Assembly (NCBI GenBank): GCA_009885535.1
Contig: VFKL01000078.1
Coordinates: forward strand, 1 to 45,141
Length of the DNA stretch: 45,141 nucleotides
Direction of reading: 5' to 3'
Origin: Chitinophagaceae bacterium
GTDB taxonomy: Bacteria; Bacteroidota; Bacteroidia; Chitinophagales; Chitinophagaceae
Position 1 is the first letter of the stretch; every line of letters starts with the position of its first letter. The position numbers were made by a program, and so were the translations under genes. The notes beneath the pieces are model-generated. The model had not been told where the DNA came from. It searched no databases and was given only the letters and a program-made list of their open reading frames with translations. This document shows, piece by piece, positions 1 through 45,141 of the stretch.

Positions 1-381
1 CAACTATATTAGCTCCGTAGGTGCGACCTGTCATTAAAAGAAATAACAACAACTATATTAGCTCCGTAGGTGCGACCTGACCTAAAGAAACATGTCGCAC
101 CTACGGAGCTTTAAAAAAATATCCATCAAATGTTCTAGAAACATGTCGCTCCCATGGAGCTTAAAAAATAAATACACCCATTTAGCTAGAAACATGCCGC
201 TCCTACGGAGCTCAAAAAAAAATCATCAACAAATAATCTAGGAACATATCGCTCCTATGGAGCTGAAATTATAAGGTGTCAGATATTTAGTTGTTCTTTT
301 TAATTTTTATTTTTTACTTTTTACTTTTTTATTAAGCTCCATAGGTGCGAAATATCATTAGCTCCATAGGAGCGACATACC
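1..381. repeat. Intergenic array of ~20-nt repeats (agctccgtaggtgcgacctg and its complement catgtcgcacctacggagct), about 8 copies in mixed orientation
   Basis: Copies near 11, 60, 91, 142, 193, 245, 333 and 360; positions 1-30 and 50-79 are identical; the four central copies have a 51-52 nt period. Confidence 0.9.
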
Positions 382-390
382 ATTAAAAAA

Positions 391-420
391 AACCCTCTTC
401 AAATGAAAAGGGCTTTTTTT
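391..420 (-). terminator. Rho-independent-like terminator downstream of ahcY
   Basis: Minus strand GCCCTTTTCATTTGAAGAGGG followed by a T run. Confidence 0.7.
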
Positions 421-439
421 AATTATGTTTGAACAGAAA

Positions 440-1765
440 TTAGTAACGATACATATCAGTTTTGTATGGACCAAAAACTTCTAATCCCAAATAACTAGCT
501 TGTTCTGTTGATAAAATATCCAATTCAACACCAATTTTAGACAAATGTAAACGAGCTACTTTTTCATCTAAATGCTTAGGTAAAACGTACACTTTGTTTT
601 CATAACTTTCTGTATTCATCCAAAGTTCAATTTGAGCCAAAACTTGGTTGGTAAATGAAGCACTCATTACAAATGATGGGTGACCAGTAGCACAACCTAA
701 GTTAACCAAACGACCTTCAGCAAGTACAATGATGTCATTTCCGTCGATGGTGTACATATCAACTTGTGGTTTGATGGTATCTTTTGTGTTACCATAAGTA
801 TTATTCAACCAAGCCATATCAATTTCAATATCAAAGTGACCGATATTACAAACGATTGCTTTATCTTTCATCGCTCTGAAATGTTCTTCTTTAATCAAAT
901 CTCTGCAACCACTTGCTGTAACAATGATATCTGCTTCTTTAACCGCATCAATCATTTTTTTAACTTCAAATCCGTCCATTGCAGCTTGTAACGCGCAAAT
1001 TGGATCGATTTCAGTAACAATTACACGAGCACCTGCTCCACGTAAGCTCAATGCAGATCCTTTTCCAACATCACCGTAACCACCCACAACGGCAACTTTA
1101 CCAGCCATCATAATATCAGTAGCACGACGAATCGCATCAACTAATGATTCTTGACAACCGTATTTGTTATCAAATTTAGATTTAGTAACAGAATCATTTA
1201 CATTGATTGCAGGAATTGGTAAAGTACCATTTGCCATACGCTCATATAAACGATGTACACCTGTTGTTGTTTCTTCGCTCAAACCTTTGATGTTTGGAAT
1301 CAACTCTGGATATTTGTCAAAAACAGTGTTGGTTAAATCTCCACCATCATCCAAAATCATATTTAATGGCTTGTCTTCACTTCCAAAAAATAATGTTTGC
1401 TCGATGCACCAATCAGCTTCTTCAATAGATTGTCCTTTCCAAGCATAAACTCCGATACCAGCAGCAGCAATAGCAGCAGCAGCTTGATCTTGAGTAGAAA
1501 AGATATTACAACTGCTCCATTTAACTTCAGCACCTAAAGCGATTAAAGTTTCAATTAAAACAGCCGTTTGAATGGTCATGTGTAAGCAACCTGCAATTCT
1601 TGCACCTTTTAATGGTTGGCTTGCAGCATATTCATTACGAAGACTCATTAGCCCTGGCATTTCTGCTTCAGCCAATCTGATTTCTTTACGGCCCCATTCT
1701 GCGAGGCTCATGTCTTTTACCTTATTTTTCAAGGAAAAGTCGATAGCTTTTAATGTAGTTGACAT
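440..1765 (-). CDS. ahcY: Adenosylhomocysteinase
   Basis: 441 aa; motifs [31 protein letters not shown]-terminal YKTDMYRY. Confidence 0.97.
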
Positions 1766-1881
1766 ATTTATTTGTTTTTAGAACACGAAACTAATTCAAA
1801 AAGAACAATATTCTAAATTGTAAAATAAAAATAGGACAGAAATATATAATTATATAAATTAGCAGAACAAACACAAATTTT

Positions 1882-2385
1882 ATGATAAAAAAAGTAGAAC
1901 AAAAAGAACAAACGGCTATATCCAATCCAACATTAGACAAAACAGACCTGTTGATTTTAAAATTGTTACAAGAAAATGCAAAGAGTACAGTAAAAGAAAT
2001 CGCAGAAAAAGTTCATTTAAGCACTACGCCTGTTCATGAGCGCATAAAAAGAATGGAACAAAATGGGGTAATCAAGCAATACGCCACTTTAGTAGACCAC
2101 ACCAAAGTAAAAAAAGGATTGATGGTGATTTGTTATGTTTCATTAAAAGAACACAGCAAAAATGCAGGTACTAAATTCATTAAATCAATTAATGCGCTTA
2201 ATGAAGTTATCGAATGTTATAACATCAGTGGAGAGTTTGATTTTATGCTAAAAGTAGTTGAAGAAAACATGGATAAATATTACGATTTCCATGTGAATCG
2301 ATTAAGTCAAATTGAAAATATGGGCAATGTACAAAGTGTATTTGTAATGGGCGTTATCAAACAAACACATCAATTGGTGTGGTAA
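1882..2385 (+). CDS. Lrp/AsnC family transcriptional regulator
   Basis: N-terminal HTH (LLILKLLQENAKSTVKEIAEKVHLSTTPVHERIKRME) plus AsnC ligand-binding domain; divergent from ahcY. Confidence 0.93.
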   Translation: MIKKVEQKEQTAISNPTLDKTDLLILKLLQENAKSTVKEIAEKVHLSTTPVHERIKRMEQNGVIKQYATLVDHTKVKKGLMVICYVSLKEHSKNAGTKFIKSINALNEVIECYNISGEFDFMLKVVEENMDKYYDFHVNRLSQIENMGNVQSVFVMGVIKQTHQLVW

Positions 2386-2402
2386 ACTATGTTATAAAAA
2401 AA

Positions 2403-2428
2403 AACGCTGGTAAAATACCAGTGCTTTT
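2403..2428 (+). terminator. Hairpin between convergent lrp-like gene and fabI
   Basis: ctggta aaa taccag stem followed by gctttt. Confidence 0.5.
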
Positions 2429-2449
2429 GAAAATCATTGTAATCAAAAA

Positions 2450-3262
2450 TTATTTTTCCATTTGCTCAATTACTGCATTTGTAACCCCTGTAAATGAGAA
2501 CCCACCATCATGAAATAAATTTTGCATCGTTACCATTTTGGTATGGTCGCTAAACATCATCACACAATAATTGGCACAATCTTCTGCAGTAGCATTTCCC
2601 AAAGGACTCATTTTTTCTGCATAGTTGATAAACCCGTCAAAGCCTTTAACACCGCTACCAGCCGTAGTTTTTGTAGGCGACTGAGAAATGGTATTTACAC
2701 GTACATGTTTTTTTACGCCATAATGATAGCCAAAACTTCTCGCTACACTTTCTAAAAGTGATTTAGCATCTGCCATTTCATTGTAATCAGGAAAAACCCT
2801 TTGTGAAGCAATATAACTCAATGCCACTACACTACCCCATTCATTGATGGCGTCTTTTTTCATACAAGTAGCCAAAACACGATGAAGGCTCATTGATGAA
2901 ATTTCAAACGTTTTTAAATTATGCGCATAGTCAATTTCTGTGTAATGTTTTCCTTTACGAACATTTATACTCATGCCAATTGAATGTAAAATAAAATCAA
3001 ATCCTCCGCCAAAATGCTCCATAGCTTTGTTTATCAAGTTCTCTACATCTTCGGCATTACTTACATCACATGGTACTACAGGTGCATTTATTTTTTCTGC
3101 AAGTTTATTGATTTCTCCCATACGCATGGCTACAGGAGCGTTTGTAAGTAATATTTCAGCGCCTTCTTCAAAACATTTAATTGCAGTTATCCAGGCGATT
3201 GACTTTTCGTCCAATGCACCAAAAATGATTCCTTTCTTCCCTTTTAATAAATTGTTTGACAT
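2450..3262 (-). CDS. fabI: Enoyl-[acyl-carrier-protein] reductase (NADH)
   Basis: SDR fold, LLKGKKGIIFGALDEKSIAW, YNEMADAK (YX6K) catalytic motif. Confidence 0.93.
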   Translation of the reverse strand: MSNNLLKGKKGIIFGALDEKSIAWITAIKCFEEGAEILLTNAPVAMRMGEINKLAEKINAPVVPCDVSNAEDVENLINKAMEHFGGGFDFILHSIGMSINVRKGKHYTEIDYAHNLKTFEISSMSLHRVLATCMKKDAINEWGSVVALSYIASQRVFPDYNEMADAKSLLESVARSFGYHYGVKKHVRVNTISQSPTKTTAGSGVKGFDGFINYAEKMSPLGNATAEDCANYCVMMFSDHTKMVTMQNLFHDGGFSFTGVTNAVIEQMEK

Positions 3263-3322
3263 GATTATATTTTATGATTATGTGTAAAATTATTTGTTTT
3301 AATTCAAAATAAATACAACGAT

Positions 3323-4978
3323 TTAATTTGACATCATTTCTTTTGCATTTTCCAATGCAGCAATTGTAGGCTTTTCCCCACTCAGCATTTGTGCAATTGC
3401 GTTTATCCTTTCGGCTTCATTCAGAATTCGAATATTTGTAGCAATTTTTTCTCCTTTTACTTCTTTGTACACAAAAAAATGGGTTGATGCTTTTGCCGCA
3501 ATTTGTGCCTGATGCGTAATAGCAATTATCTGATGAGAGGTTGATAAAGATTTCATGATAAGCCCAACTTGCTTTGCCGCTTCGCCGCTTATTCCGGTAT
3601 CAATTTCATCAAATATCAATGTAGGCAACGCAAGTTTTTGCGCCACCAATGATTTTATGCTCAACATTAATCTGCTTAATTCACCACCACTGGCCACTTT
3701 CCCAATTGGTTCAAATTTGTTGCTCTTATTGGCATCAAACAAAAACTCAATGGCATCAATACCAAACATATTTAATTCTGTTTCTAAAATGCTAACATTT
3801 AATCTCGCATTAGGCATTCCCACTTGTGCAAGCAAACGATTCACCTCTTTTACAAAGCCATCGATTTGTTTTTTTCTATTTGCAGAAATTTTCTTTGCAG
3901 AAATTGTACAAGCATCAAACAATACAACCAAAGATTTTTCTAAAGCTTCAATGGATGAAAATACATTTGTAAATGCATCTAATTTTATTTGTAAACTTTC
4001 CTTTAGAGAAATCAATTGTTCTGTTGTAGAAAATCCATGCTTCTTTAAAAGTTTGTATCCCGCTGATAGTCGATCATTTAATATTGAAATTCTTTCTTCA
4101 TCATATTTTACTTGGCTTTCAATTCTCTCCAATTCATCAGCAATGTCCTGCACTTCAATGATGGCGCTATTTAAACGCTGGTGCAAGTTTAATAAGTCGG
4201 GATGAAAATCATCCAACAATTTTAATTTATTATTTATCGTTTTTAATTGGTTTATAACGGGTTGTTCCGCATTTGAAAGCTCTGATGAAATTGTAGACAA
4301 TTGTAGCTTTATTCGCTCTGCATTATTTAGTAATTTCAATTCGATTTCAATATCTTCCAATTCATTTTCTTTAAGTGAAAGTTCTTCCAGTTCAGAAAAT
4401 AAAAATTGATTGTAATCCAATTCTTTATTGGCTTCCGCTTGTTCTATTTTTAATTGGGCTAAAGATTTTTTTGCCTGCTGATATGTTTCAAACTGTTTTT
4501 TAAAATCAAGCAATAAAGTTGTATGATCTGATAAAGCATCTAGAACATCGCGCTGAAAACTTTCGGAGTTAATTTCAAGGGTATCAAATTGTTGATGCAA
4601 ATCAACCAAATGAACACTTAGCGTTTTTACTTGAGATAAATTAACGGGTGTATCATTGATGAAACTTCTTGATTTTCCATTAGCCGCAATTTCTCTACGG
4701 ATAAGAATTTCATTTTCAAAATCCAATTCATTTTGTTGAAAAAAATGAACTACTTGTTGACTTTTATTTATTTTAAAAAGACCTTCAATGATACATTTTT
4801 TTTGAGGATCTTGAAGCACATTGCTATCTGCACGTTGACCAAGAATTAAATTTAATGCGCCCATCAAAATACTTTTTCCAGCTCCAGTTTCACCGGTAAT
4901 AATATTCAACCCTTGCTCAAAATGTATTTCGAGTTGGTCGATGATGGCATAGTTTTGTATGAATAGTTTTGATATCAT
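3323..4978 (-). CDS. recN: DNA repair protein RecN
   Basis: Walker A GETGAGKSIL, SMC-like coiled coil, signature SGGELSRLMLSIK, Walker B TLIFDEIDTGISG. Confidence 0.96.
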   Translation of the reverse strand: MISKLFIQNYAIIDQLEIHFEQGLNIITGETGAGKSILMGALNLILGQRADSNVLQDPQKKCIIEGLFKINKSQQVVHFFQQNELDFENEILIRREIAANGKSRSFINDTPVNLSQVKTLSVHLVDLHQQFDTLEINSESFQRDVLDALSDHTTLLLDFKKQFETYQQAKKSLAQLKIEQAEANKELDYNQFLFSELEELSLKENELEDIEIELKLLNNAERIKLQLSTISSELSNAEQPVINQLKTINNKLKLLDDFHPDLLNLHQRLNSAIIEVQDIADELERIESQVKYDEERISILNDRLSAGYKLLKKHGFSTTEQLISLKESLQIKLDAFTNVFSSIEALEKSLVVLFDACTISAKKISANRKKQIDGFVKEVNRLLAQVGMPNARLNVSILETELNMFGIDAIEFLFDANKSNKFEPIGKVASGGELSRLMLSIKSLVAQKLALPTLIFDEIDTGISGEAAKQVGLIMKSLSTSHQIIAITHQAQIAAKASTHFFVYKEVKGEKIATNIRILNEAERINAIAQMLSGEKPTIAALENAKEMMSN

Positions 4979-5051
4979 TTGTGCGGAGCAAATTAAGAAA
5001 ACTTAATCTAAATTTTATTTTTTGTTTGGCAAAAGAAAAATTATTACAATA

Positions 5052-5081
5052 AAAAACCCATCTTTTTAGGATGGGCTCTTA
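5052..5081 (-). terminator. Terminator downstream of the zinc-ribbon gene
   Basis: Minus strand gcccatcctaaaaagatgggttttttatt. Confidence 0.7.
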
Positions 5082-5100
5082 CATTATATTCTGAAAAAAA

Positions 5101-5856
5101 TTATTTTACTTCAACTGAATCTACTAAATCTACATCAGCCAAAATTCGTCCGCAATTTTCGCAAACCATAATTTTTTTACGCAATTTGATTTCGCTTTGT
5201 TTTTGTGGAGGGATAGCATGGAAACAACCGCCACAACTATCTCGCTCTACTGCAACTACAGCTAAACCATTGTGATAATTATTACGAATACGATCGTAGC
5301 TATTTAATAAACGTTCGTCAGCTTGTGTCCTTGCTTTTTCTGCAATTCCATTATAATGCGTTTCTTCTTTTTCTGTTTCGCTGATGATTTTTTCTAACTC
5401 TCCTTTTTTCCCGCTCAAATTTAACTCTTTAGTTGCAACAGCTTTTATGGCAAGTTCCAATTGACGTGCCTTATCTGAAATTTCCTCTGTAGCATCTTTA
5501 ATGTGCTTTTCGCAAAGTTTTTCCTCAAGTTGTTGCATTTCAATTTCTTTATTCAATGCTTCAAACTCACGACTATTTTTTACATTGTCGCTTTGTTTTT
5601 CATACTTTTCAATTAAAGCTTGAGCATCTTTAATGCCTTGTTTTTTTTGTTCGATGAATTCTTGAATTCCGTTGATTTCTTCTTCAATACGAGTTTGACG
5701 TGCATGAAGACCTTCAATTTCATCTTCAAGATCTTTCACTTCAATAGGAAGTTCACCTTTTAATATTTGAATTTCATCCAGTTTGCTGTCAATCTTTTGT
5801 AATCTTACAAGAGCCGTTAATTTTTCTTCAACTGAAAATTCTTTAGTCGCAGCCAT
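5101..5856 (-). CDS. C4-type zinc-ribbon, coiled-coil protein (DUF164 family)
   Basis: Long coiled coil then CGGCFHAIPPQKQSEI...CENCGRILAD. Confidence 0.9.
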   Translation of the reverse strand: MAATKEFSVEEKLTALVRLQKIDSKLDEIQILKGELPIEVKDLEDEIEGLHARQTRIEEEINGIQEFIEQKKQGIKDAQALIEKYEKQSDNVKNSREFEALNKEIEMQQLEEKLCEKHIKDATEEISDKARQLELAIKAVATKELNLSGKKGELEKIISETEKEETHYNGIAEKARTQADERLLNSYDRIRNNYHNGLAVVAVERDSCGGCFHAIPPQKQSEIKLRKKIMVCENCGRILADVDLVDSVEVK

Positions 5857-5912
5857 ATTTAATTTGTTTTTTAAATTTTTGTTGATTCTTACTTTTGTGC
5901 CATATTTATAAA

Positions 5913-7007
5913 TTACAAATATTTTACCGGGTTGGTAAGCACATCCGTTTTGAAGTGGGCAAAGGTAGGGAAATTCTTTTTCAAAACATCAGCAAATAGT
6001 TCAATTGTAAATTGTTCGCTCTCGAAATGTCCAATATCCACCAAAACCAATTTATCGTTGGCTTCAAAAAACTCATGATACTTGATATCTGAAGTAATAT
6101 ACATATCTACACCTACTCGAATTGCATCCTGAATTAAAAAACTTCCCGCTCCACCACAAATGGCAATTTTTTTTATTTTGTCAAAAATAATTTTGGTATG
6201 TTTCAAATATTTTACGTTGAAAATTAATTTCAATTCATTTAAAAAGTCAATTGTATTTACAGGCTGCTCAAATTCTGCAATAATCCCAGCCCCAATTTCT
6301 TGATGTTTGTTTTGCAGGGTATACAATTCAAAAGCTACTTCTTCGTAGGGATGCGCATTTCTCATTGCATTTAAAATGGCAGATTGTTTCCAAATGGGAA
6401 AAATCACCTCCAATTTTACTTCTTTTTGAATCGTTCTTTCTCCAATCTTTCCAGTATGTGGATCAGCCCCTTCAAGCGGTTTAAAGCTTCCAACCCCCTC
6501 AGAAACAAAACTACATTCTCCATAATTGCCCATTTCTCCAGCTCCAGCGTCAAACAATGATTTTTCTAGTACCTCTTGATATTCAAATGGAACAAACACC
6601 ACCAATTTTTGAATTAAAAGTGATTTGGGTTGTAAGATTCTCCTATTTATCAAATTTAGTTTGTCTGCAATTTTACCATTAACCCCATTAATTACGTTGT
6701 CCATATTTGTATGGCAAGCATAAATGGCAATATCATTTTTTATTGCTGCAATGATTGTTTTATCAACATAATAATCGGAATCAAACTTTTTAATGCCTTT
6801 GAAAACGATGGGATGATGTGCTATTATCAGATTACAATTCTTTGTAATCGCTTCATTTATAACAGATTCTGTTACATCCAAACACAATAATGCACCCGTA
6901 CATTCCGTTTGCTTCAAACCTGTGATTAAACCGGAGTTGTCGTATGATTCTTGTAGAAACAGCGGTGCCATTTTTTCTAATACTGAAATTATTGCTGAAA
7001 TAGTCAT
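5913..7007 (-). CDS. Nif3-like dinuclear metal centre hexameric protein
   Basis: 364 aa; LIIAHHPIVFKGIKK, ACHTNMDNVINGVN, DIGHFESEQF; long form with central insert domain. Confidence 0.92.
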   Translation of the reverse strand: MTISAIISVLEKMAPLFLQESYDNSGLITGLKQTECTGALLCLDVTESVINEAITKNCNLIIAHHPIVFKGIKKFDSDYYVDKTIIAAIKNDIAIYACHTNMDNVINGVNGKIADKLNLINRRILQPKSLLIQKLVVFVPFEYQEVLEKSLFDAGAGEMGNYGECSFVSEGVGSFKPLEGADPHTGKIGERTIQKEVKLEVIFPIWKQSAILNAMRNAHPYEEVAFELYTLQNKHQEIGAGIIAEFEQPVNTIDFLNELKLIFNVKYLKHTKIIFDKIKKIAICGGAGSFLIQDAIRVGVDMYITSDIKYHEFFEANDKLVLVDIGHFESEQFTIELFADVLKKNFPTFAHFKTDVLTNPVKYL

Positions 7008-7092
7008 GGTTAAAATTATGTAATACCCGGTAATTTTTAAAATAACATCTAAAATTGCAAAAAGATTAGATGATTTTTTTTATTTTTAATTT

Positions 7093-7566
7093 ATGTTAGT
7101 ATTCAAAAAGCAAATAAAACTTCCCTTTTTATATTTATTCCTTATTTTATTTATAAGCCATTCTTTTATGGGCTGTAAGAAAAAAACAGAAGAAGTATAT
7201 GTAGCAAATATTTTTGAGCAGTATTTTGAGCAAAACATATTAAACAATGACTTTATTGTTAGCTATTCAAAAAATCAAGGTATAGAAAATACAAGTGAAT
7301 TTGATGGCTATAGATTTAGGTTATTAAAGAACACCTATTATGATGGGCCAATGACCGCTACTAAAAATGGCGTAACGTATTCTGGTACTTGGAGCAGCAA
7401 CAGTGATTACGGAAAACTCATTATAAATATTACCCAGCCAACTATTCCTGCTGAATTTATTTTCTTAAATACATCTTGGCGATTTACAGAAAAAGCCCTG
7501 CCAACCATGAAGTTAGCACCTTGGGGCAATACAGATTCCACAGAACTTCACATGCAAAGACAATAA
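7093..7566 (+). CDS. Putative lipoprotein of unknown function
   Basis: Hydrophobic signal followed by lipobox-like FMGC-KKK; 157 aa. Confidence 0.7.
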   Translation: MLVFKKQIKLPFLYLFLILFISHSFMGCKKKTEEVYVANIFEQYFEQNILNNDFIVSYSKNQGIENTSEFDGYRFRLLKNTYYDGPMTATKNGVTYSGTWSSNSDYGKLIINITQPTIPAEFIFLNTSWRFTEKALPTMKLAPWGNTDSTELHMQRQ

Positions 7567-7660
7567 ATTTTTACCCCAACACAATAATTTAACAACTTTT
7601 GAGTTTATAGTTTAAGAAATGTTCAATCATTTCGAATTATATAAAACAAAAGCCAATCCT

Positions 7661-10600
7661 ATGAATTATTTAACTTGGGTAAAAACCACGGGTATTATTG
7701 CGATATGCTTTGTACTCAACACAGTAAGCTTTGCACAAGCAAACTTCAGCACAAACACAACATCAGGTTGTGCACCTTTAGCCGTAAATTTCACCGACAA
7801 TTCAAATGGCAGTCCTACACAGTGGACTTGGCATTTTGGCGATGGTGCCATTTCTCGTCTTAGAAACCCATCAAGGGTTTATGATGTTCCTGGTGATTAT
7901 ACTATAAAATTGGTTATCAATACCCCCAATGGTGTTGATTCAATTATTAGAACACAGTATATACATGTTTACGCTAAACCAGTTGTAAATTTTTCAACCT
8001 CGAACGCTAGTGGCTGTACCCCTGTAATTACAAATTTTAGTGATTTAAGTACTTCTCAAAATGGAAACATCGTTTCTTGGAACTGGGATTTTGGCGATGG
8101 TAATTTAAGTACATTACGTAATCCTTCTCATACTTATTTAAGTTCTGGAAACTTCAATGTTTCATTACAAACTACAAATAATTTTGGATGTACGTCTTCA
8201 AAAACTGTTGCGAACTACATACAAGTTTATGATCATCCAAATGCTATTTTCACCAGTAGCAATGTTCCAATTTGTAGTGCTCCTGAATTGGTACGATTTA
8301 ACAACGGGTCTACTGGTTTAGGTTCTCTATCTTATGCTTGGATATTTGGAGACGGAACCACATCGAATGATACTAATGCAGTTGTATCTCATAATTATAT
8401 GACCACAGGTAATTTTAATGTTCAATTAATTTTAACAAATTCCTATGGCTGTACTGATACGTTTGTAAAAAACAATGCAGTAATGATTGCAAATAATATT
8501 AGTGGTTTTAATACTTTAAATGTTGCTTGTAAAAATGAGGTTGTAGCCTTTACAAATACAAGTACACCAATACCAACAGGAACATTATGGAATTTTGGTG
8601 ATGGAACAACTTCAATAGGCAATAACACTTCACATCAATATACAGCAGCGGGTATTTATGACATTAAATTATACAACAATTTTGGATCTTGCGTAGATTC
8701 AGTGGTAAGAACCATTACCATAAAAGATATACCAATAGTAGATTTCACCGCAAATCCACTATCTGCTTGTATTGCACCAATAACAGCAAATTTCACCAAT
8801 ACCTCAACCCTAGCTACAACTTATTTATGGAACTTTGGCGATAACACAACATCTACGAGTGTTTCCCCAAGTCATGTTTATAATACTCAAGGCAATTACA
8901 CCATAACCTTAACTGGTACATCTGCAAATGGCTGTAAAGACACAAGAGTAAGAGATCAATATATTAGTATACAATTACCAGTAGTTACGATTAGAAATAT
9001 GCCACAAAGCGGATGCGGTCCATTAACAAAAACGTTTCAACATCAAGTAATTGGTGGAGATAACATTGTAAGTTATCAATGGAATTTTGGAGATGGCACT
9101 ACATCAACACTAATGCGTCCTACGCATACATTTAACTTAGGCACTTACAATATTACACTGATTATAGTAACAGCTTCTGGTTGTACAGATACCGTTGTTT
9201 ATAATAACGGAATTAGAGTTGGAACAAGACCACATACCGCATTTGATGCAACACCAAGAATTACTTGCGCACAATGGCCAGTAGCCTTTGGAGATTCAAC
9301 ACCAGTAGCGGATTCGGCAAATCAATGGCTATGGAATTTTGGAGACAATACAACAAGTACATTGCAAAATCCTAGACATATTTATGTCGACACTGGTTAC
9401 ATGACTGTTACGTTGGTAACGGCAAATAATGGCTGTAAGGACACTTTAATTATGACAGATTTTTTATTCATCAACCCGCCTGTAGCAAACTTTAGATTTA
9501 TCATAGATTGCTCAAACAGAAGAAAAAGAAAGTTTATTGATCAATCGATTGGTGCAGATAGTTGGTTATGGAATTTTGGTGATGGAACAACGTCAACAGA
9601 AAGAAATCCCGAACATATTTACACAGCTGATGGTCAATACAATGTATTTTTAACGGTTTACAACAATACTACAGGTTGTAGTTTTTCTAAAACAATTGGT
9701 GGTTATATAATCGACCAACGTCCAACAATAGGTGCATCAAGCTACTCTATTTGTAAACCAGGCGATGTAACATTAAAAGCGTTAGGCGTAACCCCGTCTT
9801 ATTTCACTGCATTTAATTGGACCTTTGGCGATAACTCAACAGGCACTGGAGATTCAATTACAAAAAGATATTTCAACGCAGGTGTGTATTGTGTAAGATT
9901 AACATCAGTTGATAGAAACTTTTGTAAGGATACGGTATTTACAAATCCATGCATCAAAGTAAATGGTCCCAAAACAAAATTTAGTACTTCTACTACAAAT
10001 AGTTGTGCAAATACAAATATTATTTTTAGAGACAGCTCAACAACAGATGGTAGAAACAGAATTATTTCAAGAACTTGGAATTTTGGAGATGGCACAATTA
10101 TAACAACCACAGACTCAATAATAAGCCACCGATATACAACAGGCGGTTTGTTTACAATAAGTTTATTGGTAAGGGATTCATCAGGTTGTAGTGATTTATT
10201 AACCAAAACAAATTACGTTACAGTAAACAAACCAATTGCAAATTTCTACACCGCAGATTCTGTAAGTTGTCCAATCAGTAGTATACATTTTATAAATAAT
10301 TCTCAAGGATTTGGATTAACCTATTTATGGAATTTTGGAGATGGGAATTCATCTACATTGCCTAATCCAGCGCATCAATACGGGATAAATGGATTATACA
10401 ATATCTCATTATCAATTGTAGATCAAAATGGTTGTACAAATGATACAACAAAAACAAACATGGTACGTATTTCTCGTCCGATAGCACGTTTTCAAGTGAG
10501 TGATACCTTAGGAACTTGTCCTCCATTAATTGTGAATTTCAATAACCAATCTTCAAACCAAATCAGTTGGTCATGGGACTTTGGAGATGGTTCGGGTGTG

Positions 10601-12466
10601 GTAAGTGCATTTAGTCCTTCTCATTTCTATGCAGTTGCGGGTACCTTTCACCCTAAATTAATTATCACAAGCCCAGGAGGCTGTAAAGATACCGCTCAAA
10701 AAACAATAGTAGTAAGAGGACCAAGTGGAACATTTAATTATGCTGGGTTAAGCGGATGTATTCCAACGATAGTAAACTTCAATGCAAATACAATAAACAC
10801 AATTAGTTATACTTGGGATTTTAGTGATGGAACAGCTGTAGATACTACATCAAATGCAATATCACACCAATATACGGTAGCAGGTTCATTTTTACCAAAG
10901 GTTATTTTAAGAGATACTAGTGGATGTACTTTTGCTTTAAGAGGAATAGACACCATTAAAATACATGCAATAGATGCAGATTTCAATTTCAACACGCAAA
11001 CGATTTGTGAACAAGGTTCGGTATTATTTAACAGCAGTACGATTGGTACAGATGCAGCAGCAACATATCAATGGAATTTTGGAGACGGATCAACTTCAAC
11101 AATCCAAAATCCAAATCATTTTTATGATACTACCGGGATCTACTATCCGAAGTTAGTGGTTACATCTACATTTGGTTGTACCGATACCATAACAAGTGTT
11201 AACCCTATCAAAATCGTAAAATCTCCAGTGGCTAATATTACACAATCTATAAATGGTTGCGTGCCTTTGAATGTTAATTTCAATGGATTAAATATTGCAG
11301 CAGATACTTCCGCTTTAACTTGGTCTTGGAGATTTGGTAACGGTGTAGTTTCTAACTTAATGACACCTTTGATGCAAACATATTCAAATGCAGGAAATTA
11401 CCCGATTGAATTGATTGTTACAAACAGTTCAGGATGTAAAGATACAGCCAATGCTACAATTGAGGCTTATGCAATACCTGTAATCAATGCGGGTTTAGAT
11501 ACGATGATTTGTAGAGGAACGGGAATAAACATACAAGCGACTGGTGCTACTCAATATGTATGGAGTCCTTCAACGGGATTAAGTTGTACAACATGCGCTA
11601 GTCCAATTGCGAACCCAGATAGTTTACAACAATACATTGTAACTGGCACAACCGTTCATGGATGTAGCAGTAAAGACTCGGTAAAAGTTGCTGTAAAATA
11701 TCCGTTTAACATGACGACCAGCAGAAAAGACTCATTATGTATTGGAAACGCTGTAACCATGCATGCAAGTGGCGCATACAGATATACCTGGACTCCTTCT
11801 GCAGGGTTAGACAATCCAAACTCAGCAAATCCAGTAGCAACGCCAAGTGTGAGCACAACATATCAAGTAGTAGGTACAGATGATAAAAATTGTTTTACTG
11901 TAACAGCTACCATTCCAATTATTGTTCATAATTATCCAACTGTTGAAGCAGGAGCAGATAGGACGATAAATGTTGGACAAACAATCAATATTATTCCTCA
12001 AGTTTCTTCGGATGTAATTGATGCAAGATGGACACCTACAAACGCTATTTTTCGTGACATATTCCCAGGCATAACGGTAAAACCCAATACTACCACAACT
12101 TACAAAGTGGTGGTTAAAAACAAAGGAGGTTGCAAAACAACTGATCAATTAACGGTAAGTGTATTGTGTAATGGTGCAAACATGTTTATACCGAATACAT
12201 TCTCTCCAAATCAAGATGGCGTAAACGATCTTTTTTATCCAAGAGGAAGTGGCATCTTTACTATTAAAAGATTCAAAGTATTCTCAAGATGGGGTGAAGT
12301 AATTTATGAACAAAACAACTTCAATGCAAATGATCTTTCTAAAGCTTGGGATGGTACATTCAAAGGAAAGAAATTAGACCCAGATGTATATATTTATACC
12401 GTTGAAGTAATGTGTGAAAACTTTACCGTGTTATCATTCAAAGGAAATGTGGCTTTAATAAAATAA
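7661..12466 (+). CDS. Giant PKD-repeat surface protein with gliding motility-associated C-terminal domain (T9SS type B-like); likely start 7661 rather than ORF start 7619
   Basis: About 15 WxFGDG-type PKD motifs; C-terminal PNTFSPNQDGVNDLFYPRG...WDGTFKGKKLDPDVYIYTVEV; Met at 7661 gives a signal peptide. Confidence 0.93.
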   Translation: MNYLTWVKTTGIIAICFVLNTVSFAQANFSTNTTSGCAPLAVNFTDNSNGSPTQWTWHFGDGAISRLRNPSRVYDVPGDYTIKLVINTPNGVDSIIRTQYIHVYAKPVVNFSTSNASGCTPVITNFSDLSTSQNGNIVSWNWDFGDGNLSTLRNPSHTYLSSGNFNVSLQTTNNFGCTSSKTVANYIQVYDHPNAIFTSSNVPICSAPELVRFNNGSTGLGSLSYAWIFGDGTTSNDTNAVVSHNYMTTGNFNVQLILTNSYGCTDTFVKNNAVMIANNISGFNTLNVACKNEVVAFTNTSTPIPTGTLWNFGDGTTSIGNNTSHQYTAAGIYDIKLYNNFGSCVDSVVRTITIKDIPIVDFTANPLSACIAPITANFTNTSTLATTYLWNFGDNTTSTSVSPSHVYNTQGNYTITLTGTSANGCKDTRVRDQYISIQLPVVTIRNMPQSGCGPLTKTFQHQVIGGDNIVSYQWNFGDGTTSTLMRPTHTFNLGTYNITLIIVTASGCTDTVVYNNGIRVGTRPHTAFDATPRITCAQWPVAFGDSTPVADSANQWLWNFGDNTTSTLQNPRHIYVDTGYMTVTLVTANNGCKDTLIMTDFLFINPPVANFRFIIDCSNRRKRKFIDQSIGADSWLWNFGDGTTSTERNPEHIYTADGQYNVFLTVYNNTTGCSFSKTIGGYIIDQRPTIGASSYSICKPGDVTLKALGVTPSYFTAFNWTFGDNSTGTGDSITKRYFNAGVYCVRLTSVDRNFCKDTVFTNPCIKVNGPKTKFSTSTTNSCANTNIIFRDSSTTDGRNRIISRTWNFGDGTIITTTDSIISHRYTTGGLFTISLLVRDSSGCSDLLTKTNYVTVNKPIANFYTADSVSCPISSIHFINNSQGFGLTYLWNFGDGNSSTLPNPAHQYGINGLYNISLSIVDQNGCTNDTTKTNMVRISRPIARFQVSDTLGTCPPLIVNFNNQSSNQISWSWDFGDGSGVVSAFSPSHFYAVAGTFHPKLIITSPGGCKDTAQKTIVVRGPSGTFNYAGLSGCIPTIVNFNANTINTISYTWDFSDGTAVDTTSNAISHQYTVAGSFLPKVILRDTSGCTFALRGIDTIKIHAIDADFNFNTQTICEQGSVLFNSSTIGTDAAATYQWNFGDGSTSTIQNPNHFYDTTGIYYPKLVVTSTFGCTDTITSVNPIKIVKSPVANITQSINGCVPLNVNFNGLNIAADTSALTWSWRFGNGVVSNLMTPLMQTYSNAGNYPIELIVTNSSGCKDTANATIEAYAIPVINAGLDTMICRGTGINIQATGATQYVWSPSTGLSCTTCASPIANPDSLQQYIVTGTTVHGCSSKDSVKVAVKYPFNMTTSRKDSLCIGNAVTMHASGAYRYTWTPSAGLDNPNSANPVATPSVSTTYQVVGTDDKNCFTVTATIPIIVHNYPTVEAGADRTINVGQTINIIPQVSSDVIDARWTPTNAIFRDIFPGITVKPNTTTTYKVVVKNKGGCKTTDQLTVSVLCNGANMFIPNTFSPNQDGVNDLFYPRGSGIFTIKRFKVFSRWGEVIYEQNNFNANDLSKAWDGTFKGKKLDPDVYIYTVEVMCENFTVLSFKGNVALIK

Positions 12467-12499
12467 TCATAATCGCGCTTTTGTTTATAGAATAAAATT

Positions 12500-12530
12500 G
12501 GGCTTGCAATAAAATGCAGGCCCTTTTTTA
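12500..12530 (+). terminator. Rho-independent terminator
   Basis: gggcttgcaataaaatgcaggcccttttttattg. Confidence 0.85.
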
Positions 12531-12861
12531 TTGTTAGAAATTGACACAAAGATTTGTTGTACATCAACATGGTGAGTGGAAATTAAAAATTCAAAATCGA
12601 AACTTATAATTAGAATATTTTTTTACTTTTTACTTTTAAATTTTTACTTGATAATTTATCCGGTTACTTTATTACAATTCAATACTGAAAGGCATTTCAC
12701 TGATATTTTATTATAAATAAAATATTTCCATATATACAAAAACCAGTTGTACAGTTAAGAAAAAAATAATTCACAAATTTTAAACTTTTGCTTCCTTTTT
12801 ATGCAATAAGTTAAGCCCAATTTCGTTTATATAATACCGTAACTTATTTAAAACAAACCCT

Positions 12862-13893
12862 ATGAACACAACATTAAAAACACTGACGCTAATGTTATGC
12901 CTGTCATTTTGCAAACAAAATTTACAAGCACAAGACATCCATTTTTCACAAATATTTGAAACGCCAATTTTAAGAAATCCTTCACTGGCTGGATTATATA
13001 ATGGGGATGTGCGTATTCAAACTGTGCATAGAAATCAATGGAACTCTGTAACAGATGCATATCAAACAACTTCTGTGAGTTGCGACTACAAGAAGCATGT
13101 TGGCACCGGTGACGATTACATCAGTTTTGGAGGCCAAGTTGTTTATGATAAAGCGGGCACGATTGCTTTAACAACAACACAAATTTTACCAGCAATTAAT
13201 TACAACAAATCATTGAGTGATTTTAAAAATGTTTATTTATCATTAGGTTTCATGGGTGGCATAATACAGCGCAGACTAGATAGATCAAAAATAACAACAA
13301 ATAGTCAATACGATGGCAATGGATTTAATGGGATTTTATCTGACGGAGAAACATTTTCGTCAAATGGTTTCAGCTATTTTGATGGAAGTGTGGGCATGAG
13401 TTTGAATTCGCAATTGGGTACAAAAGAAAATAATAATTTTTATGTGGGATTAGCGTATCATCATTTCAATCAATCTAAGAAAGCAAATTTCTACAATACG
13501 GCAAGTCAATCAGTGATTCCAAGATGGGTGTTGTCTTCTGGGGTACGTTACGAAATGACAAACAATTCATATTTCACCCTTCAAGCAGATTACAATAGAC
13601 AAGGTACTTATCAAGAAATTGTAGGTGGTGCTATTTATTCAATGCGAATAGCACAAAATGAAGATGTAAAATATTTCTTTCATTGCGGAACATATATGAG
13701 ATGGAGAGACGCTATCATTCCGGTTGCAAAAATAGAATTCCAACCTTTAGCGGTAGCCGTTAGTTATGATGCAAATATTTCTGCTTTAAAAACGGCTAGT
13801 AGAGGAAGAGGCGGCTTCGAGATTTCTCTCTCTTATCAAAAATTCAGAAAAACCAACAGCAGTTTGGATGCTGTAAGATGCCCAAAATTCTAA
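12862..13893 (+). CDS. PorP/SprF family type IX secretion system membrane protein
   Basis: QDIHFSQIFETPILRNPSLAGLYNGDVRIQTVHRNQW; C-terminus RCPKF. Confidence 0.93.
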   Translation: MNTTLKTLTLMLCLSFCKQNLQAQDIHFSQIFETPILRNPSLAGLYNGDVRIQTVHRNQWNSVTDAYQTTSVSCDYKKHVGTGDDYISFGGQVVYDKAGTIALTTTQILPAINYNKSLSDFKNVYLSLGFMGGIIQRRLDRSKITTNSQYDGNGFNGILSDGETFSSNGFSYFDGSVGMSLNSQLGTKENNNFYVGLAYHHFNQSKKANFYNTASQSVIPRWVLSSGVRYEMTNNSYFTLQADYNRQGTYQEIVGGAIYSMRIAQNEDVKYFFHCGTYMRWRDAIIPVAKIEFQPLAVAVSYDANISALKTASRGRGGFEISLSYQKFRKTNSSLDAVRCPKF

Positions 13894-13981
13894 CACAATT
13901 ACTTTTAATAACCAACAGTTTTACCTTGACCAGGTTCTAACAAACAAATACTTTTGTTTTTATGGATTGTTTGGATAACAG

Positions 13982-14010
13982 GAGCCCTGCTTTATTGCGG
14001 GGCTTTCTTG
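13982..14010 (+). terminator. Rho-independent terminator after porP-like gene
   Basis: gagccctgctttattgcggggctttctt. Confidence 0.75.
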
Positions 14011-14224
14011 TGTTTAAAATGTTTATTGTTTGTGGTTTGGTGTTTGGTGTTTGGCAACTTTTAAACCCTTAAACTATTAAACAAGCGAAGCGATTTAAAC
14101 ATTTTCACCAATCAACCCTTATCAGTTTTGTCCACTTGTCGCCACCAGCTTTTATTATTTTTTCTTAATTTGATGATTTGTAAAAATTGCTGACTAAATT
14201 GCATTAAAATTTTTAAAAAAAATT

Positions 14225-14704
14225 ATGTCATTACAAATCGGAAACCAAGCACCTAGCTTCACTTTACATACTTCAATTAATGAAACAATCAGCTTGTCTG
14301 ACTTTGCAGGAAATAAAATGGTTTTAATTTTATTTTTTCCACAAGCTTTCACCGGTATTTGTACTAAAGAACTTTGCGCAGTAAGAGATGATATCAGCCG
14401 TTATCAAACTTCTGATGCTCAAGTTTTAGGCATTTCAGTTGATTCCGTATTTACTTTAGCAAAATTTAAAGAAGAACAACAATTGAATTTTCCTTTATTG
14501 AGCGATTTTAACAAGGAAGTTTCTACAGCTTATCATACCATTTATGAATCATTTACAGGAATGAATATGAAAGGTGTAAGTAAAAGATCAGCTTTTTTAA
14601 TTGACAAATCAGGTGTAATTCAATATGCAGAAGTATTAGAAAGCGCTGGAGACATTCCAAATTTTGATGCAATAAATGAATGTATTACCCGTTTAATGAA
14701 TTAA
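14225..14704 (+). CDS. Peroxiredoxin (AhpC/TSA family, Bcp/AhpE-like)
   Basis: FFPQAFTGICTKELCAVRDD with peroxidatic Cys; GISVDSVFTLAKF. Confidence 0.92.
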   Translation: MSLQIGNQAPSFTLHTSINETISLSDFAGNKMVLILFFPQAFTGICTKELCAVRDDISRYQTSDAQVLGISVDSVFTLAKFKEEQQLNFPLLSDFNKEVSTAYHTIYESFTGMNMKGVSKRSAFLIDKSGVIQYAEVLESAGDIPNFDAINECITRLMN

Positions 14705-14863
14705 TAATTTCATGGGTTAATGTTTATTCTTTTAGGACGCATGGGTTACCCTTTTTATCTTAATCAATTATTTTGATAAAAATTTAACGGCTATTTCACG
14801 AAAGAAAATATTTTATTTTCCGTCTATTTGATTTAAATTCACTGAAAAATCGGTTTGTAGCTT

Positions 14864-15208
14864 TTGAAAAAAATAATTATCATATTGTCATTGTTTTTTT
14901 TTGGTGTTAACCTACATGGTTTCAGCCAAAATATACCTACAGAAACCTCAAGTAGTTCAAACCGCATTATAAAATTCTATCCCAATCCTGCTTCAGCATT
15001 TATCAATTTCGATTTCTTAAGAAGCTATGACGTTAATTACACACTTTTCATATTTAATTTCATGGGGAAAAAAATATTAGAAATCAAAAATACCCCTTCA
15101 AGAATCAACTTAAACCTTGTAGATTTTTACCGAGGAATTTATATTTATCAACTTAGGGATAAAAATGGCATCATAATGGAAACCGGAAAGTTTCAAGTGG
15201 TGAAATAA
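14864..15208 (+). CDS. Small secreted protein consisting almost only of a T9SS type A sorting domain (TTG start)
   Basis: Signal peptide KKIIIILSLFFFGVNLHGFSQ followed by IIKFYPNPASAFINFDF...YRGIYIYQLRDKNGIIMETGKFQVVK. Confidence 0.8.
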   Translation: MKKIIIILSLFFFGVNLHGFSQNIPTETSSSSNRIIKFYPNPASAFINFDFLRSYDVNYTLFIFNFMGKKILEIKNTPSRINLNLVDFYRGIYIYQLRDKNGIIMETGKFQVVK

Positions 15209-15252
15209 TATTTTACGCATCATGTATTCCTTTTTTCGAATCTTTTTTTCTG

Positions 15253-15295
15253 TGTCAAATTGTCGGCAATTCTATTATTGGCAACATGTTTGACA
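15253..15295. promoter_or_regulatory. Imperfect palindrome upstream of grpE-dnaJ
   Basis: TGTCAAAttgtcggCAATtctattATTGgcaacatgTTTGACA; outer 7-bp and inner 4-bp arms perfect. Confidence 0.5.
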
Positions 15296-15328
15296 ACATT
15301 TGTTTTGCAACAATCAATATAAATTATT

Positions 15329-15862
15329 ATGGAAGAAAACAAATTACCTTTTGAAGAGGAAGTGCCGAATTTATCAACCGATGAAGCGCCATTAGCTGAT
15401 GATTCAGATTCAGTAGATTCAATTAAAAACAAAATGCAAGAAGAGAACGATGAATTAAGAGACAAATATGTCAGATTATTGGCGGAATTTGACAATTTCA
15501 AACGCCGTACAGCAAAAGAAAGGATCGAGCTTCACCAAACAGCTGGTAAAGAAATGATTATTGCTTTACTTGATGTTATGGACGATTGTGACAGGGCAGA
15601 AAATGAAATTAAAAAGTCGGAACCAAAAGAAAGCAATGAAGGAACTTTGTTGGTTTTTAATAAACTTCGAAATCTACTTCTACAAAAGGGTGTTCAAGAA
15701 ATGGAAAGTTTAAACACAGAATTTGACCCTGAAAAACATGAAGCGATTTCCATTGTAGATACACCAGACGAAATGAAGGAAAAAGTTATAGAAGTGTTGC
15801 AAAAAGGTTATTATTTAAACGAAAAACTAATTCGGTTTGCTAAAGTAATAGTTGGCAAATAA
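15329..15862 (+). CDS. grpE: Nucleotide exchange factor GrpE
   Basis: ELRDKYVRLLAEFDNFKRRTAKER; C-terminal YYLNEKLIRFAKVIVGK. Confidence 0.95.
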   Translation: MEENKLPFEEEVPNLSTDEAPLADDSDSVDSIKNKMQEENDELRDKYVRLLAEFDNFKRRTAKERIELHQTAGKEMIIALLDVMDDCDRAENEIKKSEPKESNEGTLLVFNKLRNLLLQKGVQEMESLNTEFDPEKHEAISIVDTPDEMKEKVIEVLQKGYYLNEKLIRFAKVIVGK

Positions 15863-15880
15863 TTAAACTGAACCAATATC

Positions 15881-17050
15881 ATGTCGAATAAAAGAGATTT
15901 TTACGAAATACTTGGCGTATCTAAAGGGTCTAGTCAAGATGAAATTAAAAAAGCTTACAGAAAAGTAGCGATGCAATATCATCCTGATAGAAATCCAGGT
16001 GACCAATCTGCTGAAGATAAATTTAAAGAAGCTGCTGAGGCATATGAAGTATTAAACGATGCGGATAAAAAAGCCCAATACGATCGTTTTGGGCATAATG
16101 CATTTGGACAAGGCAGATCTGGCGGTGGCGGATATAGTGGTGGCGGAATGAATATGGATGATATTTTTAGCCAATTTGGTGATGTATTTGGAGACGATGG
16201 TTTTAGCGGATTTTTTGGCGGTGGTGGGAGAAGCAGACGTGGCGGGCAATCGGGCGGAGCAAGAGGAAGTAATTTGCGGGTAAAGCTAAAATTGAATTTT
16301 GAGGAAATGGCAAAAGGTGCCAGTAAAACCATCAAAATTAAAAAATACATCAAATGCAATACGTGTACGGGAAGCGGCGCAAAAGATAAAAATAGTGTAC
16401 AAACTTGCGGTACATGCAAAGGAAGTGGTCAAGTAAGAAGGGTTCAAAATACATTTTTAGGTCAAATGCAAACGGTAGCCACCTGCCCTACTTGTAATGG
16501 TGATGGTACTTCAATTACTGCAAAATGTGGCATTTGTAAAGGCGAAGGCAGGATTTATGGAGATGAAACCATCAACATTGATATTCCAGCTGGTGTTCAG
16601 GAAGGAATGCAACTCAGCTTAAGCGGAAAAGGAAATATTGGTGAACGTGGTGGAAGTTTTGGCGATTTAATTGTTCAAATTGAAGAAGAAACACATCCTC
16701 AATTACAAAGAGATGGTCTGAATGTAGCTTTTGATTTATACCTCTCTTTTCCAGATGTGGTTTTTGGCACACAAGTAGAAGTACCAACAATTGATGGAAG
16801 AGCGAAAATTAAAATACCACCAGGAACTCAAAGCGGAAAAATATTCAGACTAAAAGGAAAGGGTTTTCCTCAAGTGAATGGCTACGAAAAAGGAGATCAA
16901 CTTATACATGTTAGTGTATGGACACCTCAAAATGTTTCGTCAGAAGAAAAATCAAGTTTGGAAAAATTGGCTCAATCAAAAAACTTTGAACCAAACCCTG
17001 AAAAAAATGAGAAATCATTTTTTGATAAAGTAAGGGAAATTTTTAGTTAG
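15881..17050 (+). CDS. dnaJ: Molecular chaperone DnaJ
   Basis: J domain with HPD, Gly/Phe region, four CxxCxGxG-type zinc motifs. Confidence 0.97.
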
Positions 17051-17075
17051 TTATACCATTTTGAATTACAATTTA

Positions 17076-17152
17076 GTCCACTATTTCATAGTATAATGCC
17101 GATTGGATAGCTGTTTGGGACAATTTCATTGGACCATTACAGAAATTACTTC
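17076..17152. repeat. Copy 1 of a ~77-bp dispersed intergenic element
   Basis: Gap-free alignment with 33299-33375; 28-bp identical core cgattggatagctgtttgggacaatttc (17100-17127). Confidence 0.9.
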
Positions 17153-17215
17153 ATGATTAAAACCACGCTTCTACTGTTTAATTTAACTCTATTCAATAGT
17201 AGAATGAAAGTTAAT

Positions 17216-17266
17216 AGAAAAGGAAAATACAGTTTGCATTATGTTCAATCTGTTTTCCTTTTTTTA
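17216..17266 (+). terminator. Terminator hairpin between convergent dnaJ and VWA gene
   Basis: agaaaaggaaaatacag ... ctgttttccttttttta; the right arm also encodes the C-terminal codons of the minus-strand gene. Confidence 0.7.
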
Positions 17267-19017
17267 TTGCCATAAATTTTAGATGCTTTTTCAATCAGAT
17301 TTAAAAACTCTTTTTGTAACCGATTGGTTTCATCGATACTAGAGTGAGCCAAACTTTTTATACTCCTCCATGATTTTTCTGGAAAATAATGAGATTGTTT
17401 TAATTTCAATGAAAACATGGTTATTGCAGTTGCCAATTTCAATGCTTTACCAATACTATCAAATGGCAGGTAATTGGGATTAGCTAAATAATGTAGTGCA
17501 TGATTTGTATGCGCACTATTTATTGAATAACGCAAATCCATTTCGGCAATGCCAATGTTTGATTTTGAGTTGCATAGTTTAGTCAAGCTTTCTGTTGGAA
17601 CAATTTCAAAAATCGCAAGCACATTGCTCCCACTTCCGATTTCTCCCCCTTGTAACAAATTTTTATTATCAACCAATGCTTCTTTTTTATTGTCAAAACC
17701 AATTAGACGATACGTTTTCACCAAATTGGAATTAAAACTTACATTCATAAACGCATCATCAGCCACTGCATAAAATGTTTGTGTAAGCTCTTTTACCAAA
17801 ACCCTTTCTGCTTCCTGAATATCATCTAAATAAGCATAATTCCCATTGCCATTTTTAGCCAACGTTTGAAGTTTAGAGTCTTTTAAATTTCCCATGCCAA
17901 CACCCAAACAAGTTAAGTAAACACCTGTTAATCTTTGTTTTGAAATGATTTCATCCAACGATTTTTCTGATGTTTCTCCAACATTAAAATCACCATCTGT
18001 AGCCAAAATCACTCGATTATTTCCACCTTTTATAAATGTTTTTTTTGCCAGTTGATACGCCATCCGAATTGCTGATTCTCCAGGAGTATCTCCATAAGCC
18101 TCCAACGTTTCTATAGATTCTAATATTTTTTTCTGGTTTTGTCCAGATGTAGGTTGAAGCCATATTTGAACATAACCACCATAAGTTACAATTGAAACAG
18201 TATCAATGGGTCTCAAGTTTTTTACAAATAATTGAAATGCCGCTTTTAGCAAGGGCAATCGATTGGGCATATCCATACTCCCTGATACATCAATTAAAAA
18301 AACAAAATTGCCAGGAGGTACATTTTCGAGGTCGATTTTTTTTGCACTTACATTAACAAACATCAATTTATTTTGGTCATTCCAAGGACAAGAAGTTAAC
18401 TGTGATTGAACACTAAATAAACTGTCGCCACCAGGTGTATAATAACCGAGGTTGAAATAATTAACCAATTCTTCTGTACGAATTGCATCTGTGGGCACTT
18501 GGTTTCCCATTTTTAAAAACCGCCGCACATTACTGTAAGAAGCTTTATTTACATTCATTGAGAAGCCCGTATTCGGAAATGTTTTGGCATCAATTATATC
18601 ATTTTCAACCAATTGAAAATACGTTTCATCTCCAGCCGCTAAAGCCCTAAAAGCTTCTCTACTTTGATCTTTTGTAATGGAAATTAATTTAGGCTGGCGC
18701 TTACTGATCGCATCGTCTGTTGACTTTAATTTTATCTTTTGCCAGATGTCTGTTTTAACCCCAATGGTAAGGGTTTCAAATCCATCTAAACTTATTGTAA
18801 GTGTATCGTAAAGTCGTTTTTCATCTATGCCAAAACTGCCTGTATTAGATTCCGAGTAATAGATTTTTCTTTCGCCATGCACAAATATTTTAGCATGAGG
18901 GAGGGGTTTATTTTTTTCGTCTTTAATTTCACCACGCAAATAATACTGCGCCTGTGCATGATTAACACACAAAAATGTTAGACAATAAACAATTGATTTT
19001 TTAAAAAACATGGGCAC
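17245..19017 (-). CDS. VWA-domain protein with N-terminal carboxypeptidase-regulatory-like domain (YfbK-type)
   Basis: Signal peptide; FVFLIDVSGSMDMPNRLPLLK (MIDAS); DTPGESAIRMAYQLA; C-terminal YfbK-like region. Confidence 0.9.
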   Translation of the reverse strand: MPMFFKKSIVYCLTFLCVNHAQAQYYLRGEIKDEKNKPLPHAKIFVHGERKIYYSESNTGSFGIDEKRLYDTLTISLDGFETLTIGVKTDIWQKIKLKSTDDAISKRQPKLISITKDQSREAFRALAAGDETYFQLVENDIIDAKTFPNTGFSMNVNKASYSNVRRFLKMGNQVPTDAIRTEELVNYFNLGYYTPGGDSLFSVQSQLTSCPWNDQNKLMFVNVSAKKIDLENVPPGNFVFLIDVSGSMDMPNRLPLLKAAFQLFVKNLRPIDTVSIVTYGGYVQIWLQPTSGQNQKKILESIETLEAYGDTPGESAIRMAYQLAKKTFIKGGNNRVILATDGDFNVGETSEKSLDEIISKQRLTGVYLTCLGVGMGNLKDSKLQTLAKNGNGNYAYLDDIQEAERVLVKELTQTFYAVADDAFMNVSFNSNLVKTYRLIGFDNKKEALVDNKNLLQGGEIGSGSNVLAIFEIVPTESLTKLCNSKSNIGIAEMDLRYSINSAHTNHALHYLANPNYLPFDSIGKALKLATAITMFSLKLKQSHYFPEKSWRSIKSLAHSSIDETNRLQKEFLNLIEKASKIYGNKKRKTD

Positions 19018-19062
19018 TATTTAAAGTACAGCATCAATTTTAAATATACCAATTATATTTTA

Positions 19063-19605
19063 CTATTCTGTGATTTTTAGTTGATAAATATCTTTAAGAT
19101 TTCTTCCCAAACCATCGTAATCTAACCCGTATCCAACCAAAAACTTATTGGGTACTTCAAATCCCAAATAATCCACTTTTATAGGATACAATAAAGCGTC
19201 TGGTTTGTGTAATAAAGACGCTATGCGAATGCTTGAAGGATTTTGATTTATAAGTTGTGGTAAAAATTCATGTAATGTTTTACCTGTATCTACAATATCT
19301 TCAATTAATATTACATCTCGATCTTTTAGTGATACATCTAATCCAATAGATGTGGTTACTTGGCCGGTGCTTTTAATTCCTTTGTATGAAGCCAATTTTA
19401 TAAAACAAATTTCCGCTTCTATATTTAACGACTTAAATAAATCTGAACCAAACATAAACGACCCATTTAAAATAGCGATAAACAATGGACATTTACCAAT
19501 ATAATCAGTATTTATTTGATTGGCTAAACGCTCAACTTGAATAAGAATTTCTTCATGACTTAAAAAACCAATAAATGATTTATCATGGACTTGTATTGTT
19601 TTCAT
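19063..19605 (-). CDS. hpt: Hypoxanthine phosphoribosyltransferase
   Basis: PRTase motif DVILIEDIVDTGKTL; ILNGSFMFGSDL. Confidence 0.94.
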   Translation of the reverse strand: MKTIQVHDKSFIGFLSHEEILIQVERLANQINTDYIGKCPLFIAILNGSFMFGSDLFKSLNIEAEICFIKLASYKGIKSTGQVTTSIGLDVSLKDRDVILIEDIVDTGKTLHEFLPQLINQNPSSIRIASLLHKPDALLYPIKVDYLGFEVPNKFLVGYGLDYDGLGRNLKDIYQLKITE

Positions 19606-19608
19606 TTT

Positions 19609-20757
19609 TTATTTTGATATAATCAAACGCTGACCGATTTTCAATTTCATAGAATTTAAATTATTCCATTCTTTTAAATCGTCAACATCAACATTGTACT
19701 TTTTTGATATCGCTTGTAAATTTTCATTGGGTTTTACTTCATGATATTTGATTGATGGTTTCGAATTGGCAATAGTTGTTTGTTTTTTTTCTTCATCATC
19801 AACTATAACTTCTGATTTAAGCGACAAAATTCTACCCAGTCTTAATTCATCCGCTTCATTTAATCCATTAAATGCCATTAAATAACTAATTTGAATTCCC
19901 ACATTTTGAGAAATATCGTAAACAGTTTCTCCTTTTTTTACTTTGTATGTTTTTGCAAGCGCTTCGATTCTTTTTCTTTGCAAATAAATCCATGATGATT
20001 TTTCAATGATGCCATCTTCATACAAATCATTATAATCAAGTAAATCTGCAAGGTCAATACCAAATTTTGTAGCGATTGCTAATAAAGAAATACCACTATC
20101 TACATAGATTGCATTCAACCCATTGTATGCTTTGGGTTTGATGTGCGAGGGAAAAATAAAATTTCCAATTTTTTCAACAGATTGATTTACAATTGATGAG
20201 TTATTCTTCTCCTTATTGATGGCATAAATGCTATAATCTGGAATTTCTTTTAATGTTTCTATTGTGAATTCATTGAGATTGTAAGCTTCAATTGTTTTTA
20301 TCAATATTTGAGGATATCTCGGATTTGTAGCGTATCCTGCTTTTTTTAATCCATGCGCCCAAGCGCTATAATCTGAAGGGTCTAAACTAAAAAGAAACGC
20401 ATAATGTGCTCGATTTCTTAAAAAATCGCTATGATCTATATAGCTTAAATATGCGCTATCATATTTTCTAAAACATTCGCCACTTTCATCATCATCGTGA
20501 TAAACTTTTTCCCCAATCCATTCAACTTTACATTTTATACCAAAATGATTATTTGATTTTTTTACAAGTACGCTATTGCCACTCTCTGTTTCTAAAACGC
20601 CTTGTGCTAAAGTTATAGCTGCTGGAACTCCGGAACGAATCATTTCTTTAATGGCGAAATCTTTATAGCGTTCAATATACTGAGTCGTAGTTATTTTTTG
20701 AGCAATAACCACATTCATCATTAAAAAACTTAGAAATATTAAAAAAATTTTTTGCAC
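19609..20757 (-). CDS. Glucosaminidase-domain peptidoglycan hydrolase with LysM repeats
   Basis: GVPAAITLAQGVLETESGNS...NNHFGIKC glucosaminidase core; LysM YKVKKGETVYDIS and HEVKPNENLQAISKKYNV. Confidence 0.92.
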   Translation of the reverse strand: MQKIFLIFLSFLMMNVVIAQKITTTQYIERYKDFAIKEMIRSGVPAAITLAQGVLETESGNSVLVKKSNNHFGIKCKVEWIGEKVYHDDDESGECFRKYDSAYLSYIDHSDFLRNRAHYAFLFSLDPSDYSAWAHGLKKAGYATNPRYPQILIKTIEAYNLNEFTIETLKEIPDYSIYAINKEKNNSSIVNQSVEKIGNFIFPSHIKPKAYNGLNAIYVDSGISLLAIATKFGIDLADLLDYNDLYEDGIIEKSSWIYLQRKRIEALAKTYKVKKGETVYDISQNVGIQISYLMAFNGLNEADELRLGRILSLKSEVIVDDEEKKQTTIANSKPSIKYHEVKPNENLQAISKKYNVDVDDLKEWNNLNSMKLKIGQRLIISK

Positions 20758-20760
20758 GAA

Positions 20761-21402
20761 TTATAATTTTCTAATTAACATTAATCCATCTCTAATGGGA
20801 ATCATTACTAGTTCAACACGTAAATCGTTTGCTACATATTTATTAAATGCGTCAATTGCTTTTGCATTTTTTCCAGTTATATCCTCCGAAAAAACCTGAC
20901 CATGAAAAAATACATTGTCTACTAAAATCCACCCACCCATTTTTAATCTGGGTAAAGTTAATTCGTAATAATCAATATAGCTTACTTTATCTGCATCAAT
21001 AAAAACCAAATCCCATTCCTCATTCAATTGCTGAATGATGTCTATGGCATTTCCAATATGAATTGTAATCTGATTATTAACGCTAGATTTTTCAAAAAAT
21101 TGCTTAGCTGTTTTTGCATCCTCTTCTCTAATTTCAATGGTATGCAGGTGACCGTCATTTGTTAACCCTTTACTTAAGCACAGTGCACTAAATCCTGTAA
21201 AACTCCCTATTTCCAATACTTTCGTGGGCTTGATCATTATACTAATCATTTCCAGAAATTTACCTTGCCATTTTCCACTAAGCATGTGCGCATGACCGTG
21301 ATGTTGATTGGTATATGCTTCAATTTCTTGCAAAATAGAATCCTGACTACTGGTAAAATCAGTGCAATATTTTTCAGCCAAAGGATTCAGAATATCTATC
21401 AA
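20761..21402 (-). CDS. SAM-dependent O-methyltransferase (class I, CCoAMT-like); TTG start overlapping upstream stop
   Basis: VLEIGSFTGFSALCLSKGL, DLVFIDADKVSYIDYYE, GGWILVDNV. Confidence 0.92.
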   Translation of the reverse strand: MIDILNPLAEKYCTDFTSSQDSILQEIEAYTNQHHGHAHMLSGKWQGKFLEMISIMIKPTKVLEIGSFTGFSALCLSKGLTNDGHLHTIEIREEDAKTAKQFFEKSSVNNQITIHIGNAIDIIQQLNEEWDLVFIDADKVSYIDYYELTLPRLKMGGWILVDNVFFHGQVFSEDITGKNAKAIDAFNKYVANDLRVELVMIPIRDGLMLIRKL

Positions 21403-22919
21403 ATTAATTTATTTATACTTTTTTTTGAAATCATTAACAAACCTATAAAAGTTAAAACCCCGTTTATTAAAATTAATTCGTTTCCGATTTTATATCCATG
21501 AAAAATTTGCTCAGAAAATTTGGTTAATCCCAATTCGATATGCAATTTCTTTTCATACCATTCCGGGCTGCTCAACATATCAATAAACAAAGCAGATAAG
21601 GGAGCAGATAAACAAACAGGCCATATTTTTTTCCCATTTAGTGTTTTATTGGTTAGAATCCCAAATGCAAATAACCCGAGTAATGGGCCGTATGTTATCC
21701 CTGCAAATTTTAAAATAAAATCAATTATTAGTTTGTCATTTATTGCTTTAAAAATAAGTACCAAAATAAAAAATAAAATTGCAAAAGAAACATGCACTTT
21801 TAATCTTTTTGATTTTTTAACTTTTTCAGAGACATCACTTTGATTCATATTGAGGATATCTATACAAAAACAAGAGGTGAGTGAAGTAATGGCACCGTCT
21901 ACACTTGGGAAGAGTGCAGAAATTAATGCAATGATAAAAAGAATTCCAATTGATCCACTAAAGGCATCACTCAATGCAATAGTTGGAAACAAATCATCTG
22001 GTTTATCGGTTGGCAAATTGGCTTGAGCTGCATATAAATAAAGTATTCCGCCTAAAAAAAGAAATAGAAAATTAACCAGCATTAAAACCGCGGTAAAACT
22101 CATCATATTTTTTTGAGCATCTTTTAAATTTTTTACACTGATGTTTTTCTGCATCATTTCTTGATCAAGTCCAGTCATTGCAATGGCAATAAACATTCCA
22201 CCAATGATATGCTTTAAAAAATACGATCCGGATTTTATATCTGTATTAAAAATTCGGGAATAACCTTTTTGTTGCAAAGCGTTAAATGCACCAAAAACAT
22301 CCAGATTTATCGCTTTTAAAATTACAATGGTACAAACTACCAACCCAAGTAACATGCCTGTAGTTTGAAGGGTATCCGTGTAAATAATAGTTTTTACGCC
22401 GCCTTCAAAAGTGTATAGCAAAATCAAAACAAGGATAACAAGCGCCGTTGCAATAAATGGGATGCCCATTTTATCCAAAATGAAAAGCTGTAAAATATTG
22501 ATGACTAAATAAAGACGAGCAGTAGCGCCAACGGCACGAGAAACGATAAAAAATGTAGCGCCGACTTTATGTGCTTCTACACCAAATCGATTTTCGAGAT
22601 AGGTGTAAATGCTGGTGAGGTTCATTTTGTAATATAAAGGCATCAATACAAAAGCAATAACCAAATAGCCCAACAAATAACCCAGCACAATTTGAAAATA
22701 GAAAAAATTTCCGCTGCCCACGCCACCGGGTACACTTACGAAAGTTACGCCACTTAATGAAGTGCCAATCATACCGAATGCCACCAACATCCAATTGCTG
22801 TTTTTATTGCCAATAAAAAAAGACTCGTTATTTGAACCACGTGACGTATACCAAGCAACAGTCAACAGCAAAACAAAATAACCAACAACAAAAGAAAACA
22901 AAACAATGGGTGACATCAA
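21399..22919 (-). CDS. Sodium:solute symporter family protein
   Basis: Many TM helices; GMIGTSLSGVTFVSVPG, SRAVGATARLYLV, SALFPSVDGAITSLTSCF. Confidence 0.9.
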   Translation of the reverse strand: MMSPIVLFSFVVGYFVLLLTVAWYTSRGSNNESFFIGNKNSNWMLVAFGMIGTSLSGVTFVSVPGGVGSGNFFYFQIVLGYLLGYLVIAFVLMPLYYKMNLTSIYTYLENRFGVEAHKVGATFFIVSRAVGATARLYLVINILQLFILDKMGIPFIATALVILVLILLYTFEGGVKTIIYTDTLQTTGMLLGLVVCTIVILKAINLDVFGAFNALQQKGYSRIFNTDIKSGSYFLKHIIGGMFIAIAMTGLDQEMMQKNISVKNLKDAQKNMMSFTAVLMLVNFLFLFLGGILYLYAAQANLPTDKPDDLFPTIALSDAFSGSIGILFIIALISALFPSVDGAITSLTSCFCIDILNMNQSDVSEKVKKSKRLKVHVSFAILFFILVLIFKAINDKLIIDFILKFAGITYGPLLGLFAFGILTNKTLNGKKIWPVCLSAPLSALFIDMLSSPEWYEKKLHIELGLTKFSEQIFHGYKIGNELILINGVLTFIGLLMISKKSINKLI

Positions 22920-23000
22920 ATAGGAGTTTAAATCAGAAAATAATATCGATGAAGTTAATCAAATTAGCTTTGAAAATGTCAACATTGAAATGTAATACGG

Positions 23001-23609
23001 TTATTTTCTGCCTTGAAAAAGCGCAATATTATATCCGGCTCTGATTATAGGGACAGACCTACCTAGATTATTTTTATATGGTGAATATGGCGAATTTGCT
23101 ACATCCCATAAAATCGAAAAATAGTAGTACGATTTTTGTTCGGGGAAATCTTTTCCATTTGACATACCTCCACCTACTAAAAAACTATGGGCATCATATT
23201 TATATTTTTCAACCCCTACATCGCTTGATGTACCAAAAGGCATATACTTGGTTCTTAAAAAATTGAACTCATACTGAGCATGTGCAAATAAAAATTTTGC
23301 AGGAAACAACCTCACAAATGCGCCAGGACCGTATAGAGTTTGACGTAATCGATTCCCCTGCACACCTCCAAAATCTCTTTCCGTGATATAATTTATACTT
23401 GGGTTTATCGCAAAATCTACATATTTATTAAAGCTATAACCAATGTAAGGACCAATCCCCAGGTTAGTGAACGTGTTGCCAAATCCAGCATTCACCGTTC
23501 CACCAGTAAATACATTCTCCTTTTTAAAAAAACCAACCGACTCGTCATCTTGTGCAAAAAGATTTAAAGAACATAATAATAAAACAAAGAGAAAATATTT
23601 TTTATGCAT
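23001..23609 (-). CDS. Outer-membrane beta-barrel protein of unknown function
   Basis: Signal peptide MHKKYFLFVLLLCSLNLFAQ; GPYIGYSFNKYVDFAINPSINY. Confidence 0.7.
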   Translation of the reverse strand: MHKKYFLFVLLLCSLNLFAQDDESVGFFKKENVFTGGTVNAGFGNTFTNLGIGPYIGYSFNKYVDFAINPSINYITERDFGGVQGNRLRQTLYGPGAFVRLFPAKFLFAHAQYEFNFLRTKYMPFGTSSDVGVEKYKYDAHSFLVGGGMSNGKDFPEQKSYYYFSILWDVANSPYSPYKNNLGRSVPIIRAGYNIALFQGRK

Positions 23610-23647
23610 GGTTTTTATTTTAGTAATACTATTTAAATTTAAGATTT

Positions 23648-25042
23648 CTATTTGAATATCTTACCGGCATTTAAAATGTTATTTGGATCAAATGCTTTTT
23701 TAATATTTTTCATAAGTGCCAATGTAACTTCAGGAAAAACAATATCCATGTACTCTTTTTGAATTAGCCCAATGCCATGTTCGCCACTTATAGTACCGCC
23801 TAGTGATTTCACCAAGGAAAATAAATCCCTCAAAATGGGAATAACCTCAGGGTTATTTAAACTGTAAATGCTGCCTGGTTTTTTTATGCGTACATGTAAG
23901 TTTCCGTCTCCGGCATGACCATAACAAACCACATTAAAATCATGTTTTTGTCCGAGCGCTTTCACCCCTCTAATAAGTGCCGGCAGTTCTGCTCTCGGAA
24001 CAACGGTATCTTCTTCAATCGTATAACCATCAATCTTTACCGCTTCGGATACCCTTCTCCGTAACTTCCATAGTTCTGCTTTTTGTTGTGCATCATCGGC
24101 AAAGAAAACATCTCCACAATCAAAATCTGTGAGCAAGTTTGCAATCGCTTCCATTTCATTCATAAGTGTTTCCAAATGATTGCCGTCTAATTCAATAATT
24201 AAATGTGCTGCCATTTCATCTGTAACTGGCACTACCGAACTGTCTACAAACTTGCTTACAATTTTCAACGCATCTATCTCCACCAATTCTAATGCGCTTG
24301 GCGTAAAACCACCTCTGAATATGGCGCTTACCGCTTCTCCAGCTTTTTCAAGATTATTGAAAGGCACCAACATCAACAAATCATATTTTGGAAAAGGCAA
24401 TAATTTCAAAACAATTTTTGTAACCAAGCCTAATGTGCCTTCGCTGCCCACAATCAATTGTGTAAGGTTGTAACCCGTTGAATTTTTAAGTACGTTTGCA
24501 CCTGTCCAAATGATTTCTCCCGTTGGTAAAACCATCTCTAGATTTAAAACATAATCTTTAACTACACCATATTTAACGGCTTTAGGACCGCCACTGTTTT
24601 CGGCTATATTTCCACCAATAAAACAGCTGCCTTTACTACTAGGATCTGGCGGATAAAACAAACCTTTTTCTTTAACTGCATTTTGTAAAACTTCCGTAAT
24701 TACACCAGGTTCTGTGGTTACTTGTAAATTTCTTTCATCGATTTCTAAAATAGCATTCATTCTTTCAAAAGAAATAACTACTCCTCCAAATTGAGGAAGC
24801 GCACCACCACTCAATCCTGTGCCTGCTCCTCTTGGCGTAACAGGAATTTTATTGAGGTTACAGATTTTCATCACCTTGCTGATTTCTTCAGCCGTTCTTG
24901 GTTTTATAATGATATCTGGAATAAAATGAAGGTTTTCGGTTTCATCATGGGCGTATTTATCCTTGCTTTCTGCATCAAAAAATACATTTTCCTTACCTAA
25001 TATTTCTTCAAATTGAATGATTAAATCTGAATAATCTTGCAT
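23648..25042 (-). CDS. FAD-binding oxidase, GlcD/D-lactate dehydrogenase family
   Basis: PVTPRGAGTGLSGGALP, PDPSSKGSCFIGGNIAENSGGPKAVKYG, CYGHAGDGNLHVR, GEHGIGL. Confidence 0.94.
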   Translation of the reverse strand: MQDYSDLIIQFEEILGKENVFFDAESKDKYAHDETENLHFIPDIIIKPRTAEEISKVMKICNLNKIPVTPRGAGTGLSGGALPQFGGVVISFERMNAILEIDERNLQVTTEPGVITEVLQNAVKEKGLFYPPDPSSKGSCFIGGNIAENSGGPKAVKYGVVKDYVLNLEMVLPTGEIIWTGANVLKNSTGYNLTQLIVGSEGTLGLVTKIVLKLLPFPKYDLLMLVPFNNLEKAGEAVSAIFRGGFTPSALELVEIDALKIVSKFVDSSVVPVTDEMAAHLIIELDGNHLETLMNEMEAIANLLTDFDCGDVFFADDAQQKAELWKLRRRVSEAVKIDGYTIEEDTVVPRAELPALIRGVKALGQKHDFNVVCYGHAGDGNLHVRIKKPGSIYSLNNPEVIPILRDLFSLVKSLGGTISGEHGIGLIQKEYMDIVFPEVTLALMKNIKKAFDPNNILNAGKIFK

Positions 25043-25116
25043 GGCTAATTTCTGTTTTCTAAAAAAAACAAATTTCGTATTTTTTAAGGAGTATCATTTG
25101 TTTGTTTTAAAAAATA

Positions 25117-26181
25117 TTAAAAACTTGGGCAAAGTGCTTGACGATATGGCGTTTTGGGGTAAAAACCTTTCTTGATGAGGGAAATTTCGGCTGCGCCCAT
25201 GGATTGATTATATGATTTTAAAGTAGAAATAGTTGCATCATAACTGAAATTGAATTGCATTGATTTGATTTGAAACCCCAATAAAGGAATAATCGCATCT
25301 TTATTTCTAAAATATACCCCTGAAATAAATTGGGTTTCGCCTCCCGAAATTAAATTGATTCGTGTAGATAAACCAAGTATAACTTGTGAAGCAGCAGCTT
25401 GATTGGTATAATAAATACTTGATTGTAATATGAGACTTTTGTTTATTTTAAGCATCGCGTTTGCAAATCCGATATGACGAATTGGAATGGTATTGCCACT
25501 TGTTGGATTTGAAAAAAAACTTTCTTTAGGTTTATTTACATGATGAATTGAATACCCTGCATTTAAATAAATATCTTCTTTGGGAAAATAGGCGTAATTG
25601 ATACCCGCTTGCAAATCAAAATAATTTACTTGTGTGTTGGCAAACGTGACACTAGTTGGCAATGTAATGTCGAAAAAATGACCATTAAATTGATCTGGGA
25701 ATTTCAAATTATTGGTTTTGATACTTTTGTTTGCCCATCCCAAATTAAATCCAGCACTTAACAAACTGCTATTTCCAAGCATTTGATGATACGCTAAAGA
25801 TCCATATAACTTTGTTGATTTTAAATTGCCTTCTCCTGCTTCATCCGATAACAATAAAAAACCAACACCCATCCAGCCGTTTTCAAATTTATCTCTAAAC
25901 AATTGCGCATCGCCAAAAACACTAATCGTTTTATAAGGCAACACCATTATATTACTAAATTGATTTCGTACATGCGCACCTATTCTATAATCTGCATCAG
26001 GAATAAAGCCAGTATTTGCAGGATTTGTGCTTAATGGAGAATTATAAAATTGTGAAAAATGAAGGTCTTGGGCGAAAGTAATATTAGTCATTGACAACCC
26101 AACAACAAACAACAATTGCATAAAAAAAATCGAACATTTTTTATGAACTTGATTACGATATGTGAATGTAGTTTTTTTCAT
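25117..26181 (-). CDS. PorP/SprF family type IX secretion system membrane protein
   Basis: QDLHFSQFYNSPLSTNPANTGF; C-terminus LCPSF; 2 nt after upstream PKD gene. Confidence 0.93.
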   Translation of the reverse strand: MKKTTFTYRNQVHKKCSIFFMQLLFVVGLSMTNITFAQDLHFSQFYNSPLSTNPANTGFIPDADYRIGAHVRNQFSNIMVLPYKTISVFGDAQLFRDKFENGWMGVGFLLLSDEAGEGNLKSTKLYGSLAYHQMLGNSSLLSAGFNLGWANKSIKTNNLKFPDQFNGHFFDITLPTSVTFANTQVNYFDLQAGINYAYFPKEDIYLNAGYSIHHVNKPKESFFSNPTSGNTIPIRHIGFANAMLKINKSLILQSSIYYTNQAAASQVILGLSTRINLISGGETQFISGVYFRNKDAIIPLLGFQIKSMQFNFSYDATISTLKSYNQSMGAAEISLIKKGFYPKTPYRQALCPSF

Positions 26182-26183
26182 TT

Positions 26184-29100
26184 TTATCTAATCAATGTAA
26201 TATCTCCAGTTTTTCTAATTTTATTTCCATTGGTGAGTATGGCATCTATCGTGTATGCATAAACGTCCATTGGTTGTAATTTTCCTTTGAAATATCCATC
26301 CCATCCTTTATAAATATCATTAGATTGAAAAACCAATTGTCCCCATCTGTTATAAATTCTCCAATCTAATTTCCCAATACCAAATCCTTTGATTTTTATA
26401 ATGGCATTTTGTCCAAATTTATCTGGTGTAAATGCATTGGGCACATCCAGAAGTGGATCAATTAATGCCGATGTTGTAAGCGAAAAAGTATCGGTACATC
26501 CATATTGATTTGTAGCAATTAATGAAGTATTAAAATTTCCAGTTGAAATATATTGATGTGCCGGATTGGGGGAAATCGCCGTAATATCATCACCAAAATT
26601 CCATAAGTAAGAAACAGCGCCAGAAGATTGATTGATGAAAATAGTTGGCGTATTGGTTAGTGGTGGATTAGGCTGCCAAGTAAAACTTGCATTTGGAATA
26701 TCACGAACGATTATGGTGAAATAATCTGAAGTATCAATACGATTGCAAGTATTTGGATTTCTAGCAATGATTCTAACGGTGTATGTTCCTGGTGTTAAAA
26801 ATAATTTTGTTGGATTTTCTACATTGGTTGTGGTACCATCGCTAAACTCCCATGTCACATCATTTGAAGTAGATTGATTTTGGAATAATGCAAGATATGG
26901 CGCACATCCTTCTGGAGCTGTGCTGAGTTTGGCTTCTACCAATGGATTTACGGCAAGCGTAATGGATTTTTTATCCGGACTGTTGCAAAAATTATTATCA
27001 ATCAATGTGAGTGTAACGGTATAATTCCCAATGGCAGGATAAACATGATTCCCATTAAAAGATGTATCTGGAGCGGAACCATCACCATAATTCCATACAA
27101 AACTTTGCGCATTAAAATTTCCAAAAGTTGGGGAAGATAAATTATTAAAAGTGTAATTCAAACTCGAGCAAGGCAAAGATTTAATCGCAATGAAATCAAG
27201 TATAGCTTTATTGTTCCCAGCCTTTATTTTTAGATAGCTGGTATCTCGGATATTACATGTAGTTGAATCTTCTGCGATAATTCTAACTAAATAAGTACCA
27301 ACGGAATTATAGGTTGTAAACGTGCTGAAATTTGGGGCGTTGATGGTATCTTTTTGTCCATTCCCAAAATCCCAATAAATCCTTTTTGCTTTTATTAAAG
27401 TATCTCTAAAATCAACACGAAAAGGCACGCAACCTGCGGTGTCATTAATAACAGCATTAATTGAAGATTGAATTCCGGAAACTACACCAGCAAAATTCAT
27501 TTCAATTTTCACTGCGGCTTCGTTGCAATTTGAGCTGCCATTTATTCGTCTCCAAGCGCCTGATGTAGTAGGAAAAGTTGCACCACCATTGCAATTGGCA
27601 CACAACGCCTGATAAATAATTCCATTTTCATCAAACCTACTGGTACCGCCATCTACGTGATCCCCAGTATTTCCTTTGTATTGCCCAAAATTAGACCCAA
27701 ACAATAAAGCAGCTGCATTTTTCTTTAACACAAAAAAGTAGAAATCTTCGCCATCGGGAGCACCAACCGTGGTTAATGGATTTAATAATGGAAGTCCGAG
27801 TGTGGTTCCTGTAGTATAATTTTTGTACACGTTAATACCGCCACCCCAACCTGAAACGTATACATTTTCGCAGCGATCAACCAGAAATCCAATAGGTGAA
27901 ATGTTGGGTGCCAAAGTACCGTTTCCAAAAATGGTTGAATATACAAAATTGGACAAGTCGGGTTTTAATTTGCAAATAAATTGTGCGCTATTGGCAATGC
28001 TATAAGGCGCATTTATTACAGGCCAATTTCCTGTGGTAGTTCCCATTACATAAGGATAACCAAGCTTATCAAATTTTAGTCCGTAAATCAAATCCGTTCC
28101 AGATGTGCCTAAATAAGTTGTTTTTAAAATGCTTGAATAATTAGTTGCCAACTGCACCACAAACCCATCTGAAATACCGCCTTTAAAATTGGGATACAAA
28201 CTACCTGTTTTATTACCTGGAAGATTAGTGCTTGTTGTACCACCTGCAACACACAAATTATTTGTAATTGGATTAATGCTGGCAACAAAACAAGCATCAT
28301 CACCTGTACCTCCAAAAAAACTACCGAATAAATAACTTGATAAATCTGGATTAAATTTCAAAATCAAACCATCTTGTAACCCTCCTCCAAAAGCATTATT
28401 AGTATTTAATGACGCTCCAATTGTAGGAAAATTATTTGATTGAGTACAAGATGCCAAAACAATATTATTGTCTTTGTCAATGATTACTTCGCTCCTTGCA
28501 TCATCTCCATAATTTCTTCTTAAACGATCAGCGCCATCAGGGGATTCATACTTTGAGCGAATATTAACGCCATCATTATTTGAGCCACCTATTTTTATTG
28601 ATCCAATTAATGCGGTACCAGAAGCATTAAATTTTGTTAATACAATATCATTATTTCCACCTGGACCAATCAAAGGTTTTGTAGTTGGATAATTAGTTGA
28701 AAAAGATCTTCCAGCAACGATTAAATTTCCTTCAGCATCTACAATCATACTATGCGGTTGTTCATTACCGTTACCTCCAAGATAAGTGGCATAAACCCGA
28801 TTGGTACCATTTGAATTAAATTTAAAAATGGCAATATCATGTCCATCCAAAACACCTTCCATAACACCGCCTAAATACGTAGTTTGAAATGCACCAGTTG
28901 ACGTCAAATATCCATTTCCAAATGCAATTCCTCCCGCATAAAAACTACCATCTGGACCAGGCGTAGCCGTGTATCCCCAATTGTCTACAGCACTTCCGGT
29001 AAATGAAGAAAAAATGATTGCCGGATCTATGATTAATATTTTTGAAGGGTCGTAATCTTTTAATTTAAACCCAACTATATTGTTGTGAACTGAAAAATTA

Positions 29101-29756
29101 CAGGTTACTACATCACGAATTCCTGATAGATTTGTTTGATAGCTATACGGATACAATTCTTTCACAGAACCTGCTGCCGTTTGAATTATTAACGATTTTT
29201 GTTGCACGTACACTTTTTCTGTACCATCATATTGCATCAATATTTTTGAAGGATCACCACCAGGATAAACAATGAAATCGTATTTCAAATTTTCACCTTC
29301 ATTATAATAACGTACATCAATATTGGGGTATATATTTTTATAAGTAACGGATTGATATATTTTGCAAGCAGAAGCCCATTTTGAACGGTCATTTCCTAAA
29401 AAATAATTGTTGTACGTGTTTGTTGATTTCTCCGGTTTTATTTGTGCATTTTCAGATGCGCCTAAAAGCGAAACCCGGTAAACAGCAGAATGTAAAGTAA
29501 GTTTATCATTCAGATCCACAACGCTGTCTTTGTGGCCATGAACATAATAGGAAAGTTTTTGCCAGTCATCCTGATTGTGAAGCAATACTGAAAAACCATT
29601 TTTTTCGAGGAAAAAAGCGCCATTTTTAAAATCGCCTTTGTATTTCACCGCGTCATTCCATTGACCTTTATTTTCAACAAATTCGATTTGAGCTTGACTG
29701 TTTAGCCAAATAAAAAAAGCAAACAGAAAAGTTGATATTTTAGGCAAATTAGACAA
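26184..29756 (-). CDS. PKD-domain gliding motility-associated protein with N-terminal DUF7948-like/SBBP-like region
   Basis: FVENKGQWNDAVKYKGDFKNGAFFLEKNGF, repeated YLGGNGN/FGGTGDD blades, several WDFGNG/WNYGDG PKD motifs, C-terminal DVPNAFTPDKFGQN...YKGWDGYFKGKLQPMDVYAYTID. Confidence 0.92.
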   Translation of the reverse strand: MSNLPKISTFLFAFFIWLNSQAQIEFVENKGQWNDAVKYKGDFKNGAFFLEKNGFSVLLHNQDDWQKLSYYVHGHKDSVVDLNDKLTLHSAVYRVSLLGASENAQIKPEKSTNTYNNYFLGNDRSKWASACKIYQSVTYKNIYPNIDVRYYNEGENLKYDFIVYPGGDPSKILMQYDGTEKVYVQQKSLIIQTAAGSVKELYPYSYQTNLSGIRDVVTCNFSVHNNIVGFKLKDYDPSKILIIDPAIIFSSFTGSAVDNWGYTATPGPDGSFYAGGIAFGNGYLTSTGAFQTTYLGGVMEGVLDGHDIAIFKFNSNGTNRVYATYLGGNGNEQPHSMIVDAEGNLIVAGRSFSTNYPTTKPLIGPGGNNDIVLTKFNASGTALIGSIKIGGSNNDGVNIRSKYESPDGADRLRRNYGDDARSEVIIDKDNNIVLASCTQSNNFPTIGASLNTNNAFGGGLQDGLILKFNPDLSSYLFGSFFGGTGDDACFVASINPITNNLCVAGGTTSTNLPGNKTGSLYPNFKGGISDGFVVQLATNYSSILKTTYLGTSGTDLIYGLKFDKLGYPYVMGTTTGNWPVINAPYSIANSAQFICKLKPDLSNFVYSTIFGNGTLAPNISPIGFLVDRCENVYVSGWGGGINVYKNYTTGTTLGLPLLNPLTTVGAPDGEDFYFFVLKKNAAALLFGSNFGQYKGNTGDHVDGGTSRFDENGIIYQALCANCNGGATFPTTSGAWRRINGSSNCNEAAVKIEMNFAGVVSGIQSSINAVINDTAGCVPFRVDFRDTLIKAKRIYWDFGNGQKDTINAPNFSTFTTYNSVGTYLVRIIAEDSTTCNIRDTSYLKIKAGNNKAILDFIAIKSLPCSSLNYTFNNLSSPTFGNFNAQSFVWNYGDGSAPDTSFNGNHVYPAIGNYTVTLTLIDNNFCNSPDKKSITLAVNPLVEAKLSTAPEGCAPYLALFQNQSTSNDVTWEFSDGTTTNVENPTKLFLTPGTYTVRIIARNPNTCNRIDTSDYFTIIVRDIPNASFTWQPNPPLTNTPTIFINQSSGAVSYLWNFGDDITAISPNPAHQYISTGNFNTSLIATNQYGCTDTFSLTTSALIDPLLDVPNAFTPDKFGQNAIIKIKGFGIGKLDWRIYNRWGQLVFQSNDIYKGWDGYFKGKLQPMDVYAYTIDAILTNGNKIRKTGDITLIR

Positions 29757-29855
29757 GGCGAGTTATTTTATACAAAGTACAAATTAAGAATCAATAATAA
29801 AACAACTTTAATATTGAAAAGTTTAAATTCTTCAATTTTAACGAAATGAAAAATT

Positions 29856-31967
29856 CTACGAAATTTTACTCCATTGTGTTTTAGATTTTTGCAGTTGTAA
29901 ATAATTTTTAATTACTTGGTTTTCAGGAGTGTTCAACTCAAAATCTTTCTCTAAAATATTGGCTACCGAATCTCTAGCGGCTTCAAGTATATTTTTATCC
30001 GTTACAATGTTTGCCAATTTAAATAGAAGCGCACCACTTTGTCGGGTTCCTTCCATTTCTCCGGGACCACGAATCTCCAAATCTTTTTCCGCTATCTTAA
30101 ATCCATCATTGGTTTCTGTCATTATTTTCATTCTTTCTCTTGCATCGGCGGAAAGTTTATTCCCAGTAATTAAAACACAATAACTTTTTTCCGCACCTCT
30201 CCCTACTCTTCCTCTAAGTTGATGTAATTGCGACAATCCAAATTTCTCCGAGCTTTCAATAACCATAACGCTTGCGTTAGGCACATTAACCCCTACTTCA
30301 ATAACTGTTGTTCCTACCAAAATATGCGTATCTCCTGTTACGAATTTAATCATATTCGACTCTTTCAAATCCGGAGTTTGTTTTCCATGAACCATACTAA
30401 TCCAATATTTCGGCTCAGGGAAAAAAGATTTCACTTCTTCGAATCCTTTCATTAAATTTTCATAATCCATTTTACTACTTTCTTCTATCAATGGATAAAT
30501 GACGTATGCCTGTCTGCCAAGTTTCAACTGTTCTTTTATAAAGTCCATCACTTGTGGCCTTCCGTTTTCAAATCGATGAACGGTAGTGATGGGTTGTCTT
30601 CCAGGTGGCAATTCATCGATTATACTATAATCCAAATCACCATAAGCCGTTAATGCCAATGTACGGGGAATAGGTGTAGCCGTCATCACCAACACATGTG
30701 GCGGAATACTGTTCTTTTTCCAAATTTTCGCCCTTTGAGCCACACCAAATTTATGTTGTTCATCTACAACAGCATATCCTAAATTTTTAAAAATTACTTT
30801 ATCTTCAATAACGGCATGTGTACCAATTAATATTTGCACAGCTCCATCTGCACAGCCAGCTAATATTGGCTTTCTATTTTTCGCTTTTGTTGAACCGGTA
30901 AGCAATTGAACGTTTATATCGATATTTTTCAATTGTTCTTTTATGGTATTAAAATGTTGTTGTGCCAAGATTTCAGTTGGTGCCATGAGCACACTTTGGA
31001 AGTTGTTATCAGCGGCTATCAACATCGATAATAAGGCAACCATTGTTTTTCCACTTCCAACATCCCCTTGTAACAATCGGTTCATTTGGCGCGCACTAGC
31101 CGTATCTTTTCTGATTTCTTTTAATACTCTTTTTTGTGCACCGGTTAATTGAAAAGGCATTTCGTTTTCGTAAAAATTTGTAAACAATTCGCCAACTTTT
31201 TCAAAAACCAAACCACGGCTAAATTGTTGTCGACCAAGCTTAATCAATTGAATAGAAAATTGCGCAAAAAAAAGCTCTTCGAACTTCAACCTACGCGTAG
31301 CCTGATGAAAATTAGACATGTTGGTAGGAAGATGGATTTGCTGATAAGCTTGAAATCGACCAATCAATTTATACTGTTGTAAAATATTTTCTGGAAGGTT
31401 TTCAAAAACGTCTTTTTCTGAAATTTGTTTAAATAATTCTTGAGTTAGATTACCAATTGCTTTTGCATGTAATCCTTTTGCCTTAAGCTTTTCAGTTGTG
31501 GGATAGATGGGTTCTAAATAAGATTTTCCAGTTGCATTTTGTGTAGTGTACACTTCCAAATCCGGATGTGCAATTTGTGGCTTTCCCATAAAAAACCCAA
31601 CCTTCCCAAAAATCAAATATGCTTTTCCAACTTGTAATAGTTTTTCTACCCAGCCAATTCCTTGAAACCAAACCAATTCAATAATTCCCGTTTGATCTTT
31701 TAAATGTGCAACCAATCTTTTACTTCGTTGTGTACCAAGGATTTCAAAATCCAAAAGTATTCCTGCAACCTGTGCGTATTCGGTATTATGATTTAAACTT
31801 ACAATGGTGTCAACATGGGTTTTATCGATATGCCGGTGGGGAAAATGTTCCAGTAAATCTTTAAACGTAAAGATGTGTAATTCTTTACGCAACAAATCAC
31901 CTTTGAAGGTAGTAACCCCTTTTAGATATTCTATGGGTGAAGATAATATGTTTGAATTTGCTGAAAT
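29856..31967 (-). CDS. recG: ATP-dependent DNA helicase RecG; predicted AUU start at 31965-31967 (track ORF begins at TTG 31895)
   Basis: Walker A LLQGDVGSGKT, DEQHKFGVAQR, QLRGRVGRG; in-frame upstream translation ISANSNILSSPIEYLKGVTTFKGDL- matches the expected RecG N-terminus. Confidence 0.93.
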   Translation of the reverse strand: MSANSNILSSPIEYLKGVTTFKGDLLRKELHIFTFKDLLEHFPHRHIDKTHVDTIVSLNHNTEYAQVAGILLDFEILGTQRSKRLVAHLKDQTGIIELVWFQGIGWVEKLLQVGKAYLIFGKVGFFMGKPQIAHPDLEVYTTQNATGKSYLEPIYPTTEKLKAKGLHAKAIGNLTQELFKQISEKDVFENLPENILQQYKLIGRFQAYQQIHLPTNMSNFHQATRRLKFEELFFAQFSIQLIKLGRQQFSRGLVFEKVGELFTNFYENEMPFQLTGAQKRVLKEIRKDTASARQMNRLLQGDVGSGKTMVALLSMLIAADNNFQSVLMAPTEILAQQHFNTIKEQLKNIDINVQLLTGSTKAKNRKPILAGCADGAVQILIGTHAVIEDKVIFKNLGYAVVDEQHKFGVAQRAKIWKKNSIPPHVLVMTATPIPRTLALTAYGDLDYSIIDELPPGRQPITTVHRFENGRPQVMDFIKEQLKLGRQAYVIYPLIEESSKMDYENLMKGFEEVKSFFPEPKYWISMVHGKQTPDLKESNMIKFVTGDTHILVGTTVIEVGVNVPNASVMVIESSEKFGLSQLHQLRGRVGRGAEKSYCVLITGNKLSADARERMKIMTETNDGFKIAEKDLEIRGPGEMEGTRQSGALLFKLANIVTDKNILEAARDSVANILEKDFELNTPENQVIKNYLQLQKSKTQWSKIS

Positions 31968-32026
31968 AAGAATTGACTTTATTTACAAAGGTATTGAAGC
32001 AAACCAATTAATTATAATTGCAATTT

Positions 32027-33229
32027 CTATTTTTTGTTGAAATGATTTCTACGTTTTGAATGATGATTTGAATGACTTGTTGACCTTTCGGGTGTTTCTC
32101 CCAATTCTTTAGGTACTTCACCTTTGGGAACTTCATATCCCAATAATTGTTCAATAACGGTAAGCTTTTTTTGTTCAGCTACATTTACAAGTGTATATGC
32201 AGAGCCTTTGGCTCTCGCGCGCGCAGTTCTACCAATACGATGTACATAATCTTCCCCATCATGTGGCACATCAAAATTGATCACCAATTCAATATTATCA
32301 ATATCAATTCCTCGGCTTAAAATATCTGTAGCTATTAGAATAGGCAGTCTGCCACTTCTAAAATCACTAAGTACAGATTCCCGTTTATCTTGATCTAAAT
32401 CACTATGAATTTCATCTGCTTTAAAAGACAATCGTTTCAACTCTTTGGTCAATTGTTTTACACTGAGTTTGCTGCTACAGAAAATCAATGTATTGTCGAA
32501 ATTGGTTTGTTTAAGTAAAAAAGAAACGAGCGGAATTTTTTGAGGCTCGTAAATTAAATACACCAACTGATTGATTTTTTCTGGTGGTTTAGAAATGGCA
32601 ATATTGATTTCAATGGGTTGATGTAAAATAGATTTGGCTAACGTGCGGATTTTGGGTGGCATGGTAGCTGAAAACAAAAGATTCTGACGTTTTTGTGGTA
32701 AATGTTTAATCACAAACATAATATCGTCATAAAAGCCCATATCCAACATTCTATCTGCTTCATCTAACACCAAATATTTTAAATCCTGCAATTTTACATA
32801 GCCCATTTTTATATGAGAAAGCATTTTCCCTGGCGTGCAAACCACAATATCAGCACCCATACTTAATGCTTTTTTTTCTTGTATAAACGCATTTCCATCT
32901 CCACCACCATAAACAGCGATTGAACTGATACCTGCGAAATAACCAAAACCTTCTAAATGTTGTGCTATTTGAATCGCAAGTTCACGGGTTGGCACAATGA
33001 CCAAAGCTGTAATTGAATTGGTTGTGAGCGGTGTGGTTAGAATATTTTGAATCAAGGGCAATAAAAAAGCAGCCGTTTTTCCTGTTCCGGTTTGAGCAGC
33101 AGCGATAATGTCTTTACCAGCCAAAATATGTGGAATTACTTCTTGTTGAACAGGTGTAGCTTCTTCGTATCCAGCAGCATCTATCCCTTCCATCAAACGA
33201 TTGTCGAAATTAAAATCTAAAAATTTCAA
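32027..33229 (-). CDS. DEAD-box RNA helicase, RhlE-like
   Basis: AAQTGTGKTAAFLLP, DEAD, SAT, HRIGRTAR; basic C-terminus. Confidence 0.95.
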   Translation of the reverse strand: MKFLDFNFDNRLMEGIDAAGYEEATPVQQEVIPHILAGKDIIAAAQTGTGKTAAFLLPLIQNILTTPLTTNSITALVIVPTRELAIQIAQHLEGFGYFAGISSIAVYGGGDGNAFIQEKKALSMGADIVVCTPGKMLSHIKMGYVKLQDLKYLVLDEADRMLDMGFYDDIMFVIKHLPQKRQNLLFSATMPPKIRTLAKSILHQPIEINIAISKPPEKINQLVYLIYEPQKIPLVSFLLKQTNFDNTLIFCSSKLSVKQLTKELKRLSFKADEIHSDLDQDKRESVLSDFRSGRLPILIATDILSRGIDIDNIELVINFDVPHDGEDYVHRIGRTARARAKGSAYTLVNVAEQKKLTVIEQLLGYEVPKGEVPKELGETPERSTSHSNHHSKRRNHFNKK

Positions 33230-33298
33230 ATGATTATTTTTTGAACGAAGTTAAACAATAATATCCTTGATTCTTAAACCATGTTGAAATGCATTATA

Positions 33299-33375
33299 GT
33301 CAGCTATTTAATGGTATAGTGTCGATTGGATAGCTGTTTGGGACAATTTCGTCGGGCAATTGCAGATATCAGTTC
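33299..33375. repeat. Copy 2 of the ~77-bp dispersed intergenic element
   Basis: Gap-free alignment with 17076-17152; also contains CAGCTAT...ATAGCTG inverted repeat. Confidence 0.9.
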
Positions 33376-33407
33376 GGTATTAAACGTATCTTGCAATAAA
33401 AAATAAG

Positions 33408-34247
33408 ATGATTAAAGTAGGTACATACAATCAAATGAAAGTTTTAAGGGCTGTAGAGTTTGGCGTGTATTTAGATGATGGAAATGAAGGCATTTTATTA
33501 CCCAAAAGATTTGTGCCCACTAACTTAAAACCAGGCGACGAAATTGAAGTATTTATTTATCATGATGGTGATGAAAGGTTGATTGCTACTACTCAAAAGC
33601 CAAAAGGAATACTTGGCGATATTGTAAAATTAGCCGTTGTAAGTATAAATGCACAGGGTGCGTTTTTAGATTGGGGACTTATGAAAGATATATTCGTACC
33701 TATTTCTCAGCAACAACAGAAAATGATTCCCAAAGGTGAGTATTTGGTAAAAATTGTATTGGATGAACAAACAGGACGTATTGCAGCTACGGAAAGAATT
33801 GAACGTTTTTTAAGCAATGAAAACTTAACGGTTTCTGAACTTGAAGAAGTGGATTTGTTGGTGTATAGAAGAACCGATATTGGATATGTAGTCATCATCA
33901 ATAACATACATACAGGCGTTTTACATCACAATGAAATTTATAGAAACATCACGTCTGGCGATTCTTTTAAAGGTTTCGTAAAAAAAATACACCCAAAAGA
34001 AAACAAAATAGATGTCGCTGTTGGAAAATCTGGATACAAGAGAGTAGAAGATGAAACGAGTAAAATCCTTCGTTTATTAAACGAGAACAATGGCTTTCTT
34101 CCTTACAACGACAAAAGCAATCCGGATGACATTTATGCTGTTTTTGAAATGAGTAAAAAGACGTTCAAAATGACCATTGGAAATCTGTATAAAAAAAGAA
34201 TGATCAATATTGATGAAAAGGGAATTTGGATTGTTAAGGAAGTATAA
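33408..34247 (+). CDS. S1 RNA-binding domain protein, CvfB-like
   Basis: Tandem S1-type modules (GVYLDDGNEGILLPKRFVP; GAFLDWGLMKDIFVP) and C-terminal winged-helix-like region. Confidence 0.88.
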   Translation: MIKVGTYNQMKVLRAVEFGVYLDDGNEGILLPKRFVPTNLKPGDEIEVFIYHDGDERLIATTQKPKGILGDIVKLAVVSINAQGAFLDWGLMKDIFVPISQQQQKMIPKGEYLVKIVLDEQTGRIAATERIERFLSNENLTVSELEEVDLLVYRRTDIGYVVIINNIHTGVLHHNEIYRNITSGDSFKGFVKKIHPKENKIDVAVGKSGYKRVEDETSKILRLLNENNGFLPYNDKSNPDDIYAVFEMSKKTFKMTIGNLYKKRMINIDEKGIWIVKEV

Positions 34248-34282
34248 AATGAATTAAGAAGGCAATCAGTAAAATCAACATT

Positions 34283-35380
34283 TTAATAGTACTCTAACAA
34301 TACAATTTTCCCAAAATCGTTTAATATCCCTTCGTCCACAAATTCAATATCTCCACCACTTTCAATTACCTTTTCAATAATATCATCTACAGCGTCTTTG
34401 ATGAAAAAATTGCTGGTTAAAGAATTTTCCTTTTTATAAATCACTTCTTTATTAGCGCCATGTTCAGCAGGGAAATAAAAATTCTTTTCTACAATAAGCA
34501 AGCGACCTCGGTTTTGAACAGATGCTTTCCATACTTCATTAATGCCAACCGCTAATTTCTTTTTGCCATACGCATCATCAATCAAACCCATTAATCTTTT
34601 CTGATGAATGATTTTCCAATTTTTAATGTAGGGTTTCATTACCTCTTGAAATTCGAATTCTGATTTCTCTTCAAAATTTCCATGAATGTAATCAATTACA
34701 TGCTGCGTGTTATGGGTAATGGATTTAAATTGTCCGAGTGTTTTTGGTGTACCCATAACAAAAATAGGTAGCTTATAGGTTTTCAATAAAATAGACAACC
34801 CATTGTCAGTATGCATCAGAAATTTATTGATTAAAATTTCTTTTCGCTTTTTTTCGTCGCTAAAATTGGCCACGCTTTCGGAAATATCATTTTTATACGC
34901 ATCAATATTATCAGGCATGTTAGAGGTTATACGAATAAACTTAGTAGTATTTCCTAAATATATTTTTGTCCATTTATTGCTCAATACCACCAATAAATAT
35001 TTATGAATTTCTTTTTTACTATAAATCAAATCTCTGATTTCAAATGAATCGTCGATAATGATTTTTTCTTCAACAGGAATATCGAGGTAATAAATTTTTT
35101 CAATTAATGGAGATATGAAAATGGCTACAGATTTCTTATGTGTATTATAATTTAAACCATCTAATATTAGGTTCAGTTTATTTAAAACAGGCAAATACTT
35201 ATCTTCTGGATAATTCAATTCCAATTCTTTCTCCATTTTATTTTTAGCCATTTTAAGTTTATAATCCAACTCTTTCTTCAAACCGATTTTTGGCTCAAAT
35301 GGCATTATAATTGAAATACAAGGCAAATACTTTGGCGAATTTAATACTGCTTCAAAAGAATCTTTAAGTTGCGTTTCCAT
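34283..35380 (-). CDS. BaeRF3-like protein (bacterial archaeo-eukaryotic release factor-like family)
   Basis: CISIIMPFEPKIGLKKELDYKLKMAKNKME N-terminus, AVGINEVWKASVQNRGRLLIVEKNF; no GGQ motif seen. Confidence 0.72.
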   Translation of the reverse strand: METQLKDSFEAVLNSPKYLPCISIIMPFEPKIGLKKELDYKLKMAKNKMEKELELNYPEDKYLPVLNKLNLILDGLNYNTHKKSVAIFISPLIEKIYYLDIPVEEKIIIDDSFEIRDLIYSKKEIHKYLLVVLSNKWTKIYLGNTTKFIRITSNMPDNIDAYKNDISESVANFSDEKKRKEILINKFLMHTDNGLSILLKTYKLPIFVMGTPKTLGQFKSITHNTQHVIDYIHGNFEEKSEFEFQEVMKPYIKNWKIIHQKRLMGLIDDAYGKKKLAVGINEVWKASVQNRGRLLIVEKNFYFPAEHGANKEVIYKKENSLTSNFFIKDAVDDIIEKVIESGGDIEFVDEGILNDFGKIVLLEYY

Positions 35381-35409
35381 AATTTTTAATTTTTAGTTAG
35401 AAAATACAT

Positions 35410-35796
35410 TTAGATTAATTCTTTGCCTTTTAATTGTATTGAAATAAATATGATTAAAGTACCTATTGTTAAAATAATTACATCAATCCATCGTGATGAT
35501 TCAATTAAAATAAACTGTGTTACAATCCAAATTATCAATAAAACACCTCCCGCTATTGACCAATTAAATTTTGATTTATGGTTTATAAAAAGATAAAATA
35601 TAGCTATGGTATTGCTAATTCCTACGGTTAAAAACAATAATAACCCAGGCATTCTAAAGTCTTTAAATGATGTAGTTTTTAAAATAGCTATGTTGGAGTT
35701 AATCATTGTTCCGTCCGGTACAGACATCATCATAAATCCTATCATTAATGACAAGACGCATACAGTGGAAGAAAGTATAATTAATGTTGTTTTCAT
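35410..35796 (-). CDS. Small membrane protein, about four TM helices
   Basis: 128 aa, highly hydrophobic. Confidence 0.65.
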   Translation of the reverse strand: MKTTLIILSSTVCVLSLMIGFMMMSVPDGTMINSNIAILKTTSFKDFRMPGLLLFLTVGISNTIAIFYLFINHKSKFNWSIAGGVLLIIWIVTQFILIESSRWIDVIILTIGTLIIFISIQLKGKELI

Positions 35797-35884
35797 AAGA
35801 CAATTAAAAATTTAAAAGTCGAAATTTTAAAAACCTAAATTGCGTTTTTTAACCAGCATCCAGTATTTAGTATCCAACTTCCCC

Positions 35885-36397
35885 TCAACAACAATCTTGA
35901 AATTCAAGATCATTTTTTACCAATTGATTAATTTGGCGTATATACGTTCCTGTTAATTCCCCATATGCAATAATATGATTGCTAATTTCTCGCTTCAACA
36001 TTAATTTTTTTGTCTTGATTGGCAACTCTATGAAACAGTCTAAAGCATAAATTTTAAAAACATATTTATGTACGCCATTTATTGGACAAGGTCCACAATA
36101 AGTATTTTTAGCGAAATCATTTACACCACTAATACCCTGTTTTGTATTTTCTCGAATGTTATGTGTTGTAGGAATATTCCAAACAATCCAATGAGTCCAT
36201 GTATCAATTGGCGCGTCAGGATCTTCAACAATAATGACTAAGCTAACAGCATTGTTGGGAATAAACGCCAAATCAATTGGCGGGTTTACATTTGAACCGT
36301 CACAAGTGTATTTAATTGGAATTGCATTTCCCTCTTCGAAAGCTTTACTTGTAACATAAAGTTTTTTAATCGATTTTTCAATTAATGTTTTTACCAT
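35885..36397 (-). CDS. YbhB/YbcL-family Raf kinase inhibitor-like (PEBP) protein; likely start 36397 (ORF opens at 36490)
   Basis: YTCDGSNVNPP, VIIVEDPDAPIDTWTHWIVWNIP, YCGPCPINGVHKYVFKIYALD. Confidence 0.92.
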   Translation of the reverse strand: MVKTLIEKSIKKLYVTSKAFEEGNAIPIKYTCDGSNVNPPIDLAFIPNNAVSLVIIVEDPDAPIDTWTHWIVWNIPTTHNIRENTKQGISGVNDFAKNTYCGPCPINGVHKYVFKIYALDCFIELPIKTKKLMLKREISNHIIAYGELTGTYIRQINQLVKNDLEFQDCC

Positions 36398-36536
36398 AAA
36401 AAATGTTTTAAGTGATGATTCAAAATAAACGATTCGTATAAAATATGAAAATGACCTAAAACAAAGTGTCGTATGATTAAAGTCATTCAAATAGATTTAT
36501 CAGAGATATATTTTCGGGAACTAAAACAAAATAATT

Positions 36537-37049
36537 ATGCAAAATATCAATACACTACATCAGCTTTTAGAAGATGATATGAGAAAATTTATAGTAGCTG
36601 AAAAGACGCTACAGCATACTATTCCATTATGGATTAAACTCGTTAATTCAGTGAAATTGAAAACCATTCTTTTAAAATATTTCGATCAAATTAAAGACCA
36701 TGTAACACAAATGGATAAATATTTTGAATCCGAAGAATTACAATTTGTTTACAACAATCATAAAGTAATGTCAACATTGGTTTCAGATTCGGAAGAACGA
36801 ATATTGCGGTGTGAGGATTTTACAGTGAAAGATGCTTGTATATTATCCTGTATTCAAAACATCAATCACTATAAAATTGGTTGTTATGGAACAGCAGCTG
36901 CCTTTTCTAATGTATTGGGAAAGTCAAATATTGGCATGTTATTCCATCAATTTGAAGTCAATGAAAAACAAATCGATGATCGTTTAAGTCAATTGGCCGA
37001 ATACGAAATCAACAACCAAGCGATTATGCATTTGCCGTCAAATAAATAA
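36537..37049 (+). CDS. DUF892 (YciE/YciF-like) ferritin-like protein
   Basis: LHQLLEDDMRKFIVAEKTLQ; ACILSCIQNINHYKIGCYGTAAAFSNVLG. Confidence 0.8.
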   Translation: MQNINTLHQLLEDDMRKFIVAEKTLQHTIPLWIKLVNSVKLKTILLKYFDQIKDHVTQMDKYFESEELQFVYNNHKVMSTLVSDSEERILRCEDFTVKDACILSCIQNINHYKIGCYGTAAAFSNVLGKSNIGMLFHQFEVNEKQIDDRLSQLAEYEINNQAIMHLPSNK

Positions 37050-37092
37050 AGTAATTAAAATCATTTTTAAAAGTAATTAAAATCATTTTTAA
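37049..37092. repeat. Two tandem copies of a 22-nt AT-rich repeat (aagtaattaaaatcatttttaa)
   Basis: Direct 22-nt period between the DUF892 and BON genes. Confidence 0.85.
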
Positions 37093-37154
37093 AAATTACA
37101 AAATATAATTCCTTTGATTTAAACAAAATTATAAATCATTAAAATCAAAAAGAC

Positions 37155-37829
37155 ATGAAGACAGACATTGAAATTCAAAAAGACGTAGTTGAACAATTGA
37201 AATGGGAACCATTTTTAAATGCAGCTCAAATTGGAGTTGCGGTTAAAGATGGCATTGTAACCTTATCTGGACAGGTGGATGCTTATTCAAAAAAAGTATT
37301 GGCTGAAAAAACAGTAAAAAAAGTTATTGGTGTTAAAGCAATTGCTGAAGACATTCAAGTTGGATTGTCGCCAGCATACAAAAAAACAGATACGGAAATC
37401 GCTGTAGCAGTTGTAAATGCAATTAAGTGGCATACCATGATTCCAGATGAAAAGATTAAAGTGAGTGTAGAAGATGGCAATGTAAAATTGGAAGGAGAAG
37501 TTGAATGGGAATACCAAAGAAATCAAGCAAAAACATCAGTAGAAAATCTAATTGGCGTTCGATTTGTAACTAACCTAGTTGCAGTAAAGCCAAAAATTAC
37601 TCCCTATGAATTACAATTAAAAATCAATGCAAGTTTTCAACGAAGTGCAAATATTGACGCTTCTAAAATCACAGCAGAAGTAATTGGAAGCAGGGTTATT
37701 TTAAGGGGAAAAGTGAGGTCGTTTGCAGAAAGAGAAGATGCTGAAAATGCAGTATGGTCTGCACCTGGAGTCATTATGGTAGAAAACAAACTGGTTATTG
37801 AAGAACCAGAATATGCATTCGAAGATTAA
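37155..37829 (+). CDS. Protein with three BON domains (OsmY-like)
   Basis: Three repeats with VKDGIVTLSGQV, VEDGNVKLEGEV, VIGSRVILRGKV cores. Confidence 0.92.
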   Translation: MKTDIEIQKDVVEQLKWEPFLNAAQIGVAVKDGIVTLSGQVDAYSKKVLAEKTVKKVIGVKAIAEDIQVGLSPAYKKTDTEIAVAVVNAIKWHTMIPDEKIKVSVEDGNVKLEGEVEWEYQRNQAKTSVENLIGVRFVTNLVAVKPKITPYELQLKINASFQRSANIDASKITAEVIGSRVILRGKVRSFAEREDAENAVWSAPGVIMVENKLVIEEPEYAFED

Positions 37830-37851
37830 AAATATATAACATTGATTTTGA

Positions 37852-37881
37852 AATCCCGTTGTAAAAAACGGGATTTTTTTT
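37852..37881 (+). terminator. Rho-independent terminator
   Basis: aatcccgttgtaaaaaacgggatttttttt. Confidence 0.85.
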
Positions 37882-37889
37882 ATTTACAA

Positions 37890-38285
37890 TCAACCTTTTT
37901 TACGAAGCATTTCGTTTAAAAATTCATTACAATGAAACTTCACACTGATGTGATCTTGTTCCATTTTTTTAAATTCAAGTGTAATTTCTTTTTGTTTTTG
38001 TTCTATTGATTTAGTAACCATTTTATCCACCATTAAAATATCAAATTCCGTTAAAACCTTTTTCTGTTCGAAAATAATATTCCTTAAAACTTCAAATTTA
38101 TTTCTTGTGTTTTCTAATATAAGTTGATGTACGTCTGCTTTTGAGGCAATATCAACTATAGAATTTCTTTCAACAATTTCTTTCAATCTAAATGATAAAT
38201 TTGAAAGCTCGGTCATGTAAAATGAAATAGAATGTAACCAAGCATTAAGTTCATCATCATAAAAAGCAGTGATTTTTTTAGACAT
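37890..38285 (-). CDS. Hypothetical helical/coiled-coil protein
   Basis: 131 aa, predicted mostly helical; no recognised motif. Confidence 0.65.
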   Translation of the reverse strand: MSKKITAFYDDELNAWLHSISFYMTELSNLSFRLKEIVERNSIVDIASKADVHQLILENTRNKFEVLRNIIFEQKKVLTEFDILMVDKMVTKSIEQKQKEITLEFKKMEQDHISVKFHCNEFLNEMLRKKG

Positions 38286-38456
38286 ATTAATATTGATTTT
38301 TTATTAATGAAAAATGAAAATGAGAAAAGCATATGTGTAAATAAAATAAAAATGAGAAGACAATAAGATGATGAGCATTAGAAAAAGGAAAACATTAATC
38401 ATGAAAATAAATAGCAATACTTTTTATTTTTAAACAAATAACCTAAAAAAAATATT

Positions 38457-38900
38457 ATGAAAAAAAGCGACCAAACTGCAGAAAAAAATAATGTTTATCC
38501 AGGCACTTTTGTTCGCCAAAATAATATGGATAAATTAAAGGATGAATTTTTAAAAGACAAAAACAAAATAACTAAAAAACCTCAGGTTAATTTAATTGAG
38601 TCGAATCATGCGATTTTAATAGAAATGGCCATACCTGGTGTAAAGCGTGAAGATTTTTTAATTGAAGTTAAAGATGATATACTTACCGTACACGTGTTGC
38701 ATGAAGACGCTAGTAAAGATTTCGTAGCATTTTCCATGCATGAATTTGATTGCAATAAATACAAGCGAAGCATACAGCTTCCACCAAATGCGGATTATGC
38801 ATTTGTGAGTGCAAAATATAATGATGGATTATTAACCATTTACATTCCAAAAACTAATGAACCTTTCATAAATCAACAAAATACAATTATCGTTTATTAA
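38457..38900 (+). CDS. Hsp20/alpha-crystallin small heat-shock protein
   Basis: NHAILIEMAIPGVKREDFLIEVKDDILTVHV; FKRSI-like YKRSIQLP; AKYNDGLLTIYIPK. Confidence 0.93.
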   Translation: MKKSDQTAEKNNVYPGTFVRQNNMDKLKDEFLKDKNKITKKPQVNLIESNHAILIEMAIPGVKREDFLIEVKDDILTVHVLHEDASKDFVAFSMHEFDCNKYKRSIQLPPNADYAFVSAKYNDGLLTIYIPKTNEPFINQQNTIIVY

Positions 38901-38909
38901 AATTGATCA

Positions 38910-40559
38910 ATGTCATTTACATTTTATCATGAATATACAATTGACGAAAAATTCAGAAAAAAAGTGGCGTATTTCTGTATGGAATTTGCATTAGATCAAC
39001 CATTAAAAACCTATGCTGGAGGCTTGGGATTTTTGGCAGGTTCTTTTATGAAAAGTGCATACGAACTAAATCAAAATATTGTAGGTATTGGAATATTATG
39101 GAAATATGGATACTACAATCAAACCAGAAAACAAGATCAAACAATGGATGTTTTGTTTGAAGAAAAAAAATACGGATTTTTGATAGACACCAAAATTAAA
39201 TTCAAAGTTACGGTTGCATGTAAAGAGGTTTGGGTTAACGCATTTTTTTTACCTTCTCATGTTTTTAAATCAGCACCAATTTTTTTCCTTTCAACAGATT
39301 TACCCGAAAATGATTATTTATCAAAAACAATTTGTCATAAATTATACGATTCAAATCCTGAAACATCAATAGCGGCATCTATTTTACTTGGCGCTGGCGG
39401 GTCTAAACTTTTGAGTTTGATAAACTGGGAACCAGAAATTTACCATATGAACGAATCCCATGCGCTCCCAATTGGATTTTACCTGCTAAATAAATTCAAA
39501 GAAATCAACCTTGTAAAAGAAAAGTTAGTTTATACAAATCACACCGCTGAAGAAGGTGCAAATAAAATTTCGAGTATTGCACTACTTGAAAAAATGAGTT
39601 ATTTCTGTGGACTCTCAACTGATTTTATAAAATCTAATTTTTCAAACGACAAAAGCAATTTAAACCATACTTATGTTGCATTGATGCTTTCTGGAAAAGC
39701 AAATGCCGTATCTGAATTACACAAAAATAAGTTGTTGACCATTTGGGAAAAGTACAACAATATTTGTCCAATACATGCCATAACGAATGCGCAAAATTTT
39801 AAATTTTGGCAAAAAGAATGCCTGTATAAAACAATTGAAAAAAATGATATCAATCAATTTGAAATTGAAAAGAAAAAATGCAAAAAAGAACTTTTTGAAA
39901 TCGTAGCAGATCAATGTGGCGAAATTTATGATGAAAATATTTGCACATTGGTTTTTGCTAAAAGATTTGCAGCTTATAAACGTCCCGATTTACTATTGTA
40001 TGATATAGATCGATTTTTAAAATTGATCACAAATTCAAAATATCCAGTACAAATCATTTGGGCTGGAAAACCTTATCCTATGGATTATTTTGGAATTGGC
40101 GTATTTGATAAAATTGTAAACGTTTGTAAATCACACAACAATTGCGCTATCCTTGTTGGCTATGAAATTAGTTTGTCGAAAAGCTTAAAATCAGGTTCAG
40201 ACATTTGGCTAAATACCCCTCGAATTGGGCATGAAGCATCCGGTACAAGTGGAATGTCGGCATCTATGAATGGCGCTATTAATGTTGGAATTCAAGATGG
40301 CTGGTTTCCTGAATTTGCAAAAAATGAAGAAAATAGTTTTGTAATTAAGGCTTGTGAAAATAGTTTGCAAGATATTTTGCAGGATGAAAAAGATGCAGAA
40401 AATCTGTATACAATTTTAGAAAATGAAGCGATTCCGTTGTATTACGAAAATCGAGAAAAATGGTTTGAGATAACAAAAAAAAGCATGCTTAATATCATAC
40501 CCAACTTTGATAGCAACAGAATGGCAATAGAATATTACGAGACATTATATTCAAAATAA
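38910..40559 (+). CDS. Glycogen/alpha-glucan phosphorylase-like protein (GT35-like) with Ser at the expected PLP-Lys position
   Basis: KVAYFCMEFALDQPLKTYAGGLGFLAGSFMKSAYEL; FAKRFAAYKRPDLLL; EASGTSGMSASMNGAINVGIQDGW. Confidence 0.88.
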   Translation: MSFTFYHEYTIDEKFRKKVAYFCMEFALDQPLKTYAGGLGFLAGSFMKSAYELNQNIVGIGILWKYGYYNQTRKQDQTMDVLFEEKKYGFLIDTKIKFKVTVACKEVWVNAFFLPSHVFKSAPIFFLSTDLPENDYLSKTICHKLYDSNPETSIAASILLGAGGSKLLSLINWEPEIYHMNESHALPIGFYLLNKFKEINLVKEKLVYTNHTAEEGANKISSIALLEKMSYFCGLSTDFIKSNFSNDKSNLNHTYVALMLSGKANAVSELHKNKLLTIWEKYNNICPIHAITNAQNFKFWQKECLYKTIEKNDINQFEIEKKKCKKELFEIVADQCGEIYDENICTLVFAKRFAAYKRPDLLLYDIDRFLKLITNSKYPVQIIWAGKPYPMDYFGIGVFDKIVNVCKSHNNCAILVGYEISLSKSLKSGSDIWLNTPRIGHEASGTSGMSASMNGAINVGIQDGWFPEFAKNEENSFVIKACENSLQDILQDEKDAENLYTILENEAIPLYYENREKWFEITKKSMLNIIPNFDSNRMAIEYYETLYSK

Positions 40560-41732
40560 ATGAAAAAGAATGCTCCATTTGCACCAACGAAATTAAATAC
40601 TGCGAAATTAATTAATGGAGGGAAAATGTATTTTGATACAGTAATAGATTTAATTCGAAATGCTAAGTCAATCATTTTTTTACAAACGTATATCTTAAAA
40701 GATGACGAAACGGGAAAAATGATTGCAGACGAATTAAAATGTGCTGCCAAAAGAAATGTAAATGTTTATATTTTACTAGATGGTTTCGCCTCTGGTAATT
40801 TGCAGCAATCATTTATTAACGATCTAACATCAGCAGGAATTGAGTTGCTATTTTTCAAACCTATTTTTAAAAATAATCATATTTATTTTAGTAGACGATT
40901 GCACCATAAAATTATAGTTGTAGATGGAAAATTTACATTAATTGGCGGGTTGAATATTGCAAACAGATATAACGAAATCAACAATCTTAAAGCCTGGCTT
41001 GATTTTGCAGTGCTAATTGAAGGAGAGTCATCATTTCAAGTAGAAAACTATTGTAATCAAGTAAGATTAAAAACAACCAACAAAAAAGATGAAATCAAAA
41101 CAAACGTTGAATTTGATTTCAATGATATCCCATTAGAAGATCAATGCACCATTAAAATCAGAAGAAACGATTGGCTAATGCATTTGAATGAAATATCATC
41201 AAATTACATTGAATTATTACGCAATTCGAAAAATGAGATTTTGATACTTTGTAGTTATTTTATTCCTGGAAATGTTTTAAGAAGATCTATGGCTAACGCA
41301 TCAAGAAGAGGTGTAAAAATAACTGTAATTACTGCAAGTCAATCTGATGTGCCTTTAACTAAACCTGCTGAAAGATGGCTTTACGATTGGTTGTTAAGAA
41401 ATAACATAAAAATTTATGAGTATCAAAATAATGTGCTTCACGGTAAGTTAGCAGTTAGTGATCAAACGGCGGTTACTATTGGATCTTACAATATTAATAA
41501 TTTAAGCACGTATGTTTGTTTGGAGTTAAATGCAGAAATAATAAATGTATCATTTGCTAAAAATGTACAAAATACTTTGCAAAATATTATAGAGAAAGAA
41601 TGCATTGAAGTGAGTTCAATTTCTCATCATCACCAAAAAAATATGTTGAATCAATTTTTCAGATGGTGTAGTTATCAAACGTTAAGATTTGTGTTATTGA
41701 TATTCACATTCAATTTAAAGCGTGAAAATTAG
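40560..41732 (+). CDS. Phospholipase D-like / cardiolipin synthase-like protein
   Basis: Two intact HKD motifs: HHKIIVVDGKFTLIGGLN and HGKLAVSDQTAVTIGSYN; ATG directly abuts the upstream TAA. Confidence 0.92.
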   Translation: MKKNAPFAPTKLNTAKLINGGKMYFDTVIDLIRNAKSIIFLQTYILKDDETGKMIADELKCAAKRNVNVYILLDGFASGNLQQSFINDLTSAGIELLFFKPIFKNNHIYFSRRLHHKIIVVDGKFTLIGGLNIANRYNEINNLKAWLDFAVLIEGESSFQVENYCNQVRLKTTNKKDEIKTNVEFDFNDIPLEDQCTIKIRRNDWLMHLNEISSNYIELLRNSKNEILILCSYFIPGNVLRRSMANASRRGVKITVITASQSDVPLTKPAERWLYDWLLRNNIKIYEYQNNVLHGKLAVSDQTAVTIGSYNINNLSTYVCLELNAEIINVSFAKNVQNTLQNIIEKECIEVSSISHHHQKNMLNQFFRWCSYQTLRFVLLIFTFNLKREN

Positions 41733-42739
41733 TTACCCAATATTCTATTAAAAAAGAAAATAGTTTCATTTAAATTCCATGATTGAAAACGTCCACGTTG
41801 AACAACTAATTTATTTTCATCTGGATGTTGAATGAAATAATGAAACACAAAATCGCTACTGGGATTACGCCAACCTAAAACCTGACCAAATCTCAAATCA
41901 TTAAATATTAAGGTGTTATTTAATTTTTTTATGGTGTAAAAATTTTCGGAGAATCTAATTAATTTTTGTAGAGCTTCATAATTATCAACGCTATCAATAT
42001 AAAATGAGTTTTGTTCAAATCGAGAAAAATGAATTGAATCCGAATGGTCTAAAATGGAATAGTAGCCAATATCAAAAGCATTCTTTTTTTTCACAACGAT
42101 ATACCAAAGGAAATTTTGAAATGGGGCTGGAGTAGTGAAATATGAAATAGATTTTTCTGAAGAATATGTCATGGATTTTTCTACTTTATAATCAACAACC
42201 AATTTATTAAATATGCCAAACAAAACATACAACATGGGCGTAAATAATCCTAATTTCCACCAACGACTTCTGTGTAAATGATATGCATTCAAATAAATTA
42301 AGAACGCAAAAGAAACCAAAGGCATTATGGAGAAAAAAGGATCTGCTACATAAATAATATTGAATGAAAAGCGTTTGTGGCTAAAGGGTTCAAGCCAACC
42401 AATGCCATAATTATTAAAAGAATCTAATAATAAATGAATTGAAATTTCAACTAAAAAGAAAACAATCCATTTGGAAAATCTAATATTATGCGGTTGATGT
42501 ACTTTATCTGCAATTAATGCAAAAATGGGAACCAATAACATCATAAAAAAAATGGAATGCGTAAAGCCTCGATGTGCAAGCAATGCGGATGGAACATCCA
42601 TCCATAAGTTGGCAATAAAATCAATATCAGGAATACTTTGCGCTAGTGCACCCCAAAACATTGCTTTTTTTCCAAACCCTTTTTCAAAAAATGCTTCACC
42701 TACACAAGCACCCAATGCAATATGTGTGAATGAATCCAT
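41729..42739 (-). CDS. YdjM-like membrane-bound metal-dependent hydrolase (DUF457)
   Basis: DSFTHIALGACVGEAFF, IPDIDFI, HRGFTHSIFF, HLLLDSFNNYG; several TM segments. Confidence 0.9.
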   Translation of the reverse strand: MDSFTHIALGACVGEAFFEKGFGKKAMFWGALAQSIPDIDFIANLWMDVPSALLAHRGFTHSIFFMMLLVPIFALIADKVHQPHNIRFSKWIVFFLVEISIHLLLDSFNNYGIGWLEPFSHKRFSFNIIYVADPFFSIMPLVSFAFLIYLNAYHLHRSRWWKLGLFTPMLYVLFGIFNKLVVDYKVEKSMTYSSEKSISYFTTPAPFQNFLWYIVVKKKNAFDIGYYSILDHSDSIHFSRFEQNSFYIDSVDNYEALQKLIRFSENFYTIKKLNNTLIFNDLRFGQVLGWRNPSSDFVFHYFIQHPDENKLVVQRGRFQSWNLNETIFFFNRILGN

Positions 42740-42755
42740 TTTTAAATTTTATTTA

Positions 42756-43595
42756 TTACTTGTTGTGTGCAATAAACAATGGCATTTCAAATGCATTAAC
42801 CAACGCATCTGCCATACTAGATTTGAACCATCTCGATATCATAGATCTTCTGTAAGCACCAATTACAGTAACAAAACTTAATGGTTCTTTCTGAAGATGG
42901 TTTATAATTTCAACTTCTGATATCCCTTTTAAAACGGTAAAACTAATATTTGAAAAATGTCTTTTCATTAATTCTTTGAGCAGTTTATTTTCGGGGAGAT
43001 GTGAATTTTCATCCATCGGTTTTATAGAAATCACTTCAACAGGCATGTTGATGTGTGGCGACATTAAGTACGCAAACATTTTTAAAGCATACACTGAATT
43101 AGATTTCCCATCAAACAAAAAAATTACTTTTTGAAATTCCTTAAATGTATCGGGAGTTAAAAAAACAGGACACTGCGAATTGCTTAAAACATCTTGCAAA
43201 AATCGACTGGGATATTTTTCTTCATGATGATTAAATGAAGTACCCTTGCTTAAAATTAATAAATCTGCAAAAATGCTTTCGTGCAATAATTCCGAAATGG
43301 CAGTTTTTTCATCATGATGAATATTAAAAGCTAATTTATTTGCTGCACCACGTTTATAAAACTCATTAGCTGATGTTCTTCTTTTATTGTTGTCATCTTC
43401 TTTTAAATTATGTAATTTTTTTTCTGAAACACCTTGATCAAAAACCAAATCGTAAATCTTATAACTGGTATACGATTTATCATCCAAAAAAACACCCGTC
43501 AAATGTGATTTTAATAATTTAGATAAATAAATAGCATAATCAGAAGTGGTATCAATAGATTTCAATCCATCAAAGGCAGCGATGATTTTATTCAT
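42756..43595 (-). CDS. Universal stress protein family, tandem Usp domains
   Basis: KIIAAFDGLKSIDTTSDYAIYLSKLLKSHLTGVFLDD; ADLLILSKGTSF; CPVFLTPD; VTVIGAYRRSMISRWFKSS. Confidence 0.88.
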   Translation of the reverse strand: MNKIIAAFDGLKSIDTTSDYAIYLSKLLKSHLTGVFLDDKSYTSYKIYDLVFDQGVSEKKLHNLKEDDNNKRRTSANEFYKRGAANKLAFNIHHDEKTAISELLHESIFADLLILSKGTSFNHHEEKYPSRFLQDVLSNSQCPVFLTPDTFKEFQKVIFLFDGKSNSVYALKMFAYLMSPHINMPVEVISIKPMDENSHLPENKLLKELMKRHFSNISFTVLKGISEVEIINHLQKEPLSFVTVIGAYRRSMISRWFKSSMADALVNAFEMPLFIAHNK

Positions 43596-43607
43596 AAACG
43601 TATCAAT

Positions 43608-44432
43608 TTATTTATGGCAGATAAAAATCGGAAGCTGATGTTCGCTAATGACTTCCATCAAAAAACTTTTTTTAAAAAATTGAGAGAAAGAAGTTCTTCC
43701 AAATGATCCAGCGATTAATATGGATGATTTTCTATCTGCAATCCATGTTGAAAAATATTTCCTAGAATCAATATCTAATTTTGATACGGTTAAATCTGTA
43801 AAATGCCGAGATACCAATTCTTCAATATATTTTTCATTGGGTATAAGCGAATTTTCATCTTGATTGGCATAGGTTAATAATGTAGGATTTTTGGCCAATT
43901 CTGGCAATAAATAAACAAACTGTTTTATTGCAAATACGGAGGATTCGCTTCCATCATAAGCAATAATATTTATTGAAGGGAAGGTGTATTTTTCAGGAAC
44001 TACAATAACCGGACACTCTATATTTTGCAAGGTTTCTTTTAAATAATTATTGGGGTTTCCAGAACCCATATTTTCATAAAACTTTTCCTCTCCAATGATT
44101 AATAAATCCGCAAACCTTGATTCTTTTTTTAATTCGGGTAATGCCAAATCGTTTAAGTCTTTATGTGTGCGATATTCAATATGATTTTTCACACAAAGTG
44201 CTTCAAATTTTTTTACATTTTTTTCAATCACTTCCATATCATCATCTTCTAATAATGGCAAAAAATTAGGTGTACTCATTCCATCGGCATAACTCCACAA
44301 ATTGGCATAACTAATTTGAGGCAAAAACACGCCAGTTAACAATATCGGATTCAATGCATTTAATTTATTTACAAAATCAAACGCTGCATCGGAAAAATGT
44401 ATTCCATCAAAAGCAAGTAGTATTTTTTTCAT
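43608..44432 (-). CDS. Universal stress protein family, tandem Usp domains (likely start 44432; ORF opens at 44477)
   Basis: MKKILLAFDGIHFSDAAFDF; ADLLIIGEEKF; CPVIVVPEKY; ILIAGSFGRTSFSQFFKKSF. Confidence 0.9.
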   Translation of the reverse strand: MKKILLAFDGIHFSDAAFDFVNKLNALNPILLTGVFLPQISYANLWSYADGMSTPNFLPLLEDDDMEVIEKNVKKFEALCVKNHIEYRTHKDLNDLALPELKKESRFADLLIIGEEKFYENMGSGNPNNYLKETLQNIECPVIVVPEKYTFPSINIIAYDGSESSVFAIKQFVYLLPELAKNPTLLTYANQDENSLIPNEKYIEELVSRHFTDLTVSKLDIDSRKYFSTWIADRKSSILIAGSFGRTSFSQFFKKSFLMEVISEHQLPIFICHK

Positions 44433-44534
44433 ATTATTTAGTTTTGACAAACATAGGAAGGCAATACATTGTATCAAATAATTTGAATCAAGTTGTTAGT
44501 TGACCTGAGTCATATAATACATAAAACCACTACC

Positions 44535-45141
44535 CTATTTTCGTTTCGGGTTTTTCATATAGGATATTGGATAAAACGAGCTGGATTTCTATCCGGCTCT
44601 CTTTTATTAATTAAAAAGTGGAAATTAAAAAATTAAAAAAACGAATGAACAACTTTCAACTTTCAACTTTCAACTTTTGACTTTTGACTTTATTATAATC
44701 ATTGATTACACTAACGCGCATCATATTTCAATATGCTCTCGACCAAAAAATCTACTCAAACACTGGTCTTTATTGCCTTTTTCCCTTTCATCACGATTCC
44801 AACTGCAAAATCCGGTTCAAAAGTTGAAATTAAAAAATCAAAATTGTTGATTTTATTGCTTTACTTTTTTTAATAAAAATGAGCCGGATAGAAATCCAGC
44901 TCGTTTTATCCAATATCCTATATGAAAAACCCGAAACGAAAATAGCGTGATGATTTATTGTGAAATATGATGCGCGTTAGTGTAATCAATGATTATAATA
45001 GAGTCAAAAGTCAAAAGTTGAAATAGTTCATTCTTTTTTTTAGTTTTTAATTTTTCACTTTTTAATTAATAAAAGAGAGCCGGATAGAAATCCAGCTCGT
45101 TTTATCCAATATCCTATATGAAAAACCCGAAACGAAAATAG
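44535..45141. repeat. Compound intergenic repeat: ~190-bp imperfect inverted repeat (44535-44730 vs 44961-45141) plus a third ~63-bp copy at 44881-44944
   Basis: gagccggatagaaatccagctcgttttatccaatatcctatatgaaaaacccgaaacgaaaatag at 44881 and 45077 (196-bp spacing), reverse complement at 44535. Confidence 0.93.

Follow-up and report, generated by a model that had tools for sequence, protein, structure and literature searches.

A Bacteroidota subfamily of GT35-fold proteins with the PLP-binding lysine replaced, represented in a Chitinophagaceae stress island

The stretch of DNA analysed here (the window; 45,141 nt of contig VFKL01000078.1 from a Chitinophagaceae bacterium) contains a series of stress-related genes surrounding an open reading frame that encodes a GT35-fold protein without the lysine that binds PLP in phosphorylases. 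The genes concerned are given below, where clade A denotes the branch to which the window copy belongs (see below) and signed numbers are gene positions relative to the GT35 gene.

36537..37049 (+), DUF892 (YciF-type) stress protein (PF05974, E 1.1e-19), conserved in clade A loci
37155..37829 (+), three-BON-domain (OsmY-like) protein (PF04972, E 2.7e-39), at -3 in six loci
37890..38285 (-), 131-aa protein matching no Pfam family, divergent from hsp20 (cluster 18, seven clade A loci)
38457..38900 (+), hsp20 small heat-shock protein (PF00011, E 4.2e-17), 9 bp upstream of the GT35 gene and at -1 in eight clade A loci
38910..40559 (+), GT35-fold protein without the PLP lysine, 549 aa (TIGR02094, PF00343, AF2 model, PDB match 9l6i)
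40560..41732 (+), PLD-superfamily, ClsB/cardiolipin-synthase-like protein (PF13091, E 5.1e-39; PRK11263, 257 bits against a cut-off of 281), at +1 in nine clade A loci
41729..42739 (-), YdjM-like membrane protein (PF04307), at +2 in nine clade A loci
42756..43595 (-), universal-stress-protein-like by eye, without a family match at E 1e-3, at +3/+4 in eight clade A loci
43608..44477 (-), second universal-stress-protein-like protein, named by eye (clade A locus comparison)

The hsp20, GT35 and PLD genes are packed as a probable operon, the PLD start codon directly following the GT35 stop codon (0 bp), and hsp20 is probably co-transcribed with the GT35 gene. The same set of genes (DUF892, BON, 131-aa, hsp20, GT35, PLD, YdjM and two UspA-like proteins) constitutes the clade A island of Chitinophagaceae, to which relatives sometimes add PfkB, or a D-2-hydroxyacid dehydrogenase together with MlaE, downstream; the Mucilaginibacter clade A copy (L044) is located outside the stress island. 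A gene for a baeRF_family3 (archaeo-eukaryotic release-factor-like) protein at 34283-35380 (-) lies at the edge of the island and is conserved in several clade A loci. The search for an orthologous Lys-less clade near hsp20 that an earlier note on this DNA had proposed recovered clade A, with hsp20 and PLD at the positions listed above. The suggestion in that note of a protein repurposed in a stress operon holds for the window subclade, in which the hsp20-GT35-PLD island is conserved, and does not extend to the subfamily, whose members are found mostly outside stress islands.

The 549-aa product, the translation of which contains NTPRIGHEASGTSGMSASMNGAINVGIQDGW, reaches 390.7 bits against the "alpha-glucan family phosphorylase" model TIGR02094 (cut-off 191.7) and 71.2 bits against PF00343 (cut-off 27), and scores far below the cut-offs of both the classical phosphorylase model TIGR02093 (55.7 bits; cut-off 552.9) and the GlgA model TIGR02095 (45.8 bits; cut-off 328.45), which places it outside GT5. 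Its AlphaFold (AF2) model (pLDDT 91.1, pTM 0.91) is closest in the PDB to the glycogen phosphorylase of Segatella copri (9l6i; E 2.6e-44, TM 0.88 on the query, 26% identity), and the best 50 PDB matches are glucan phosphorylases throughout, as befits a GT-B glycogen-phosphorylase fold. The GT5-type N-terminal K-x-GGL motif is absent from the protein, which has TYAGGLGFL where the GlgA of its own genome has KAGGLADV. Three short segments are central to what follows.

39018..39044 (+), GGLGFLAGS loop, residues 37-45 (position 45 always S in the Lys-less clade and always D in Lys-bearing TIGR02094 proteins)
39954..39983 (+), FAKRFAAYKR, residues 349-358 (phosphate-binding K351, R352, Y356 and K357 kept)
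40233..40259 (+), EASGTSGMS motif, residues 442-450 (tcg codon at 40257-40259, Ser at the GT35 PLP-lysine column)

Alignment with Lys-bearing GT35 proteins, Escherichia coli GlgP and Erwinia MalP places Ser 450 at the PLP-lysine column (K680 of the rabbit enzyme, K646 of E. coli MalP). The Schiff-base lysine of the EASGTxxMK motif that defines PLP-dependent GT35 phosphorylases is thus missing from the window protein, as the earlier note had read from the codons, and the column is occupied by T, S or A throughout the subfamily. No replacement lysine is present near column 450, residues 447-453 being S-G-M-S-A-S-M. The window protein is therefore GT35 by fold and profile and lacks the defining feature of the PLP phosphorylases. 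The serine is not a sequencing error or chance occurrence, since the column is T, S or A in all readable homologues from independent Bacteroidota assemblies and the DNA motif is present in 40 of the 398 genomes searched. Nothing was found in favour of an assembly error or a decaying pseudogene, and either is extremely improbable, given the agreement of ∼80 distinct loci and the 40 genomes, in nearly all of which the reading frame is open, and a dN/dS of ∼0.08. The expectation that this is no simple decay was borne out by the same evidence, and the remaining core was likewise found intact as predicted, with YAGGLGFLAG (residues 35-44) and FAKRFAAYKR present and the glucose- and phosphate-site residues kept.

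Among known systems, the short (∼560 aa) Lys-bearing TIGR02094 proteins encoded on Simkania, Pseudorhizobium, Methylophaga and Chroococcidiopsis plasmids resemble the window protein in length, fold family and glucose- and phosphate-site residues, are also annotated glgP and sometimes share neighbours (type II GAPDH, DUF1622); they differ in retaining EASGTSGMK and AGD, are only ∼30% identical to it and form a clearly separate branch. The Segatella enzyme (9l6i / 20yr), although the closest solved structure, is 852 aa in length with an N-terminal extension and carries the PLP lysine in EASGTSGEK. Classical glycogen and maltodextrin phosphorylases (GT35, TIGR02093) have the GT-B catalytic core and invariant active-site residues in common with the window protein, but are ∼800-815 aa and possess the PLP lysine. 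GlgA glycogen synthase (GT5, TIGR02095) shares the GT-B fold and the Glu of the EASGT/EPCGL motif, with a weak sequence match; it differs in its N-terminal loop and C-terminal motif and is encoded by a separate gene in the same genome.

The window protein does not stand alone. A second copy in the same genome (49% identical; motif EASGTSGMT) has T at the PLP-lysine column, and Bacteroidota homologues drawn from genome contigs and from genomes of relatives (∼80 distinct loci, 45-86% identity) show T, S or A there wherever the motif is readable; that of L042 was not read. The same-genome paralogue and the phylum-wide clade rule out a lone aberrant stress-operon protein. Two types can be distinguished, clade A (the window type), with S or A at the column and FAKRF, and clade B, with mostly T and WARRF, which is present in most sampled genomes of the window's genus. 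All Lys-less proteins form one clade with a long stem and a support of 100/100 (100/97 in further trees), and thus constitute a monophyletic, strongly conserved GT35-fold subfamily in which Thr, Ser or Ala stands in place of the Schiff-base lysine. In Chlamydiota, Cyanobacteria and Proteobacteria, short relatives of about the same length carry EASGTSGMK, and the lysine is also kept in the best 30 TIGR02094 matches among the Bacteroidota loci. Lys-less proteins were found in Bacteroidota only, the scope beyond this phylum being a plasmid collection and a genome-contig scan for close relatives. No description of the group was found in the open literature, a search that left most subscription journals outside its reach. 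A glgP annotation on the Pseudomonas fluorescens plasmid pZL222 (L129, 334-2742) matched the motif expression with EAIGTEWKKEPIK, which may represent a spurious match or a disrupted site.

Residues H179, N181, H184, H211, N293, W300, R352, Y356, K357, R358, Y418, E442, G445 and T446 do not vary in any GT35 row of the alignment, those of E. coli GlgP and Erwinia MalP included. Among them are the glucose -1 subsite residues H211, N293, Y356, E442 and G445, which correspond to H377, N484, Y573, E672 and G675 of rabbit phosphorylase. The basic residues K351 (R in most of clade B), R352 and K357 are also present; their rabbit counterparts K568, R569 and K574 bind the phosphates of PLP and of the substrate. 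The roles of both sets are drawn partly from a review (PMC11046441). Twelve residues that never vary among Lys-bearing TIGR02094 proteins (D45, Q79, W112, D128, G148, E157, G183, F221, W318, K450, W466 and W477) have not been kept in the Lys-less ones. At 26 columns the Lys-less clade is fixed for a residue seldom found elsewhere, for example S45, E214, P388, Y389, E419 and K427; the shift therefore exceeds loss of the cofactor anchor. The genes are under strong purifying selection (dN 0.06-0.08, dS 0.75-0.93, dN/dS ∼0.08 for three clade A genes). Lys-less proteins score lower than their Lys-bearing relatives against TIGR02093 (U test, p 0.0002; n=10 each) and slightly higher against TIGR02095 (p 0.04; n=10 each), the latter model giving no match for 2 of the 10 Lys-less proteins.

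A DNA-pattern search of 398 Bacteroidota genomes detected the Lys-less motif in 40, the Lys motif in 221 and both in none, against an overlap of 22 genomes expected under independence; the distribution follows lineages and hence does not constitute an independent test. No classical phosphorylase scored above cut-off in any of the 40 Lys-less genomes, which, in combination with the lack of a Lys-type motif, makes the Lys-less protein their sole GT35. Direct search gave the same result for the window's own genome, whose only GT35 type is Lys-less. Profile matches to GlgC were obtained in 28 of the 40 (26 above cut-off, 2 just under it) and to GlgB, above cut-off, in 33. In the window's own genome, a 92% complete draft, the GlgA and GlgC genes are adjacent and GlgB was not found. 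Several GlgC-less genomes encode GlgB within a TreS-maltokinase operon, with a GlgE gene recognised by eye, and GlgB without GlgC alone therefore does not indicate that the Lys-less protein is a glucan synthase. The window's genome also encodes a stand-alone GT5 N-terminal domain (C181, L182 4308-5117; 270 aa, PF08323) without the C-terminal half, adjoining a panC-looking gene.

The neighbourhoods of other copies are varied. Clade B genes lie mostly beside an NRAMP-like transporter and a DtxR-like regulator (both named by eye), and no glycogen genes were seen among the clade B neighbours examined, which give no clue to function. At L049, glgB stands directly between a maltokinase fragment and the Lys-less gene. 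The Lys-less gene of a Pontibacter plasmid adjoins type II GAPDH and DUF1622 genes; Lys-bearing GT35 genes have type II GAPDH alongside in Pseudorhizobium and Indioceanicola and DUF1622 in Methylophaga. On Pontibacter plasmids and those of several Proteobacteria (L117, L119, L121 and L123), short GT35 genes recur near type II GAPDH, DUF1622 or CBS-domain genes, and may together with them form a mobile alpha-glucan/glycolysis stress module. In Runella, the gene immediately downstream of the Lys-less one is annotated as pyridoxamine 5'-phosphate oxidase family (L116, 7642-8082); the gene in the same position in another genome (G333; L188, 9600-10037) gives a weak TIGR04023 match, and this arrangement is possibly coincidence.

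In phosphorylases the chemistry is performed by the phosphate of PLP and not by its aldehyde. The replaced lysine lies 8 residues past a conserved Glu, the position of the second Glu of the E-x7-E motif, which contacts the nucleotide ribose in NDP-sugar GT-B enzymes; in the alignment, the K680 column is E in GT3 and Y in GT5. It has been proposed that PLP in GT35 may replace the nucleoside monophosphate of an NDP-sugar-dependent ancestor (PMC11046441). Our leading reading, held at somewhat less than even confidence, is that Lys-less GT35 proteins are active NDP-sugar-dependent retaining alpha-glucosyltransferases without covalent PLP. With the lysine lost and the phosphate clamp retained, a nucleotide diphosphate sugar would have space to bind. 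The site of the PLP 5'-phosphate could be filled by the donor's distal phosphate, and NDP-glucose would pass its glucose to an acceptor that is either an alpha-glucan or a small glucoside; the window copy would then be the stress-island version of this predicted enzyme. We count in favour of this reading the T, S or A at the lysine column of every motif read, the support for the Lys-less clade, its dN/dS and invariant active site, the 12 and 26 shifted columns, the TIGR02093 and TIGR02095 score shifts, the K680 column in GT3 and GT5, the review proposal (PMC11046441) and the gene order at L049. Against it, GlgC in 28 of the 40 host genomes and GlgA in the window's own indicate that an NDP-glucose glucan synthase is already present, the status of sole GT35, never alongside the Lys type, fits replacement of a phosphorylase, and the shift towards the GT5 model is small, with two proteins giving no match at all.

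The PLP-independent glycosyltransferase envisaged in the earlier note remains the leading reading, but a phosphorylase that is free of PLP or binds it loosely has almost the same likelihood. Such a protein would be the glycogen/maltodextrin phosphorylase of these Bacteroidota, with PLP bound otherwise than as a Schiff base or with the PLP-phosphate site occupied by another anion. The aldehyde-lysine bond is itself not the catalytic group in phosphorylases, the residues of the phosphate site are kept, and the protein is the sole GT35 in all 40 Lys-less genomes, most of which have alpha-glucan genes; type II GAPDH and DUF1622 neighbours are common to Pontibacter Lys-less and Lys-bearing genes, and PfkB or D-2-hydroxyacid dehydrogenase also occur in clade A islands. 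However, the lysine is kept by nearly all Lys-bearing relatives sampled and 12 fixed positions have changed, beyond what loss of the anchor needs. The mutually exclusive distribution of the two types is weak evidence of a functional swap, because it follows lineages. Retention of covalent PLP through another lysine reaching the pocket is very unlikely: by alignment K427 is newly invariant in Lys-less proteins and V, T or I in Lys-bearing ones, but it sits on helix 420-429, nine residues beyond Y418, and the sequence around 450 contains no lysine. A catalytically dead GT35 that regulates or scaffolds by binding alpha-glucan or a metabolite would accord with the missing cofactor anchor and with the position of the window copy beside hsp20 in a stress island, but the -1 subsite and phosphate-binding set are invariant, dN/dS is ∼0.08 and one conserved copy is present in most sampled genomes of the window's genus. 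The pseudoenzyme or sugar-binding sensor that had also been suggested is accordingly unlikely, since strong purifying selection preserves the residues of the glucose and phosphate sites. The sugar chemistry of the Lys-less proteins probably differs from that of every characterised relative.

Absence of the lysine may be either ancestral or derived. In the best tree rooted with GT3 and GT5, all Lys-bearing GT35 proteins form one clade with the Lys-less proteins outside (56/28), the nested alternative being only 0.65 log units worse and not rejected (p-AU 0.35); with a GT5-only root the preference is reversed without significance (p-AU 0.31), and GT3-only rooting was discarded because the alignment misplaced the motif. 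It is improbable that the Lys-less clade represents a living "proto-GT35" lying outside all PLP-bearing GT35 proteins, with a nucleotide-sugar-using state that predates PLP recruitment, and the fact that sampling met the clade in Bacteroidota alone speaks for a later loss of the lysine.

Glycogen phosphorylase is the textbook example of an enzyme that uses PLP for its phosphate, and the Lys-less branch bears on the still open question of how PLP was recruited to a fold of nucleotide-sugar glycosyltransferases. As the sole GT35 of many Bacteroidota that make alpha-glucan, this natural and conserved branch allows one to test directly whether the fold works without covalent PLP or has switched donor. 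Furthermore, Runella and Pontibacter plasmid records label Lys-less proteins glgP, and Bacteroidota "alpha-glucan family phosphorylase / glgP" records may be mis-annotated, which would affect models of glycogen metabolism in these bacteria.
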